Source: Acidobacteriota bacterium | GTDB lineage: Bacteria; Acidobacteriota; Aminicenantia; Aminicenantales; Saccharicenantaceae | NCBI GenBank assembly: GCA_039683095.1 | Contig: JBDKSB010000002.1 | Span: forward strand, 62,001-126,000 | Direction: 5' to 3' | DNA length: 64,000 nt | Shown: piece by piece, positions 1 through 64,000 of the stretch | Layout of the letters: every line of letters starts with the position of its first letter | Position numbering within the stretch: position 1 is the first letter of the stretch | Translations under genes and position numbers: made by a program | Notes under the pieces: model-generated | Database searches by the model: none | What the model was told of the DNA's origin: nothing | What the model saw: only the letters and a program-made list of their open reading frames with translations

Positions 1-44
1 TTTCCCGGCGCGCCGGACGCCCGGGGCGCCGCGCGTCGGCCGGG

Positions 45-1337
45 TCAAGGATAGATCCTGTAGAGGAGCCGGGGGAAGGGGATCGTTTCGCGGATGTGCT
101 TGACGCCGCAGATCCAGGAGACCATCCGCTCGATGCCCATGCCGAAGCCCGAATGCGGGACGCTGCCGTACTTGCGCAGGTCGAGATACCACTCGTAGGC
201 CTCGCGGGGCAGCTTGTGCTCCTCGAGCCGCTTCTCGAGCAGGACCGGGTCATGGATGCGCTGGCCGCCGCCGATGACCTCGCCGTAGCCCTCGGAGGCC
301 AGGAAGTCGACGCCCAGCACGACGTCGGGGTTCTCCGGAGCGGGCTGCATGTAAAAGGCCTTGATGGCCGTGGGAAAGTGCGTCACGCAGACGGGCGAGG
401 CGTAGAGCTCGGAGATGATGGTCTCTTCGGGCGCGCCGAAATCGCCGCCCCACTCGATGGTCGAGCCCTTTTCCCGCAGGATCGGCACGGCCTCGTCGTA
501 GGTCAGGCGGGGGAAGGGCTTCTTGATGGCCTCGAGGGGCTTGGGGTCCCGCTCCAGGGTCTCGAGCTCGATCCGGCGCCTGGTCAGGACCCGCTCCATG
601 ATGAAGATGATCAGGTCCTCGCCGAGGGCCATGATGTCCTGGAGCGTGGCGAAGGCGACCTCGGGCTCGCACATCCAGAACTCGATGAGATGGCGGCGGG
701 TCTTCGATTTCTCGGCCCGGAACGTCGGCCCGAAGCAGTAGACCTTGCCGAAGGCCATGGCCGTGGCCTCGTTGTAGAGCTGGCCGCTCTGGCTGAGGTA
801 GGCCTTCTGGTCGAAGTACTCGGTCTCGAAGAGCGTCGTCGTGCCCTCGCAGGCGCTCGGGGTCAGGATGGGCGTGTCCATCAGGCGGAAGCCGCGGCCG
901 TCGAAGAAGTCGCGGATGGCCTTGATGACCTCGGCCCGGACGCGCAGGATGGCGTGCTGCCGCGAGGAGCGCAGCCAGAGGTGACGGTGCTCCATCAGGA
1001 ACGGGGTGCTGTGCTCCTTGAGCGTGATCGGGTAGTCCGCGGCGATCTGGACGATCTCGAGCTCGGCCATGGACAGCTCGAAGCCGCCCGGGGCGCGCGT
1101 GTCGGCCCGGACCCGGCCGCGGACGATGAGCGAGGATTCCTGGGTCAGGCGGTCGAACTGCTGGAAGAGCAGGGAGTCCTTCTCGGCGCTGAAAGCCGTG
1201 GCTTGGATGATGCCCGTGCCGTCGCGGACGAGGAGGAAGCGGACCTTGCCGGAGGAGCGCTTGTTGTAGACCCAGCCGCGGATCTCGACGTCCTGGCCGT
1301 CGTGGGCGGAGATATCCTCGATGTAAACCCAATCCAT
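45..1337 (-). CDS. asnS: Asparaginyl-tRNA synthetase
   Basis: Class II aminoacyl-tRNA synthetase that charges tRNA-Asn with asparagine in the cytoplasm; 430 aa, normal length. The N-terminal ~100 residues form the OB-fold anticodon-binding domain ([20 protein letters not shown]). The catalytic domain carries motif 2 as [16 protein letters not shown], the asparagine-type version, and motif 3 as GFGMGIERM near the C-terminus. The frame stays open 46 codons further upstream, but that part is proline/arginine-rich and runs into the divergent gene. The ATG at 1337 begins MDWVYIEDI and lies 9 nt after a TATAAT box, so it is chosen. The divergent neighbour is a DUF4416 gene. AspRS is unlikely given motif 2. 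Confidence 0.95.
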
Positions 1338-1346
1338 AGTGGGCCC

Positions 1347-1415
1347 ATTATAGGCCAACGGCCGCGGCGGCGCAATCGGGGGACGGGGATGCGGCGGCCC
1401 GGTTTGCGTTATAAT
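1347..1415. promoter_or_regulatory. Divergent -10 boxes for asnS and the DUF4416 gene
   Basis: The 88-bp intergenic region holds two perfect TATAAT hexamers facing outward: 1347-1352 on the minus strand (9 nt from the asnS ATG) and 1410-1415 on the plus strand (10 nt from the ATG at 1426). Neither has a clear TTGACA at -35; the minus-strand one has TTGCGC at 17-bp spacing. With such short distances the transcripts would be leaderless or nearly so. Confidence 0.5.
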
Positions 1416-1425
1416 GGGCGCGGCC

Positions 1426-1974
1426 ATGGCTAAGCCGAAAGAGTTCGCGCCGGTCAAACTCCTCTGCGGCCTCATCTATAAGGAAGGCGACGGGGCCCTT
1501 TACTTGGAGGCCAGGCGCCGGCTGGAGCGGGAGTGGGGGAGGGTCGAAAGCGAGAGCCCGGCCTTCCCGTTCGACCTGACGGATTATTACGAGGCCGAGA
1601 TGGGGCCGGGACTGGTCCGGCGGTTCGCGAGCTTCGCGGACCTGGTCGCGCCCGAAACGCTCCCGGAGCGGAAGGTCACGGCGATCGGGATCGAGGGCTC
1701 GCTAGAGCGCGAGAGCGGGGCGGCCGGACGGCCGGTCAATATCGATCCGGGCTATCTGACGGCCTCGGCGCTCGTCATGGCCACGGCCAAGGATTTCGCC
1801 CATCGCATCCCCCTCGGCCTCGGGATCTACGCCCACCTCGAATTCCTGTTCACCAGGACCGGGGTCAGGACGCTCGAGTGGACCTATCCGGACCTGCGCC
1901 GCGGGCCGGTCCAGGCTTATTTCCGTTCGGTCCGGGAAGCTTACCTGCGGCAGCTGGTCGGGCCGAGGGGCTGA
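1426..1974 (+). CDS. DUF4416 family protein
   Basis: Conserved protein of unknown function, about 182 aa, which is the usual length of DUF4416. The N-terminus ([13 protein letters not shown]) and the central [14 protein letters not shown] segment look like the family pattern; no catalytic residues are established. It lacks membrane segments and a signal peptide, so it is probably cytoplasmic. An in-frame ATG at 1414 exists but overlaps the TATAAT box at 1410-1415, so the ATG at 1426 (MAKPKEF) is preferred. It is divergent from asnS and convergent with the cysteine desulfurase, with only 9 bp between the stops. Confidence 0.8.
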
Positions 1975-1983
1975 GGCCCGTCC

Positions 1984-3138
<1,155 letters not shown>

Positions 3139-3144
3139 AGGGAT

Positions 3145-3150
3145 ATTCTA
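3145..3150 (-). promoter_or_regulatory. -10-like box (TAGAAT) of the cysteine desulfurase gene
   Basis: TAGAAT on the minus strand, 6 nt before the ATG at 3138. No -35 match at 17-bp spacing, because the poly-T tract of the upstream terminator occupies that place. If active it would give a leaderless mRNA. Confidence 0.35.
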
Positions 3151-3165
3151 ACAGAACGCCCGCAT

Positions 3166-3200
3166 AAAAAAAGAGGCCGCTCCCGCGGGGGAACGGCCTC
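3166..3200 (-). terminator. Rho-independent terminator after the PGDH gene
   Basis: Reading on the minus strand, GAGGCCG (3194-3200) pairs with CGGCCTC (3173-3179) across a 14-nt loop, followed by seven T (A at 3166-3172 on plus). It lies 21 nt downstream of the PGDH stop and insulates the cysteine desulfurase gene from the aminotransferase-PGDH operon. Confidence 0.8.
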
Positions 3201-3221
3201 CTGGAACGATCCCGGGCGAAC

Positions 3222-4124
3222 CTAGGACAGCTTTTCCTTGAGGATGCGGACGGCCTCCAGGCCGGCCCGCAGCTGCCCCTCGGCCGCCGCCGCCCCGAGG
3301 TGGGGGATGGGGATGACGTTCGGATGGTCGATGAGCGTGAAGTCCTCGGGCGGCTCCTTGTCGAAGACGTCCAGGGCCGCGGCCCGGACCTTGCCGGCGT
3401 TGAGCGCCTCGAACAGGGCCTTCTCGTCGACGACGCCGCCCCGGGCGACGTTGACGACGATGACCCCGGTCTTCATCTTGGCGAACTCGGCCGCGCCCAG
3501 GATCGGCTTGGCCTGCTTGGGGACGTGCAGGGTGACGAGGTCAGCGGCGGCCAGGAGGTCGTCGAGCGGGACCTGCTTGACCGGGAGGTCGGTCTTGATC
3601 GGGACGACGTCGTAGGCGACGACGGTCATGCCGAAGGCCAGGGCCCGCTTGGCCACCTCGGTCCCGATGCGGCCGAAGCCGATGATGCCCAGGGTCTTGC
3701 CGAAGAGCTCCGTGCCCTCGAGCGCCTTCTTCTCCCACTTGTGGGCCTTCATCGACAGGATGGCTTTCCAGTGGTTGCGGACCGCGCCGAGCATGAGCCC
3801 GAAGGTGTGCTCGGCCACGGTGATGGACGTGGCGGCGGGCGTGTTGGCCACGAAGATGCCCTTCTCCCTGGCCGCCTCGCGGTCGATGTTGTCCAGGCCG
3901 ATGCCGGCCCGGACCAGGACCTTGAGGTCCTTGCCCGCCTCGATGACGGGGCGGGTGATCTTGGAGGCGCTCCGCACGACGATGGCGCTGGTGCCGGGCG
4001 CGGCCTGGATGAGCTCGGCCTCGCTCATGCCCTTGCGCACGGTGACCTCGAAGCCGGGGTCGGCCTGCAGCTGCGCCAGGGCCGTCTTGTCCATGCCGTC
4101 GGCGATGAGTATCTTCTTGGTCAT
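3222..4124 (-). CDS. D-3-phosphoglycerate dehydrogenase-like, ACT-less
   Basis: NAD-dependent D-2-hydroxyacid dehydrogenase, 300 aa, probably oxidising 3-phosphoglycerate at the entry to serine synthesis. The Rossmann motif GFGRIG is at 149-154. The catalytic triad of the family is present: R228 (NVARGG), E257 (FDKEPPE) and H275 (PHLGAA). The C-terminal regulatory ACT domain of long SerA enzymes is absent, so feedback inhibition by serine is not expected through that route. The ATG at 4124 overlaps the stop of the upstream aminotransferase by 4 nt (ATGA), implying translational coupling. Hydroxypyruvate or glyoxylate reductase activity remains possible. Confidence 0.85.
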   Translation of the reverse strand: MTKKILIADGMDKTALAQLQADPGFEVTVRKGMSEAELIQAAPGTSAIVVRSASKITRPVIEAGKDLKVLVRAGIGLDNIDREAAREKGIFVANTPAATSITVAEHTFGLMLGAVRNHWKAILSMKAHKWEKKALEGTELFGKTLGIIGFGRIGTEVAKRALAFGMTVVAYDVVPIKTDLPVKQVPLDDLLAAADLVTLHVPKQAKPILGAAEFAKMKTGVIVVNVARGGVVDEKALFEALNAGKVRAAALDVFDKEPPEDFTLIDHPNVIPIPHLGAAAAEGQLRAGLEAVRILKEKLS

Positions 4125-5269
4125 TGCCAGTTCTCCCTCAGCACGGCCTGGGCGGCCTTGATGCCGGCGCCCGCCTCGAACTTGTAGCCGAGGTCCATGA
4201 GCGTCATCTCCAGGGCCGACAGGGCCGTCATGATGTCGAAGCCGCCCATGTAGCCGAGATGGGCGATGCGGAAGATCTTGCCCTTGTAGGGCTCCTGGCC
4301 GCCGGCGATGTAGGCCATGTATTTGCCCTGCATGGTCTTGACCAGCTTGCCGCCTTCGACGCCCGCCGGGACCTTGCAGCAGGTCAGGACGTTGCCCGGC
4401 CTCTGCGGCAGCAACTCCAGGCCGAGGGCCTTGACCCCGGCCCGGGTGGCGTCGGCCAGGATACGGTGATGGGCGAACAGGCCGTCGAGGCCCATCTTCT
4501 TGATGATGTCCAGGGCGTGCTTCTGCTGGACGACAAGGGAAACCGCGGGGGTCCAGGGCGTGGTCTTGTCGGCCAGGTTCTTCCTGGCCTTCTTGAGGTC
4601 GAAGTAGAACTTGGGCAGCTTCGAGTCGGCGGCCAGGGCCCAGGCCTTCTGGCTGAAGGCGATGAAGGCCAGGCCGGGCGGGATCATGAAGGATTTCTGG
4701 GAGCCCGACAGAAAGACGTCGACCTTCCAGTCGTCCATGGGGCAGGGCGTGACGCCGGCGCCGGAGATGCCGTCGACGACCAGCACGGCCGGGGTCTTGG
4801 CCACGACCTCGCCGAAGCCCTGGATGTCGTACATGGCGCCGGACGACGTCTCGGACAGCGTGGCGAAGACGGCCTTGCAGTCGGGCATGGCCCTGAGCTC
4901 GGCCTCCAGCTTCTCCTTGGGCAGGTCGGTGCCCCACGGATCGAGGATGATCTCCTTGTAAGCGACGCCGTAGGCCTTGCAGATGTTGCCCCAGCGCTCG
5001 CCGAACTTCCCGCCGTTGATCGTCAGGACCTTGTCGCCGGGGCTGAGCAGGTTGGCCACGGCGGCCTCCATGGCGCCGGTGCCCGAGGAGGTCAGGATGT
5101 AGGCGTCCTCCTTGGTGCCGAAGACGTACTTGATGCCTTCGGTGACCTCCATGAAGAGGGCCGAGAACTCGGGCGTCCGGTGGTGGAAGATGGGCTCGGC
5201 CGCGGCCGACAGGGCCCGCTCGGGGACCGGGGTGGGGCCGGGGGAGAGAAGATAGTACTTCTTGATCAT
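4121..5269 (-). CDS. Class V aminotransferase (alanine/serine-glyoxylate type)
   Basis: PLP aminotransferase of the alanine-glyoxylate/serine-pyruvate family, 382 aa. The N-terminus YYLLSPGPTPVPERA is the family signature, and the PLP lysine is K192 in LSGSQKSFM. Coupling (ATGA) to an ACT-less phosphoglycerate dehydrogenase suggests it acts in place of SerC in serine synthesis, or in glyoxylate/glycine conversion; the sequence cannot decide. The ATG at 5269 is preceded by AAAGGAG at ideal spacing. A TTG two codons upstream is rejected for that reason. Its promoter lies in the end of the M20 peptidase gene. Confidence 0.87.
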   Translation of the reverse strand: MIKKYYLLSPGPTPVPERALSAAAEPIFHHRTPEFSALFMEVTEGIKYVFGTKEDAYILTSSGTGAMEAAVANLLSPGDKVLTINGGKFGERWGNICKAYGVAYKEIILDPWGTDLPKEKLEAELRAMPDCKAVFATLSETSSGAMYDIQGFGEVVAKTPAVLVVDGISGAGVTPCPMDDWKVDVFLSGSQKSFMIPPGLAFIAFSQKAWALAADSKLPKFYFDLKKARKNLADKTTPWTPAVSLVVQQKHALDIIKKMGLDGLFAHHRILADATRAGVKALGLELLPQRPGNVLTCCKVPAGVEGGKLVKTMQGKYMAYIAGGQEPYKGKIFRIAHLGYMGGFDIMTALSALEMTLMDLGYKFEAGAGIKAAQAVLRENWQ

Positions 5270-5315
5270 GCGCAACTCCTTTGCGAAATCGTTCGAAAAA
5301 AAAGCGCTCTAACGG

Positions 5316-5343
5316 ATTATAAGCCTTTAAGCAGTTCGGTCAA
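5316..5343 (-). promoter_or_regulatory. Sigma-70-type promoter of the aminotransferase-PGDH operon
   Basis: On the minus strand TTGACC (5338-5343), a 16-bp spacer and a perfect TATAAT (5316-5321). The -10 box overlaps the TAA stop of the upstream M20 peptidase gene. A leader of about 40 nt with a run of eight T and an AAAGGAG ribosome site follows. Confidence 0.65.
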
Positions 5344-6447
5344 CAGGGCGGTCCGCTCGATGAGCGAGGGCAGCAGCAGGTGCTCATGCTCGGCGTGGAT
5401 GCCGTCGCCGTCCGGGCCGAGCCCGTCGAGCGTCGGGACGCCCAGGCCGGCCGCGAACGACGCGTCCGAGCCCCCGCCGGTCTTGCCGCCCTTGAGGGCC
5501 AGGCCGAGGCCGCCGGCGATCTCCTGGGCTCGGGCGAAGAGTTTCGCGGAAGCCTTGGTCATCTCCATGGGCGGCGTCGTCCCCTCGACCGAGACCCGCA
5601 TCTTGGCGCCGCGCAGCGCCGGGGGCGACTCGCGCAGGAGCCCGAGGACCCGGTCGCGGTCAGCGGCCTTCCAGAAGCGGACGTCCAGGACGGCCCAGGC
5701 GTTCTCGGCCACGATGTTGGCCTTCTCGCCGCCGCCCGCCAGGCCGACGTTTACGGTCGTCTCGCGGACGCGCAGCCGCTTGAAACGGGCGATCTGGGCG
5801 GCCAGCTCCTCGATGGCGTTGACGCCCTTTTCGGGGCTACCGCCGTGGGCCGCCCGGCCGCGGACGTCCAGGCGGATGGCGACGCGTCCCTTGCGTTCGA
5901 GCTTCAGCGCGCCGCCGGGGAGGGCCGGCTCGAGGCAGAGCACGAGCGAAGCCCGGCGGGCCAGCTTGCGGATGAGCTCGGTCGAGGCCCGGCTGCCGGT
6001 CTCTTCGGCCGAGTTGAAGAAGATCGTGATCTTTTTCTGAGGCTTGATGTTCAGGCCGTGAAGGGCCCGCAGGGCCGAGAGGAGCATCGCCACTCCGGCC
6101 TTCATGTCCAGGACGCCCGGCCCGTAGATCCGGTTCCCCTGGACGTAGAAGGGCATCTGGACGATCTTGCCGATGGGCCAGACCGTGTCGAGATGGGCCA
6201 GGACGAGGATCTCGTCGTCGGCGTCCTTGAGACGGCCGGGGGCGAATTCGGCCACCAGGAGGTCGCCGATGTCCGCCTGCGGATAGGCCGTGATCCTGCA
6301 GCCGACCTTCTTTAACTCACGCGCCGCGAAGGCCGCGCAGGCGTCGACCGCCTTCTTGTCCTGGGTCGGGGATTCGAGGGTCACGAGCTGCTTGAGCGAC
6401 TGGACGATCTCGCCCTGGCGGGAGCGGAAATAGAGCCGGAAATCCAT
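5317..6447 (-). CDS. M20 family metallopeptidase (carboxypeptidase G2-like)
   Basis: Di-zinc amidohydrolase/peptidase, 376 aa, closest in pattern to glutamate carboxypeptidase CPG2. Zinc and catalytic motifs are intact: HLDTVW (H-x-D), GPGVLDMKAG (bridging Asp), NSAEETGS (catalytic/zinc Glu pair), CLEPALPGG, and a C-terminal HAEHEH histidine. It has no signal peptide, so it probably works on peptides or N-acyl amino acids in the cytoplasm. The ATG at 6447 is chosen over an upstream in-frame ATG because GGGAGGAGG sits 5-6 nt before it. A weak TATGAT box is at 6482-6487. Confidence 0.9.
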   Translation of the reverse strand: MDFRLYFRSRQGEIVQSLKQLVTLESPTQDKKAVDACAAFAARELKKVGCRITAYPQADIGDLLVAEFAPGRLKDADDEILVLAHLDTVWPIGKIVQMPFYVQGNRIYGPGVLDMKAGVAMLLSALRALHGLNIKPQKKITIFFNSAEETGSRASTELIRKLARRASLVLCLEPALPGGALKLERKGRVAIRLDVRGRAAHGGSPEKGVNAIEELAAQIARFKRLRVRETTVNVGLAGGGEKANIVAENAWAVLDVRFWKAADRDRVLGLLRESPPALRGAKMRVSVEGTTPPMEMTKASAKLFARAQEIAGGLGLALKGGKTGGGSDASFAAGLGVPTLDGLGPDGDGIHAEHEHLLLPSLIERTALLTELLKGL

Positions 6448-6515
6448 GGATCCCTCCTCCCGGATCTGGAATTTCCACTTTATCATAGGGCGTCAGGAAA
6501 AGCATCCTCTTTATC

Positions 6516-6544
6516 TTGATTTGGGCCCCTATTTCCCATAGAGT
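6516..6544 (+). promoter_or_regulatory. Promoter of the GH63/glycosylasparaginase operon
   Basis: TTGATT (6516-6521), 17-bp spacer, TAGAGT (6539-6544), about 33 nt before the ATG at 6578. Each box matches consensus at four or five of six positions. Confidence 0.45.
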
Positions 6545-6577
6545 AGACGCGCGGACCGCGTCCGCAGGCCCCGGGAT

Positions 6578-8962
6578 ATGTCCAAGCGAACCCTGGCCGT
6601 GATCGGCCTTCTCCTCGCGCTGACGGCGCCGCTCGCTCCGGAGGTCTTTTATCCCTGGAAATCGACCTACATCGGGGCCCTCGACGCGGCCGGCTGGCCG
6701 GGCCTGGTCATCGCCCCGGCCAAGGACGCCGCCTTCGCCTTCGTCCTCCGGGTCGAGCGGGAAGGGGAATCGGCCGAGGGCGCTGATCTGTTCTATCTCG
6801 TCGCCGAGGTCGGCGCCCATTCCCCGGACGGGCTCTACGCCCGGATGCGCTTTGACCTCGGGCTGCCGTTCAAGATGGGCCGGGCCACGCCGGTCCTCAT
6901 GAAGCCCTCGCCGCGACGGGGGGCCCTGACCATCGAATGGTCCCGCCGGGACGAGCGGACGATTATCGGCCGCATCGTTCCGCCGGAGGACGTCCGGGTC
7001 ACGATCATCCATTACCTGCCGTGGGAGCTCAAGGGCGAGCTGGCGGCCCTGCCGGACGGGCAGGTCCGCGGCCGGTCCGGCGGGACCGAGGGCCCGGCCT
7101 ACCGCATGTGGACGAGCCGTCCCAGCGAAGCGGCCGCCGCGCCGGCCGGACGGGTCGCCCGGGCCTACCCCCCCGTCGGAGACCGGACCATCGCCTTCGC
7201 CGCCTGCGTCGACGACGGCGACAAGCTCGCGGCCGACCATCTCTATCGCTTCAAGAACGCCGATACCATCGGCGCCCTCATCGACGAGGAAGCCCAGGTC
7301 TACGAGAACAAGCGGGTCAAGGCCCGCGGCCTCTACGCCGGCGTCCCCGAGGCGATCACCAACAGCCTGCACTGGACGGTCCTCTACCAGCCGGGATCCC
7401 ACCGCTTCTATGCGCCGGCCGGGCGAGCCTGGATCTTCCCCCGGCCCGACGGCATCCCGGACGACTGGACCATCTTCTCCGGCAACGCCTTCCTCGCCCC
7501 GCTCGAGCTGGCCCTCGAGAGCCAGAAGCTGGCCGTCGACGCCCTCAAGGCCGTCCTGGAAACCCAGTACCCGAACGGCAACGTCCCGAACTGGCGCGGC
7601 CGCGCCGGCGGATCGACCGACCGGTCCCAGCCGCCGATCGGGTCCTACGTCGTGCTCAAGCTCTTCGAGCGCCTGGGGGACCTGGAGCTGCTCCGTTACG
7701 CCTACCCCTACCTCCAGCGCTGGCACGCCTTCTGGACGGCGCCCAAGCCGGACGGCACGCCGCGGCGCGATGGCAACGCCGACGGCCTGCTCGAGTGGGG
7801 TTCGGACCTGGCCCTGATCGGCCGGGCCGTCCCGTCGTGGGAGAAGAACGCCTCCGGGCGGATGCGGGCCGGCTGGGAATCAGGCCAGGATGACCTGCCG
7901 AGCTGGGACGAGGCCGCCTTCGACGAGAAGACCGGGACGCTGGCCATGGACTGCGTCGACCTGAACTCGCTCTACGCCCTGGACTCCTGGTGCCTGGGCG
8001 AGATCGCCGGCGTGCTCGATCTCGCGGCTGACGTCGAGCGCTACCGCAAGGAGTACGAGCGGACGAAGTCGCTGGTCAACGCCACGCTCTGGAACGAGGC
8101 GGCCGGCTTCTACTGCGACCGGCATTGGGACGGCCGTTTCTCCGGCCACATGGCGGCCTCGTCGTTCTACCCGCTGCTGGCCCGCATCCCCGACGAGGCG
8201 CGGGCCAAGAGGATGCTCAAGCGCCTGCTCGACCCCAGGCAGTTCTGGGGCGATTTCGTCATCCCCTCGATCTCCCGCGACGATCCGGCCTTCCGGCCCG
8301 GCAGCCAGCAATCCTGGCGGGGCGCGATCCGGCCGCTGACCAACTATCTCGTCTACCAGGGGCTGAGGGCCTGCGGCTTCGACGCGGTCGCCTCCGAATT
8401 CGCCCGCAAGAGCGCGGCCATGTTCATGACCAGCTGGCGGAGCTTCGGCCTGGCGCCCGAGGACTATGACTCGCTGACGGGGGAGGCCGGCGGTGACCGC
8501 TACCAGAGCGGCGGCCCCCTGGCCGGGCTGATCGCGGTCGAAGAGTATCTCGATTTCACGCCGCACGAAGGCTTCCGCTTCGGCCTGCTGCAGCCGGACG
8601 GCAAGGGCAGGCTGTCGCGGGTGCTGATCCAGGGCCGGCACTACGAGATCGAGGTCTCGAACTCGGCCACGATCCTGCGCGAGGAAGGGGAGACCATCCT
8701 CAGCGCCGACGGCGGCGCGGTCATCCGCCGCTTCCTCTACAGCGAGGCCGAGGTGTCCTTCAACTTCAAGAGCATGAAGCCGCGCGAGGTCCGGCTGCGC
8801 CTCCTGAAAAAGGGCAAGTACCAGCTCCTCATCGACGGGCGGGAGGTCGATGTTTTCACGGCCAACGGGCGCAGGTTCGAGGTGCCCGAGGGCGACCACG
8901 AGGTCCTCGTCCAGCTGCTCGAGGACCTCGAAAAACGGAACGACGACGGGACGGCCCGATGA
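6578..8962 (+). CDS. Exported GH63-like (alpha/alpha)6-barrel glycosidase
   Basis: Secreted glycosidase of 794 aa. Residues 1-21 form a signal peptide (VIGLLLALTAPLAP). After a beta-rich N-terminal half comes a helical barrel resembling GH63/mannosylglycerate-hydrolase enzymes: PNGNVPNWR, SGQDDLPSWD with a candidate catalytic acid, DCVDLNSLYALDSW, and FWGDFVIPSISRDDPAF. The ~130-residue C-terminal extension is beta-rich and could bind carbohydrate. The likely substrate is an alpha-glucoside or alpha-mannoside, but this cannot be fixed from sequence. A Tat-exported glycosylasparaginase follows with 16 bp between genes, hinting at breakdown of glycoprotein glycans. GH37 trehalase-like activity is an alternative. 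Confidence 0.8.
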   Translation: MSKRTLAVIGLLLALTAPLAPEVFYPWKSTYIGALDAAGWPGLVIAPAKDAAFAFVLRVEREGESAEGADLFYLVAEVGAHSPDGLYARMRFDLGLPFKMGRATPVLMKPSPRRGALTIEWSRRDERTIIGRIVPPEDVRVTIIHYLPWELKGELAALPDGQVRGRSGGTEGPAYRMWTSRPSEAAAAPAGRVARAYPPVGDRTIAFAACVDDGDKLAADHLYRFKNADTIGALIDEEAQVYENKRVKARGLYAGVPEAITNSLHWTVLYQPGSHRFYAPAGRAWIFPRPDGIPDDWTIFSGNAFLAPLELALESQKLAVDALKAVLETQYPNGNVPNWRGRAGGSTDRSQPPIGSYVVLKLFERLGDLELLRYAYPYLQRWHAFWTAPKPDGTPRRDGNADGLLEWGSDLALIGRAVPSWEKNASGRMRAGWESGQDDLPSWDEAAFDEKTGTLAMDCVDLNSLYALDSWCLGEIAGVLDLAADVERYRKEYERTKSLVNATLWNEAAGFYCDRHWDGRFSGHMAASSFYPLLARIPDEARAKRMLKRLLDPRQFWGDFVIPSISRDDPAFRPGSQQSWRGAIRPLTNYLVYQGLRACGFDAVASEFARKSAAMFMTSWRSFGLAPEDYDSLTGEAGGDRYQSGGPLAGLIAVEEYLDFTPHEGFRFGLLQPDGKGRLSRVLIQGRHYEIEVSNSATILREEGETILSADGGAVIRRFLYSEAEVSFNFKSMKPREVRLRLLKKGKYQLLIDGREVDVFTANGRRFEVPEGDHEVLVQLLEDLEKRNDDGTAR

Positions 8963-8978
8963 TCAAGGAGAGAACGAT

Positions 8979-10055
8979 ATGGCGCACTTTTCCAGACGGG
9001 AATTCCTCAAGACTGGAGCCGGGGCCGGCGCGGCGGCGCTCATCGCCGCGGGACAGCCCCTCGGCGCGGCCGTCCGGGAGCCGGCCGCCGCGACGCCGGG
9101 CGGGCCGAGGGCCGTGTCCAGCGGCAACGGCATCCGGGCCACGGCCAGGGCCATGGAGATCCTGCGGGCCGGCGGCGATCCGCTCGATGCCGTCATCGCC
9201 GGGGTCAACATCGTCGAGGACGATCCGAACGACATGTCCGTCGGCTACGGCGGCCTGCCCAACGAGGATGGGGTCGTCGAGCTCGACGCTTCGGTCATGT
9301 ACGGGCCGACCCACTCGGCCGGCGCCGTCGCGGCCCTGCGCAACATCAAGAACCCGTCCAAGGTGGCCCGGCTGGTCATGGAGCGGACGGACCATGTCCT
9401 CCTCGTCGGCGAGGGCGCGCTGAAGTTCGCCCGGGCCCACGGCTTCAAAGAGGAGGACCTCCTGACCGAGAAGTCCCGCGAGGCCTGGCTGCTCTGGAAG
9501 GAGACCGTGTCGGACCGGGATTTCTGGTTCCCCCCGCAGTCCCGGAAGATGCCCGAGGCGCTGCGCGCGGTCCTGAACACCCACGGCACGATCAACTGCA
9601 TCGCCGTCGACGCCGCCGGCCGGCTGGCCGGGGTGACGACGACGAGCGGCATGGCCTGGAAGCTGGCCGGGCGGGTCGGCGATTCGCCGATCATCGGCGC
9701 CGGCCTGTACGTCGACAACGAGATCGGGGCCGCCGGCTCGACCGGGCGGGGCGAGGCCAACATCCAGACCTGCGCCAGCTTCCGCATCGTCGACGCCATG
9801 GGACGGGGGATGTCGCCGGAACAGGCCTGCCTCGAGGCCTGCAAGGCCGTCGCCGCCAAGACCAGGCTGGTGCCCCGGCTCTGCGACGACCAAGGGCGCC
9901 CGAAGTTCGGCCTCGATTTCTACGCCCTCAACAAGAAGGGCGAGTTCGGGGCGGCCGGGTTGTTCCAGGGCGGGCGCTACGCCGTCCACGACGGGACCGA
10001 GAACAAGCTCCGCGACGTGGCCTATCTCTACAAGAGCCCCGGCGACGGCCGCTAG
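8979..10055 (+). CDS. Tat-exported N4-glycosylasparaginase-type Ntn hydrolase
   Basis: Ntn-hydrolase of the glycosylasparaginase/isoaspartyl peptidase family, 358 aa. The N-terminus SRREFLKTGAGAGAAALIAAG is a twin-arginine signal with a hydrophobic stretch. The autoprocessing site is in NTHGTINCIAV: cleavage before Thr would expose the nucleophile; the usual Asp of HDT is Gly here. GRVGDSPIIGAGLYVDNEIG is a strong family signature. It would split GlcNAc-Asn bonds or isoaspartyl/asparagine substrates outside the cytoplasm. The ATG at 8979 follows AAGGAGAG. Its TAG stop shares the palindrome CTAG with the stop of the convergent rlpA gene. Confidence 0.88.
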   Translation: MAHFSRREFLKTGAGAGAAALIAAGQPLGAAVREPAAATPGGPRAVSSGNGIRATARAMEILRAGGDPLDAVIAGVNIVEDDPNDMSVGYGGLPNEDGVVELDASVMYGPTHSAGAVAALRNIKNPSKVARLVMERTDHVLLVGEGALKFARAHGFKEEDLLTEKSREAWLLWKETVSDRDFWFPPQSRKMPEALRAVLNTHGTINCIAVDAAGRLAGVTTTSGMAWKLAGRVGDSPIIGAGLYVDNEIGAAGSTGRGEANIQTCASFRIVDAMGRGMSPEQACLEACKAVAAKTRLVPRLCDDQGRPKFGLDFYALNKKGEFGAAGLFQGGRYAVHDGTENKLRDVAYLYKSPGDGR

Positions 10056-10714
10056 GGCCGTTCGCGGATGATGATGACCGGATAACCTTCGCCGGCCAGC
10101 CGCCGGGCCAGGCTGTCGGCGTCGCCGTCCGCGGCCGGGACCCGGACCCGGAAATAGGCGGCGCGGCCGGTCTCGAACCGGCTGACGGTCACGCCCGGAT
10201 AGGAGGCCTCGAGGCGCCGCTTGATCGCGTAGGCGGCCTCCTGGACCGAGAAGGCCCCGACCTGCACCCAGACCGCCGCGGGCGCCGAAGCGGGCCCGGG
10301 CCCGACCGGGGCCTTGAAGCCGCGCAGGACCTCCAGCCGGACGCGGGCCGTGCCCGGCCCGACCAGGGCCAGGACCCGGGCCGCCGCGTAAGACAGGTCG
10401 ATGATCCGGCCCGGGACGAAAGGCCCGCGGTCGTTGATGCGGACGACGACGGAGCGGTCGTTTTCCAGGTTCGTGACCATGACGTAGGTCCCGAAGGGCA
10501 GGCTGTTGTGGGCCGCGGTCAGGTCGTTCATGTCGAAGACCTCGCGGCTCGAGGTCGGCCGGCCATGGTACTCCGGCCCGTACCACGACGCGAGGCCGGT
10601 TTCGACGCCGGGGACCGCGGCGACCCGGGGACGCGCAGCGCAGGCCGCCAGGCCCAGCAAGACGAGGGCCGCCGCGAGCGCGGCCGCCGGTCCGCCGGGC
10701 CTCCGCTCAGGCAA
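10052..10714 (-). CDS. rlpA: RlpA-like lipoprotein with SPOR domain
   Basis: Septal-ring lytic transglycosylase-like outer-membrane lipoprotein, 220 aa. The signal peptide ends in the lipobox LGLAAC. The double-psi beta-barrel domain follows (ASWYGPEYHGRPTSS, LTAAHNSLPFGT, INDRGPF), and a SPOR peptidoglycan-binding domain ends the protein (VWVQVGAFSVQEAAYAIKRRL). It would bind or cut denuded glycan strands at the septum. The start is a TTG at 10714 that overlaps the stop of the upstream LOG gene by 8 nt; no better start is visible before the signal peptide. It is convergent with the glycosylasparaginase gene. Confidence 0.85.
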   Translation of the reverse strand: MPERRPGGPAAALAAALVLLGLAACAARPRVAAVPGVETGLASWYGPEYHGRPTSSREVFDMNDLTAAHNSLPFGTYVMVTNLENDRSVVVRINDRGPFVPGRIIDLSYAAARVLALVGPGTARVRLEVLRGFKAPVGPGPASAPAAVWVQVGAFSVQEAAYAIKRRLEASYPGVTVSRFETGRAAYFRVRVPAADGDADSLARRLAGEGYPVIIIRERP

Positions 10715-11444
10715 GGCCCGCCGCGAGCTTCTTTTTAAGATAGGCGAAAGCCTCCCGGGGCGTCGAGACGATGTGGAAAAGATCCAGGTCCTCGGCGCAG
10801 ATCGCCCCTTTCTTGACCATGGAGTCGAACTTGATCAGGTCCTGCCAGTAATCCGCGCCGTAGAGGACGAGGGTCATCTCCTTCTTCGAGATCTTGCTCG
10901 TCTGGAGCAGGGTGACGATCTCGAAGAACTCGTCCAGGGTGCCGTAGCCGCCGGGGAAGGCGATGACGGCCTTGGCCTTATAGGTCAGCCAGAACTTGCG
11001 CATGAAAAAATAGTAAAAGGCGAAGGACAGGTCCGGAGAGACGTAGCGGTTCGAGTCCTGCGGCTGGGGCAGGTTGATGTTCATGCCGATCGTCTTTCCG
11101 CCGGCCCGGGCCGCGCCGCGGTTGGCCGCCTCCATGATGCCGGGGCCGGCGCCCGTGCAGACGACGAAGTCCTTGCCCTTCGGCTTCTTGAGACCGATGG
11201 CCCACTTGGCCAGGAGGTAGGCCAGCTCCTCGGCCTCCCAGTAATACTTGTTGAAGGCCGAGGCGGCGTTGGTCGGGTCGGCCTTGGCCGATCCGAGGAA
11301 GAGGATGGTGCTGTTGATCTTGGCCTTGTCCAGGCGGGTCATGGGGCCGAGGTACTCGCTCAGGATGCGGAGCGTCCTGCCTTCCAGGGATTCCAGGAAC
11401 TCGTAATCGTGGAACGACTCTTCGCGGTGCTCTGCTTTCTTCAT
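10707..11444 (-). CDS. LOG-family Rossmann protein (TIGR00730-like)
   Basis: Nucleotide-binding protein of the 'lysine decarboxylase/LOG' family, 245 aa; characterised members hydrolyse nucleoside 5'-monophosphates to base and ribose 5-phosphate. Signatures are CTGAGPGIMEAANRGAA and PGGYGTLDEFFE. It lacks signal peptide and membrane segments. The frame is open to 11567, but the ATG at 11444 has GGAGGAGG upstream and a TAGAAT box at 11480-11485, so that start is used. Overlaps rlpA by 8 nt, indicating a two-gene operon. Confidence 0.85.
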   Translation of the reverse strand: MKKAEHREESFHDYEFLESLEGRTLRILSEYLGPMTRLDKAKINSTILFLGSAKADPTNAASAFNKYYWEAEELAYLLAKWAIGLKKPKGKDFVVCTGAGPGIMEAANRGAARAGGKTIGMNINLPQPQDSNRYVSPDLSFAFYYFFMRKFWLTYKAKAVIAFPGGYGTLDEFFEIVTLLQTSKISKKEMTLVLYGADYWQDLIKFDSMVKKGAICAEDLDLFHIVSTPREAFAYLKKKLAAGLA

Positions 11445-11479
11445 GTTCGACCCGGCCTCCTCCGCCGGGGTTCGAGAGG

Positions 11480-11485
11480 ATTCTA
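11480..11485 (-). promoter_or_regulatory. -10 box of the LOG-rlpA operon
   Basis: TAGAAT on the minus strand, about 35 nt before the ATG at 11444. It leaves a leader of roughly 29 nt that carries GGAGGAGG. Confidence 0.4.
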
Positions 11486-11538
11486 GCAAAATCCTCGGCC
11501 TTCGCTCAAGAGCCGGCCGGCTCCCGCGTTCCGGCGTT

Positions 11539-11567
11539 TTGACTTGGGCCGGGGCGTATGTTATCAA
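11539..11567 (+). promoter_or_regulatory. Promoter of the purine-cyclisation operon
   Basis: TTGACT (11539-11544), exactly 17 bp, TATCAA (11562-11567). A leader of about 15 nt with AAAGGA precedes the ATG at 11589. Confidence 0.55.
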
Positions 11568-11588
11568 TAGGCCCGAAAGGACGTGCTG

Positions 11589-12323
11589 ATGGAAAACCAG
11601 ATGCCCGGTTTGGCGGCCCTCGAGTACCCCGGCAGGCTGATCATGATCGGCTCTCCCGCCGGGGACGGAAAGGCGGCGGTCCTCTACGCCATCACCGGCC
11701 GCTCCCCGTCGAGCCAGGCCCGCAAGCTCGTCGCCCGCGACGGCGGCATCTGGGTCCAGCCGACCGACGAGGCCACGCTCAAGCAGGGCAACGTCGAGCT
11801 TCTAGTCTATCCGGCCGTGCTCTTCGGCCGGGCCGGCCTGGCCGTCTCCAACGGCCGGCAGACCGGCGACGTCCGGGACCGCCTTAGCCCGGGGATCTCG
11901 CCCGTCGCGGCGCTGGCGGCGGCCCTGGCGGCCTGGGACTTCGAACCCGACGCCCCGATCTTCACGCCGCGGATCAGCGGCTGCCTGGCCGGCGGCGCGG
12001 CCGGGTTGAGCGTCCTCCGCCGCGGCCCATCCGGCGAGACCCTGCGGAACTACTTCGAGGTCGGCCTGAAGCCCGGCCAGGGCCGGCTGATCTCCACTTA
12101 CGAAGGGCCGAACGCCGAGCCGCTGCCGGTCTTCGCCGGGGAGCCCCGCTTCCTCGCGCTCCACGGATCGACGGCGGCCGAGACGGCCGAGGCGGCTTAC
12201 CGCGGCCTCGGGCCGTCGCCCGCCGGCAAGGATCTCCGCGTCGCCGTCGCCTGCGTCTATGTCCCGCTCGACGACCCCGGCCGGGCCGAGGTCCACATCA
12301 TCAACCGCCACGAAAGGACGTGA
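11589..12323 (+). CDS. PurO-like IMP cyclohydrolase
   Basis: Protein of 244 aa resembling the PurO-type IMP cyclohydrolase family (Ntn-like fold), which closes FAICAR to IMP, the last step of purine synthesis. Family-like stretches are YPGRLIMIGSPAGDGKAAVLYAITGRS and VSNGRQTGDV. The following gene, 4 bp away, is a stand-alone AICAR transformylase that makes FAICAR, so both final reactions sit in one operon. The ATG at 11589 follows AAAGGACG; a GTG two codons earlier is possible. The assignment rests on motif recall plus context. Confidence 0.78.
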   Translation: MENQMPGLAALEYPGRLIMIGSPAGDGKAAVLYAITGRSPSSQARKLVARDGGIWVQPTDEATLKQGNVELLVYPAVLFGRAGLAVSNGRQTGDVRDRLSPGISPVAALAAALAAWDFEPDAPIFTPRISGCLAGGAAGLSVLRRGPSGETLRNYFEVGLKPGQGRLISTYEGPNAEPLPVFAGEPRFLALHGSTAAETAEAAYRGLGPSPAGKDLRVAVACVYVPLDDPGRAEVHIINRHERT

Positions 12324-12327
12324 TCCG

Positions 12328-13407
12328 ATGAGCAAGCCCGAGCGCACCGTGCGAAGCCAGTACGCGACCAAGGTCCGCGAGGACTTCCCCGACGTTCTCA
12401 AGCTGGGCGAGGACACGTTCGTCAAGAAGTTCCCCATGCGCTACGGCGAGAACCCGGGCTACCCGGCGGCCTTCTACCAGGAGGAGGGCGCGTCCGGGCC
12501 GAACATGGGGCGGCTCGAGATCCTCCAGGAAGGGACCAAGGGCCTGAGCTACATCAACGTCGGGGACATGGACCTGGGCCAGCGCCTGGCCCGCAAGCTC
12601 GCCCAGGTGTTCCCGGGGCGCCAGGCCTGCGTCATCATCAAGCACGAGATGCCTAGCGGCGTCGCCCTTGGCGACGATCCCGTCGGGACCTTCGAGAAGG
12701 CCTGGAAGTGCGACGCCCTATCGAACTTCGGCGGGGTCGACGTCTTCAGCTACAAGGTCACGGCCCCGCTGGCCCGGCTGCTCGTCGAGAGCCCCCGGAA
12801 CGTCGAGGTCGTCTACGCCCCCGACTTCGAGCCCGAGGCCCTCGAGGTGCTGGCCGCGCGCAAGGTCCTCCGGGTGGTCCGCATGGGCGCGCCCCTCGAC
12901 GCGCCATCCGTCGACAACGGGCTCGAGGTCAAGCGGGTGGCCGGCGGGCTGCTCATCCAGAAGCGCTTCGATTCGAAGATCGTCTCGGCCGGCTCGGTCG
13001 ACGTCGTTTCCAGCCGGAAGCCCACGCCGGAGGAGGTCCAGGCGGCCCTTTTCACCTGGACGGTGGCCTGCTTCACCCGGTCGAACGCGGTCATCATCGG
13101 CACCGCGGACAAGACCCACGGCATCGGCTCAGGCCAGCGCAGCCGGATCGACTCGGCCGAGGACGCCGTCCGGCTGTCACGGCGGGGCTACGGCCCGGAG
13201 GGCTGCGTCATGGCCTCCGACGCCTTCATGCCCTTCCCGGACGTCGTCGAGCTGGCCGGGAAGCACGGCATCACGGCCATAATCTACCCCCTGGGCTCGA
13301 TCAGGGACCAGGAGGTCATCGACAAGGCCAACGAGCTCGGGCTGGCCATGATCATCACCCGGAAGCCGGGCGAGCTCGATTCGGAGCGCTGCTTCCTTCA
13401 CCGGTGA
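12328..13407 (+). CDS. Stand-alone AICAR transformylase (PurH C-terminal domain)
   Basis: 359 aa matching only the AICAR formyltransferase half of bifunctional PurH. Recognisable motifs are MRYGENPGYPAAFY, IIKHEMPSGVALG, CDALSNFGGVDVFS, GSGQRSRIDSAEDA and SDAFMPFPDVVELA. It transfers a formyl group from 10-formyl-THF to AICAR. The MGS-like cyclohydrolase domain normally fused at the N-terminus is missing, and the PurO-like gene just upstream (stop and start 4 bp apart) supplies that step. The ATG at 12328 follows GAAAGGACG. Upstream in-frame sequence belongs to the previous gene and is not coding in this frame. Confidence 0.88.
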   Translation: MSKPERTVRSQYATKVREDFPDVLKLGEDTFVKKFPMRYGENPGYPAAFYQEEGASGPNMGRLEILQEGTKGLSYINVGDMDLGQRLARKLAQVFPGRQACVIIKHEMPSGVALGDDPVGTFEKAWKCDALSNFGGVDVFSYKVTAPLARLLVESPRNVEVVYAPDFEPEALEVLAARKVLRVVRMGAPLDAPSVDNGLEVKRVAGGLLIQKRFDSKIVSAGSVDVVSSRKPTPEEVQAALFTWTVACFTRSNAVIIGTADKTHGIGSGQRSRIDSAEDAVRLSRRGYGPEGCVMASDAFMPFPDVVELAGKHGITAIIYPLGSIRDQEVIDKANELGLAMIITRKPGELDSERCFLHR

Positions 13408-13466
13408 GGGGAGCCGGCTCCGATGACGCCGCGGGCTCGGATCGAACGGCCGCGGCCGGGTCCATC

Positions 13467-14879
13467 ATGACAAGATCGCGCATCTCGATCGGCTTCTTCC
13501 TTCTGGCCCTGGCCCTCTTGGCCCCGGCTTCCGCTCAGGCCCCGGCCACCGTTCCCTCAGGCCGGGCCGACGGCTACCGCGCCCTCGTCGACCGGCTGCG
13601 CGAGACCGGCCTGGCCGGGGAGCGGGCCTTCGAGCTGATGACCCGGATCGCCTCGGCCGGCCCCCGGCTGACGGGGTCGGCCGAAGCCGCGGCCGCCGTC
13701 GACATCGCCCGGGACCTGATGGTCGAGCTGGGCCTGTCGCGCGTCCACACGGAGCCCGTCGAAGTGGGTCACTGGGTGCGCGGCCCGGCCGCCTCGGCCG
13801 CCGTCCCCGCCTCGCCGTCCCGTGCCGCCGTCCCTCTGGCCGTCTGCGCCCTCGGCGGCAGCGTGGCCACGCCGCCGAACGGTCTGGCCGCGCCCGTCGT
13901 CGAGGTCGGCTCGCTCGACCAGGTCGACGCGCTCGGGGACGCGGTCAGGGGCAAGATCGTCTTCTATAACCGGGCCATGGATCGCCGCGTCGCCGAGCCC
14001 TTCGCCGCCTACGGCGGGGCCGCGGACCAGCGCGTCGGCGGGGCTTCCCGGGCGGCCCGTCAGGGCGCAGTCGCCGTCCTCGTCCGGTCCTTGACCTTCC
14101 GGCAGGATCATCATCCCCACACGGGCATGCTGCGCTACGATCCCGGCGCCCCCCGCATCCCGGCGGCGGCGATCGCCACGGCGGACGCCGACCGCCTGAG
14201 CCGCCTCGTCCGCGAGGAGAAGGACGTCTCGGTCTCGCTCCGCCTGGACTGCCGGGACCTCGGCCGGGTCCGGTCGGCCAACGTCGTCGGCGAGATCACG
14301 GGCTGGGAGAAGCCCGGGGAGATCGTCCTCCTCGGCGGCCACCTCGACAGCTGGGACCTGTCCGTCGGCGCCCACGACGACGCGGCTGGCTGCGCGGCCG
14401 CCCTCGAGGCCGTCGCCCTCCTGCGCGGCCTCGGCCTCAAGCCGCGCCGGACCATCCGGGCGGTCCTGTTCATGGACGAGGAGTTCGGAGGGACGGGCGG
14501 CCGGGCCTACGCCGCGGCGGCGCTGCGGGCGGGCGAACGGCATATCGTCGCCGCCGAATCGGACCGCGGCGGGTTCGTGCCGGTCGGGCTGGCCGTCGGC
14601 GGGCCCGACGGGAAGGCCCGCAACCGGATCCTGCCCTACGCGGCGCTGTTCGCCCCCTTCGGCGTAACCTCGATCGTCCCCGGCGGGGGAGGCGTCGACG
14701 TTGGACCGCTGGTCGAGAAGGGGGCGGCCCCGGCCGCCGTGCTGGTCGACGCCCATCCCTATTTCGACGTCCACCATTCGGCGCTCGACGTCGTCGCCGG
14801 CGTCAACCCGCGGGAGCTGGAGCTCCAGGCCGTCATCCTGGCCGCGCTGGCCGCCATCCTGGCCGAGGAAGGGGTCTGA
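13467..14879 (+). CDS. Secreted M28 peptidase with PA domain (carboxypeptidase Q-like)
   Basis: Exported di-zinc peptidase, 470 aa. Residues 1-22 are a signal peptide (IGFFLLALALLAPASAQA). A protease-associated (PA) insert lies around residues 120-260. The M28 domain has its metal ligands in order: H in GGHLDSWD, D in AHDDAAG, the catalytic/zinc Glu pair in FMDEEFGG, D in ESDRGGF, and H in DVHHS. It would trim dipeptides or N-terminal residues in the periplasm or outside. Starts 60 bp after the AICAR transformylase and ends 2 bp before the GH57 gene. Confidence 0.9.
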   Translation: MTRSRISIGFFLLALALLAPASAQAPATVPSGRADGYRALVDRLRETGLAGERAFELMTRIASAGPRLTGSAEAAAAVDIARDLMVELGLSRVHTEPVEVGHWVRGPAASAAVPASPSRAAVPLAVCALGGSVATPPNGLAAPVVEVGSLDQVDALGDAVRGKIVFYNRAMDRRVAEPFAAYGGAADQRVGGASRAARQGAVAVLVRSLTFRQDHHPHTGMLRYDPGAPRIPAAAIATADADRLSRLVREEKDVSVSLRLDCRDLGRVRSANVVGEITGWEKPGEIVLLGGHLDSWDLSVGAHDDAAGCAAALEAVALLRGLGLKPRRTIRAVLFMDEEFGGTGGRAYAAAALRAGERHIVAAESDRGGFVPVGLAVGGPDGKARNRILPYAALFAPFGVTSIVPGGGGVDVGPLVEKGAAPAAVLVDAHPYFDVHHSALDVVAGVNPRELELQAVILAALAAILAEEGV

Positions 14880-14881
14880 CC

Positions 14882-16846
14882 ATGGACTTCCTCTTCGCCG
14901 TCCACAACCACCAGCCGGTCGGCAACTTCCCCTCGATCTTCCGGACCGCCTTCGCCGAGTGCTACCGCCCGCTGCTCGAAGGCCTGGCCCGCCATCCGGG
15001 CTTCCGTTTCGCCCTCCATTGCTCGGGGCCCCTCTGGGAATACATGGAGAAGAACGAGCGGGCCTGCTGGGACCTCGTCCGCGAGCTGGCCGGACGGGGC
15101 CAGGTCGAGCTCCTCGGCGGCGGCTTCTACGAACCCGTCCTGTCCATCATCCCCGAGGCCGACCGCCTCGGGCAGATCCGCATGATGAGCGATTTCCTGG
15201 CCGAGAACTTCGGCCGCCGGCCGCGCGGCCTGTGGCTGACCGAGCGGGTCTGGGAGCCGGGCCTGCCCTCGACCCTGGCCGACGCCGGCATCGAGTACAC
15301 CCTGCTCGACGAGGAGCACTTCCATTGCGCCGGCGTCCGCGATCCTGCCGCGACCTACGTCACCGAGGACGAAGGCCGCCGTCTGCGCGTCTTCCCTATC
15401 GACAAGACGCTCCGGTATTACATCCCGTTCCATCCGCTGGAGGACCTGGACGCCTGCTTCGGCCGGATCGGCCGGGCCGGCGGCGCGGCCATCCTGGGCG
15501 ACGACGGCGAGAAGTTCGGCCTCTGGCCGGGGACGCACGCCTGGGTCTACGACCAGGGCTGGCTCGAGCGGTTCCTGTCCTTCATCGAAGCCCGGGGCAT
15601 CCGGATGACGCATTTCTCGGACTATCTCGACGCCCATCCCCCGGCCGGCCGGGTCTACCTCCCGCCCGCGTCCTACGAGGAGATGATGGAGTGGGTCCTC
15701 GAGCCCGACGACCAGGCCGCTTACCGCGCGCTCAGGGACCGGGTCGGGCCGGAGGCCCGCCGCTTCCTCCGCGGCGGCTTCTTCCGCGACTTCTGCCGGA
15801 AATATCCGGAGGCCAACGCCCTCCACAAGCGGATGATCATGGTCTCGCGGCAGGTGCACGCCGCGGGCGACCCGGGCGGCAGCCGCCGCGATCTCTACAA
15901 GGCCCAGTGCAACGACCCCTACTGGCACGGCGTCTTCGGCGGCCTCTATCTGCCCCACCTCCGCGAATCGGCCTATCATCACCTGCTCGAGGCCGAGCGG
16001 GCGACGCCGGACCCGGACGGTTGGCAGGCCGTCGATTACGATTGCGACGGCCGGGACGAGTTCATCTGCCGCGACCGGACCTTCGGCCTGATCGCCAGGC
16101 CCGGGGCGGGCGGAGTGCTGGCCGAGATCGATTATCGCCCCTTGTCGCGGAACCTCTCGGACGTCCTGAGCCGGCGGCGCGAAGCCTATCACCGGGAGCC
16201 GGACGACGCCGGAGCGGGGGAGAAGCGGGCCGCCCGGAGCATCCATGAGATCGGCAAGAAGCTGCCGCCCGAGGCGGCCGAGCTCATGCGCCCCGACCGG
16301 CGCCAGCGCTGCTCGCTGAGGGACCATTTCTTCCTACCCGGGACGACGGCGGACGACTTCCGGCGGGGCGACGACGGGGAGCGGGGGGATTTCGCGGACG
16401 GGGAGTTCGCCGCCGAGGCCGCCGCGGGGCGCCTGACGATGGAGCGCCGGGGCGTCGTCCGGGCCGGCGGCGAGACCGTCCCGGTGGCGGTCCGCAAGAC
16501 CGTCGCCTCCGCCGGCGGCGCCCTCCGCGTCGACATCGAGATCGAGAACCTCGCCGACCGGCCGTTGGCCCTGGTCTACGGGTCCGAGTGGAACATCCTG
16601 GCCTTCCCCCCCGAGCTCGAGCTCCTCGGCCGCGAAGGCTGCGCGCTTTGCGGCGGAAGGCTCCGCTTCGAGCCGGCCGGGGCCGAGGCGGTCTGGTCGT
16701 TCGCCCTGCGGACGCTCTCCCAATCGGAGGGGGGATTTGATATAATCCACCAGGGATACTGTTTCTGTCCGATCTGGACGTTGTCGTGGTCCGGCCAGGG
16801 CTCCCGACGGCTGACCGTCATCCTTGGGGAACGCGATGGCCGATAG
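14882..16846 (+). CDS. GH57 4-alpha-glucanotransferase/alpha-amylase
   Basis: Cytoplasmic GH57 enzyme, 654 aa, of the Thermococcus 4-alpha-glucanotransferase type. It starts with FAVHNHQPVGNF (GH57 region 1). The nucleophile is E121 in WLTERVWEP and the acid/base is in DDGEKFG (207-213). The beta-sandwich half matches DUF1925/DUF1926-like domains (LYKAQCNDPYWHG). It remodels maltodextrins, in keeping with glgC, galT and glgA nearby. It starts 2 bp after the M28 peptidase stop and is separated from glgC by 17 bp. Confidence 0.9.
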   Translation: MDFLFAVHNHQPVGNFPSIFRTAFAECYRPLLEGLARHPGFRFALHCSGPLWEYMEKNERACWDLVRELAGRGQVELLGGGFYEPVLSIIPEADRLGQIRMMSDFLAENFGRRPRGLWLTERVWEPGLPSTLADAGIEYTLLDEEHFHCAGVRDPAATYVTEDEGRRLRVFPIDKTLRYYIPFHPLEDLDACFGRIGRAGGAAILGDDGEKFGLWPGTHAWVYDQGWLERFLSFIEARGIRMTHFSDYLDAHPPAGRVYLPPASYEEMMEWVLEPDDQAAYRALRDRVGPEARRFLRGGFFRDFCRKYPEANALHKRMIMVSRQVHAAGDPGGSRRDLYKAQCNDPYWHGVFGGLYLPHLRESAYHHLLEAERATPDPDGWQAVDYDCDGRDEFICRDRTFGLIARPGAGGVLAEIDYRPLSRNLSDVLSRRREAYHREPDDAGAGEKRAARSIHEIGKKLPPEAAELMRPDRRQRCSLRDHFFLPGTTADDFRRGDDGERGDFADGEFAAEAAAGRLTMERRGVVRAGGETVPVAVRKTVASAGGALRVDIEIENLADRPLALVYGSEWNILAFPPELELLGREGCALCGGRLRFEPAGAEAVWSFALRTLSQSEGGFDIIHQGYCFCPIWTLSWSGQGSRRLTVILGERDGR

Positions 16847-16863
16847 GGAGGTCGTGCGGCCAA

Positions 16864-18048
16864 ATGGAACTGATATCTAGAAAGATCCTGACCATGGTCC
16901 TCTGCGGCGGCAAGGGCGAGCGCCTCTACCCGCTGACGCGCGACCGGGCCAAGCCTTCCGTGCCTTTCCTTGGCTCCTACCGGATCATCGATTTCAGCCT
17001 GTCCAACGCCCTCAATTCCGGCCTGCGCCGGATCGCCCTGCTGACGCAATACAAGTCGCTGTCCCTCGAGCGCCACATCTTCGACGGCTGGAACATCTTC
17101 CATGCCGAGAGCGGGGACTACATCATCTCGCTGCCGGCCCAGGGCCGGGTCGGCGACCACTGGTACGAGGGCACGGCCGACGCCGTCTTCCAGAACATCT
17201 ACTCCATCCAGCAGGAGAACCCCGAGATGGTCCTCGTGCTCTCGGGCGACCACATCTACAGCGCCGACTACCGCCGCCTGCAGCTGTTCGCCGGCCAGGC
17301 CGGGGCCGACGCCGTGATCATGACCCGGACCATTCCCATCGGGGAGGCCTCGCGCTTCGGCGTCATCGGCGTCGACGGCGACCGCCGCATCGTCGAATTC
17401 ATGGAGAAGCCGAAAAAGCCCTTCCCGACGCCCTGGGACCCGGGCCGGAGCCTGATTTCCATGGGCGTCTACCTCTTCCGGACCCCGGTCCTCATCAAGG
17501 CCCTGCTCAGGGACGCCAGGAATCCGGACAGCACCCATGATTTCGGCCGGGACATCATCCCGGCCCTCATCGGGGCCTGCCGCGTCTTCGCCTACACCTT
17601 CGAAGATTATTGGGAGGACATCGGGACGATCGACGCCTACTGGCAGGCCAACATGGCCTTCCTCTCGCCGGCCGCCCCGGCCCTGCTCAGGAACCCGGCC
17701 TGGCCCATCCGGTCCTACCGGCGGCAGCGCCCGCCGACCTTCATCTCCGGAGCGGAGATCGGCGCGTCGATCGTCGGCGACGGCGTCTCTCTCGTGGATT
17801 GCCGGGTCGTCCGCTCGGTCGTTTCCCCGGGCGTCCGCGTCGGGCCGGGGGCCGAGATCGAGGATTCGATCCTGCTCTCGGACGTCGAGGTCCGGCCCGG
17901 CGCCCGCTTGCGGAAGGTCATCGTCGATAAGGCCGCGGTCATCCCCGATGGCTTCTCCGCCGGATTCGACGCCGAGGCGGACGGGCGCACCTTCAAGATC
18001 AGCCGGGCCGGGATCTGCGTCGTGCCCAAAGGCTGGACCAACGGATGA
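16864..18048 (+). CDS. glgC: Glucose-1-phosphate adenylyltransferase
   Basis: Makes ADP-glucose from glucose 1-phosphate and ATP, the committed step of bacterial glycogen synthesis; 394 aa. The nucleotide-binding signature is MVLCGGKGERLYPLTRDRAK, followed by SYRIIDFSLSNALNSG, WYEGTADAV and a VLSGDHIY metal-binding stretch. The C-terminal ~100 residues form the left-handed beta-helix (VGDGVSLVDCRV, IEDSILLSDV). The ATG at 16864 follows GGGAGG 12 nt away. The stop overlaps the start of the histidine kinase by ATGA, so glgC and the kinase are translationally coupled. Confidence 0.93.
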   Translation: MELISRKILTMVLCGGKGERLYPLTRDRAKPSVPFLGSYRIIDFSLSNALNSGLRRIALLTQYKSLSLERHIFDGWNIFHAESGDYIISLPAQGRVGDHWYEGTADAVFQNIYSIQQENPEMVLVLSGDHIYSADYRRLQLFAGQAGADAVIMTRTIPIGEASRFGVIGVDGDRRIVEFMEKPKKPFPTPWDPGRSLISMGVYLFRTPVLIKALLRDARNPDSTHDFGRDIIPALIGACRVFAYTFEDYWEDIGTIDAYWQANMAFLSPAAPALLRNPAWPIRSYRRQRPPTFISGAEIGASIVGDGVSLVDCRVVRSVVSPGVRVGPGAEIEDSILLSDVEVRPGARLRKVIVDKAAVIPDGFSAGFDAEADGRTFKISRAGICVVPKGWTNG

Positions 18049-19394
18049 TCGAGAAGCACAGCCTCCTGTCGCCGGATTTCGACCGCGGCGAGCCGCGCGA
18101 GCTGGCCCTGCTGTCGATCATCTCGCAGAGCCTTTTCCAGCCCTTCTCCCTCGAGGACAACCTGCTCGTCATCATGACCGCGCTGACCTCGGGCTCGGGC
18201 GTCGGCTTCAACCGGGCCATGCTCTTCCTCAAGAAGGGCGATCGCCTAAAGGGGGAGATCTGGCTGGGGCCGCGTTCGGCCGAGGAGGCCGGCGCCATCT
18301 GGGAGGTCCTGTCGACGCCCGGCATCGGCTATGTCGAGATCGTCGAGCACAACCGGGCCCTGGTCAGCCGTAACGAGGACACGCTGAGCGCCCGTCTCAA
18401 GGGGCTCGTCTACGCGGCCGACGACGAGGGCGCGAACGTCCCGGCCGCCGCGGCCGTCCGCAAGGAGATCCTCCACGTCCGGGACGCCTCGAACGACCCC
18501 CTCGTCGACCGCCGCTTCCTCAACGTCATCGGCGTCGAGGAGTTCCTCTGCATCCCTCTCGTCTCCCGCGACGACGTCGTCGGCGAGATCGTCCTCGACA
18601 ACGCCATCACCAGGACCCCGATCCTGCCGTCGGACATAAAGCTGGCCGGCATCTGCGGCCTGCTGGCCGGCAACTACATCTATTCGGCCAACCTCCATCG
18701 CCAGCTGCTCGAGATGGAGAAGATGGCGGCCATGGGCGAGATGGCCATGTTCGTCACCCATCAGCTACGCAACCCCATCGTGGCCATCGGCGGGTTCACC
18801 GATCAGCTGCTCCAGCCGGACGTTTCCGACGAGAAACGCAGCCGCAACCTGACCATCATCAGGGACGAGATCCGCCGGCTCGAGGACATCATCTACCAGA
18901 TGGGCCACTTCCTGAAGGTCAGCATGAAGGAGCCGGTCTACTTCGATCCGGGCCCGGCCATCGGCGCCGTCCTCGACAACCCCGGCCTCCAGGCCCGGGC
19001 CCGGGCCTATGCGATGACCGTCAAGCTGGACCCCTGCCCGCCCGATATCCTCTGCGACCCGACCTCGTTCGGCGAGGTCCTACGCAACCTCCTCGACAAC
19101 TCGTTCGACGCCACGGCCTCCGGCGGGGCCATCTCGGTCCGGGCCTACCGCAAGAGCCCGGTGGCCTTCGTGCTCTCGGTCCGCGACAGCGGCCGGGGCA
19201 TGACCAACCCGGACAAGGAGCATCTGTTCAAGCCCTTCTTCACGACCAAGGAGAAAGGCATGGGCCTCGGCCTGCCCTTCATCAAGCGGGTCATGGACAC
19301 CTGCGGCGGCAAGGTCGAGGTCCAGAGCCGGGTCGGGAAGGGATCCCTCTTCAAGCTCATCTTCCTCAGCCGCGAAAGGGAGTCAAAGCCATGA
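18045..19394 (+). CDS. Soluble GAF-domain sensor histidine kinase
   Basis: Cytoplasmic histidine kinase, 449 aa, no membrane segments. A GAF-like sensor region covers about 20-210. The dimerisation/phosphoacceptor helix has H239 in FVTHQLRNPIVAIGG, and the ATPase domain has the N box NLLDNSFDA, G1 DSGRGM and G2 GMGLGL. The partner is almost certainly the CheY-like regulator encoded next (4-nt overlap). Coupling to glgC upstream suggests it senses an intracellular metabolic signal tied to carbon storage; the ligand is unknown. Confidence 0.88.
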   Translation: MIEKHSLLSPDFDRGEPRELALLSIISQSLFQPFSLEDNLLVIMTALTSGSGVGFNRAMLFLKKGDRLKGEIWLGPRSAEEAGAIWEVLSTPGIGYVEIVEHNRALVSRNEDTLSARLKGLVYAADDEGANVPAAAAVRKEILHVRDASNDPLVDRRFLNVIGVEEFLCIPLVSRDDVVGEIVLDNAITRTPILPSDIKLAGICGLLAGNYIYSANLHRQLLEMEKMAAMGEMAMFVTHQLRNPIVAIGGFTDQLLQPDVSDEKRSRNLTIIRDEIRRLEDIIYQMGHFLKVSMKEPVYFDPGPAIGAVLDNPGLQARARAYAMTVKLDPCPPDILCDPTSFGEVLRNLLDNSFDATASGGAISVRAYRKSPVAFVLSVRDSGRGMTNPDKEHLFKPFFTTKEKGMGLGLPFIKRVMDTCGGKVEVQSRVGKGSLFKLIFLSRERESKP

Positions 19395-19747
19395 AAAAGC
19401 GCATCCTGGTCGTCGAGGACGAGAAGCCCCTCTGCCTCCTCTACGAAGAGGAGCTCAACAAGGAAGGCTACGACGTCACGGCGGTGACCGACGCCGAGTC
19501 GGCCCTGGCCAAGCTGGCCCAGGGCCAATTCGACCTCATCGTCACCGACATCCGCATGCCGGGCAAGAACGGGATCGAGCTCATCACCCAGATCATGGGC
19601 CTGCGCAAGGATATCCCCATCATCATCAACTCGGCCTACCAGAGCTACAAGGAGGATTTCATGACCTGGGCGGCCGATGCCTACGTCGTCAAGTCCTCCT
19701 CGCTCGACGAGCTCAAGGGCCGGATCAAGCAGCTGCTGGGGGCATGA
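19391..19747 (+). CDS. Single-domain (CheY-like) response regulator
   Basis: 118-aa receiver domain only. Acidic pocket E9/D10, phosphoacceptor D53 in VTDIRMPGKNG, and the conserved lysine in YVVKSSS are present; the usual Thr/Ser after beta-4 is S in INSAY. With no DNA-binding or enzymatic output domain it must act by protein contact. Overlaps the kinase (ATGA) and galT (ATGA), so kinase, regulator and galT are coupled. Confidence 0.9.
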   Translation: MKKRILVVEDEKPLCLLYEEELNKEGYDVTAVTDAESALAKLAQGQFDLIVTDIRMPGKNGIELITQIMGLRKDIPIIINSAYQSYKEDFMTWAADAYVVKSSSLDELKGRIKQLLGA

Positions 19748-20772
19748 TGTCGGAGCTGCGCAAGGACCTGATCAGCGGGCGGTGGGTCATCATCGCCACG
19801 GAGCGGAGCAAGCGCCCCGACGACTTCCGGCCCACCGCCGTCGCCGCGCCGGTCCCCGAGGCCGCCGGCTTCTGCCCCTTCTGCGAGGGTAACGAGGGCA
19901 AGACCCCGCCGGAGATCTTCGCCCTGCGGGCCGCCGGGACGCCGCCGGATTCGGCGGGCTGGACCGTCCGCGTCGTCCCCAACAAGTTCCCGGCCCTGAC
20001 CCCCGGGCCCCCGCCGCCGCGGGCCACACAGGGGATCTTCCAGTCCATGGAGGGCCGGGGCGTCCATGAGGTCGTCATAGAGAATCCAAACCACGGCCTC
20101 GAGCTGGCCGACCTGCCCGCGGCCCACGTCCGCGACGTGCTCGGGGTTTTCCAGACGCGGATCCGGGACATCGAGAGCGAGCTGCATTACCAGTACGTCC
20201 AGGTCTTCAAGAACAAGGGCAAGGAGGCCGGGGCCTCCCTGAGCCACCCCCATTCGCAGATCTTGGCCACGCCGATCATCCCCAAGCGGGTCAAGGAGGA
20301 GATCTACGGCGCCGACCGGCTGTTCCGGATCTACAAGGAGTGCGGCTTCTGCCGCATCCTGCGGGAGGAGGAGGCCTCGGGGGCGCGGATCATCGCCCGC
20401 AACGAGCACTTCACGGCCTTCGCCCCGTACGCCTCGCGCTTCCCGTTCGAGATGACCGTCCAGCCGCGGCGGCACTCGGCCTTCTTCACCGAGGCGCGGG
20501 AGGACGAGCTCGGCTCGCTCGCCGCGATCGTCAAGGACGTCCTGACCCGGCTTCGGAAGACGGTCAGCGACCCGCCCTTCAACATGGTCCTCCACCAGGC
20601 CCCGAACCCGGCGCTGTCGGTCAAGCGCTGGCCGGAGCTGCCGCAGCGGTCGCATTGGCACGTGGAGATCATCCCGATCCTGACCAAGGTGGCCGGCTTC
20701 GAGCTGGGGACGGGCTTTTACATCAATCCGGTCCCGCCCGAGACCGCGGCCCAGTTCCTGCGGCAGGCCTGA
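19744..20772 (+). CDS. galT: Galactose-1-phosphate uridylyltransferase (HIT superfamily)
   Basis: 342 aa nucleotidylyltransferase of the GalT branch. The zinc cysteines are C44/C47 (FCPFCEGNE), and the catalytic histidine triad is SHPHSQ with H168 and H170. It would exchange UDP between glucose and galactose 1-phosphates. In this glycogen context an ADP-glucose-type phosphorylase activity, known for some GalT relatives, is a real alternative. Starts at ATG 19744, overlapping the regulator stop by 4 nt; a second ATG is next to it at 19747. Converges with glgA, 2 bp between stops. Confidence 0.88.
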   Translation: MMSELRKDLISGRWVIIATERSKRPDDFRPTAVAAPVPEAAGFCPFCEGNEGKTPPEIFALRAAGTPPDSAGWTVRVVPNKFPALTPGPPPPRATQGIFQSMEGRGVHEVVIENPNHGLELADLPAAHVRDVLGVFQTRIRDIESELHYQYVQVFKNKGKEAGASLSHPHSQILATPIIPKRVKEEIYGADRLFRIYKECGFCRILREEEASGARIIARNEHFTAFAPYASRFPFEMTVQPRRHSAFFTEAREDELGSLAAIVKDVLTRLRKTVSDPPFNMVLHQAPNPALSVKRWPELPQRSHWHVEIIPILTKVAGFELGTGFYINPVPPETAAQFLRQA

Positions 20773-20774
20773 GG

Positions 20775-22217
20775 TCAGGCGGCGATCTTCTCGTAGAGGG
20801 CGAGGTAGGCGGCCGCCGAACGGTTCCAGGAGAAATCCGCGGCCATCGCGTTCGCGACCAGGGCCCGCCATTCGTCCGGCTTCCTGAAGGCGGCGACGGC
20901 CCGGCGCGCCGTCCCGATGAGCGGTCCGGCCTCGGCCGCCTCGAACTTGAAGCCGTTGCCGCCGCCCGTCCGGGCGTCGAACTCCTGGACGCTGTCGTCG
21001 AGCCCGCCCGTGGCCCGGACGACGGGGACCGTGCCGTACTTCATGGCGTACATCTGGGTCAGCCCGCACGGCTCGTAGCGCGAGGGGATGAGGAAGACGT
21101 CGCTCCCGGCGTAGATCGCGTGGGCCAGCCGCTCGTCGAAAGCGATCTTGAGCCCGATCCGGCCCGGGACCTTCTTGCCGGCCGCCAGCAGGAAATCCTG
21201 GATCTTCTGGTCGCCCGTGCCCAGGATGACCAGGGTCAGCCCCAGGCCGAGGAGATCGTCGAGCGCGTCGCAGACGATGTCGAGGCCCTTCTGCCCGGCC
21301 AGGCGCGTGACCATGCCGGCGACGGGCAGGTCGGCCGGGGCCTTGAGCCCGAATTCCCGGACGAGCGCCTCGCGGCAGGCCCGCTTGCCGGCCAGGTCCG
21401 CGGGCGTGTAGCGATGGGGGATGAGCCGGTCCGTGGCCGGGTCCCAGTCCGTGTAATCGACCCCGTTGAGGATGCCATGGAGGACGCCGGAGCGCGCCCG
21501 GAGGAGGCCGTCGAGGCCGCAGCCGAACTCCGGGGTCTGGATCTCCCGGCTGTAGCGGGGGCTGACGGTGGTCACCGCCGTGGCATAGAGGATGCCGGCC
21601 TTGAGCGCGTTGACCTTGCCGTGAAACTCGAGGTCGTGCATGTTGAAGAGCGAGGCCGGCAGGCCGATGCGCCCGAGGAGATCGGGCTCGAACAGGCCCT
21701 GGTAGGCGAGGTTATGGACGGTGAAGAGCGTCCTCGTCCGGGCGAAGAAGGCGTCGCCGGCGAAGGCCGTCCGGAGATAGGCAAACGTCAGGGCCGATTG
21801 CCAGTCATGCCCGTGGATGATGTCGGGGGCGAAGCCGACGGCTTTCATGGCCTCGAGGGCCGTCCGGCAAAAGAAGGCGAACCGCTCGCCGTTGTCGGGG
21901 TAGTCGCCGGCCGGGGTGCCGTACAGGCCGTCCCGGTCGAAATACTCGGGGCGGTCGATGAAGCAGAAGGTGACGCCGCTCGCGCGGTGGGTGAAGACGC
22001 CGCAGGTCGGGCGGCCGCCGCCCGTCCCGGGCGCCGCGGGCGCGCAAAGGGGCTCGAGCGGCAGGTTCTTCCGGCGCACTTCCCGATAGAGGGGCATGAA
22101 GACCCGGACCTCGGCGCCGAGGCCGGCCAGGAACTTGGGCAGGGCGCCGGCCACGTCGGCCAGGCCGCCCGTTTTGGCGTAAGGGATGGCTTCGGAGGCG
22201 AGGAAAGCGACTTTCAT
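20775..22217 (-). CDS. glgA: Glycogen synthase
   Basis: GT5 glycosyltransferase that extends alpha-1,4-glucan from ADP-glucose; 480 aa, usual length. The N-terminal ADP-glucose loop is EAIPYAKTGGLADVAGALP. The C-terminal lobe has the GT5 motif SRYEPCGLTQMYAMKYGTVP and ATGGLDDSV. It faces the glgC-kinase-regulator-galT operon head to tail-end. The ATG at 22217 follows AAGG and a TAGAAT only 6 nt upstream (22224-22229). Confidence 0.94.
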   Translation of the reverse strand: MKVAFLASEAIPYAKTGGLADVAGALPKFLAGLGAEVRVFMPLYREVRRKNLPLEPLCAPAAPGTGGGRPTCGVFTHRASGVTFCFIDRPEYFDRDGLYGTPAGDYPDNGERFAFFCRTALEAMKAVGFAPDIIHGHDWQSALTFAYLRTAFAGDAFFARTRTLFTVHNLAYQGLFEPDLLGRIGLPASLFNMHDLEFHGKVNALKAGILYATAVTTVSPRYSREIQTPEFGCGLDGLLRARSGVLHGILNGVDYTDWDPATDRLIPHRYTPADLAGKRACREALVREFGLKAPADLPVAGMVTRLAGQKGLDIVCDALDDLLGLGLTLVILGTGDQKIQDFLLAAGKKVPGRIGLKIAFDERLAHAIYAGSDVFLIPSRYEPCGLTQMYAMKYGTVPVVRATGGLDDSVQEFDARTGGGNGFKFEAAEAGPLIGTARRAVAAFRKPDEWRALVANAMAADFSWNRSAAAYLALYEKIAA

Positions 22218-22223
22218 CCTTCG

Positions 22224-22229
22224 ATTCTA
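22224..22229 (-). promoter_or_regulatory. -10-like box of glgA
   Basis: TAGAAT on the minus strand, 6 nt from the glgA ATG, with no clear -35. It would predict a leaderless mRNA. Confidence 0.35.
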
Positions 22230-22279
22230 GCATAAGTCCAGGCGGCGGGTCGCCGGAAAATTCCCTGGAGCGGACGATG

Positions 22280-22308
22280 TTGCCAAGTTCTCGTTGGTGA
22301 ATTAATAT
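22280..22308 (+). promoter_or_regulatory. Promoter of the Nudix-methyltransferase operon
   Basis: TTGCCA (22280-22285), 17 bp, TAATAT (22303-22308), ending 18 nt before the ATG at 22327. Lies in an AT-richer 109-bp gap divergent to glgA. Confidence 0.5.
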
Positions 22309-22326
22309 GAGGCGGAACAACGAACG

Positions 22327-22773
22327 ATGAAAGCGACGGACAGCGAAGCCAGGAAGGTCGTGACCGCGGCGGTGGTCGAGCGCGACGGCAAGATCCTCGT
22401 GGCCCGGCGCCGGAAGGGCCTCATCGCCGAAGGGCTGTGGGAGTTCCCCGGAGGCAAGCTCGAGGAAGGAGAGGACCCCCGGCGGGGCCTGGAACGCGAG
22501 CTGGCCGAGGAGCTCGGGGTCGATTCCAGGGCCGGGGCGCACCTCTGCACGGTCCCGTTCAGCGGCCCGCTCAAGAGCTTCGAGCTCGTCGTCTTCCGGA
22601 CCGAGCTCCTGTCCGACGACCTCCGGCTGACCGATCACGACCGGATCGCCTGGCTCGCGCCCGGCGATCTGGACGAGAGCCTTTTCTCGAAGCCGGACCG
22701 CCCGGTCGTTCGCCTCCTGGCGGGGCGGGGCGAGCCGCCGCCCGGGCTGAGAAGGGAAGGAGACCCCGAATGA
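22327..22773 (+). CDS. MutT-type Nudix hydrolase
   Basis: 148 aa. The Nudix box is complete: GGKLEEGEDPRRGL followed by ERELAEELGV, matching GX5EX7REUXEEXGU. The start KVVTAAVVERDGKILVARR is typical of 8-oxo-dGTP diphosphatases, so nucleotide-pool cleaning is likely, although other nucleoside triphosphates are possible. The stop overlaps the start of the next methyltransferase gene (ATGA), so the pair is coupled. Confidence 0.88.
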   Translation: MKATDSEARKVVTAAVVERDGKILVARRRKGLIAEGLWEFPGGKLEEGEDPRRGLERELAEELGVDSRAGAHLCTVPFSGPLKSFELVVFRTELLSDDLRLTDHDRIAWLAPGDLDESLFSKPDRPVVRLLAGRGEPPPGLRREGDPE

Positions 22774-23936
22774 CCGCCGTCGTTCTCAAGCCCGGGCGGG
22801 ACAAGGCCGTCCGGAACCGTCATCACTGGATCTTCTCGGGCGCCATCCGCGACCTGCCGGACTTCGAGGACGGCGCCATCCTCCCGGTCCGCGACGCCAG
22901 GGGCGAGCTGCTGGGGCACGGCTATTTCAACCGCAAGAGCTCGATCACCGGGCGGATGATCTCGTTCGGCGAGGAAGCCCCCGAAGCCGCGGTCCGCCGC
23001 GGCCTCGAGCGCGCCCTGGCCCTGCGGGCCGCCTTCTTCGATCCGGCCGTGACCAACGCCCGCCGCCTCGTCAACGCCGAAGGCGACGGCCTGCCGGGGC
23101 TCATCGCCGATCTCTACGACGACGTCCTCGTCCTCCAGATCGCCACGCTGGGCATGGAGAAGCTCAAGCCGCTCGTCCTCGAGTTCCTGGCCCGGGCCCT
23201 GAAGCCGCGGGCGATCCTCGAGAAGTCGGACCTGCCCGCCCGCCGGGAAGAAGGCCTGGAGGACGCCGAAGGGACCCTCGCCGGCGAGCCGGTCGAGAGC
23301 GTGCGCATCCTCGAGAACGGCGTGTCCTTCCGGGTCGGCTTGGCTCAAGGGCAGAAGACGGGGTTCTATCTGGACCAGCGCGAATCCCGCCGGCTCGTCC
23401 GGGAGTGCGCGGCCGGCCGGCGCGTCCTCAACGCTTTCGCCTACACCGGCTCGTTCTCGGTCTGCGCCCTGCTCGGCGGGGCCGTCCGGGCCGACTCCGT
23501 CGACACGTCCGCGCCGGCCCTGGCCCTGGCCCAGGAGAACTTCGAGCTCAACGGCCTGCCGTCCGGCGCGGGGGCCTTCTTCGCCAAGGACGTCTTCGAG
23601 TTCCTGCGCGAGCCGGCCCTGGACCACGATTTCATCATCCTCGACCCGCCGGCCTTCGCCAAGAAGAGGACGGACGTCGTGCCGGCCTGCCGCGGCTACA
23701 AGGACATCAACCGGCTGGCGCTCCAGCGCGTCCGGACCCCGGGCCTGGTCCTGACCTTCTCGTGCTCCCATTTCGTCGATGAAGGCCTTTTCCAGCAGGT
23801 CGTGTTCCAGGCTGCCCACGAAGCCGGCCGGCGGGTGCGCATCCTCCAGAAGCACCGCCAGGCATTCGACCACCCGGTCAACGTCTATCATCCGGAGACG
23901 GCCTACCTGAAGGGCTTCCTCCTCTACGTCGATTGA
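22770..23936 (+). CDS. RlmI-like class I SAM-dependent rRNA methyltransferase
   Basis: 388 aa with an N-terminal PUA domain (VLKPGRDKAVRNRHHWIFSG) and a C-terminal Rossmann methyltransferase. Motifs: QKTGFYLDQRESR, VLNAFAYTGSFSVCAL, the catalytic ILDPPAFAKK, and LTFSCSHFVD with a cysteine resembling the 5-methylcytosine enzymes. Probably methylates 23S rRNA cytosine like RlmI. The ATG at 22770 is embedded in the Nudix stop; a longer in-frame extension overlaps that gene and is not supported. Confidence 0.88.
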   Translation: MTAVVLKPGRDKAVRNRHHWIFSGAIRDLPDFEDGAILPVRDARGELLGHGYFNRKSSITGRMISFGEEAPEAAVRRGLERALALRAAFFDPAVTNARRLVNAEGDGLPGLIADLYDDVLVLQIATLGMEKLKPLVLEFLARALKPRAILEKSDLPARREEGLEDAEGTLAGEPVESVRILENGVSFRVGLAQGQKTGFYLDQRESRRLVRECAAGRRVLNAFAYTGSFSVCALLGGAVRADSVDTSAPALALAQENFELNGLPSGAGAFFAKDVFEFLREPALDHDFIILDPPAFAKKRTDVVPACRGYKDINRLALQRVRTPGLVLTFSCSHFVDEGLFQQVVFQAAHEAGRRVRILQKHRQAFDHPVNVYHPETAYLKGFLLYVD

Positions 23937-23979
23937 CGTCCCGGAGACAAAACCCTTCCCTTGGGACCGGGGAATCCCC

Positions 23980-23985
23980 TATAAT
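23980..23985 (+). promoter_or_regulatory. -10 box before the small membrane protein gene
   Basis: Perfect TATAAT flanked by GGGGAATCCCC and CCGGGGG, 40 nt before the ATG at 24026. No good -35 at 16-18 bp. Confidence 0.4.
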
Positions 23986-24025
23986 CCGGGGGAAGCGGCC
24001 GCGCGGCCGGCCGAAGGAGATCGAA

Positions 24026-24478
24026 ATGGAACCTCGAGAAGAGCTGTGGACATATCTCAGGCCCGCCACCATGGCCGGGGCGGGCATCCTCATGAGCCTG
24101 GTCCTCTACCTCGGGCTGGTCGAGGTCCTGCGGGCGGTCCTCAAGCCGTTCCGGGGCTTCGCCGCCGCCGCCCTGACCCAGCCCCTGCGGCTGGCCGTCT
24201 TCGGCGCCGCCGCGGCCGTCATCCTGGTCATCCTCGTCCTGCGGCCCCGCCTCTTCCGCCGGCGCGGCGCGGAAGACCTCCCGGCCGCCTTGCGCCGGCT
24301 CCGGAACGCTTCACTCGTCACCTTGCTTCTGGGGGAGGTCCCGGCCATCCTCGGCCTCGGGCTGTTCCTGGTCGGAGGCGGCGCCTCCGATTTCTATAAA
24401 TTCCTGTTCGTCTCTCTAGCCCTGACCTTCATCAATTTTCCCCGGCTGGGCGCCTGGGAAGAATGGCTGAAGGGCTGA
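24026..24478 (+). CDS. Small multi-pass membrane protein, unknown function
   Basis: 150 aa with about four hydrophobic segments: roughly 15-35, 52-72 (LAVFGAAAAVILVILVL), 95-115 and 120-140. No family was recognised. The ATG at 24026 is preceded by AAGGAG at 7-nt spacing; the frame is open further upstream but without a ribosome site. It runs into the M1 peptidase gene (24 bp gap) and may share its operon. Confidence 0.7.
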   Translation: MEPREELWTYLRPATMAGAGILMSLVLYLGLVEVLRAVLKPFRGFAAAALTQPLRLAVFGAAAAVILVILVLRPRLFRRRGAEDLPAALRRLRNASLVTLLLGEVPAILGLGLFLVGGGASDFYKFLFVSLALTFINFPRLGAWEEWLKG

Positions 24479-24501
24479 ACGCACGACCAGGGGGAGCCGC
24501 C

Positions 24502-26640
24502 ATGAAGAACCGGATACTGTCAGCCTGCCTGATCGCGGCCGCCGCGCTCGCCGGCCTGCCTGCTTTCTCGGCCGCGCAGCCGCCGGCCGCTCCGGCCCCG
24601 GGCTCGCCCGGCCTGCGCTACGAGATCTGGGTCGAGCTCGACGCGGCCGGCAAGATGCTCCTGGGCAAGGAGGAGATCGTCTGGACCAACCCGACCAGGG
24701 ACACGGTCCCCGACCTGCTCCTCCACCTCTATTGGAACGCTTTCAAGAACGACGACAGCGCCTTCCTGCGCGAGGCCGCGGCCGAGAGCGCGTTCAGCCG
24801 CGGCACCTCGCCGAAAGACGGGGAGTGGGGCTGGATAGATATCACCGACATCCGCCTCGCGGACGGCTCCGACCTCAGGCCCTCTTTCGCCTACGTCACG
24901 CCGGACGGCCCGGGGACGGAAGGCGACCAGACCGTGGCCCGGGTCCTCCTCCCGGCGCCGGTCCGGCCGGGGGAAAGCGCGCGCCTGAGGATCGAGTTCC
25001 GGAGCAAGATCCCGCGGACGGTCGCCCGGTCGGGGTACTACAAGAATTCGTTCTTCATCGGCCAGTGGTTCCCAAAGCCCGGCGTCTACGAGGAAGGCAA
25101 GGGCTGGAACTGCCACGCCTACCATCAGAACTCCGAGTTCTTCGCCGATTTCGCCGATTTCGTCGTCCACATCACCGTCCCCAAGGGGTTCGCCGTCGGC
25201 TCGTCGGGCAAGGCCGGAGAGACGCGGACGGACGAATCGGCCGGCACGACCACGACGACGTACCGCCAGGCCATGGTCCACGACTTCGCCTGGATGGCCG
25301 ATCCCCGCTACCTCAAGATCGAGCGGGACTTCGTCGCCGACCGGGAAGTGACCCCGAAAGAATACGAGGAGACGGCCGCGCTGCTCGGCCTGCCCGTCGA
25401 GGAGGTCCGGCTGCCCGACGTCAGGATGATCCTGCTCATCGCGCCGGAGCACAAGGCCCAGGTCGAGCGTCACTTCCGGGCCCTCCGGGCGGCCATCAAG
25501 TACTACGGCCTCTGGTACGGGCCCTATCCGTACGAGACGGTGACCATGGTCGACCCGCCCTTCCGGACCGGGAGCGGCGGCATGGAGTATCCGACCCTGT
25601 TCACGGCGGGCACCCGGGTCCTGACCAGCCGGGACGAGCTCTCTCCCGAGGGCGTCATCGTCCACGAGTTCGGGCACGGCTATTGGTACGGGCTCGCCGC
25701 CAACAACGAGTTCGAATCGGCCTGGCTCGACGAAGGCTTCAACACCTATTCCACCGGCCGGGTCCTGGCCCGGGTCTACGGACCCAGCGCCCTGCCTTTC
25801 AACTTCAAGGGCATCCCGCTCGCCGCGGTCCTCCGGATCCCCAAGACGTTCGACTTCGAGCTCAACCGGACGGCCGCCATCCAGACCGTGCGCTTCGACC
25901 CGGTGACCGCCTGGTCCTGGAAGTTCTACAACGGCGGCAGCTACTCGGCCAACGTCTATGCCCGCGCGGCCACCTGCCTCGATACGCTCGAGGGGCTGGT
26001 GGGCGAGCCGTCCTGGTCGAGGATCATGCGGACCTATCACATGCGCTGCCGCTTCAGGCACCCGGTCAAGGCCGATTTCGTCGCCGTCGTCAACGAGGTT
26101 TCCGGCCGGGACATGACCTGGTTCTTCGACGAATTCCTCGAGGGCACCCTGGCCTTCGATTACGGGGTCGGGGAGATCTCCTCGGTCGAGGTCCCGGCCC
26201 ACGCGCGCGGGGTCTTCGAAGAGAACGGGTCCCGGCAGGAGTGGACGGACGGCCGGATCGAGAAGCTCGGGGCCGCCGCGACCAAGGCCCCGGAGGGCGG
26301 CGCCCCGCCCCGCCTCTTCCGGAGCACGGTCGTCCTGAGGCGCTACGGGGAAGCCCGGCTCGGCGGGGACGCCCGGGTCGAGGTCCTGGTCCGGTTCGCC
26401 GACGGGTCCTCCGAGACGCGGACATGGGACGGCCAGGCGCGCTGGACGCGCCTGGAGTTCGTCAAGCCGGCCAAGGCCGTCAGCGCCCAGGTCGATCCCC
26501 GGGGCATCTGGCTCATCGACGAGAACCTGGCCAACAACAGCCGTTCGACCGACGGGCTCCGCCGCAACGTCGTCAAGCTGATGAGCCAGCTTCTGTTCGG
26601 CGTGCAGTGCTTCCTCCACTTCTTCGGATCGTGGAGCTGA
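24502..26640 (+). CDS. Secreted M1 family aminopeptidase
   Basis: Exported gluzincin, 712 aa, with an N-terminal signal peptide (ILSACLIAAAALAGLPAFSA). The zinc motif is HEFGHGYWYG with the downstream glutamate in WLDEGFNTYS. The substrate-anchoring GxMEN motif appears as GGMEYP, as in several bacterial M1 outliers. The C-terminal ~150 residues are beta-rich. Probably releases N-terminal residues from peptides outside the cytoplasm. The ATG at 24502 follows GGGGGAG. Next gene starts 10 bp after its stop. Confidence 0.9.
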   Translation: MKNRILSACLIAAAALAGLPAFSAAQPPAAPAPGSPGLRYEIWVELDAAGKMLLGKEEIVWTNPTRDTVPDLLLHLYWNAFKNDDSAFLREAAAESAFSRGTSPKDGEWGWIDITDIRLADGSDLRPSFAYVTPDGPGTEGDQTVARVLLPAPVRPGESARLRIEFRSKIPRTVARSGYYKNSFFIGQWFPKPGVYEEGKGWNCHAYHQNSEFFADFADFVVHITVPKGFAVGSSGKAGETRTDESAGTTTTTYRQAMVHDFAWMADPRYLKIERDFVADREVTPKEYEETAALLGLPVEEVRLPDVRMILLIAPEHKAQVERHFRALRAAIKYYGLWYGPYPYETVTMVDPPFRTGSGGMEYPTLFTAGTRVLTSRDELSPEGVIVHEFGHGYWYGLAANNEFESAWLDEGFNTYSTGRVLARVYGPSALPFNFKGIPLAAVLRIPKTFDFELNRTAAIQTVRFDPVTAWSWKFYNGGSYSANVYARAATCLDTLEGLVGEPSWSRIMRTYHMRCRFRHPVKADFVAVVNEVSGRDMTWFFDEFLEGTLAFDYGVGEISSVEVPAHARGVFEENGSRQEWTDGRIEKLGAAATKAPEGGAPPRLFRSTVVLRRYGEARLGGDARVEVLVRFADGSSETRTWDGQARWTRLEFVKPAKAVSAQVDPRGIWLIDENLANNSRSTDGLRRNVVKLMSQLLFGVQCFLHFFGSWS

Positions 26641-26650
26641 GGAGGGACCA

Positions 26651-27517
26651 ATGGGCATCTTCAAGGCCATCGCCGGCGGCATGGGCACGACCTTCCGGAA
26701 GCCGCGCCTGCCGGTCATCCTCTACGCCGTCAACATCCTTTTCGCCCTGGCCGCGGCCGTCCCCTTCCTGTTCATCGTCCAGAAAGAGCTCGGCCACTCG
26801 CTGCTCGGCCTGAGCGTCCGGCCGGTCGACCTGATGTGGCTGGGGGAGGCCGTGCTGGCCCACCAGGAGGCCTTCCCGGCCCTGGTCGCCGGATCCGTCG
26901 TCGTCGGCATCCTCTACCTTGTCCTTCACATCTTCCTCAACGGCGGCATCGTCGGCCGCCTCCTGGACCGCGAGGGGCCGGACTCGCTCGCCGCCTTCGC
27001 CGCGGATTGCGGCCGCCTGTTCTGGAGATACGTCCGCCTGTTCCTGCTCTCCCTCGTTTTCTACGCCCTGACCTTCGCCGTCGTGCTGCGGCTCGTCTCC
27101 GCCCTGCTCGAGCCCATCAAGGCGGGGGCGGTCACGGAATGGCTGCCGCTCATCCTGTCGAACCTCCATTTCCTCGTCGCCCTGCTGTTCCTCTCCATCG
27201 TCCACATGATCGTCGATTACGCGCGCATCGCGGCGGCCGCCGACGAGGAGCGCCGGGTCTTCAGGGCCCTGCGCCACGCCCTGACTTTCCTCAGGACGCG
27301 GTTCTTCAAGGCCTGGGCCCTGTACCTGCTGATCGTTCTCGGCACCGTGGCCGGCTCGGCCGTTTTCTATGCCGTCCTGAAGCCCCTCGGCGCCCCGGCC
27401 ACCGTCCCGGTCGTCCTGGGCTTCTTCTGGATGCAGATCTACGTCGTCTTCCGGATCTGGATCCGGACGCTCTTCGTCGCCGCCCAGGCGGAATTCTACC
27501 GATCGCACCCCTACTGA
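26651..27517 (+). CDS. Six-helix integral membrane protein, unknown function
   Basis: 288 aa; about six transmembrane segments, at approximately 20-42, 75-100, 120-150, 170-195, 222-245 and 250-275. Charged loops such as DEERRVFRALRHALTF resemble uncharacterised bacterial membrane families, but none could be named with confidence. It lies 10 bp after the M1 peptidase and 17 bp before the beta-CASP nuclease gene, so it is probably in the same operon. GGAGGGA precedes the ATG. Confidence 0.75.
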   Translation: MGIFKAIAGGMGTTFRKPRLPVILYAVNILFALAAAVPFLFIVQKELGHSLLGLSVRPVDLMWLGEAVLAHQEAFPALVAGSVVVGILYLVLHIFLNGGIVGRLLDREGPDSLAAFAADCGRLFWRYVRLFLLSLVFYALTFAVVLRLVSALLEPIKAGAVTEWLPLILSNLHFLVALLFLSIVHMIVDYARIAAAADEERRVFRALRHALTFLRTRFFKAWALYLLIVLGTVAGSAVFYAVLKPLGAPATVPVVLGFFWMQIYVVFRIWIRTLFVAAQAEFYRSHPY

Positions 27518-27534
27518 AAGGGAAGAGAGGCATC

Positions 27535-28935
27535 ATGAAGCTGTCGTTCCTGGGAGCCGCCCGGCAGGTGACCGGGTCCTCCTATTTCGTCGAGGCCGGA
27601 GGCCTCCGCATCCTGGTCGATTGCGGGCTCTATCAGGAGAGGCCGCTCCTCGACCGCAACTGGGGCCCGTTCCCGGTCGAGCCTCGGGCGATCGACGTCC
27701 TCCTCCTGACCCACGCCCACCTGGACCACAGCGGGCTCATCCCGCGCCTGGTCCGCGACGGGTTCTCCGGCGCCATCCTGACGACCGCCGCGACGGCGGA
27801 CATCCTCTCGATCGCCCTGATGGACTCCGCGGACATCCAGGAAGAGGACGCGGCCTATAAGAAGCGCCGGCACGAGCGCGAGGGCCGGACGGTGGACCAT
27901 CCGGTCGTCCCCCTGTACACGACCCAGGATGTCCAGGCGACGATGCCCATGGTCGAGGAGGTGGCCTACGAATCGCCTCTCGATCTCGGCGAGGCCGTCT
28001 CGGTCCGCTTCCGGGACGCCGGCCACATCCTCGGCTCGGCCATGATCGAGCTGACCGTCCGGGAGGGCGGCCAGCCGCGGACGATCGTCTTCTCCGGCGA
28101 TATCGGCCAGTGGAACATGCCGTTCGTCCGCGATCCCTCGCTCTTCGAGCGGGCCGACTACGTGGTCATGGAATCGACCTACGGCGACCGGGAGCACGAG
28201 GACCCCGGCCGGGTGGACGGCCTCCTGGCCGCGATCATCAAGGAGACGGCCGCGGCCGGCGGCAACGTCGTCATCCCGACCTTCGCCATCGAGCGGGCCC
28301 AGGACCTGATGTTCCACCTCAGCCGGCTGGTCTACGAGCAGGCCATCCCGCCGCTTCGCGTCTACCTCGACAGCCCGATGGGCCGGGAGGTGACGGAGGC
28401 TTTCGAGCGCCACAACGAGTTCTTCGACGACGAGGCCCGCCAGCTCTTCGCTTCCGGCCGGAACCCCTTCAAGTTCCCCGGGCTGACCATTGTCCGCACG
28501 CCCGAGGAGTCCAAGTCCATCAACGACGCCCGGGGGCCGGTCGTCATCATGGCCGGCTCGGGCATGATCACCGGCGGCCGCATCAAGTACCACGTCGCCC
28601 TGAACATCGTCCGGCCGGAATCGACCATCCTGTTCGTCGGCTACCAGGCCCACGAGACGCTGGGCCGGCACATCCTCGAAGGCGCGCCGGAGATCCGCAT
28701 CCTGGGCCGGACCATGCCGGTCCGGGCGCGCGTCGCCAGGATCAGCGGACTCTCCGCCCACGCCGACCGCCTTGGCCTCGACCGCTGGCTGGACGGCTTC
28801 AAGAGCCCGCCCCGCCGGCTCTTCGTCACCCACGGGGACGCGGACGTGGCCGCGGATTTCGCCGAGAGGGAGCGCCGGGAGCGGGGCTGGACGGTCGAGG
28901 TCCCGGAATATCTCGAGGTCTGGGACCTGGACTGA
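27535..28935 (+). CDS. Metallo-beta-lactamase/beta-CASP RNA nuclease
   Basis: 466 aa related to CPSF73/Ysh1-type hydrolases. The metal motif 2 is THAHLDHSG, motif 3 DAGHILGSAM, motif 4 FSGDIG; the beta-CASP motifs follow (ESTYGDREH, VVIPTFAIERAQ, SGMITGGR, SGLSAHADR). It lacks KH domains and a signal peptide. It likely cleaves or trims RNA in the cytoplasm. The ATG at 27535 follows GGGAAGAGAGG. Converges with the MttB homologue gene (24 bp gap). Confidence 0.9.
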   Translation: MKLSFLGAARQVTGSSYFVEAGGLRILVDCGLYQERPLLDRNWGPFPVEPRAIDVLLLTHAHLDHSGLIPRLVRDGFSGAILTTAATADILSIALMDSADIQEEDAAYKKRRHEREGRTVDHPVVPLYTTQDVQATMPMVEEVAYESPLDLGEAVSVRFRDAGHILGSAMIELTVREGGQPRTIVFSGDIGQWNMPFVRDPSLFERADYVVMESTYGDREHEDPGRVDGLLAAIIKETAAAGGNVVIPTFAIERAQDLMFHLSRLVYEQAIPPLRVYLDSPMGREVTEAFERHNEFFDDEARQLFASGRNPFKFPGLTIVRTPEESKSINDARGPVVIMAGSGMITGGRIKYHVALNIVRPESTILFVGYQAHETLGRHILEGAPEIRILGRTMPVRARVARISGLSAHADRLGLDRWLDGFKSPPRRLFVTHGDADVAADFAERERRERGWTVEVPEYLEVWDLD

Positions 28936-28959
28936 CGGCCCGGACCTTCCGGCGCCGGA

Positions 28960-30429
28960 TCAGGCCTGGGGCAGGGACGGCGCCGGAACGCCCGACGAGC
29001 GGGCGTAGGCGGCCATGATCCCGTCAAGGTCCCGCCGCAGGCTCGCGGCCAGCGGCCGGGGCGCGTAGCTCTCCAGGCGGCGGGCGACTTCGGCATGGGC
29101 CTTGTCGACGATGGTCGTCCGGCCGGCGGCGACCCAGGCCTCGTAGGGATCGCGGTCGACGAGACCGGCCGGCAGGTGCTCCTTCCGGTACCATTGCCGG
29201 GTATGCGGGTGGGCCAGGAAGGACTGCCCGGGCTTGAAGCCTTCGAATAGGCCCAGGGCGATCGGGTCGTCCCGCTGGGCGATGCCCTCGATCAGGCGAT
29301 AGGCCATCGCGCACAGGCCGTCGTCGATGACCAGCTTCTCCAGGCTCATCGAGCTCTCGAAATCGAGCATCCCCGGGCCGGAGACGACGTTGATGCCGGC
29401 CAGGGCTGCCAGGACCGCGCCCAGGCCCGTCTCGAAGCCGGCCTGGGCGTCGTTGACCTTGGCGTCGCTCAGGGCCATGTAGGCGTGCGTCGGCAGCTTC
29501 AGGAACTTGCCGATCTGGGCGTAGCCGACGTCGATCATCATCGTCTCCATCGCGCCCATCGGGGTCGTGCCCTTGCGCATGTCGAAGCTCGAGGGCGAGC
29601 CGCCGAAGATGACCGGGGCTCCCGGCGCCGCGAGCTGGACGATGACGACGCCGGACAGGCTCTCGGCCACGTGCTGGACCAGGGTGCCGGCGATGGTCGT
29701 CGGCGAGGTCGCGCCGGTCATGCCCATGGAGATGAGCTCGGAGGGGATCCCGGCCCGGGCCGCGTCGACGAGGCTCTGGGCCGTCAGGTTGCTCCACTTG
29801 AGGGGAGGGGAGGGGCAGGCGTCGAAGATGGCCAGCGGCCTGGCCCGCAGGCCGGCCTCGCCTCCCCGGACGGCGGCCAGGAGGTCCTTCATGGGCCCGA
29901 AGCCCTCGACGCGGAAGGTCCCGGTGACGAACGGCTTCTCGGACAGGGCGAGGCCGAGGCAGAGCCGGAAGGCGTCGGCGACCTGGGCCGGGACGTCGGC
30001 GGCGATCAGGCACGTGCTCTGGAAATGGATGTGCTCGAGCGTCTCGGCAAGCTTGATGAACGCGGCCACGTCGGCCGTCGAGGCCTTGCGCTCGGTCTGG
30101 GTGGCGTGGTCGAGGAGGGCAACGCCGGCCGAGCCCGGGTCGAAATGGACCTCGTCCCCGCCGACCTTGTAGGCGCGCCCGCCGGCCCGGTCGTACAGCG
30201 TGATGACCGGCGGGGCCGCGGCCAGCGCCGCCTCGACCATCTTTCGGCCGATGCGGACCATCCCCGTAACGGGATCGACCCCGGCCCCGGCGCCGGTGAG
30301 AAGGCCGCGGGCCTCGTCGTTCTCGACCAGGACGCCGCAACGCTCGAGCAGGGTCAGCCCTTCGTCGACGATCCGCTCGACGAATTCCCGCGACAGGAGC
30401 TCCAATTTCGGCCTGCGTGTCTCGATCAT
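28960..30429 (-). CDS. MttB-superfamily corrinoid methyltransferase (non-pyrrolysine)
   Basis: 489 aa TIM-barrel methyltransferase of the trimethylamine methyltransferase superfamily. No in-frame UAG, so this is a pyrrolysine-free member like the glycine- or proline-betaine:corrinoid methyltransferases. Typical segments are GVLVENDEA, VHFDPGSAGVALLDH, FGGSPSSFDMRKGTTPMGA and GMLDFESSMSLEKLVIDD. It would move a methyl group from a quaternary amine or similar donor to the corrinoid protein encoded 51 bp upstream. The donor cannot be read from sequence. AAGGATG precedes the ATG. Confidence 0.88.
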   Translation of the reverse strand: MIETRRPKLELLSREFVERIVDEGLTLLERCGVLVENDEARGLLTGAGAGVDPVTGMVRIGRKMVEAALAAAPPVITLYDRAGGRAYKVGGDEVHFDPGSAGVALLDHATQTERKASTADVAAFIKLAETLEHIHFQSTCLIAADVPAQVADAFRLCLGLALSEKPFVTGTFRVEGFGPMKDLLAAVRGGEAGLRARPLAIFDACPSPPLKWSNLTAQSLVDAARAGIPSELISMGMTGATSPTTIAGTLVQHVAESLSGVVIVQLAAPGAPVIFGGSPSSFDMRKGTTPMGAMETMMIDVGYAQIGKFLKLPTHAYMALSDAKVNDAQAGFETGLGAVLAALAGINVVSGPGMLDFESSMSLEKLVIDDGLCAMAYRLIEGIAQRDDPIALGLFEGFKPGQSFLAHPHTRQWYRKEHLPAGLVDRDPYEAWVAAGRTTIVDKAHAEVARRLESYAPRPLAASLRRDLDGIMAAYARSSGVPAPSLPQA

Positions 30430-30480
30430 CAGCGCATCCTTTCAGGCCCCGGCGGACCCGCCCGGGGGGGTACGAGGGCC

Positions 30481-31134
30481 TCAGGCGAGGCCGGTCAGGG
30501 ACTTGGCCAGCTTGACCGCGGCCACCGCGTTCTCGGCATAGCCGTCGGCGCCGATCTCCTCGGCCCACCGCCGGCTGGCCGGCGCGCCGCCGACGAGGAC
30601 CCGGTAGTTGCCGCGCAGGCCCAGGTCCAGCAGCAGGCCGATGAACCGCCGCTGGGCCATCATCGTCGTCGTCAGCAGGGCGGACAGGCAGATCAGCCCG
30701 GCCCCGACCTCTTCGGCCTTCTCGACGAAGCGCTCGAGCTTGACGTCGGCCCCGAGATCGAAGACCTCGAAGCCGCCGGCCTGAAGCATCGAGGCGACGA
30801 GGTTCTTGCCGATGTCGTGGATATCGCCCTCAACGGTGCCGATGACGACCTTGCCGCCCCGGCGCGCGCCCGCGTCCCGCCGGTTCAGGGCCGGCTCGAG
30901 GACGGCCATGGCCGCCTTCATGGCCTCGGCGCTGGTGATGAGCTCCGGCAGGAAGTATTCCCCCTCCTCCCAGAGCCGGCCGACCTGCTGGAGGCCCGGC
31001 ACATAGCCCTGCTCCACGACCTCGGGGAGGTCGAGCCCCGAGCTCACGGCCTCCTCGGCCAGGGCCCGGGCGGCGGCCCGGTCCCCGGCGACGATGGCCT
31101 CGCTCATCCTGGCATAGATCCCGGTCCCGGTCAT
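30481..31134 (-). CDS. Corrinoid (B12-binding) methyl-carrier protein
   Basis: 217 aa of the MtbC/MttC/MtgC type. The N-terminal helical cap covers 1-90. The cobalamin domain has the base-off/His-on signature VEGDIHDIGKN with H106, followed by LSALLTTTM and VLVGGAPAS. It carries the methyl group between the MttB homologue and an acceptor enzyme. The ATG overlaps the stop of the homocysteine methyltransferase gene by 4 nt, so the two are coupled; that points to homocysteine as the methyl acceptor. Confidence 0.92.
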   Translation of the reverse strand: MTGTGIYARMSEAIVAGDRAAARALAEEAVSSGLDLPEVVEQGYVPGLQQVGRLWEEGEYFLPELITSAEAMKAAMAVLEPALNRRDAGARRGGKVVIGTVEGDIHDIGKNLVASMLQAGGFEVFDLGADVKLERFVEKAEEVGAGLICLSALLTTTMMAQRRFIGLLLDLGLRGNYRVLVGGAPASRRWAEEIGADGYAENAVAAVKLAKSLTGLA

Positions 31135-32030
31135 GCTTTTTCCTCCCCGCGGACGAACCTGGCCATGGCCCGGATATGGGCCGGCGTCGTGCCGCAGCAG
31201 CCGCCGACGAACCGGGCCCCGGCCTCGATGATCCCCGGCACGAAGCGGACGTACTCCTCGACGGTCAGCTCATAGGCCACCGTCCCGTCCGGACGGGCGA
31301 CCGGCTGTCCGGCGTTGGCCTGGGCGATGATCGGCAGCCCGGTCGCGCCCCGCAGGGCCTTGACGCAGCCGACCATCTGCTCGCTCGTCAGCGTGCAGTT
31401 GGCCCCGACCGCGGCGGCGCCGGCCTCGCCCAGGGCCGCGGCGCATCGCCCGGCCCCGTCGCCCATCAGCGTGAAATAGCCCCGGCGAAAGGCGCCGAGG
31501 GTCATGGTCACGAACACGGGAAGCGCCGAGACGCCGCGAACGCCGCGGACGGCGGCCAGGGCCTCGCGCAGGTCGTATTGGGTCTCGATCAGGAAGACGT
31601 CCACGCCGCCGGCGGCCAGGGCCCGGGCCTGTTCCGCGTAGGCGGCCGCCAGCTCTTCCTCGGTCGCGGGGCCCTGGGGCGCCAGGAAGCGGCCGGTCGG
31701 GCCCAGGCTGCCGGCGACGAACCGGCCGGCCGGCGCGGCTTCGCGGGCGATCCGGGCCGCGGCCCGGTTCAGCTCGAAAGCCCTGGCTTCCAGCCCGTGG
31801 GCCGCCAGCTTGAGCGGGGTGCCGCCGAAACTGTTGGTCAAGACGACGTCGGACCCGGCCGCGAAATAGGCGGCATGGACGGCCCGGACGACCTCCGGCC
31901 TGTCGGCGTTCCAGAGCTCGGGCGGCGCGCCCGGGGCCAGGCCGCGGGTCATGAGCTCGGTGCCCATGGCGCCGTCGAAGAGGACGGGTCTGGTCTCGGC
32001 GAGATCGAGGAGCGGGCTGCTGCTGGTCAT
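31131..32030 (-). CDS. Homocysteine S-methyltransferase (MetH N-terminal domain type)
   Basis: 299 aa, zinc-dependent, equivalent to the homocysteine domain of MetH or to BHMT-type enzymes. The zinc cysteines are in GANCTLTSEQM and VGGCCGTTPAHI; the start LFDGAMGTELM is the family signature. It lacks pterin and cobalamin domains. It sits between the corrinoid protein and the RamA-like activator, with 4-nt overlaps at both ends. It probably takes methyl from the corrinoid protein to make methionine. Direct use of a betaine or S-methylmethionine donor is the alternative. Confidence 0.9.
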   Translation of the reverse strand: MTSSSPLLDLAETRPVLFDGAMGTELMTRGLAPGAPPELWNADRPEVVRAVHAAYFAAGSDVVLTNSFGGTPLKLAAHGLEARAFELNRAAARIAREAAPAGRFVAGSLGPTGRFLAPQGPATEEELAAAYAEQARALAAGGVDVFLIETQYDLREALAAVRGVRGVSALPVFVTMTLGAFRRGYFTLMGDGAGRCAAALGEAGAAAVGANCTLTSEQMVGCVKALRGATGLPIIAQANAGQPVARPDGTVAYELTVEEYVRFVPGIIEAGARFVGGCCGTTPAHIRAMARFVRGEEKA

Positions 32031-33808
32031 TGGTCATCCTTTGGATAGCGGTCGAATTCGAGCGCCCGGACGAACTCGTCCTGGAACTCCGGCCGGCTGG
32101 CCAGGGAAACATGGGCGACCCTGGCCGAGAGGGCCTCGGCGGCCGTCCGGGCCGCGCGGGAGACGAGCAAAAGGCGCGCCCCGGCCAAGGACGAGTTCCC
32201 GATGAAGGCGATCTTCTCGAGCGGCACGTCAGGCAGGAGGCCCAGGGCCACGGCGTTGGCGACGTCGAGAGAGCTGCCGAAGGCCCCGGCGACCAGGACG
32301 CGGCCGAGGTCGGCCGCCTTCAGCCGTAACTCGCGAAGCATGAGCCTGACCCCGCTGCGGACCGCGCCGACGGCCAGCTGTATGTCGCGGACGTCCTGCT
32401 GGGTCAGGGACAGCCGGTCGGTCAGACGGAGGCGCTTCTCGGGCCCCAGGATGCGGCCGTCGCGGCCGACGAGGCCGCGGGCCAGGGCTATGGCCAGGAT
32501 GTCGATAAGGCCGGTGCCGCAGACGCCCTGCGGCGGCAGGTCGTCGATCGTCCGGAACTTGAGGCCGTTCCGCCATTCGGCCCGGTGGATGGCCCCGGGG
32601 ACCGCCAGCATGCCGCAGCCGATGGTCATGCCTTCGAAGGCCGGCCCGGCCGCCGTCGACGCGGCCGCGAACTCGGTTCCTTTCTTGAGCACGATCTCGC
32701 CGTTGGTCCCCAGGTCGATGAACAGGGCGTGGCCCGGCATCGAGGCGAAGTCCGAGGCCGCCAGGCCGGCCGTGATGTCGCCGCCGACGAAGCTCCCGAT
32801 GTTGGGCGCGACGTAAACCCGGGCCTGCGGATGGAGGGCCAGCCCGATCTCGGCCGCGGCCAGGGGCGGCAGGGTCGAGAAGACGGCGTTGAACGGGGCC
32901 AGGGCCAGCGAATCGACGGCCACGCCGCAGAGGATGTGGTTCATGGCCGTGTTGCCGGCGACGACGGCGTCGTAGATCTGGTGGCGTGGGACGCCGGCGC
33001 GTCGGCACATCGTGCCGACGAGGTCGTTCAGGAGCTGGACGGCGGCGGTCCGCAGGCGACGGAGGTTGTCGGGATTCTCGAAGGCGAAGGTGATGCGGGA
33101 GACGACGTCCGCGCCGTAGGAAGCCTGGGCGTTGACCGCCGAGACCCGGTCGGCCGCCTTGCCCGTGCGCAGGTCGACGAGCTCGAGGGCCAGGGTGGTC
33201 GTCCCCAGGTCGATGGCCAGGCCGTAGAGCTCCCGGCCGGCCTCGCCGGGCTCGATGTCGAGGACCTCTCGGTCGTCGTAGAGAACGGCCGCGACAGGCC
33301 GGGACGGGCCGAGCGTCGTTCCGCCGAGCTTCGACAGCGCCGCCAGGGGCAGAACGAGCCCGGGCGACGACAGCCGGGCCCGGAGCGCGTCGGCGACGGC
33401 GGTCGGGGCCTGAAGGGACGGCTTTTCGAGGACGAGCGAGAGCCTCTTGACGGCCGGGTCGACATAGGCCGCCGTCGGCGGGCCGGAATCGAGAACGGCG
33501 ATCTTCTCCAGCCTCGAGCCGGGCAGGGTCTCCACGGCAACATGGCCGCGGACGGCATAGAGGCAGGCCAGCCGATGATCGGGCCCCAGACCGCGCTCCT
33601 GGAGGAGGGCGGCCTCGCGGGCGTCCGGAAAGGGGAGGGGCCCGCTGAGGACGCGGACGGCGCACTTGCCGCAGACGCCCCGGCCGCGGCAGTACAGGCT
33701 CAGCGGCACGCCGGCCCGGACCAGCACGTCGGACAGGACCTCGCCGGCCCGGGCCCGGACCTTGGTCCCGTCCGGCATGATCTCGACGGTGAAGGAAGTT
33801 TCGGCCAT
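32027..33808 (-). CDS. RamA-like ASKHA ferredoxin, corrinoid activation protein
   Basis: 593 aa ATP-dependent reductive activator of corrinoid proteins (DUF4445/ASKHA). The N-terminal 2Fe-2S domain has C40, C46, C49 and C82 (YCRGRGVCGKC, LACLY). The ASKHA domain contains AIDLGTTTLALEL, VVAGNTAMNHIL and FIDLGTNGEIVL. It would re-reduce Co(II) corrinoid to Co(I). First gene of the four-gene operon, stop overlapping the next ATG. The ATG at 33808 (MAETSFTVEI) is used; an in-frame ATG at 33835 is also possible, and neither has a strong ribosome site. Confidence 0.9.
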   Translation of the reverse strand: MAETSFTVEIMPDGTKVRARAGEVLSDVLVRAGVPLSLYCRGRGVCGKCAVRVLSGPLPFPDAREAALLQERGLGPDHRLACLYAVRGHVAVETLPGSRLEKIAVLDSGPPTAAYVDPAVKRLSLVLEKPSLQAPTAVADALRARLSSPGLVLPLAALSKLGGTTLGPSRPVAAVLYDDREVLDIEPGEAGRELYGLAIDLGTTTLALELVDLRTGKAADRVSAVNAQASYGADVVSRITFAFENPDNLRRLRTAAVQLLNDLVGTMCRRAGVPRHQIYDAVVAGNTAMNHILCGVAVDSLALAPFNAVFSTLPPLAAAEIGLALHPQARVYVAPNIGSFVGGDITAGLAASDFASMPGHALFIDLGTNGEIVLKKGTEFAAASTAAGPAFEGMTIGCGMLAVPGAIHRAEWRNGLKFRTIDDLPPQGVCGTGLIDILAIALARGLVGRDGRILGPEKRLRLTDRLSLTQQDVRDIQLAVGAVRSGVRLMLRELRLKAADLGRVLVAGAFGSSLDVANAVALGLLPDVPLEKIAFIGNSSLAGARLLLVSRAARTAAEALSARVAHVSLASRPEFQDEFVRALEFDRYPKDDQ

Positions 33809-33870
33809 CGTCCGACTGGTGCTCCGCGGCCCCATCTTAAACGAAAAGGACGTCGGGGAGAATCATTTTC

Positions 33871-35277
33871 TTATGCGGGCGAGGAAGGGGGGCCCGTCCG
33901 TCGCTTCCAGACGAGGTAGACGGGAAGTCCGGCGGCCAGGAGACCCGCCCCGGCCAGCGATTTCCAGGGCTGGCCGGCGACGATGCTGGCGAAGACCGCA
34001 AGCGACATGACGATGAAGATGACCGGCACGGCCGGGTAGCCCCAGGCCTTGTAGGGGCGCTCCAGGCCGGGCGCCTTACGCCGCAGGACGAAGACGGCCA
34101 GGCCGGTGGCGGCGAAGAAGAGCAGAAGGGCAAAGACCATGTACTCATAGAGCGATTGGTAGGTCCCGGAGAGGCAGAGGACGGCCGACCAGAGGGCCTG
34201 TCCCCACAGGGCCCCCGTCGGGACCCGGCTCCGCCGGCCGAGCCGCCCCATGGCCCGGAAGAAATGGCCGTCCCGGGCCATGGCGTAGAACACCCGCGGA
34301 CCGAACAGGATGTTGGCGTCGAGGCAGCCGAAGATCGAGACCGTGACCAGGGCCGCGAAGAGCGCCGCGCCGCCGCCCCCGAACAGGGCCGAAGCGACCC
34401 GCTCGCCGACCCGGACGATGCCCTGGAGCCGGTCGAGCGGCAGGGCCAGGAGGTAGACGAAGTTGACGGCGACGTAGATCGCGGTGACGGAGAAGACGCC
34501 CAGGATGAGGCCCCGGGGGATGTTCTTTTCCGGATCGCGGATCTCGCCGGCCGTGCAGTTGACCGAGTACCAGCCGTCGTAAGTCCAGAACACGGCGACC
34601 AGGGCCAGCCCGAGCGGCTGAAGGATCCCGGGGAACGATCGGCCGGGAGCGAAGAGCGGGTGGAAGTTCGCCGCCCCGGCCTTCCGCCCGACAAGAAGGC
34701 CCAGGACTACCAGCGCCGCGACCGTAGCCAGGCGGAGCATGGCCAGGGCGTTCTGGACGATGGCGCCGGAACGGATGCCGAAGGTATTGACCATGGTCAG
34801 GACCAGGATAGCCAGGGCCGCCACGACCTGGCCCGCCGACAGGCTGAAGGGCAGACCGAAGATGCCCAGCCGCAGGAGGACATGGCCCGTCGAGAGGGAC
34901 GGAAGGAAGCACCCCAGGAATTCCGCGAAGCCCACGGCCAGGGCGGCCAGCCCGCCGCACATGATGAACCCGAAGAAGGCCCAGCCGAAGAGGAACGCGG
35001 CGGCCGGCCCATAGGCCTCGCGGAGATAGATGAATTGGCCGCCCGCCTGGGGATACATGGCTCCGAGCTCGGCGAACGACAGCGCGCCGCAGAGCGTGAT
35101 CAGTCCGCCAAGAAGCCAGACGACCAGGAGAAGGCCCGGAGACGGGAGGCCGGCGGCGATGATCCCGGGGGTCATGTAGATGCCCGACCCGAGAACGGCC
35201 CCGATCACCAGGAAGACCGTGTCGGCGAGCCCCAGCTTCCTGAGGAATCCCTGCTCCGTCGGGCTTTCTTGAGCCAT
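33871..35277 (-). CDS. APC-superfamily amino acid permease
   Basis: 468 aa, about 12 transmembrane helices. The first helix holds the substrate-binding motif FLVIGAVLGSGIYMTPG, and LSFAELGAMYPQAGGQFIYL follows, as in LAT/YfnA-like permeases. It would import (or exchange) an amino acid or related amine. It is transcribed toward the corrinoid operon with a 62-bp gap, so it could bring in the methyl donor or product, but shared transcription is not shown. The ATG at 35277 is chosen over one five codons upstream. Confidence 0.88.
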   Translation of the reverse strand: MAQESPTEQGFLRKLGLADTVFLVIGAVLGSGIYMTPGIIAAGLPSPGLLLVVWLLGGLITLCGALSFAELGAMYPQAGGQFIYLREAYGPAAAFLFGWAFFGFIMCGGLAALAVGFAEFLGCFLPSLSTGHVLLRLGIFGLPFSLSAGQVVAALAILVLTMVNTFGIRSGAIVQNALAMLRLATVAALVVLGLLVGRKAGAANFHPLFAPGRSFPGILQPLGLALVAVFWTYDGWYSVNCTAGEIRDPEKNIPRGLILGVFSVTAIYVAVNFVYLLALPLDRLQGIVRVGERVASALFGGGGAALFAALVTVSIFGCLDANILFGPRVFYAMARDGHFFRAMGRLGRRSRVPTGALWGQALWSAVLCLSGTYQSLYEYMVFALLLFFAATGLAVFVLRRKAPGLERPYKAWGYPAVPVIFIVMSLAVFASIVAGQPWKSLAGAGLLAAGLPVYLVWKRRTGPPSSPA

Positions 35278-35761
35278 CGCCGTCCGCCTCATTCTATGCG
35301 AATCCGCCCGCCCGTCAAGAGGATCCGGCGGATCGGCCCCGATCAGACTCGCTAGCCCTCCCTATTATGCGTATCTATATTGTTATCAATAATATACAAA
35401 ATTATCCGTAATTCTTTTATAATCAACGTCTTCCATTGATGGACGAATGCGTTTGCCGGCCGGACCGAACGGGGAGAGCAACTCATCGGAAGCAATCCAA
35501 TTCCGAGCCACCCCCACCGCCGATCATTTCCCTTTTTCGACGAGTTTGAATTTTTGCACCCCCGCCTGGGGCGCTCCTCGGGGAGCCGTGATTCCACCCG
35601 GTCGCTCCAAGGAGTCGGCATCCCATATTTTTCGGCAAACAGCAGGGGACCGGCTTACCCCAGGGATCATCATCGTTCCCCCGAACTGACTTTGACGGGC
35701 CAATGCTGAGTTCGAAAATAGGGATCATCTGAAATCGCGAGAAGAATAGGAAGGAGTTGAT

Positions 35762-35779
35762 ATGTCGGCATGCCGACAT
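35762..35779. repeat. Perfect 18-bp palindrome, copy 1 (candidate ParB or operator site)
   Basis: ATGTCGGCATGCCGACAT is a perfect inverted repeat. A second copy of its core lies 165 bp away (centre to centre), both upstream of parA. It does not match the canonical parS TGTTTCACGTGAAACA. Function as centromere or operator is inferred from position. Confidence 0.6.
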
Positions 35780-35809
35780 TTTCATTCCCCTTTGATCAGC
35801 GGGACATGA
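35762..35809 (+). other. 15-codon ORF with strong ribosome site over palindrome 1
   Basis: AGGAAGGAG ends 5 nt before an ATG that opens a 15-codon frame (MSACRHFHSPLISGT) ending in TGA at 35809. The palindrome occupies its first six codons. It may be a leader peptide, or the AAGGAG may simply be part of the repeated element, since AAGGAG also precedes copy 2 where no properly spaced start exists. Confidence 0.25.
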
Positions 35810-35927
35810 TGGCACGCCACATTGACCGCAACATTTCGTATCCATTCTCCCGTAAACCGCCGTTGTCATCGGGCCGACGCTTCGGGCCGATTTTGTATAT
35901 ATGTGATAATAAACCGGTTAAGGAGAT

Positions 35928-35943
35928 TGTCGGCACGCCGACA
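35928..35943. repeat. 16-bp inverted repeat, copy 2 (candidate ParB or operator site)
   Basis: TGTCGGC-AC-GCCGACA: 7-bp arms identical to copy 1 with AC instead of AT in the centre. AAGGAG lies just before it, as with copy 1. Confidence 0.6.
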
Positions 35944-36014
35944 TTCCGGCCGACGCGCCCAGTCTCCGTCTCCATAGCCTAGTGCGTTCAAATTGAAGAG
36001 TTTGAATTATCCTG

Positions 36015-36043
36015 TTGCTTTTTAGCCAGGCCTGGGCTATAAA
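36015..36043 (+). promoter_or_regulatory. Promoter of parAB
   Basis: TTGCTT (36015-36020), exactly 17 bp, TATAAA (36038-36043). The leader of about 35 nt contains the small hairpin CCAG-TTGG-CTGG (36055-36066) just before the ribosome site GGAGGGAG. Confidence 0.55.
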
Positions 36044-36085
36044 ACCCTCTCTGACCAGTTGGCTGGCCTTGGAGGGAGATAGCTC

Positions 36086-36850
36086 TTGATCATCGCTATA
36101 ACAAACCAGAAGGGCGGCGTCGGCAAGACCACGACGACGATCAACGTGGCCGCGGCCATCGCTTTGATGGGGAAGAAGGTCCTGGTCATAGACATGGATC
36201 CCCAGGCCCACAGCACCATCTCGCTCGTGCCCGATCCCGGAAAGCATGAGAAGTCCCTTTTTGATGTTCTCATGAACAAGAATGAAAAGTTCGAGGACAT
36301 CATCGTCCGCTCGACCATTCCCGGGCTCGACGTGGCCATCACCAAGATCTCCATGGCCAAGCTCGAGCCTTCTTTAAGCGGCGAATTCGACGCCCACTAC
36401 CGTCTCAAGGACGCGCTCGAGCAGGTCCGGGGCCGCTACCAATACGTTTTCATCGACACCCCGCCCACCCTTGGCCTGATCACGCTCAACGCCCTGGTCG
36501 CGGCCAATTTCATCCTCATCCCGATCCAGTCCTCCTATCTCTGCCTGGAAGGCACGGACGACCTCCTGGAGACGATCGAGAAGGTCAAGCGGATCGCCAA
36601 TCCGCATCTGAAGGTCATGGGCGTGGTCATCACCCTTTACGACAAGAGGACCAACCTGGCCCGCGACGTCGTCGAGCGCATCAAGAACGTGTTCGGCAAC
36701 AAGCTTTTCAAGACCTTTGTTTCGAAGAGCGTCAAGCTCGAAGAGAGCCCCGCTTATAAGGAATCTATCTTCACTTATGCGCCCGAGTCGATCGGGGCGG
36801 AACAATACCGGAAAGTCGCCGAGGAGCTGATGAGCCGTGCAAAAATCTAA
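36086..36850 (+). CDS. parA: ParA/Soj-type partition ATPase
   Basis: 254 aa deviant Walker-A ATPase that moves ParB-DNA complexes for chromosome or plasmid segregation. The signature TNQKGGVGKTTTTINVAAA is at the N-terminus, DMDPQAHST follows (A' motif) and the Walker B is IDTPPTLG. There is no N-terminal DNA-binding extension, so it is of the Soj or type Ib kind. It starts at TTG 36086, with GGAGGGAG 7 nt before; no ATG is available before the ATPase motif. It overlaps parB by 14 nt. Confidence 0.93.
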   Translation: MIIAITNQKGGVGKTTTTINVAAAIALMGKKVLVIDMDPQAHSTISLVPDPGKHEKSLFDVLMNKNEKFEDIIVRSTIPGLDVAITKISMAKLEPSLSGEFDAHYRLKDALEQVRGRYQYVFIDTPPTLGLITLNALVAANFILIPIQSSYLCLEGTDDLLETIEKVKRIANPHLKVMGVVITLYDKRTNLARDVVERIKNVFGNKLFKTFVSKSVKLEESPAYKESIFTYAPESIGAEQYRKVAEELMSRAKI

Positions 36851-37694
36851 GAAATCGGGTCTTCCCATGTCCGTGGCGATGAAGCATGACGGCCATTTCG
36901 TCGATCTGATCTCGGCCCGCTCGCTCGGGCCCAGGATCCGCATGATCCCGGTCGAGAAGATCGACCCGAACCCTCACCAGGCTCGCTGCGAGCTCGGCAA
37001 TATCGAAGAACTCCAGGATTCCATTCGCACCAAGGGCATCCTCGAGCCCATCCTGGTCCGGGCCAAGGGCAGCCGCTTCGAGATCATCGCCGGCGAGCGG
37101 CGCTTCATGGCCTCCCGGAATATCGGCCTTAAGGAGCTGCCCTGCATCGATCTCGAGGTCGAGGACGCCGAAGCCATGGAGATCGCCCTCATCGAGAACC
37201 TCCAGCGCAAGGACCTGGATATCTTCGAGGAGGCCGACGGCCTGCAGGCCCTGGCCGATATCCACGGCTACAACCACGAGCAGATCTCCGAAAAGATAGG
37301 CAAGGCCCGTTCGACCATCACCGAGATACTGTCGATCGCCCGCATACCGCAGAGCGCCAGGGACATAATCCACGAGGCCGGAGGCTTCAGCCGCTCGACG
37401 ATCATCGAGATCGCCAAGCTCAAGGCCGAGGATGACATGGTCAAGTTCGCCCACGACATCGCCGAGCGGCGGCTGACCCGAGAAGACACGCGCGACCTGG
37501 CCAAGTACCTGAAGGGCAAGACGAAGAAGATCAAGTATTACGTCTACAATTTCGTCCCGGAAGACACCGACCGGTTCCGGCTGCGCCTGGAATTCAAGAA
37601 GCAGACGATCTCGAAGCAGGAGATCATCTCCGTCCTGCAGGAGATCATCGAGCAGATCCGGAAAAAGGACGAAAACCCGGCCGTCAAGGATTGA
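36837..37694 (+). CDS. parB: ParB-family partition/DNA-binding protein, divergent
   Basis: 285 aa. The ParB N-terminal nuclease-like/CTPase fold is clear: IRMIPVEKIDPNPHQAR, IIAGERRFMASR (box II GERR) and IENLQRKDLDIFEEADG. The helix-turn-helix is ISEKIGKARSTITEILSIARIP. The second specificity helix (FSRSTIIEIAKL) and the C-terminal ~100 residues differ from chromosomal Spo0J, so the DNA target may not be canonical parS. Start: GTG at 36837 with GAGGAG upstream; the ATG at 36867 lacks a ribosome site. Overlaps parA by 14 nt. Confidence 0.9.
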   Translation: MQKSKKSGLPMSVAMKHDGHFVDLISARSLGPRIRMIPVEKIDPNPHQARCELGNIEELQDSIRTKGILEPILVRAKGSRFEIIAGERRFMASRNIGLKELPCIDLEVEDAEAMEIALIENLQRKDLDIFEEADGLQALADIHGYNHEQISEKIGKARSTITEILSIARIPQSARDIIHEAGGFSRSTIIEIAKLKAEDDMVKFAHDIAERRLTREDTRDLAKYLKGKTKKIKYYVYNFVPEDTDRFRLRLEFKKQTISKQEIISVLQEIIEQIRKKDENPAVKD

Positions 37695-37714
37695 GGACTG
37701 AACCCATTCTGATT

Positions 37715-37740
37715 GCCGCCCGGGGCGGCTCGTTTCGCTT
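37715..37740 (+). terminator. Possible terminator after parB
   Basis: GCCGCC-CGG-GGCGGC hairpin (37715-37729), 21 nt after the parB stop, followed by a weak T-rich stretch (TCGTTTCGCTT). Confidence 0.45.
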
Positions 37741-37822
37741 CCCGATGTTAGTTGACATAATATACATTATGCGACTCACTATGACGGCCTCGCTTATATC
37801 CAGCCTTATCTTTGACATCCGG

Positions 37823-37875
37823 ATCTCCACATCCTGTGGATATCGTGCTGCCCAAGGTCGGTGCAACTGTGGAAA
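37823..37875. promoter_or_regulatory. Cluster of three DnaA-box-like sites
   Basis: ATCTCCACA (37823-37831, plus), TGTGGATAT (37835-37843, minus; one mismatch to TTATCCACA) and TGTGGAAAT (37867-37875, minus; two mismatches). The first two form the dyad TCCACA-TCC-TGTGGA. AT-rich DNA lies 50-75 bp to the left. Confidence 0.4.
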
Positions 37876-38476
37876 TCCGGCGTTAATTTGGCTGGCTTTT
37901 GCTTCTTGGCGCGCCCTATAGACGCCTCAAGCCATCTATATAAGCGACCAAGCGCGCGCGCCAATCGTCCAATACCCTTAACCGCTGATTTTTGTGAACC
38001 GCCCTCCGCTCCCGGATCGACGCCACATCAGTTGCCGTCTCAGGCTTTTCCTGTGTTCTAGGCGCGCCTCCCGACGGCGGATATCCGGCCCTCCCAGCCT
38101 GCATTCTATTTGGGCGGGATCGAGATTCCCGCAGTTGCCTCCCTTATATTCGGTCCGACCAAGTCCGGTCCAAGAGCCCGGCACCGATCCGCGCGACCTC
38201 TTCGCGCCCAAGATCGTCGCGTTCTGCCCGGGATCCCGCCGGATGGCGGCTTCTCTCCAGCCGTTCCTGAGACACATGCCGGCGTTCGGTTCATGGCGAT
38301 TTCCCGCGGGACGGAATATTCGAGCTGGCCTTTGCCCAAAGCCGCTTTTTCCGGCGGCCTCTCCCCTGTGGCCCGTTTTGTATCTTATTTATTTTGTTAT
38401 AGATAGCACCTTTTAGCCTGTATCCTTTTTATTATCTTATCGTTACAAAGGACTTGCGGACATCCGGCCGCCGCGC

Positions 38477-38492
38477 TGGCACGAATCTTGCT
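38477..38492 (+). promoter_or_regulatory. Sigma-54 (RpoN) promoter of the NHEJ operon
   Basis: TGGCACG-AATC-TTGCT, a full match to the -24/-12 consensus TGGCACG-N4-TTGCW, preceded by C as in the extended consensus. Predicted start about 38503, leaving a leader of about 54 nt to the ATG at 38557, which has GGAAGGAG. The long upstream intergenic region offers room for an enhancer-binding protein. No other TGGCAC in the window that I checked has the matching TTGC. Confidence 0.72.
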
Positions 38493-38556
38493 AAATTATT
38501 TTCGATGACAATTCCCATTCGGGGCGTCCTCGATATGCCCTTGGAAGGAGTCCGTC

Positions 38557-39240
38557 ATGCTTATTGGCATCCTGGGAACCGGAGATGTCGGCCGGACGCT
38601 GGCCGCCGGGCTCGCCACCCGGGGTCACGACGTCATGATCGGGACCCGCGACGTCCAGCGCAAGCTCGGGGAGGAGCCCGCCGATGAGGGTGCGCCGAGC
38701 TTCCATGATTGGCTCGCGGCCCATAAGAAGGTCCGCCTCGGGACGTTCGCCGCGGCCGCCGCCCACGGCGAGCTGCTCTTTAACGCCACGGCCGGCCACG
38801 CCTCGCTCGAAGCCCTGGCCACGGTCCGGCCGGCCGATCTAAGGGACAAGATCCTGATCGACGCGGCCAATGCCCTCGGCCCCTGGAACGAAGGCGGCGC
38901 CATGGAGCTGTTCGTCGTCAACACGGATTCCCTGGCCGAGAGGATCCAGCGGGCCCACCCCGGCCTCAGGGTCGTCAAGGCCCTGAACACGGTCGCGGCC
39001 CACATCATGGCCAACCCCAAGGGGCTGGCCGGCGGCGATCACGACCTTTTCGTAGCCGGCAACGACGCCGAGTCCCGCGAGCGGGTCGCCCATCTCCTCC
39101 GGGAGGAGTTCGGCTGGAAGACGGTCATCGATCTCGGTGACTTGTCGGCGGCCCGCGGGCTGGAGATGATGATCATGGTCTGGCTGAAGATCTGGGCGGC
39201 CCTCGGCTCGTCGGATTTCAATTTCAAGGTCGCTCGCTGA
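38557..39240 (+). CDS. NADPH-dependent F420 reductase-like oxidoreductase
   Basis: 227 aa Rossmann protein of the pfam03807 (NADP oxidoreductase, coenzyme F420-dependent) type. The dinucleotide motif is GILGTGDVGRTLAAGL; DAANALGPW and VKALNTVAAHIM are typical. Many bacterial members are not F420 enzymes, so cofactor and substrate are open. It is first in the operon with Ku (22 bp gap) behind the sigma-54 promoter. The ATG follows GGAAGGAG. Confidence 0.82.
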   Translation: MLIGILGTGDVGRTLAAGLATRGHDVMIGTRDVQRKLGEEPADEGAPSFHDWLAAHKKVRLGTFAAAAAHGELLFNATAGHASLEALATVRPADLRDKILIDAANALGPWNEGGAMELFVVNTDSLAERIQRAHPGLRVVKALNTVAAHIMANPKGLAGGDHDLFVAGNDAESRERVAHLLREEFGWKTVIDLGDLSAARGLEMMIMVWLKIWAALGSSDFNFKVAR

Positions 39241-39262
39241 GGCCGCCCGAAAGAGGCACGCC

Positions 39263-40126
39263 ATGGCCCAAGCCGTCAGAACCGCGAAGACGACGCGAAC
39301 CTCCGTCGTTGGCAAGGCCAAGCCCAAGCCCGCCGACCTTCCGGCCGGACCCCGGCCGTCGTGGCGGGGCCTGGTCAGCTTCGGCCTGGTCAACGTTCCG
39401 GTCAACCTCTACCCGGCCGTCAAGCCCGAGATCCACGGCATGAACTACCTGCGCAAGGACGACCTCTGCCCGATCGCCTATAAGAAGGTCTGCCGGGCCA
39501 CAGGCGAGGAGGTGCCCTTCGAAGACATCGTCAAGGGCTACGAGTACCGCGACGGCGACTATGTCGTCCTCTCCGACGAGGATTTCCGCAAAGCCGACGT
39601 CAGGAAGTCCTCGGCCGTCGAGATCGAGGCCTTCGTCGACGAGGCCGAGATCGATCCCAAGTACGTCGAGAAGCCCTACTACCTGGAGCCGCAGCCCAAG
39701 GCCCAGACGGCCTACGCCCTGTTCCGCGACGCCATGGCCCAGTCGAAGAAGGTCGCCATCGGTCTCTTCGTCCTCCGGGACCGCGAGCACCTGGTCATGC
39801 TCAAGCCCGAGGGCCGGGCCATCCTGCTCGTCCAGCTCCGTTTCGCCGCCTCGCTGCGCACCTCGGCCGGCCTCGACCTGCCTCCGGCCCGCGTCGAGGC
39901 GCCCAAGGCGCAGATGGAGCTGGCCATCGAGCTGGTCAAGAAATTCGCCGGCGAGTTCCGGCCCGAGGCCTACACCGATACCTACGCGGCCCGCCTGCGG
40001 GAGATCATCGCCGCCAAGGCCCGGGGCCGGACCGTCCACGTCCGGGTCGAAGAGGCGCCGCGAGAGACCGAGGTCGAGGACATCATGTCCCGGCTCAAAG
40101 AGAGCCTGGCGGCGACGCGCCACTAG
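39263..40126 (+). CDS. ku: Ku protein, non-homologous end joining
   Basis: 287 aa bacterial Ku, homodimeric ring that binds double-strand ends and recruits LigD. The core starts WRGLVSFGLVNVPVNLYPAV; further family segments are YLRKDDLCPIAYKKVCRATGE, KPYYLEPQ and MELAIELVKKFAGEF. An extra ~30-residue Lys/Arg/Pro-rich N-terminal tail (KTTRTSVVGKAKPKPADLP) precedes the core. 11 bp upstream of ligD. Confidence 0.95.
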   Translation: MAQAVRTAKTTRTSVVGKAKPKPADLPAGPRPSWRGLVSFGLVNVPVNLYPAVKPEIHGMNYLRKDDLCPIAYKKVCRATGEEVPFEDIVKGYEYRDGDYVVLSDEDFRKADVRKSSAVEIEAFVDEAEIDPKYVEKPYYLEPQPKAQTAYALFRDAMAQSKKVAIGLFVLRDREHLVMLKPEGRAILLVQLRFAASLRTSAGLDLPPARVEAPKAQMELAIELVKKFAGEFRPEAYTDTYAARLREIIAAKARGRTVHVRVEEAPRETEVEDIMSRLKESLAATRH

Positions 40127-40137
40127 GACGGCAGGCG

Positions 40138-42624
40138 ATGGCGCTCCAGGAGTACGCGCGCAAGCGGGCTTTAACCCGAACCCCGGAGCCCGCCCCTGCC
40201 AAGCCCGGACGCCCCGGCCCGTCCGGCCGCCTGCGGTTCGTCGTCCACAAGCACCAGGCCCGCCATCTTCACTACGACCTGCGCCTCGAGCACGCCGGGG
40301 TCCTGAAGAGCTGGGCGGTGCCCAAGGGGCCGTCCATGGACCCCCGCGACAAGCGCCTGGCCATCCAGGTCGAGGACCACCCTCTGGCCTACAAGGATTT
40401 CCACGGCCGTATTCCCGAAGGCGAGTACGGGGCCGGCCTGGTCGAGATCTGGGACAAAGGCACCTACGCGCCGGGCCCCGGTCCGGGCGGCGAAACCGGA
40501 CCGGCCGCCGTCGAAGCCGGGCTGGCCAAGGGGCATCTCGACCTCGTCTTCCACGGCCGGAAGCTCACCGGACCGTTCACCCTGATCCATCTGAAGGGCC
40601 GGGGCCCCAAAGACAACCAATGGCTGCTGTTCAGGCGCAAAGAAGCCCCCCGGACTCCCGACGCCGGCGCGCCAACGGAGGCCGACCCACCCGGCCTGAA
40701 GGGCAAAAGATCCGGACGGCCCCCGTCCCTCAAGGCCCTCGGCCTCTTCGACGCGCCCCGAGGGCCGTTCCCGGGCCCGCTCGAGCCCATGCTGGCGACC
40801 CTCGTCGACGCGCCCTTCGACCGTCCGGGCTGGTCCTTCGAGGTCAAGTGGGATGGCTTCCGGGCCCTGGCCGTGACCGAGGCCGGCCGGGTCCGCCTGG
40901 TCTCGCGGAACGGCAAGCCGCTCGACGTGCGCTTCCCGGCGATCGCGGCCGCCCTCGCCGGAACGCCGTCGAACGTTGTCCTCGATGGCGAGATCGTGGC
41001 CGTCGATGACCGAGGCCGGCCGGCCTTCCAGGACCTCCAGAGCGCCCAGCGCGCCGGCGACGGCCGCCTGCGCTACTACGTTTTCGACATCCTCCAGGTC
41101 GGCGGCCGCGACCTGCGGCCCCTGTCGCTCGAGCGCCGGCGGCAGGTCCTGACGAGGTTCTTGCCGGCGTCCCCGGTCGTGCGCTTGAGCGATGCGGTCG
41201 AGGCCCGCGGTCGGGACTTTTTCCGGGCCGCGGCGGCGATCGGCCTCGAAGGCATCGTGGCCAAGGACCTGGCCGCCCCCTATCGGCCGGGCGAACGGAC
41301 CCGGTCCTGGCTCAAGATCAAGGCCCGCCGCCGGCAGGAAGCGGTCATCGGCGGTTTCACCCGGCCCCGGGCCTCGCGGCGATACTTCGGGGCCCTGGTC
41401 CTCGGCGTCTATCGCGGCCGGGACTTCGTCTGCATCGGGCATGTCGGGACGGGTTTCAGCGAAGAGACCCTGAAGGACCTCGACGCCAAGCTGCGACCGC
41501 TCGTCACGAAGACTTCGCCGTTCGCCACGCCGCCCCGGACCAACGAGCCCGTCACCTGGGTCCGGCCGCGGCTCGTCGCCGAGATCGAGTTCGGCGAGTG
41601 GACGGCCGAAGGCCTCCTGCGGCAGCCCGCGTTCCTGGGCCTGCGTGACGACAAGGACCCCCGCCGGGTCGAGCGCGAAGAGGCCGCCCCGGGCCCCTCC
41701 CCCGGCCGGGCGGCGGCGCTCCGGACCCGGGCCGAGCTCGTCCATCTCGACAAGGTCTTTTGGCCCGGGGAAGGCTTCACCAAGGGAGACGTGGTCGATT
41801 ATTACGCCGCGATGGCCGACCGGATCCTCCCCTACCTGAAAGCCCGGCCCCAGGCCCTCAACCGGCATCCGGACGGCATCGCCGGTCCGAGCTTCTTTCA
41901 GAAGAACCTGACCCAGGACCCGCCGCCGTGGGTCCGGACAGTCGAGGTCGCTTCCGAAAGCCGGGGCCGGCCCATCCGGTATCTCGTCTGCGACAACCGC
42001 GACACCCTGCTCTACGAGGCCAATCTGGGCGCGATCGAGATCAACGTCTGGAGCTCGTCCCTGCCTCACCTCGACGCGCCGGACTACGTCGTCCTGGACT
42101 TCGACCCGCTCGAAACCTCGTTCGAGGCCGCGGTCGAGGCCGTCCGGGCGGCCAAGGAGGTCCTCGACGAGATGGGGCTTCCGGCCTACTGCAAGACCTC
42201 CGGGGCCACGGGCCTGCACGTCTACCTCCCGCTCCTGCCCCGGTTCGACTACAACCAGTCACGCGAGCTGGCCCGGCTCATCTGCCTGGTCGTCAACCGG
42301 CGGCATCCCGACCTGACCAGCCTGGAGCGCAGCCCGGGCAAGCGGCGGGGCCGCATCTACCTGGATTACCTGCAGAACCGCAAGGGAGCGACCATGGCCG
42401 CGCCATACGCGCTGCGGCCGGTGCCGGGCGCGACCGTTTCCACGCCGCTCGATTGGCGGGAGGTCACCGCCCGCCTCGACCCCGCGGCCTTCGACATCCG
42501 GACGGTGCCCGAGCGGGCGGCCCGCCGGCGGGACCCGTGGCGGGATTTCTTCAAGGACCGGGTCGACCTGGCCAAGGCCTTGAAAAGGATCGAACGATGG
42601 CGACTCGAAAGCCGCCGGCGGTGA
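40138..42624 (+). CDS. ligD: Multidomain DNA ligase D
   Basis: 828 aa NHEJ enzyme with three domains in the Pseudomonas order. The phosphoesterase covers about 30-170 (VVHKHQARHLHYDLRLEH, PEGEYGAG). The ATP-dependent ligase covers about 212-510, with nucleotidyl lysine K237 in FEVKWDGFRAL and SWLKIKARR near its end. The polymerase/primase covers about 530-820 (VFWPGEGFTKGDVVDYY, metal Asp pair in LDFDPLE, KTSGATGLHVYLPL). It ends within the next gene, which starts 28 nt before the ligD stop. Confidence 0.96.
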   Translation: MALQEYARKRALTRTPEPAPAKPGRPGPSGRLRFVVHKHQARHLHYDLRLEHAGVLKSWAVPKGPSMDPRDKRLAIQVEDHPLAYKDFHGRIPEGEYGAGLVEIWDKGTYAPGPGPGGETGPAAVEAGLAKGHLDLVFHGRKLTGPFTLIHLKGRGPKDNQWLLFRRKEAPRTPDAGAPTEADPPGLKGKRSGRPPSLKALGLFDAPRGPFPGPLEPMLATLVDAPFDRPGWSFEVKWDGFRALAVTEAGRVRLVSRNGKPLDVRFPAIAAALAGTPSNVVLDGEIVAVDDRGRPAFQDLQSAQRAGDGRLRYYVFDILQVGGRDLRPLSLERRRQVLTRFLPASPVVRLSDAVEARGRDFFRAAAAIGLEGIVAKDLAAPYRPGERTRSWLKIKARRRQEAVIGGFTRPRASRRYFGALVLGVYRGRDFVCIGHVGTGFSEETLKDLDAKLRPLVTKTSPFATPPRTNEPVTWVRPRLVAEIEFGEWTAEGLLRQPAFLGLRDDKDPRRVEREEAAPGPSPGRAAALRTRAELVHLDKVFWPGEGFTKGDVVDYYAAMADRILPYLKARPQALNRHPDGIAGPSFFQKNLTQDPPPWVRTVEVASESRGRPIRYLVCDNRDTLLYEANLGAIEINVWSSSLPHLDAPDYVVLDFDPLETSFEAAVEAVRAAKEVLDEMGLPAYCKTSGATGLHVYLPLLPRFDYNQSRELARLICLVVNRRHPDLTSLERSPGKRRGRIYLDYLQNRKGATMAAPYALRPVPGATVSTPLDWREVTARLDPAAFDIRTVPERAARRRDPWRDFFKDRVDLAKALKRIERWRLESRRR

Positions 42625-43058
42625 AGGCCCCGGCCCCTCCGGACGGGCCCGAGACCCAGATCCCGGCGGCGTCCCGTTGGATCAGCCCCAAGAAGCTGGC
42701 CCTCATCCACGTCGTCAAGAAGGAGCTCGGCCTGGCCGATCGCGATTACCGGCGCATCCTCTGGCTCATCGCCGGGGTCCGCAGCGCCAGGGACCTGGAC
42801 GAAGCCGGGTTCCGCAAGCTCATGCGCTATTTCGTCCGCAGCGATTATTTCCGGGCCAACGCCTTCGGCCTGACCCTGAAACAGAAGATGTTCATCAAAT
42901 CGCTCGCCGGCCGGCTCGGCTGGGAGCCGACGCACCTGACGAACTTCATCCGCAAGTATTACCGGCGGCCGGGCCTCGATCACCCGGACCGGAGCGAGGC
43001 CTCCAAGCTGATCGAATCCCTGAAGGCCATCCAGGCCCGCGGATCAGGCCGGCCCTGA
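42597..43058 (+). CDS. DUF1018 / phage Mu gp16 (GemA)-like protein
   Basis: 153 aa. The N-terminal KKLALIHVVKKELGLADRDY with RRILWLIAG and the C-terminal LTLKQKMFIKSLAGRLGW fit the gp16/GemA pattern: a K-x2-IH-x2-KK-x-LGL head and a Q-x-I-x2-L tail. GemA of Mu is an early protein reported to affect host gene expression and DNA topology; the molecular role is unclear. Here it overlaps ligD by 28 nt and no other phage gene is near, so it looks like a resident partner of the NHEJ operon. The ATG is preceded by AAAAGGA. Confidence 0.68.
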   Translation: MATRKPPAVKAPAPPDGPETQIPAASRWISPKKLALIHVVKKELGLADRDYRRILWLIAGVRSARDLDEAGFRKLMRYFVRSDYFRANAFGLTLKQKMFIKSLAGRLGWEPTHLTNFIRKYYRRPGLDHPDRSEASKLIESLKAIQARGSGRP

Positions 43059-43062
43059 GCCG

Positions 43063-43764
43063 TCAGGCGTCCGGTCCCCAGATCCGCCCGGCGGCCGACG
43101 GATCTCCCCCGTCGTAGGCGATGCGCCCTCCATCGAGGACTATGTAGCGCCGACACACGCGGCCGGCGAAATCCAGATCGTGGGTGGCCACGAGCATGGC
43201 CGCCCCGAAACCGTTGAGAAGCAGGGCCAGAGCCTTGCGGCCGGCGGGATCGAGACCGGCCGTGGGCTCGTCCAGAAGAAGGAGCGGCGGCCTGGTGACC
43301 AGCGCGCCGGCCAGGGCCACCCGCTGCTTCTGTCCGTGTGACATATGCATGACCGGCTGTCGGGCCAGCCCGCCCGCGCCGAGCTCGCCGAGCATCTCTC
43401 CGGCCCGGCGGTAGGACGCCTCGCGCGCCTCGCCCCGCCGCAGGAGGCCGAAAGCGGCGTCCTCGATCGCCAGGGGAAAGAGGATCTGGTCCTCCGGTAC
43501 GTTGAACAGGAAGCCGACCCGCTGCCGGACCTCCCCCGTCGTCCGGCGGCCGAGGGCGATCCCGTCCACCCGGATCAGCCCTTCGTGCCCGACCAGCCCG
43601 ACGGCGGCCATCAGGAGCGTCGTCTTGCCCGAGCCGTTGAGCCCGACGAGCGCCGCCCGTTCGCCCTCCCCGAGCTCGAACGTCAGCCCTGCGAGGACCG
43701 GCGGCGAGCAGGGCTCGTATCGGACCGTCACGCCGTCGAAGACGAGGGCCTTGCGTCCGCTCAT
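43063..43764 (-). CDS. ECF transporter ATPase (CbiO/EcfA-like)
   Basis: 233 aa ABC ATPase. Walker A GLNGSGKTT, Q-loop region FLFNVPEDQILFPL (typical EcfA), signature MSHGQKQRVALAG, Walker B LLLLDEPTAGLD, H-loop THDLDF. Only one ATPase gene is present, so it probably works as a homodimer. The ATG overlaps the EcfT stop by 4 nt. It powers the EcfT/S-component importer encoded upstream. Converges with the NHEJ operon, 4 bp between stops. Confidence 0.92.
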   Translation of the reverse strand: MSGRKALVFDGVTVRYEPCSPPVLAGLTFELGEGERAALVGLNGSGKTTLLMAAVGLVGHEGLIRVDGIALGRRTTGEVRQRVGFLFNVPEDQILFPLAIEDAAFGLLRRGEAREASYRRAGEMLGELGAGGLARQPVMHMSHGQKQRVALAGALVTRPPLLLLDEPTAGLDPAGRKALALLLNGFGAAMLVATHDLDFAGRVCRRYIVLDGGRIAYDGGDPSAAGRIWGPDA

Positions 43765-44528
43765 CCGATCCAGCCCCAGCGCAGTCCCGCGGCCAGCAGC
43801 AGGACCCCGATCGCCGCGGCCAGCGCCGCGACGTCGGCCGGCCGAAGCTTCCCCCGGCCCAGGATGCGCAGATCGGCTTCGGCATAGCCCCGGAGCTCCA
43901 TGGCTGCAGCCACGCGGTCGGCGCGGCCGATGATCCTCGGCATCCAGACGCGCGGCAGGGAGGCCGCCACCCTCCAGCCGGCCGAAGCGCGGCCCGAGCC
44001 TCCCCGCAGGGCCACGGCGGAGGCGATGCGCCCGGTTTCGGCGAGCAACGTCCCCGTCTGCTGGACGATCTGGATGAGGACGGCCGAAATGACTCGAGGC
44101 AAAGGGAGAGCCAGAAGCCCGCGGCGCAGGTCGCTGGCGCTGAGCGCGGTCATCGTCGCCGCAGCCACGCACAGTCCGGCCAGCCCATGGAGAAAAGCAT
44201 CCCAGGGAGCGGCCAGGGCGACCGCCAGGCGCTCCGGGCCCGCGGCCGCCGTCCGCGGAGACAGGAGGAAAGGAGCCAGGAGGAAGTACGGCAGGAAGGC
44301 GGCCAGGCCCAGGAAGACGAACGACCTGAGCGCCTTGCGGGGCATGCCGCACCCGGCCGCCCAGCCGGCCGCTATGGCCGCGCTGAGCGCGATCCCCTCC
44401 CCGCGCCCCGACGGAGCCGCCAGGCAGGCGGCAAATAGGATCGCGCCGGCGGCAATCCGGCTCTGCGGGGCGAGCCGGGACACCGGTCCCCGGCCGGAAC
44501 CCCACAGCTCGTGCCAAAACGCTCTCAT
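43761..44528 (-). CDS. ECF transporter transmembrane coupling subunit (CbiQ/EcfT-like)
   Basis: 255 aa with about five membrane segments and two cytoplasmic coupling motifs (VISAVLIQIVQQTGTLLAET and VAAAMELRGY, the latter like the A-R-G motif of EcfT). It couples ATP hydrolysis to tilting of the S component. It lies 24 bp after the S-component/methyltransferase gene and overlaps the ATPase gene by 4 nt. Confidence 0.85.
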   Translation of the reverse strand: MRAFWHELWGSGRGPVSRLAPQSRIAAGAILFAACLAAPSGRGEGIALSAAIAAGWAAGCGMPRKALRSFVFLGLAAFLPYFLLAPFLLSPRTAAAGPERLAVALAAPWDAFLHGLAGLCVAAATMTALSASDLRRGLLALPLPRVISAVLIQIVQQTGTLLAETGRIASAVALRGGSGRASAGWRVAASLPRVWMPRIIGRADRVAAAMELRGYAEADLRILGRGKLRPADVAALAAAIGVLLLAAGLRWGWIG

Positions 44529-44552
44529 CTGCGCTCCGGCCGCGCTTTCAGC

Positions 44553-45695
44553 TCAATCCCCCGCCAAGCCGTCCCGGACGGCCGTGACCAGGTAATTGTC
44601 TTCGCCGTCTATGACCGTTTCCGGACGGAAGCCGCGCCGGCTCAGCAGCTCGGCCGTTTCGCGCGCCGGCGGCAGGAGGTCGCGGCCGATGGCCCCGCCC
44701 GCCCCGGCGTGGATGCCGTTGATCCTGGCCCGCGAAGACAGGTGCCAGACATGGAGACGGCCGCCGGGCCTCAGGACCCGGCGGATCTCGGCCGCGGCCG
44801 CGTCGCGATCGTCGATGTGAGGCCATACCGAGAAGCAGATGACCCGGTCGAACGAGGCGGCCGGGACGGGCAGCCGCCGGATGTCGGCGACCAGCCAATC
44901 GGCTCGCGGGTCCCGGACCTTGCTCCGCGCCTCCCCGACCATCCGGGCCGAGAAGTCCACGGCCACGACCCGGCCGGCCTCGGAAAACCGGGCCAGGAGG
45001 GCCAGTGTCAGGTTGCCGGTCCCGCAGCCCGCGTCCAGCACGGCTTCGTCCGGCCCGACCCCGAGGCCCTCTAGTACCGAAGCGAGACGCGCCTCGAGCG
45101 CCGACAGGTCCTCCCAGCCGTCCCAGCGGTCCGCTATCGAATCGAAATAGGCCCTGCGGGCGTCATCCCCGGCCGGAGACACGGCTGGCCCGCTGCCGCG
45201 CCGGAGCCTGGCCAGGGGCGGAACGGCGATAACCATCAGCACGAGGCCGGGCCAGCCGCTCAGGACCGAGAGGCCGGCCATGAACGCCGCCGGAAGACCG
45301 ATCGCCAGGAAGACCGCGTAGGCCAGCCCGACGTAGAGGACCCGGCCGAAGAGGAGCGCCGGAGCGAGGACGAGCAGCTCGTTGGCCCGGGGCCGCCGGC
45401 TCACGATGGCCGAGATGAGCGCGGCCATGGCCGCCAGCTCGAGCGCCATGAGCCCGGCCACGGGCGGATAGAGCGGGGGCATGCCGGTCAGGACGCCGGA
45501 CAGGACCGGCACGACGAGGGCCGTGGCCGCGGCGGCGCCCGGGCGCACGAAAAAAGCCAAGGTCACGAGCGGCAGGTACATGGGCATAAACACGTGGCCC
45601 AGCCGCAGGAGATGGAAGATCACGGGCAGGAGAAGGGCCGCCGCGCCGAACAGGCCGCAGTAGGCGAGATCGCGCGCCGAGGGACGGCCCCTCAT
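44553..45695 (-). CDS. ECF S component fused to a SAM-dependent methyltransferase
   Basis: 380 aa fusion. Residues 1-165 form about six membrane segments of an ECF S component (AYCGLFGAAALLLPVIFHLL, LGHVFMPMYLPLV, SGVLTGMPPLYPP). Residues ~180-380 are a class I methyltransferase: YFDSIADRWDGW, motif I VLDAGCGTGNLTLAL, VAVDFSARMV and LRPGGRLHVWH. The S domain lacks the MHIPDG start of CbiM/NikM, so its substrate is not the bare Co/Ni ion by that criterion. NikR directly upstream hints at a metal-related or metal-chelate substrate. The fusion is unusual. The ATG at 45695 overlaps the stop of an 11-codon leader ORF. Confidence 0.85.
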   Translation of the reverse strand: MRGRPSARDLAYCGLFGAAALLLPVIFHLLRLGHVFMPMYLPLVTLAFFVRPGAAAATALVVPVLSGVLTGMPPLYPPVAGLMALELAAMAALISAIVSRRPRANELLVLAPALLFGRVLYVGLAYAVFLAIGLPAAFMAGLSVLSGWPGLVLMVIAVPPLARLRRGSGPAVSPAGDDARRAYFDSIADRWDGWEDLSALEARLASVLEGLGVGPDEAVLDAGCGTGNLTLALLARFSEAGRVVAVDFSARMVGEARSKVRDPRADWLVADIRRLPVPAASFDRVICFSVWPHIDDRDAAAAEIRRVLRPGGRLHVWHLSSRARINGIHAGAGGAIGRDLLPPARETAELLSRRGFRPETVIDGEDNYLVTAVRDGLAGD

Positions 45696-45727
45696 CGGGC
45701 CGCCCGGTCGGTTCGGGTCGGGGGCAT
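45692..45727 (-). other. Leader ORF (11 codons) coupled to the ECF operon
   Basis: On the minus strand an ATG at 45727, preceded by GAGGTG 6 nt upstream, opens MPPTRTDRAAR and stops at TGA 45694-45692. That stop overlaps the ATG of the S-component/methyltransferase gene. The ECF start itself has no strong ribosome site, so translation may re-initiate from this leader. Confidence 0.4.
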
Positions 45728-45749
45728 AGTAGCACCTCTTTCCTTATTC

Positions 45750-45789
45750 GTGGCACCACTATTCTAAGGCAGGTCCCGGGGCCTGTCAA
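45750..45789 (-). promoter_or_regulatory. Consensus promoter with dyad at +1 for the ECF operon
   Basis: On the minus strand TTGACA (45784-45789), exactly 17 bp, TAGAAT (45761-45766). The dyad GTGG-TG-CCAC (45750-45759) covers the expected start point, a good position for a repressor such as the adjacent NikR. A GC palindrome CCGCCCGGGCGG (45800-45811) sits just upstream. Confidence 0.65.
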
Positions 45790-45813
45790 GGATGAGCGCC
45801 CGCCCGGGCGGCC

Positions 45814-46230
45814 TCAGCGGAGCTTCCGGCCCGTGCTGGCCATATTGACCGTTCCCTGGAGGACGCCCTTGACCGAGCGCAGGGACTCGGACAGCCGGCG
45901 GACATCCCCGGCCCGGCCCCTGACGGCGATGATCTCAAGGCAGAGGTCCCGGTCGAGATGGATATGCTGGGTGGACAGGATCAGGTCATGGGCGTCGTGC
46001 TGGATGTCCGTTAGCCGCCCGACTAGGTCCTTGCGGTGATGTTCGTAGACGAGAGTGACGGCGCCGGCCACCTCGCCGTCGCCGCGCCATTCCTCCTCGA
46101 CCAGCGCTCCCCGGATCAGGTCGCGGAAGGCCTCGGACCGGCTGGCCAGGCCGCGGCCGGCGACGAGGGCGTCGAACCGGCGGAGCAGGTCCTTCTCCAG
46201 CGAGACACCGAAGCGAACTATCTCTTTCAA
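45814..46230 (-). CDS. nikR: NikR nickel-responsive transcription regulator
   Basis: Ribbon-helix-helix DNA-binding domain (VRFGVSLEKDLLRRFD, SRSEAFRDLIRGAL) plus ACT-like nickel domain. With a TTG start at 46230 the protein has 138 aa and nickel ligands H78, H89, H91 and C97, with the same spacing as H76/H87/H89/C95 of E. coli NikR (TQHIHLDRDLCLEII). An in-frame ATG at 46266 would add 12 residues not usual in the family, and a TTGACT (46280) promoter-like site would start transcription after it. It probably represses the downstream ECF operon when nickel is plentiful. Confidence 0.88.
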   Translation of the reverse strand: MKEIVRFGVSLEKDLLRRFDALVAGRGLASRSEAFRDLIRGALVEEEWRGDGEVAGAVTLVYEHHRKDLVGRLTDIQHDAHDLILSTQHIHLDRDLCLEIIAVRGRAGDVRRLSESLRSVKGVLQGTVNMASTGRKLR

Positions 46231-46306
46231 TGGCCTGAACCCGGGTCTGGGATAAGGAAATACCATGGAACCGGGCCCGAGTCAATCCGCCCCGCGGCGG
46301 CTCGCC

Positions 46307-46747
46307 CTATTGCCGGTGGAGGACCAGGTCGAGCAAAGCCTCTTCGGGGCTGCCCGGCGTGAAATCGTACAGCACGTGGCCGTCGTTGAGGGTCAGGTTG
46401 TCGCCGGACAGAGTGTAGTCGAACTGCGTCGTGCCGCTGTTCCCGGACGTCCAGGTCAGGGTCAGGACGTCGGTGGAAGCCGACCATGTTCCGCCCGCGA
46501 CGACCGCGCTCTCGCCGGGATCCGTAATCGTCAAGGTGAAGGTCGTGGCGTTGAGGACCAGCACGGCCGTCGAACCCCCGGCCACGATGTCGACCTTGGT
46601 GCTCGAGTTGGCCGCGCTCGTATATTCGGCCTTGGTGGCGTTCCAGGTGCCGAGGAAGCTCTCGGTGTCCTCCGGGCCGGCGCTGCTCTTGCATCCGGCG
46701 GAAACCAGGACGGCGGCAATGATGAGGACGGCGACGACGCTTTTCAT
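46307..46747 (-). CDS. Small lipoprotein, lipocalin-like
   Basis: 146 aa. Signal peptide with lipobox VSAGC at about residues 15-19, then a beta-rich domain (FLGTWNATKAEY, LVLNATTFTLTI, FDYTLSGDNLTL) of the kind seen in lipocalin-like/DUF5004-type lipoproteins. Function unknown; sits on the periplasmic or outer face. AAGGGAGG precedes the ATG. Transcribed toward nikR with a 76-bp gap. Confidence 0.72.
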   Translation of the reverse strand: MKSVVAVLIIAAVLVSAGCKSSAGPEDTESFLGTWNATKAEYTSAANSSTKVDIVAGGSTAVLVLNATTFTLTITDPGESAVVAGGTWSASTDVLTLTWTSGNSGTTQFDYTLSGDNLTLNDGHVLYDFTPGSPEEALLDLVLHRQ

Positions 46748-46934
46748 TGGACCTCCCTTTCTGCGAAGAGGGAACCCGAAGCGGCATCGTCAACGATTCC
46801 CGCCCCGGCTTCCGTTGGGACTACCATAATCCCGTTTGAGGACGGCCGTCAAGGGCGGGCCGATCGGTCGGCCGAAGATAAGCCGCGCCGGGGGGAGGGT
46901 CCGAAGGCCTGGCGCCGGCCTGTCCGCGACCAGC

Positions 46935-47084
46935 TCAGCCCCTGATGCTGACGCTGTATTCAGCGGTCGGCCTGGCCGAAGCCATGATCTTTTCCGCGGA
47001 CAGGGCGTTGGCCAGGATGCCGAACCCGGTCAGGGTGAGCAGGACGGCCACCAGGGCGATGGCGACTCTCGTGCGGAGCTTCAT
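46935..47084 (-). CDS. 49-aa exported or membrane-anchored peptide
   Basis: Sequence begins MKLRTRVAIALVAVLLTLTG and continues hydrophobic to about residue 29, then a short tail ending AEYSVSIRG. The start is preceded by GGAGG at 5-nt spacing, an excellent ribosome site. The composition fits a signal peptide or single membrane anchor with a ~20-residue mature part. No homologue recognised. Intergenic sequence surrounds it on both sides (187 and 172 bp). Confidence 0.6.
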   Translation of the reverse strand: MKLRTRVAIALVAVLLTLTGFGILANALSAEKIMASARPTAEYSVSIRG

Positions 47085-47256
47085 GATATCCTCCATATCT
47101 CGTTTGATTTCTTTTGCCTGGACATACTATTAGACGTATTGACCGGGCGAAAGGTTCCATGCGTTCTACGAAGGCCGGGTGGGGGGAACTGAACGAGAGG
47201 GGGCGCCGGAGCTGCGCTTCGGCCTGTCAACGAACGATGACTATGACGATCGCCGA

Positions 47257-47949
47257 TCAGCTCAGCGCGAAATCCACCGCGGCCGCGGCGTGCAGGGCGG
47301 TCGTGTCAAATACAGGCACGGGGCTGTCCTTGGCCTTGATAAGGAGTGGGATCTCGGTGCAGCCGAGGATGACGCCCTGGGCGCCCCGCCGGACCAGGCC
47401 CTCGATGATCCCGGCGTAGGCCCGGCGCGATTCCTCGCGGACGATGCCCCGGCCGAGCTCGTCGTAGATGACATTGTGGACGACGGCCCGCTCCGGGGCG
47501 TCCGGCACCAGGACCTTCAGTCCGTGCTCTTTCTCCAGGCGCGCCCGGTAGAAGTCCATCTCCATCGTGTAGCGGGTGCCGAGCAGCCCGACCGTCTTCA
47601 TGCCCCGGCCCTTGACGGACGCGGCGGCCGCGTCGGCGATGTGGATGATCGGCAGCCGGACGGCCGCGGCGATGTCCGGGGCCAGCTGGTGCATGGTGTT
47701 GGCGCAGATGACGATGGCCTCGGCCCCGGCCGCTTCGAGGGTCCTGGCGGCCGCGACCATCAGCCGGCCCAGGCCCGACCAGTCCCCTTTCTCCTGGAGG
47801 TCTTCGACCGGCGCGAACTCGACCGAGACCATGACCATCGCGGCCGAGTGATGGCCGCCCAGCCGCTCCTGGACGCCCTGGTTGATGAGCCGGTAGTAAT
47901 CGACGGTCGAATGCCAGGTCGTGCCGCCGATGAGGCCGAGCGTCCTCAC
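47257..47949 (-). CDS. Aspartate/glutamate (broad-specificity) racemase family
   Basis: 230 aa cofactor-independent racemase of the YgeA/AspR type. Both catalytic cysteines are present: C82 in VICANTMHQ and C197 in [10 protein letters not shown]. The start [18 protein letters not shown] is a family signature. It interconverts L- and D-amino acids, possibly for peptidoglycan or signalling. It begins 9 bp after the rho stop and is probably transcribed with it. Confidence 0.88.
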
Positions 47950-47958
47950 GGCCGCGCC

Positions 47959-49278
47959 TCAGCCCTTGCTCATCTGGTTGAGGAAATCCTGGTTGGTCTT
48001 GGTCTTGCCCAGCTTGTCGATCAGCATTTCGACGGCCTCGACTTCGTTCATCTGGCTGAGGACCTTGCGCAGGATCCAGATGCGGTTGAGGTCCTGCTCC
48101 GGGATGAGCAGCTCTTCCTTGCGGGTGCCGGACCGGCTCATGTCGATGGCCGGGAAGACGCGCTTGTCGACCAGGCGCCGGTCGAGGTTGATCTCCATGT
48201 TGCCGGTGCCCTTGAACTCCTCGAAGATGACCTCGTCCATCCGGCTGCCGGTATCGATCAGGGCCGTGGCCAGGATGGTCAGCGAGCCGCCTTCCTCGAC
48301 CTTGCGGGCCGAGCCGAAGAACTTCTTGGGCTTGTGCAGGGCGTTGGCGTCGATGCCGCCCGACAGGACCTTGCCCGAGGGCGGGACGATGGAGTTGTGG
48401 GCCCGGGCCAGGCGGGTGATGGAGTCGAGCAGGATGACGACGTCGCGCTTGATCTCGACCAGCCGCTTGGCCTTCTCCAGGACGATGTTGGCGACCTGGG
48501 CGTTGCGGGTCGGCGGTTCGTCGAAGGTCGAGGCCACGACCTCGCCGTTGACGCTCCGCCGGAAATCGGTGACCTCCTCGGGCCGCTCGGCGATGAGCAG
48601 GACGATGAGGAAGATCTCCGGGTGGTTCTTCTCGATGGACTTGGCGATCGTCTTGAGGATGGTCGTCTTGCCGGCCCGGGGCGGCGAAACGATCAGGCCG
48701 CGCTGGCCCTTGCCGATGGGCGTCAGCAGCTCCATGACCCGGGCGTTCATGTTCTTGGGGTTGCCGTCCTGGAGCTTGATCATCTCGAACGGGTAGAGCG
48801 GCGTCAGGCCCTCGAAGTTGACGTTCCGCCGCTCCTCGATGATGACGTCGGGGTGCATGAAGTTGACGGCCTCGATCTTGATCAGGGCGAAGTACTTCTC
48901 CCCGTTCTTGGGGGCCCGGACGACGCCGGAGATGGTGTCGCCCGTCCGCAGCTGGAACTTGCGGATCTGGGAGGGCGAGACATAGATGTCGTCCTGGCTC
49001 GGCAGGTAGCTGAACTCGGGGGCGCGGAGGAAGCCGAAGCCGTCCTCCAGGCACTCCAGGACGCCCTCCGAGAAGAGCAGGCCCTGTTTCTTGGCCTGGG
49101 CCTCGAGGATCTTGAAGATCAGGTGGTGCTTGCTCGAGCCGTCGATCTCGTCCTCGGGCAGGCCGACGGCGGCGGCGGTCTGGGCCAGGGCGTCGGGGTC
49201 CTGGGACTCGAGGTCGATGAGGTTGTATTCCCTGTTGGCGGGCGGGGCGTCCGGGGTTCCGTTCTTCTTCGTCACCAT
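47959..49278 (-). CDS. rho: Transcription termination factor Rho
   Basis: 439 aa RNA-dependent hexameric helicase/ATPase. RNA-binding OB domain at about 70-140 ([22 protein letters not shown]), Walker [13 protein letters not shown]-loop and R-loop region [16 protein letters not shown] and [20 protein letters not shown]. The usual long acidic N-terminal insert is absent. The ATG at 49278 follows GGGAGTG; 11 extra upstream codons are open but lack a ribosome site. 73 bp downstream of lon. Confidence 0.96.
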
Positions 49279-49351
49279 GTGTAATTCACTCCCAAGGAGA
49301 ATTGCCGGCACCGATTATGCGGTCTGCTACGGTCTTCAGCTCAAACGGTCT

Positions 49352-51802
49352 TCAGTTGGTCAGGGGCGGCTCCTTCGCCGCCTCCCCCTCGGCCGGGCGG
49401 GCCGCCGGGCGCTCCGCCTCGGCCGGCTTGGCGTCGCGGCTCTCGGCGGGCTTCTTCGGCAGCTCGCGGGTCAGGGCGATCTTCAGGACCTCGTCCATAG
49501 TTTCGACGAGGTGGATGGTCATCCCGGTCTTGAGGACCTTGGGCAGGTCCTTGAGGTCGGGTTGATTGTCGAGGGGCAGGATGGCCTCGCGGAGGCCCTC
49601 CCGGTAGGCGGCCAGCAGCTTTTCCTTGACGCCGCCGACGGGCAGGACCCGGCCCTTCAGCGTGATCTCCCCGCTCATAGCCACCCTGTTGCGGACCGGG
49701 ATGTCGGTCAGCAGCGAGATGATGGCCGTGGCGATGGTGATGCCGGCCGAGGGGCCTTCCTTGGGCGTCGATCCTTCGGGCACGTGGATATGGATATCGG
49801 AATTGCGGTGGAGGTCCCGGGCGATGTCGAGCTCGTAGATCTTGCCGCGGACGAAGGAGAAGGCCGTCTGGGCGGATTCCTGCATGATCTCGCCGAGCTG
49901 CCCGGTCAGGGTGAAGCTGCCCTTGCCGTGGACCTTGGTGGCCTCGAACCGGAGCAGCTCGCCGCCGAACTCGGTCCAGGCCATGCCCGTGGCGACCCCG
50001 ATCTCGTCCCGCTTGTCGAACTCGGAGCGGCGGTACTTCGGGATGCCCAGATAGGCCTCGAGGTTCTTCGGCGTGATGTGTTCCTTGTGCTCCTTGCCCT
50101 GCTCGACGACCCGCTTCACGACCTTGCGGCAGACCGTGGTGATCTCCCGCTCCAGGTTCCGGACGCCGGCCTCGCGGGTGTAGCTGCGGATGAGCTTGAC
50201 CAGGGCGTGGTCGCTGAACTTGATGTTGGCCTCGGTCAGGCCGTGGGCCTCCATCTGCTTCGGCAGGAGGAAGCGCTTGGCGATCTCGAGCTTCTCGTCC
50301 TCGGTGTAGCCGGGGATGCGGATGATCTCCATGCGGTCGATCAGCGGCTTGGGGATCGGATCGAGCAGGTTGGCCGTGACGATGAACATGACCTGGGACA
50401 GGTCGAAATCGGTGTCGATGTAGTGGTCGAGGAAGGTGCTGTTCTGCTCCGGGTCGAGGACCTCCATCAGGGCCGAGGCCGGGTCGCCCCGGAAATCCAT
50501 GCTCATCTTGTCGACCTCGTCGAGGAGGAAGACGGGGTTCTTGGTCCCGGCGCGCTTGATCATCTGGATGATCCGGCCGGGATAGGCCCCGATGTAGGTC
50601 CGCCGGTGGCCCCGGACCTCAGCCTCGTCGCGGACGCCGCCGAGCGACAGCCGGACGAACTTGCGGCCGGTGGCCCGGGCGATGGATTTCCCGAGGGAGC
50701 TCTTGCCCACGCCCGGAGGCCCGATCAGCCCGAGGATGACGCCCCGGGGGTTCTTGACCAGCTGGCGGATGGACAGGTACTCGAGGATGCGCTCCTTGAC
50801 CTTCTCCAGGCCGTGATGGTCCTCGTTGAGGATCCTATCGGCTTCCTTGAGTTCCCTCTTCTCCCTGGTCTTCTTGACCCAGGGCAGGGAGATGAGCCAG
50901 TCGAGATAGTTGCGGCTGACCGTGGCTTCCGCGGACATCGGGGGCATGGACTCCAGCCGCTCGATCTCCTTGTAGGCCTTCTCCTGGGCGTCCGGCGGCA
51001 TCTTGGCCTTGGCCACTTTCTGGCGCAGCTCCTCGATCTCGTTCGGCTGCTCCTCCTTGCGGCCGCCCGGCAGGCCCGGCGGGAAGGGCTTCTGGCCGCC
51101 GGCCGCCTGGTCCTTGAACGAGGCCCGGCGCCGGCCCGCCGCCCGGTTGGGGTCCTTCTGGTAGGCCGAGTGGATCTTCAGGATCTCGTTCTCGAGGACG
51201 TAGTTGAGGCGCCGCAGGCGTTCGAAGCTGTTGACCGTCTCGAGGAGGTTCTGCTTCTCTTCGAGGGGCATGTAGACGTGGGAGGCGATGATGTCGGTGA
51301 TCCGCTCGGGGGTGTTCTCCCGGAGGGCCGGGATGATCGAGTCGAGGTTGGTGTTCTGGTTGAGCTTGAGATAGTCCTCGAAGAGGGCCAGGACCCGCTT
51401 CAGCAGCTCCCGGGACTCGGGCAGGTGGTCGTCGACTTCCTTGATGGCCTTGGCCAGGATCTGGTAGTAGGGATAGGTGCTCAGGTACTCGACGATCCGG
51501 GCCCGGCTCTTGCCCTCGACGATGACCTTCATGTTCCGGTCGTCGCTCTTGATGGTCCGGATGATCTTGGCCGTCACGCCGACCGAGTAGATATCCTTGG
51601 GGGCCGGGTTGTCGACGGAGGCGTCCATCTGGGCGGCCAGGAAGATCAGCTTGTCCTTCTCGGCGGCCCGTTCCAGGGCCTGGACGGAGGAGGACCGGCC
51701 GACGATGAAGGGCACCAGGGTGGCCGGGAACACGACGAGGTCCCTCAGGGGGATGAGGGGTATGTTCTTGAGGACCTCGGTGTGTTCGTTGGAATCCTGC
51801 AT
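49352..51802 (-). CDS. lon: Lon ATP-dependent protease
   Basis: 816 aa. N-terminal substrate domain 1-200 ([13 protein letters not shown]), AAA+ module with Walker [14 protein letters not shown] and LDEVDKMS, protease domain with the Ser/Lys dyad in [10 protein letters not shown] and [10 protein letters not shown]. Odd point: residues about 213-250, where Lon normally has the conserved coiled-coil motif REYYLNEQ..AIQKELG, instead read as a Gly/Pro/Ala/Arg-rich stretch ([25 protein letters not shown]). The frame is intact. The C-terminal ~35 residues are a charged low-complexity tail. Confidence 0.95.
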
Positions 51803-51927
51803 TCTACGCTCCGGGCCCGAGGGGGCCCCCGGCCGGTTCAGGCATGCGGCTCATGAGGGACCGGGATTTGAGCCGCCTCTCGCCGACGTGACGCGCTCAT
51901 CAGGGAGGCGTGGGAACTGAACCTTGG

Positions 51928-53205
51928 TCAACTCATTATAGCCATTTTCATGAGAAAGTCAACTGTCTTGCGGAAGAGCAGGTTCTCGGCCATTTCCTCG
52001 CGGCGGGAGGGGTCCCGGCGGATCATGTCCCCCAGGGCGGCCTCGGGGATGCCGTTGGCCTGGGCCAGGCCTCGGACCTCGGCCTGGACCTCCTCGTCGG
52101 TCACGCCGAAGCCCTCCTTCTGGGCGATCTTCTCGAGGATCAGGTGGTTGGTCAGGTGCTCGACGGCCTGGCGGCGGGCCTCGGCCTTCAAGCCCTCCAC
52201 GGCTTCCGGGGCCAGCGGACGGCCCCCCAGGGAGGACAGCAGGCGGCGCAGGACGGCCAGGGTCTCCCGCTCCGCGACCGATTCCGGCAGCTCCAGGGAG
52301 ACCTTGCCGGCGATGGCCTTGAGGACCTCGGAGGCCGCCTCGTTCTGGCTGGCCCGCTCCCGGCCGGCCTGCAGCTCTTTGCGGACCTTGTCCCGAAGGG
52401 CCGCCAGGCCCTCGGGCGTCCCCATGGTCTTGGCGAACTCGTCGTCCAGGGTGGCCAGCTTCTTCTCCTTGAGCTCACGCAGCTTGAGGCTATAGACGAT
52501 GGTCTTGCCGGCCACGCGCCGGTTGGCGTGGCCCTTGGGATAGGAAACCTCGAAGGAGCGCTCCTCCCCCGGGGTCATGCCCGCGATCTTCTCGTTGAGG
52601 GCCGGCTCGTTGTCGGCGTGGCCGACCAGGACCACGGCCTTTTCGACCGGCAGGAGACGCCTGGTCGCCGCGTCCCGGCCCTGCATCTCGACGGCGGCGT
52701 AATCCCCGCCGGCCGCTCCCCTTCCCTCGACGGGGACGAGCTCCGCGGCCCGGGCCCGGACGTCCTCGAGGGCCTTGTCCACGTCCGCCTGGGCGATCTC
52801 GACCGGCTTCTTCTGGACCTTGACCGCCCGGTAGTCGGGCAGGTCGAAGTCCGGCAGCACTTCGAAGGAGGCCGTGCAGCGCAGGGGCTGGCCCTCGTCA
52901 TGCTTCAGGTCCTTGAGCTCGGGCACATTGACCGGGTTCAGGCGGAGGCCCTTGAGCTCGTCCTCGAGCACCCGGGGGATGAGCGAATCGTAAGCGTCGT
53001 GCCGGATGTCGTGGTCGAAGAGGGCCCGGACCTGCTCCCGCGGGGCGTGGCCCTTGCGGAAGCCGTCGAGCTTGGCTTTGCTGACGTATTCGCCGAGGAT
53101 CCGCTCGTATTCCTGGCGGAACTCCTCGTCGGGGATCTCGAGCTCGATCTCCTTGCGGCTCGGGCTCACGTCGATCAGGCGGCTGTGTCGGCCTTCTGCG
53201 TTCAT
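51928..53205 (-). CDS. tig: Trigger factor
   Basis: 425 aa ribosome-bound chaperone. The ribosome-docking signature appears as KLDGFRKGHAPREQV (consensus GFRxGKxP). A PPIase-like FKBP domain follows (~155-245) and the helical C-domain ends the protein. It sits upstream of lon with a 125-bp gap. The clpP-clpX genes that often lie between tig and lon are absent here. AAAGAGACACGACA precedes the ATG. Confidence 0.92.
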   Translation of the reverse strand: MNAEGRHSRLIDVSPSRKEIELEIPDEEFRQEYERILGEYVSKAKLDGFRKGHAPREQVRALFDHDIRHDAYDSLIPRVLEDELKGLRLNPVNVPELKDLKHDEGQPLRCTASFEVLPDFDLPDYRAVKVQKKPVEIAQADVDKALEDVRARAAELVPVEGRGAAGGDYAAVEMQGRDAATRRLLPVEKAVVLVGHADNEPALNEKIAGMTPGEERSFEVSYPKGHANRRVAGKTIVYSLKLRELKEKKLATLDDEFAKTMGTPEGLAALRDKVRKELQAGRERASQNEAASEVLKAIAGKVSLELPESVAERETLAVLRRLLSSLGGRPLAPEAVEGLKAEARRQAVEHLTNHLILEKIAQKEGFGVTDEEVQAEVRGLAQANGIPEAALGDMIRRDPSRREEMAENLLFRKTVDFLMKMAIMS

Positions 53206-53279
53206 TGTCGTGTCTCTTTCCTGTCTTGGGATATCACGGGCGGCGCCGGGGGCCGGGCCCGCGCGGCGCCGGACGTCAG

Positions 53280-53364
53280 TAGGCAGAGCGGGACTCGAAC
53301 CCGCACTCCTTCATCAGGAACTAGGTCCTAAGCCTAGCGCGTCTGCCAATTCCGCCATCTGCCC
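53280..53364 (-). tRNA. tRNA-Leu (UAG anticodon)
   Basis: On the minus strand a complete class II tRNA: acceptor GGGCAGA pairs with TCTGCCT; D-loop GGAATTGGCAGACG; anticodon arm CTAGG-CTTAGGA-CCTAG with anticodon TAG; a short variable arm; T-arm GCGGGTTCGAGTCCCGC. Discriminator A follows; the CCA end is not encoded (CTG instead). 85 nt. Lies between tig and the TPR protein gene. Confidence 0.95.
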
Positions 53365-53397
53365 TTTCGGGCCCGGCCTGGCCGGGTCCTGCGTTCG

Positions 53398-55230
53398 TCA
53401 ATGGATGTGCTTCTTTATCTTCTCGGCCATGGCCGGGTCGATGGCCGCCAGCTTGTTGTATATCTCCTTGGCGCTGTACATGTCCTTCAGGTTGATATAG
53501 ACGATGGCCAGGTTGGCCATGGCCACGGAGTTGTCGGGCTTGAGCTCGATGGCCTTCTTCAGCGGCGCCACGGCCGCCTCGTAGTTCTTGGCCTGGATGT
53601 AGGCGACGCCGATGTTCAGGGGCCCGGCCGAGTCATCGGGCGCCAGCTCGGAATATTTCTTGTAGGCCTCGGCCGCCTCTTTGAACTTCTTGACGTTGAA
53701 GTAGGACGAGCCGATCTGGTACCAGGCGTGCGGGAAATCGGGCTTGACCGCCAGCGCCTGCTGGAACGCGGCCACGGCCTGGTCGTAATCCGGCACCTTG
53801 AAGTAGGCCATGCCGAGATAATAGAAGTTCGTCTCGTTCTTGGGATCGAGCTCGATGATCTTCTTGAGCGGAACGACGGCCTTGTCGAACTTCCCGGCCG
53901 CGTCGTACATCTGGTAGGCTTGGCGGAAATAGTTCTTGGCCTCGGCCGGGTTGAGGCCGGCCATGGCCGTGTAGACGCCCTCGGCCTCCTCGAGACGGCC
54001 GGCCTTGACGTAGGCCTCGGCCAGGGATTCGCGGACCTTGAGGTCCGACGGCTGGGCCTTCTGGGCCTCGACGAGGGCGGCGATGGCCGCGTCGTACTCC
54101 CCGAGCTGGGTCCGGCAGAAGCCGAGGCGCCACTGGGCCCTGAAGGCGTCGGCCGGGGCGAGGGCGACGTACTTCTCGTAGGCCGCGGCGGCCTTGGCGA
54201 AATCGGCCGCGGCCTCCCAGGCGGAGCCGATGTCGAACTGGACTTCCTTGCCCGCATAGCCCAGGCCGGCCGCCTTCTCCAGGGCCTCGGCGGCGTCCTT
54301 GTACTGGGTCTGCTTGAACAGGATGCTGCCCAGGCCGTAGAAGGCGTCGGCCCGCTGCGGGTCGAGCTCGGTGATCTTGCGGTAGGCCGTAACCGCGGCG
54401 GCATAGTCGCGCTGGCGCGAATAGATCTCGGCCAGCTGGAGATGCCCCTGGACGTCAGCCGGGTTGGCCCGGACGGCTTTTTCCAGGTGGTAGCGGGCCG
54501 TCGACAGGTCCTCGAGCGCCATGGCCGTCCGGGCGCCGAAGCTGTTGCCGTCGGCCGCTTCGAAATAGTTCTCCGGGGTCTGCGATTTGAAGGCCGTGAC
54601 GCCCGGCGTCCGGGGCACACCGGTGAGCACGCTGACGGGCAGGCCGAAGCGGACGTTCTTCTCGCCGACGACGAGCATGCCGACGAGCTGGCCGTTGACG
54701 TCGACGAGCGGGCCGCCCCGGAACTGATCGGCCGCCGGCATGGAGATCTCGATGATCTTGCCCACCGGGCCGGCGTCGACGATCCGGCGGAACGTGCCCT
54801 CGACGACGACGATGCTGCCGAGCTCGTTCGATCCCAGGGCGAACAGGCGGGCTCCCGCGGCCAGGCTGTCGAGTGAGCCGACTGGCAGGGCCTGGAGCTT
54901 GCCTTTCAGCTTGAGCAGGGCGACATCGTGGGCCTTGTCGACCCCGAGAAGGCCCTCTATCTTGACCTTCTTCCCCCTGATGTTGAAGCCCTCGACGTCG
55001 AAGGCCTGGGAGACGATATGATAGTTCGTGACGACGATATCCTCGCCCAGGGCCAGGGCCGAACCCTTCGGGAGCTCGACCTTGTCGGCCCCGTAGCTGG
55101 TGAGCGCTATGACGCTCGAACCCGCCTGGCCGAGGATGTTATTGGTCTCCTCGGTCTGGGCCGCGGCCCAGGACGAGGCCAAGATGACGGCGGCGACGAG
55201 CGCCAGGCCGGCTTTGCGATCATGGAACAT
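53398..55230 (-). CDS. Exported trypsin-fold pseudoprotease with TPR repeats
   Basis: 610 aa. Signal peptide 1-25 (LALVAAVILASSWAAAQ). Residues ~30-215 are a trypsin/HtrA-like fold with H71 (TNYHIVS) and D102 (KAHDVALLKL), but the GNSGGP site reads QFRGGP, so the nucleophile serine is R171; it should not cut peptide bonds. About ten TPR repeats fill 250-600 (ADAFYGLGSILFKQTQYKDA, FPHAWYQIGSSYF). Probably a periplasmic scaffold. The ATG at 55230 follows GAGGAGG and has a near-consensus promoter; the frame is open farther upstream but crosses that promoter. Confidence 0.85.
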   Translation of the reverse strand: MFHDRKAGLALVAAVILASSWAAAQTEETNNILGQAGSSVIALTSYGADKVELPKGSALALGEDIVVTNYHIVSQAFDVEGFNIRGKKVKIEGLLGVDKAHDVALLKLKGKLQALPVGSLDSLAAGARLFALGSNELGSIVVVEGTFRRIVDAGPVGKIIEISMPAADQFRGGPLVDVNGQLVGMLVVGEKNVRFGLPVSVLTGVPRTPGVTAFKSQTPENYFEAADGNSFGARTAMALEDLSTARYHLEKAVRANPADVQGHLQLAEIYSRQRDYAAAVTAYRKITELDPQRADAFYGLGSILFKQTQYKDAAEALEKAAGLGYAGKEVQFDIGSAWEAAADFAKAAAAYEKYVALAPADAFRAQWRLGFCRTQLGEYDAAIAALVEAQKAQPSDLKVRESLAEAYVKAGRLEEAEGVYTAMAGLNPAEAKNYFRQAYQMYDAAGKFDKAVVPLKKIIELDPKNETNFYYLGMAYFKVPDYDQAVAAFQQALAVKPDFPHAWYQIGSSYFNVKKFKEAAEAYKKYSELAPDDSAGPLNIGVAYIQAKNYEAAVAPLKKAIELKPDNSVAMANLAIVYINLKDMYSAKEIYNKLAAIDPAMAEKIKKHIH

Positions 55231-55270
55231 CGCATCCTCCTCTGCAGCGAATAGGACGGGCTGCTCTTCT

Positions 55271-55299
55271 AATTTACTTGGGAGGTCCGTCCCTGTCAA
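55271..55299 (-). promoter_or_regulatory. Near-consensus promoter of the pseudoprotease-TPR gene
   Basis: On the minus strand TTGACA (55294-55299), exactly 17 bp, TAAATT (55271-55276), about 40 nt before the ATG at 55230. Confidence 0.65.
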
Positions 55300-55315
55300 T
55301 GAATTCTCCGGCCCG

Positions 55316-55344
55316 GTGACACCGCTCCCCGTTCGGGCTAGAAT
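55316..55344 (+). promoter_or_regulatory. Leaderless-type promoter of the DUF2085 gene
   Basis: GTGACA (55316-55321), exactly 17 bp, TAGAAT (55339-55344), then only 7 nt to the ATG at 55352, which would therefore lie at or next to +1. Divergent from the TPR gene promoter. Confidence 0.6.
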
Positions 55345-55351
55345 ATCGTCC

Positions 55352-55876
55352 ATGGCGACCATGCCGGGCCCGCGGACCGTGCGCCGGATCTGGCTCCTGA
55401 CCGTCTGCGGCACGGCGTGCTGGCTGGCCGGCATCTTCCTGGCCCCCGGGCTGGCCGCCCGCGGCGCCGGCGGCGCGTCCCGCGTCTTCTACGCCCTCTA
55501 TGCCCCGGTCTGCCATCAGATCCCCGGCCGCTCGTTCCGCCTCCACGGCTATCCCCTGGCCGTCTGCGGCCGCTGCCTGGGCATCTACGCGGGGTTCGCG
55601 GCCGGGCTGCTGTTCTATCCGCTGGTCCGGGGTTTTTCCCGGACAGACCTGCCGAGGGCCCGTCTATTCGTTCTCCTGACCGTGCCTCTGGCGATCGACG
55701 GCCTGGCCGGCCTCCTGGGGGTCTGGCGGAGCCCGATCGGGCTCAGGTTCGCCACGGGCCTTGTCTGGGGCATCCTCCTGCCCTATTATTTCGTGGCCGG
55801 TCTGGTCGACCTCGCCCGGGCGCGGCGGGAGCGGGCGGCCGCCCGGGCACTTGAAAAGGCCGGCCAGACGAAATAG
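55352..55876 (+). CDS. DUF2085 membrane protein
   Basis: 174 aa with about four membrane segments. The family motif is clear: APVCHQIPGRSFRLHGYPLA followed by VCGRCLGIYAGF, with cysteines and histidine that may bind metal. Function unknown. The ATG at 55352 sits 7 nt after a TAGAAT -10 box; open sequence upstream in frame crosses the promoter and is not coding. Followed at 27 bp by another membrane protein gene with its own promoter. Confidence 0.85.
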   Translation: MATMPGPRTVRRIWLLTVCGTACWLAGIFLAPGLAARGAGGASRVFYALYAPVCHQIPGRSFRLHGYPLAVCGRCLGIYAGFAAGLLFYPLVRGFSRTDLPRARLFVLLTVPLAIDGLAGLLGVWRSPIGLRFATGLVWGILLPYYFVAGLVDLARARRERAAARALEKAGQTK

Positions 55877-55879
55877 AAT
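55851..55879 (+). promoter_or_regulatory. Promoter inside the end of the DUF2085 gene
   Basis: TTGAAA (55851-55856), exactly 17 bp, TAGAAT (55874-55879). The -10 box contains the TAG stop of the DUF2085 gene. A leader of about 18 nt with GGAGGAG leads to the ATG at 55904. Confidence 0.6.
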
Positions 55880-55903
55880 ACCCGTCGCCGTTCAGGAGGA
55901 GAC

Positions 55904-56446
55904 ATGATCTCTCAGAAACCGCGATATTTACGGCCCGCCCTGATGGCAGGAACTGTCGCCGGCCTCCTGTCCGGGCTGCCGCTCGTCTCGGCCGGGAACT
56001 GCTTTTGTTGTCTCTGGATCATAGGGGGCGCGGCCATGGCCGTGCGGCTCCTGGCCAAGGAGACGCCCGCCGTCCTGAACTCGGGCGACGGGGCCCTCGT
56101 CGGGGCCCTGACGGGCATCGTCGCCGCCGTCGTGCAGTCGTTCGTCTCCCTGCCCTTCCGGTCCTTCGATCCGGAGCAATTGCAGAAGGCCATGGACCTG
56201 GTCTCCGGTCTCGGAATCGGGGTCCCGCCCAACGTCGTCGACGAGGCGTCCCGCATGAGCTCCAGGTTCATGTCGCCGGGCTGGTTCCTCCTGTTCCTTC
56301 TCTTCTCCGCGGTCGTGATGTGCCTCGTCGGCGCCCTGGGCGGCGTCATCGGCGTCTCGCTCTTCGTCAAGAGAGCAGCGCCGCCCGTGCCTCCGCCGCC
56401 GGCCGATCCCGCCCAGACCCCTCCGGGGCCCTCCGATGCGGCATAA
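55904..56446 (+). CDS. Membrane protein, unknown function
   Basis: 180 aa with three to four hydrophobic segments: about 12-30, 35-52 (CCLWIIGGAAMAVRLL), 62-85 and 125-153, and a proline-rich cytoplasmic tail (PPVPPPPADPAQTPPG). A CFCC cysteine cluster lies in the second segment. It resembles uncharacterised bacterial proteins with glycine-zipper-like helices; no family is named. GGAGGAG precedes the ATG. Overlaps the lipid kinase gene by 11 nt. Confidence 0.72.
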   Translation: MISQKPRYLRPALMAGTVAGLLSGLPLVSAGNCFCCLWIIGGAAMAVRLLAKETPAVLNSGDGALVGALTGIVAAVVQSFVSLPFRSFDPEQLQKAMDLVSGLGIGVPPNVVDEASRMSSRFMSPGWFLLFLLFSAVVMCLVGALGGVIGVSLFVKRAAPPVPPPPADPAQTPPGPSDAA

Positions 56447-57380
56447 GACCAAGGTCATCGTCAATCCCGCCTCGAACCGGGGCCGGACCCGCATGCGCTG
56501 GGGCGAGATCCGTGAAGGCCTGAAGAGCTTCATCCGCGAGTTCAAGTACGAATTCACCGAGAAGCCCCTGCACGCCACCGACATCGCCCGCGAGGCCATC
56601 AAGGACGGCGCCGACCTGGTCATCGGCGTCGGCGGCGACGGGACGATGAACGAGATCGCCAACGGCTTCTACGAGGACCGCCGCATCATCAACCCCGAGG
56701 CCGCCCTCGGGATCGTCCCCGCCGGGACCGGCTGCGACCTGATGCGCAGCCTCAATATCCCGCACGGGCTCAAGGGCGCCCTCCAGGTCCTCGCGGACGT
56801 CCCGGCCGTCAGCATGGACGTCGGCCAGGTCCGTTACCGGACGAACGACGGCCGGGAGGAGGACCGCCTCTTCCTCAACATCGCCGATTTCGGCCTGGGC
56901 GGCGAAGTCGTCCGCGAGGTCACCGAGCGGCGGCTCCAGCGCAAGGCCTCCTCCTACATCCGCTGCCTGGTCACGACCATGGCCCGCTACAGGAACAAGC
57001 GGGTCCATATCCGGGTCGACGGCCGGACGCTCCCCGACGGCGAGTACCTCATCGGCGCGGTGGCCAACGGGCGGATCTTCGGCAAGGGCATGAAGGTGGC
57101 GCCGGACGCCCGCCTGGACGACGGCCTCTTCGACAGCGTCCTCATCCGCGGCTTCCGGTTCTTCGAATTTTGCCGCCACGGCTGGAAGCTCATGAACGGC
57201 ACCCACGTCACCCACCCCAAGGTCACCGTCGTGCGCGGCCGGACGGTCGAGGCTTGGCCGGAAGAGGGAGAGCAGGTCCTGCTCGAGCTCGACGGCGATC
57301 AGGTCGGCCGCCTGCCGGCGACGTTCGAGATCATCCCCCGCGACCTCCTGGTCAAGGGCTTCCTCCAGCCCGCTCGCTGA
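56436..57380 (+). CDS. Diacylglycerol/YegS-type lipid kinase
   Basis: 314 aa. The kinase signature VGGDGTMNEIANG is at about 65-77, the N-terminal VIVNPASNRGR and the PAGTGCDLMRSLNI motif are typical of DAGK catalytic domains. It would phosphorylate diacylglycerol or a related lipid alcohol at the inner membrane face. It overlaps the upstream membrane protein gene by 11 nt, so the two are likely co-translated. Converges with the lytic transglycosylase gene. Confidence 0.9.
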   Translation: MRHKTKVIVNPASNRGRTRMRWGEIREGLKSFIREFKYEFTEKPLHATDIAREAIKDGADLVIGVGGDGTMNEIANGFYEDRRIINPEAALGIVPAGTGCDLMRSLNIPHGLKGALQVLADVPAVSMDVGQVRYRTNDGREEDRLFLNIADFGLGGEVVREVTERRLQRKASSYIRCLVTTMARYRNKRVHIRVDGRTLPDGEYLIGAVANGRIFGKGMKVAPDARLDDGLFDSVLIRGFRFFEFCRHGWKLMNGTHVTHPKVTVVRGRTVEAWPEEGEQVLLELDGDQVGRLPATFEIIPRDLLVKGFLQPAR

Positions 57381-57389
57381 CCGCGAGGC

Positions 57390-57950
57390 CTATTTTTTCT
57401 TGATCTGCTCGGGATCGTTCACCAGCACCGTGCGCCCGTTCTCGTCCTTGACCATGAAGGTCGGGTTCTTGCTCGTCACGGTGGGCTTCTTGTAGGACTT
57501 CATGATGCCGGCGATATAGGACCTCGTCTCCGGGTAAGGCGGGATGCCCTTGTACTTCCGGACGGCCTCCTGGCCGGCGTTGTAGGCGGCCAAGACGAGC
57601 CTGGTCTGCCCGTTGTAGAGCTTGACCAGGTCCTTGAGGTAGCGCACGCCGCCCTCGATGTTCTGGGCGGCGTCGAAGACGTTCCGGACGCCGTACTGGA
57701 GGGCCGTGGCCGGCATCAGCTGCATCAGGCCCATGGCCCCGGCCGACGAGATGGCAAAGGCGTCGTAATTGGATTCGGCCCGGATGACGATGTGGACGAG
57801 CTCGGGATCGATGCGGTGCTTCCCGGCCACCTTCTTGACGATGGGGTTGTAGAGCTTGCGCAGGTCCCCGGCCGTGGCCGCGACGAGGCCCGGCGCGAGG
57901 GCCAGGAGGAGCGCCGCCGCGAGTGACCGCTTGGTGCCGTTCATAGTCAT
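57390..57950 (-). CDS. Lytic transglycosylase (SLT/goose-lysozyme fold)
   Basis: 186 aa exported peptidoglycan lyase. Signal peptide 1-25 (LAAALLLALAPGLVAA). The catalytic Glu is in IVIRAESNYDAFAISS, followed by AGAMGLMQLMPATA and VLAAYNAGQEAV, the full SLT signature set. It ends with a lysine-rich tail (EQIKKK). ATG 57950 is used, with AAGGGCGG before it; ATG 57944 is two codons later and equally possible. Stands alone, 62 bp after the alaS stop on the same strand. Confidence 0.9.
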   Translation of the reverse strand: MTMNGTKRSLAAALLLALAPGLVAATAGDLRKLYNPIVKKVAGKHRIDPELVHIVIRAESNYDAFAISSAGAMGLMQLMPATALQYGVRNVFDAAQNIEGGVRYLKDLVKLYNGQTRLVLAAYNAGQEAVRKYKGIPPYPETRSYIAGIMKSYKKPTVTSKNPTFMVKDENGRTVLVNDPEQIKKK

Positions 57951-58012
57951 CCGCCCTTATCCTGTCAGAAGCCGGGCCGGCCGGCAATCCCCGGCAAGGG
58001 TGAATCGGGGGG

Positions 58013-60669
<2,657 letters not shown>

Positions 60670-60673
<4 letters not shown>

Positions 60674-61827
60674 TTCGGCTCTTCTTCCGGTCCCCCCTCG
60701 GCCCGCTCGACCTTGCTCATGCCCTTTTCCATCTCCTCGACGGCCATGTCGAGGGTCGACTGGATGCCCATGATGCGGAGCTTGAAGTTGTCGGGGTTGG
60801 AGGAATATTTCAGGCCCTGTTCGAACGAGATGTACCCGTCGCGGTAGAGCTGGTAGATGGACTGGTCGAAGGTCTGCATGCCGTACTGGGAGACGCCGGC
60901 CGTGATGGCGTCGCGGATGAGCATCGTCTTGTCCTTCTCGGCGATGCACTCCTGGATGTAGGGCGTGGCGATCATGGCCTCGACGGCAGGGACCCGGCCC
61001 TGGCCGTCCATGCGCGGGATCAGGCGCATGGAGATGATGGCCTTGAGGATCGAGGCCATCTGCAGGCGGACCTGGCGCTGATGGTGCGGCGGGAAGACGG
61101 AGATGATGCGGTTGATGCTTTCCGGCGCGTCGAGGGTGTGGAGCGTGCTCAGGACGAGGTGGCCGGTCTCGGCGGCCAGCAGGGCCGTGTCGATGGTGTC
61201 CAGGTCGCGCATCTCGCCGACCAGGATGACGTCGGGGTCCTCGCGCAGGCAGCCGCGCAGGCCGCGGGCGAAGCTGGTGACGTCCATGCCGACCTCGCGC
61301 TGGCTGATGGTGCTCTTCTTGTCCTTGTGGAGGTACTCGATGGGGTCCTCGATGGTGATGATGTTCTCGCGGCGGAAGGTGTTGATGTAATCGACCATGG
61401 CCGCCAGGCTGGTCGTCTTGCCGCTGCCCGTCGTCCCGGTGACGAGGACCAGGCCGCGCTGGTAGAAGGCGATCTTCTCCAGGACCTCGGGCAGCAGCAG
61501 CTGCCGGATGGTCTTGACCTCGAGCGGGATGATGCGCAGGGCGATGGCCAGTGAGCCGCGCTGGTGATAGATCGAACCGCGGAAGCGGCCGAAGCCCGGC
61601 AGGCTGTAGGCCAGGTCGATGTCCAGGTCCTCGGCCAGTCGCTTGCGCTGGGCCTCGGTCATCATCTGGTCGGCCAGCTCCTCGCAGTCGGCGGCCGCCA
61701 GCCGGGGATAGCCGGTGAGCGGCGTGAGGGTGCCGTGTACACGGATCATGGGGTTGTTGCCGGCCTTGAAGTGAAGGTCGGAGGCGTCCCGCTCGATAGC
61801 GATCTTCAGGAACTCGTCGATGACCAT
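60670..61827 (-). CDS. pilT: PilT-type twitching motility ATPase
   Basis: 385 aa hexameric retraction motor for type IV pili. N-terminal PAS-like domain (AIERDASDLHFKAGNNP), Walker A GTTGSGKTT, Asp box TIEDPIEYLH, Walker B VILVGEMRDLDT and His box GHLVLSTLHT; the retraction motif appears as AGVSQYGMQTFDQ. Follows ilvE by 22 bp and overlaps alaS by 4 nt. No pilin or assembly genes are in the window. A PilU/paralogous role is possible. Confidence 0.93.
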
Positions 61828-61849
61828 GCGTTCCTCCTCGGGTGCCGCG

Positions 61850-62773
61850 TCAGACGAAGGTCAGCCAGCCGTGGGCGTCCGGCCGCCGGCCGTCGATGAT
61901 CTCGAAGAAGGCCTTCTGGACCTTCTCGGTCAGTGGCCCGCGTTTGCCCGACCCGATGGTGATCTTGTCGATCGAACGGATGGGCGTGACCTCGGCCGCC
62001 GAGCCCGTGAAAAAAGCCTCCTCGGCGACATAGAGCATCTCCCGCGGGATGGTTTCCTCGATGACCCTGAGACCCATCTCCCGGAACAGGGTCACGATGG
62101 TGTCCCGGGTGATGCCCGGCAGGACCGAGGAGGACAGGGGCGGCGTCAGGACGGCGCCGTCGACGACGAGGAAGAGGTTCTCGCCGCTCCCCTCGCTGAC
62201 GTGGCCGCGGATGTTCAGGGCGATGCCTTCCTCGTAGCCGTCGAGCATGGCCTCCATCTTGATGAGCTGGGAGTTCATGTAATTGGCCCCGGCCTTGGCC
62301 ATGGCCGGGAAGGTGTTCGGGGCCATGCGCCACCAGGAGGAGACGCAGACGTCGATGCCGTTCTCCAGGGCCTCCGGGCCGAGATACTTGCCCCATTCCC
62401 AGACCAGGACGGCGCAATCGACGGGATTGGGGAACGGGTTGACGCCGAGCATGTTGTAGCCCCGGTAGACGATCGGCCGGATGTAGCAGGCCGGCAGCTT
62501 GTTGGCCCGGACGCATTCGACGACGGCGGCGTTGAATTGGTCCTGGGTATACGGGACGTTCATCCGATAGATCTTGCACGAGTTGTAGAGGCGGCGGGTG
62601 TGGTCCTTGAGCCGGAAGATGGCCGTCCCCTTCGGCGTCTCGTAGGCCCGCAGGCCTTCGAAGAGGCAGCTGCCGTAGTGGACGACATGGGAGGCCAGAT
62701 GGATCGTCGCGTCCTTCCACGGGACGAGTTTCCCATTCTTCCAGACGACGCTCGTTTCCGAGAACGGGCTCAT
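61850..62773 (-). CDS. ilvE: Branched-chain amino acid aminotransferase
   Basis: 307 aa class IV PLP enzyme, last step of Leu/Ile/Val synthesis. The PLP lysine is K160 in PAMAKAGANYMNSQL; GHVSEGSGENLFLV and LPGITRDTI are typical. Its translation start is boxed in structure: the ribosome site GGAGG can pair with CCTCC just upstream, and the ATG is the centre of a perfect palindrome. First gene of a probable ilvE-pilT-alaS operon. Confidence 0.94.
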   Translation of the reverse strand: MSPFSETSVVWKNGKLVPWKDATIHLASHVVHYGSCLFEGLRAYETPKGTAIFRLKDHTRRLYNSCKIYRMNVPYTQDQFNAAVVECVRANKLPACYIRPIVYRGYNMLGVNPFPNPVDCAVLVWEWGKYLGPEALENGIDVCVSSWWRMAPNTFPAMAKAGANYMNSQLIKMEAMLDGYEEGIALNIRGHVSEGSGENLFLVVDGAVLTPPLSSSVLPGITRDTIVTLFREMGLRVIEETIPREMLYVAEEAFFTGSAAEVTPIRSIDKITIGSGKRGPLTEKVQKAFFEIIDGRRPDAHGWLTFV

Positions 62774-62791
62774 GAGCCCCTCCTTTGGAGG
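62766..62791 (-). promoter_or_regulatory. Structured ilvE translation start
   Basis: On the minus strand CCTCC-AAA-GGAGG (62779-62791) hides the ribosome site in a 5-bp hairpin. GGGCTCATGAGCCC (62766-62779) is a perfect 14-bp palindrome with the ATG at its centre. Confidence 0.45.
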
Positions 62792-62821
62792 TATGCGCGG
62801 ATGACTCCCTCGAGGGCCAAT

Positions 62822-62849
62822 CCTATATCATCCCCCCCGGCGAAGTCAA
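62822..62849 (-). promoter_or_regulatory. Promoter of the ilvE operon
   Basis: On the minus strand TTGACT (62844-62849), 16 bp, TATAGG (62822-62827), about 49 nt before the ilvE ATG. Confidence 0.5.
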
Positions 62850-63040
62850 TCGCCTCCAGGGGGGAAATGACCCTGGCTACCGGGGGAAGTCCCGGGCGAG
62901 GAAGGGACGTCGCTATTCCGTGACCGGGACGATCTTCATGCTGGCTAAAATAGCCATAATGGTCGTCTGGTCGGAGGGCTCGAATCCTTCATCTCGTCCT
63001 TCTCGCGAAAGTTCTCGCTTTCTACCTAACCTAGTCGCCT

Positions 63041-63142
63041 TCAATCACGGAGCATCTCAATGAAGACCGTGCTATTCCGGTCGGCCGGTCCGCGTTGAAG
63101 GAAAGCAATAAAGCCGGCCAAGATTAGAGCTAGCGCGCTCAT
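63041..63142 (-). CDS. Doubtful 33-aa single-helix peptide
   Basis: ATG at 63142 with GGGGGA upstream opens MSALALILAGFIAFLQRG and ends after 33 codons. One hydrophobic helix (residues 3-15) would anchor it in the membrane. It lies alone in the intergenic region between the kinase and ilvE. Length is short enough that chance cannot be excluded. Confidence 0.25.
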   Translation of the reverse strand: MSALALILAGFIAFLQRGPADRNSTVFIEMLRD

Positions 63143-63386
63143 ATCGTCCCCCACTATCCCCTGCTGAATGGACGGGATCTTTTTTTATATCAACGCATGA
63201 AACCGCAAATGTCAAGGACCATCTTTGAAGGAAACTGCCACCGTTGTTCTATGGATCATATGGCCCGCGGCTGGATTCCCGTCCGGTCCTGAAGCTCGAA
63301 GGGTCGCGCCAAACCCCGGATCAGGCCTTTGAGGAGCTGCCTGGTCTCGCCGGACGGCGCGCAAAGGCGGAGGTCCGGGGTCCCGG

Positions 63387-63998
63387 TCAGACGGTTTCGC
63401 CGCAGTAGGGGCAGGCCCGCGACCGGGGCGGCAGGGGCCGGCGGCAGTTCCAGCAGAAGGCCGCCGTCTTCTGCTCCCGGGCCCGGATCCGGATCATGAT
63501 GTCGTCGATCTCCGAGGTCTTCGGCGTCTTGCCCTTGTAGAGCGACAGGTCGCGGATGATCTCCGAGGCGCTCTGGTAGCGGTCCTCGACCTTGGGGGCC
63601 AGGGCCCGCATGATGATGGCGTCGATCTCCCTCGGGACGCGGCCGTTCTTGATCCGCGGCGGCGTGAGCTTGCCCTGCTGGGCCTTCTCCAGGATCTTGA
63701 ACGGGTCGGGGTCGAAGATCGGCGGCCGGCCGATGATCATCTCGTAGAAGATGCAGCCGAGGGAGTAGAGGTCGGCGGCGAAGGAGGCCTTGCCCAGGAA
63801 CTGCTCGGGGGCCATGTAGGGCGGCGAGCCGATCCGGGTCGAGGCGTAGGGCACGGCGTTGAGCCAGGCCGAGGTCCCGAAATCGGTGATCTTGGCCGTC
63901 CCCTCCTCGGAAACGATGATGTTCGACGGGCGGAGGTCCCGGTGGATGATCTTGGCCTTGTGGGCGTGGTCGACGCCGTAGGAGATCTGCTTGATGAA
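63387..63998 (-). CDS. Ser/Thr protein kinase with C-terminal zinc ribbon (partial)
   Basis: C-terminal 203 codons of a Hanks-type kinase whose start lies beyond the window. The catalytic loop reads HRDLRPSN (Arg where HRDLKPxN has Lys), followed by DFGTS, MAPEQ and DLYSLGCIFYEMIIGR. The kinase domain ends at about ALAPKVEDRYQSASEIIRDL. Then comes a short linker and a two-CxxC zinc ribbon (CWNCRRPLPPRSRACPYCGE). There is no transmembrane segment after the kinase domain in the part seen, so it is probably cytoplasmic. The Lys-to-Arg change should be checked for effect on activity. Confidence 0.85.
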   Translation of the reverse strand, partial: FIKQISYGVDHAHKAKIIHRDLRPSNIIVSEEGTAKITDFGTSAWLNAVPYASTRIGSPPYMAPEQFLGKASFAADLYSLGCIFYEMIIGRPPIFDPDPFKILEKAQQGKLTPPRIKNGRVPREIDAIIMRALAPKVEDRYQSASEIIRDLSLYKGKTPKTSEIDDIMIRIRAREQKTAAFCWNCRRPLPPRSRACPYCGETV

Positions 63999-64000
63999 GT

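Follow-up and report, generated by a model that had tools for sequence, protein, structure and literature searches.

The ku-ligD operon and its setting beside dif

We analysed a 64,000-nucleotide stretch of DNA (the window; positions 62001-126000 of contig C2 in genome G000) in which a run of four forward-strand genes includes ku and ligD. Those relatives of the ku locus that carry a name are uncultured Candidatus Aminicenantes MAGs. The first gene (38557-39240, 227 aa) encodes an F420/NADP-oxidoreductase-like protein (Pfam F420_oxidored, 2.5e-10) and is followed by ku (39263-40126, 287 aa; Pfam Ku, 1.2e-44) and ligD (40138-42624, 828 aa), in which Pfam detects all three LigD domains in the order phosphoesterase, ligase and primase/polymerase. 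The fourth gene is gemA-like (DUF1018/GemA; 42597-43058, 153 aa), and its match to the Pfam GemA family PF06252 (1.5e-7) lies above the family cut-off. By gene coordinates, the gaps of 22, 11 and -28 nt reported for this operon in the initial annotation are correct, the last of them being a 28-nt overlap between the start of gemA and the end of ligD. Judged by their domains, the ku and ligD products constitute a Ku-LigD end-joining system with predicted activity, and the oxidoreductase and the GemA-like protein, encoded in the same operon, are possible partners of Ku and LigD.

Upstream of the operon lie parA and parB (36086-37694, forward strand) and, directly downstream of parB, a dif-type XerC/XerD site on the reverse strand (GTCGCATAA-TGTATA-TTATGTCAACT; 37750-37775). 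The dif site stands between parB and the operon promoter and is a neighbour of the operon, not part of it. Chromosomal parAB genes are usually linked to the origin. The family as a whole keeps the order parA-parB-dif, and dif was matched in 31 of 34 family genomes, its two arms of the 11-base type being constant and its 6-base centre variable among relatives. Beyond dif the family varies: this position holds the ku operon in some genomes, nikR together with a cobalt/nickel-type transport block in others, or else unrelated genes; the operon therefore occupies a variable spot beside the chromosomal dif. A dif-using mobile element was considered and rejected. The site is single copy in all but one of the matched genomes (the extra copy has 3 mismatches), and the genome of the window holds one dif copy and no second attachment site, so nothing points to an element integrated there at present. 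A phage or plasmid origin was also rejected: viral contigs contained no GemA or Ku relatives, GemA matches in plasmids and phages were weak, and those of phage records to GemA were in addition only partial.

A sigma-54 site ahead of the operon

A predicted sigma-54 -24/-12 promoter element, TGGCACGAATCTTGCT (TGGCACG-N4-TTGCT), is found at 38477-38492 on the forward strand. It is intergenic, lies 64 nt upstream of the oxidoreductase-like gene and carries correctly spaced GG (-24) and GC (-12) doublets, with transcription predicted to start at about 38502-38504. The initial annotation described it as a full match to the RpoN consensus and the only such site that it found; its sequence and coordinates are as claimed, and in a pattern search no other place in the window matches exactly. 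Five further matches in the window carry 2 mismatches each, a number expected by chance. When the 150 nt that precede the oxidoreductase-like gene were resampled with a Markov model, the exact pattern TGGCAYG-N4-TTGCW appeared in 0 of 20,000 sequences. We found no sigma-70-type promoter-like site between 37700 and 43300.

The sequence around the element offers some candidates for further regulatory features. Immediately 3' of the -12 element, the heptamer AAATTAT (38493-38499, forward strand) is identical in two relatives, G003 and G004. Upstream of the promoter, an AT-rich stretch (38379-38445, forward strand) contains an imperfect 27-nt direct repeat, with copies at 38379-38405 and 38419-38445 that are 40 nt apart and 78% identical, and is a weak candidate for an activator-binding region. 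A TTATTATCTTAT-like AT-rich word recurs upstream of the sigma-54 site in relatives; it is all that their upstream regions share by way of an activator-binding site, and no clear dyad was found in them.

A sigma-54 promoter is inactive unless an activator ATPase fires it, and the initial annotation had made its reading of the site conditional on rpoN and enhancer-binding proteins. Both are encoded in the genome. We identified rpoN with a match of 1e-58 and ten Sigma54_activat matches, nine of which are strong sigma-54 activator ATPases; the sigma-54 contact loop is GAFTGA or GSFTGA in seven activators and a GAFTDA variant in two.

The genome also carries many more such sites than its control predicts. 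TGGCAYG-N4-TTGCW has 17 exact matches genome-wide compared with 1 for the reversed control pattern, and six other genomes of the genus have 71 exact sites compared with 3. Nine of the 17, including 38477-38492, fall outside every long ORF, and almost all of the 17 have an ORF no more than about 200 nt downstream. The genus's other sigma-54 sites are mostly ahead of envelope genes. The ORFs led by them, named by eye, encode a type IV pilin-like protein, carboxypeptidase-regulatory outer-membrane receptors, FecR-like proteins, tryptophan-rich envelope proteins and a protein kinase, and another encodes a secreted helix-hairpin-helix, ComEA-like protein (Pfam HHH_3, 6e-25). The exact site of this last gene (L052; contig C12 of G000, 1194640-1194655) is 29 nt ahead of it, and the same arrangement of site and ComEA-like gene occurs in G010 (L136) and G011 (L119).

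Relatives with and without ku-ligD

The operon also follows parA-parB in G003 and G004, where the site is TGGCATGAATCTTGCT / TGGCATGAATCTTGCTAAATTAT. In G011 the site is GGGCACGAATCTTGCT / GGGCACGAATCTTGCTTAAT, with one consensus mismatch, and lies 48 nt upstream of the oxidoreductase gene. Each of these three sites shares 15 of its 16 bases with the site of the window. The 300 nt upstream, in contrast, align at about 60%, which is the level of resampled sequences. The site is thus kept ahead of the operon in otherwise diverged DNA, so that the conservation check proposed in the initial annotation supports the promoter, and by this comparison of sequences it is a phylogenetic footprint. It is drawn from only about three lineages, as G003 and G004 barely differ in this region. 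A further genome, G010, has the operon with gemA present; its contig opens within the oxidoreductase gene, so that upstream sequence is absent. At the 5' end of this contig (C21; L021, 1-88), an acyl-CoA synthetase-like fragment appears to be fused in frame to the oxidoreductase, possibly as an assembly chimera.

Ku is rare in the class, being present in 4 of 142 genomes, all four in this genus. In a phylum-wide sample of 396 genomes, at least 128 carry Ku and 18 carry GemA. Among the phylum genomes searched, gemA stands beside ku in this genus only, and outside the genus the two genes are not close together in any of the matches listed. At ku loci elsewhere in the phylum taken with 1.5 kb flanks, within which genes beyond ligD could be missed, neither the oxidoreductase nor gemA adjoins ku. 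No credible sigma-54 site was found at 30 other ku loci of the phylum; L099 and L102 give one-mismatch matches. Two additional genomes of the genus have GemA-like genes without ku, at 9634-10056 on the reverse strand of L018 (G014) and at 818-1210 on the forward strand of L019 (G006). Because homologues of the genes around them stand next to dif in G005 and G007, these two GemA-like genes may be linked to dif as well, but their contigs break at this point.

G011 carries a natural deletion. It has removed ku together with almost the whole of ligD, and the promoter, the oxidoreductase gene and gemA are retained. Between the two retained genes lies a ligD remnant (L020, contig C8 of G011; 9897-9971) that matches LigD residues 712-736 and, by eye, also the LigD C-terminus. 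This scar shows that ku-ligD was formerly present and then lost, and did not arrive later. As the promoter persists in G011 without ku and with little left of ligD, we read it as the promoter of the whole operon and not of end joining alone. Its main purpose may be something other than ku-ligD.

Proposed control of the operon and comparison with known systems

In our reading, the element at 38477-38492 very probably works as a sigma-54 (RpoN) promoter from which the oxidoreductase-like gene, ku, ligD and gemA are transcribed as one operon. RpoN-holoenzyme would sit at the site in a closed complex, an AAA+ activator of the genome, bound upstream, would open this complex by ATP hydrolysis, and Ku, LigD and the two co-expressed proteins would then be made together. 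From the sequence we infer a transcription start at the site, one mRNA for the four genes and an activator acting from upstream; ku-ligD may also have internal promoters. The proposal in the initial annotation that end joining is under sigma-54 control holds as a prediction, supported by rpoN, the activators and the footprint. It needs one refinement, in that the promoter does not serve end joining only: the site heads an oxidoreductase gene and is kept in G011.

In a possible but rather unlikely alternative, the sigma-54 promoter is real but is maintained for the oxidoreductase and gemA, and ku-ligD, lying between them, is controlled by position only. The survival in G011 of the promoter and these two genes fits such an arrangement, as does the location of the promoter next to the oxidoreductase in all genomes with upstream sequence. 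However, wherever the sequence is readable, ku and ligD lie in close succession with the genes on either side, and the G011 scar records a loss of ku-ligD and not a later arrival. We think it doubtful that most transcription of the operon comes from a different promoter, by another sigma factor or by read-through, with sigma-54 providing a minor inducible share. There is precedent for other control, in that ku-ligD is under sigma-G in Bacillus subtilis forespores, with late growth also described as a control (according to work cited in PMC5124664), and under the EcfG general stress response in Sphingopyxis (PMC7083833). In the region analysed here, however, a sigma-70-like site was not found, and of the conserved blocks before the oxidoreductase gene the -24/-12 site is the closest to it. 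A functionless chance match to a short consensus is hardly credible and was rejected. Although the reversed control pattern does give about one site per genome, the site here is unique in the window, intergenic and footprinted in diverged DNA, the pattern does not arise on resampling, and these genomes carry rpoN together with a strong excess of such sites at the level of both genome and genus.

Since a sigma-54 promoter is silent without its activator, end joining in these bacteria would respond to a particular signal in place of growth phase, sporulation or general stress, and the timing of error-prone end joining would become testable through one activator. It is also conceivable, as a speculation to which we give little weight, that the sigma-54 programme of the genus couples DNA uptake to end joining through a shared activator or signal. 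The type IV pilin and the ComEA-like protein share their promoter type with ku-ligD, so that, if the two were coupled, cells would join incoming or broken linear DNA while uptake is active; the pilin, ComEA-like and ku-ligD promoters may instead each answer to a different activator.

In the open-access literature we found no report of ku-ligD behind a sigma-54 promoter, which is weak evidence of novelty given that subscription papers were outside the scope of the search. The one paper there that brings together sigma54, LigD and non-homologous end joining has a ku-ligD result on EcfG. In Pseudomonas putida, ligD is listed among the genes affected by c-di-GMP/FleQ in a paper that mentions RpoN and makes no sigma-54 claim for ligD. 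The operon resembles the bacterial Ku-LigD end-joining systems of Mycobacterium, B. subtilis and Pseudomonas in its Ku core domain, three-domain LigD and adjacent genes, and differs from them in the sigma-54 promoter ahead and in the oxidoreductase-like and GemA-like genes that flank ku-ligD in one apparent operon. Its fourth gene matches the Pfam family of GemA (DUF1018) from phage Mu and Mu-like phages but, unlike the Mu-type gene, is chromosomal and sits in an operon without phage genes. With known RpoN promoters that work with AAA+ activators, the site shares an exact consensus, an intergenic position and a genome encoding rpoN and activators, and it differs in having a double-strand-break repair operon as its target, the other sites of this genus being mostly ahead of envelope genes. 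Lastly, the B. subtilis and Sphingopyxis systems likewise place end joining under an alternative sigma factor, but sigma-G and EcfG belong to the sigma-70 family and act without the activator-ATPase step of sigma-54. Every part of the system described here is of a known kind, and it is their combination that appears to be new.
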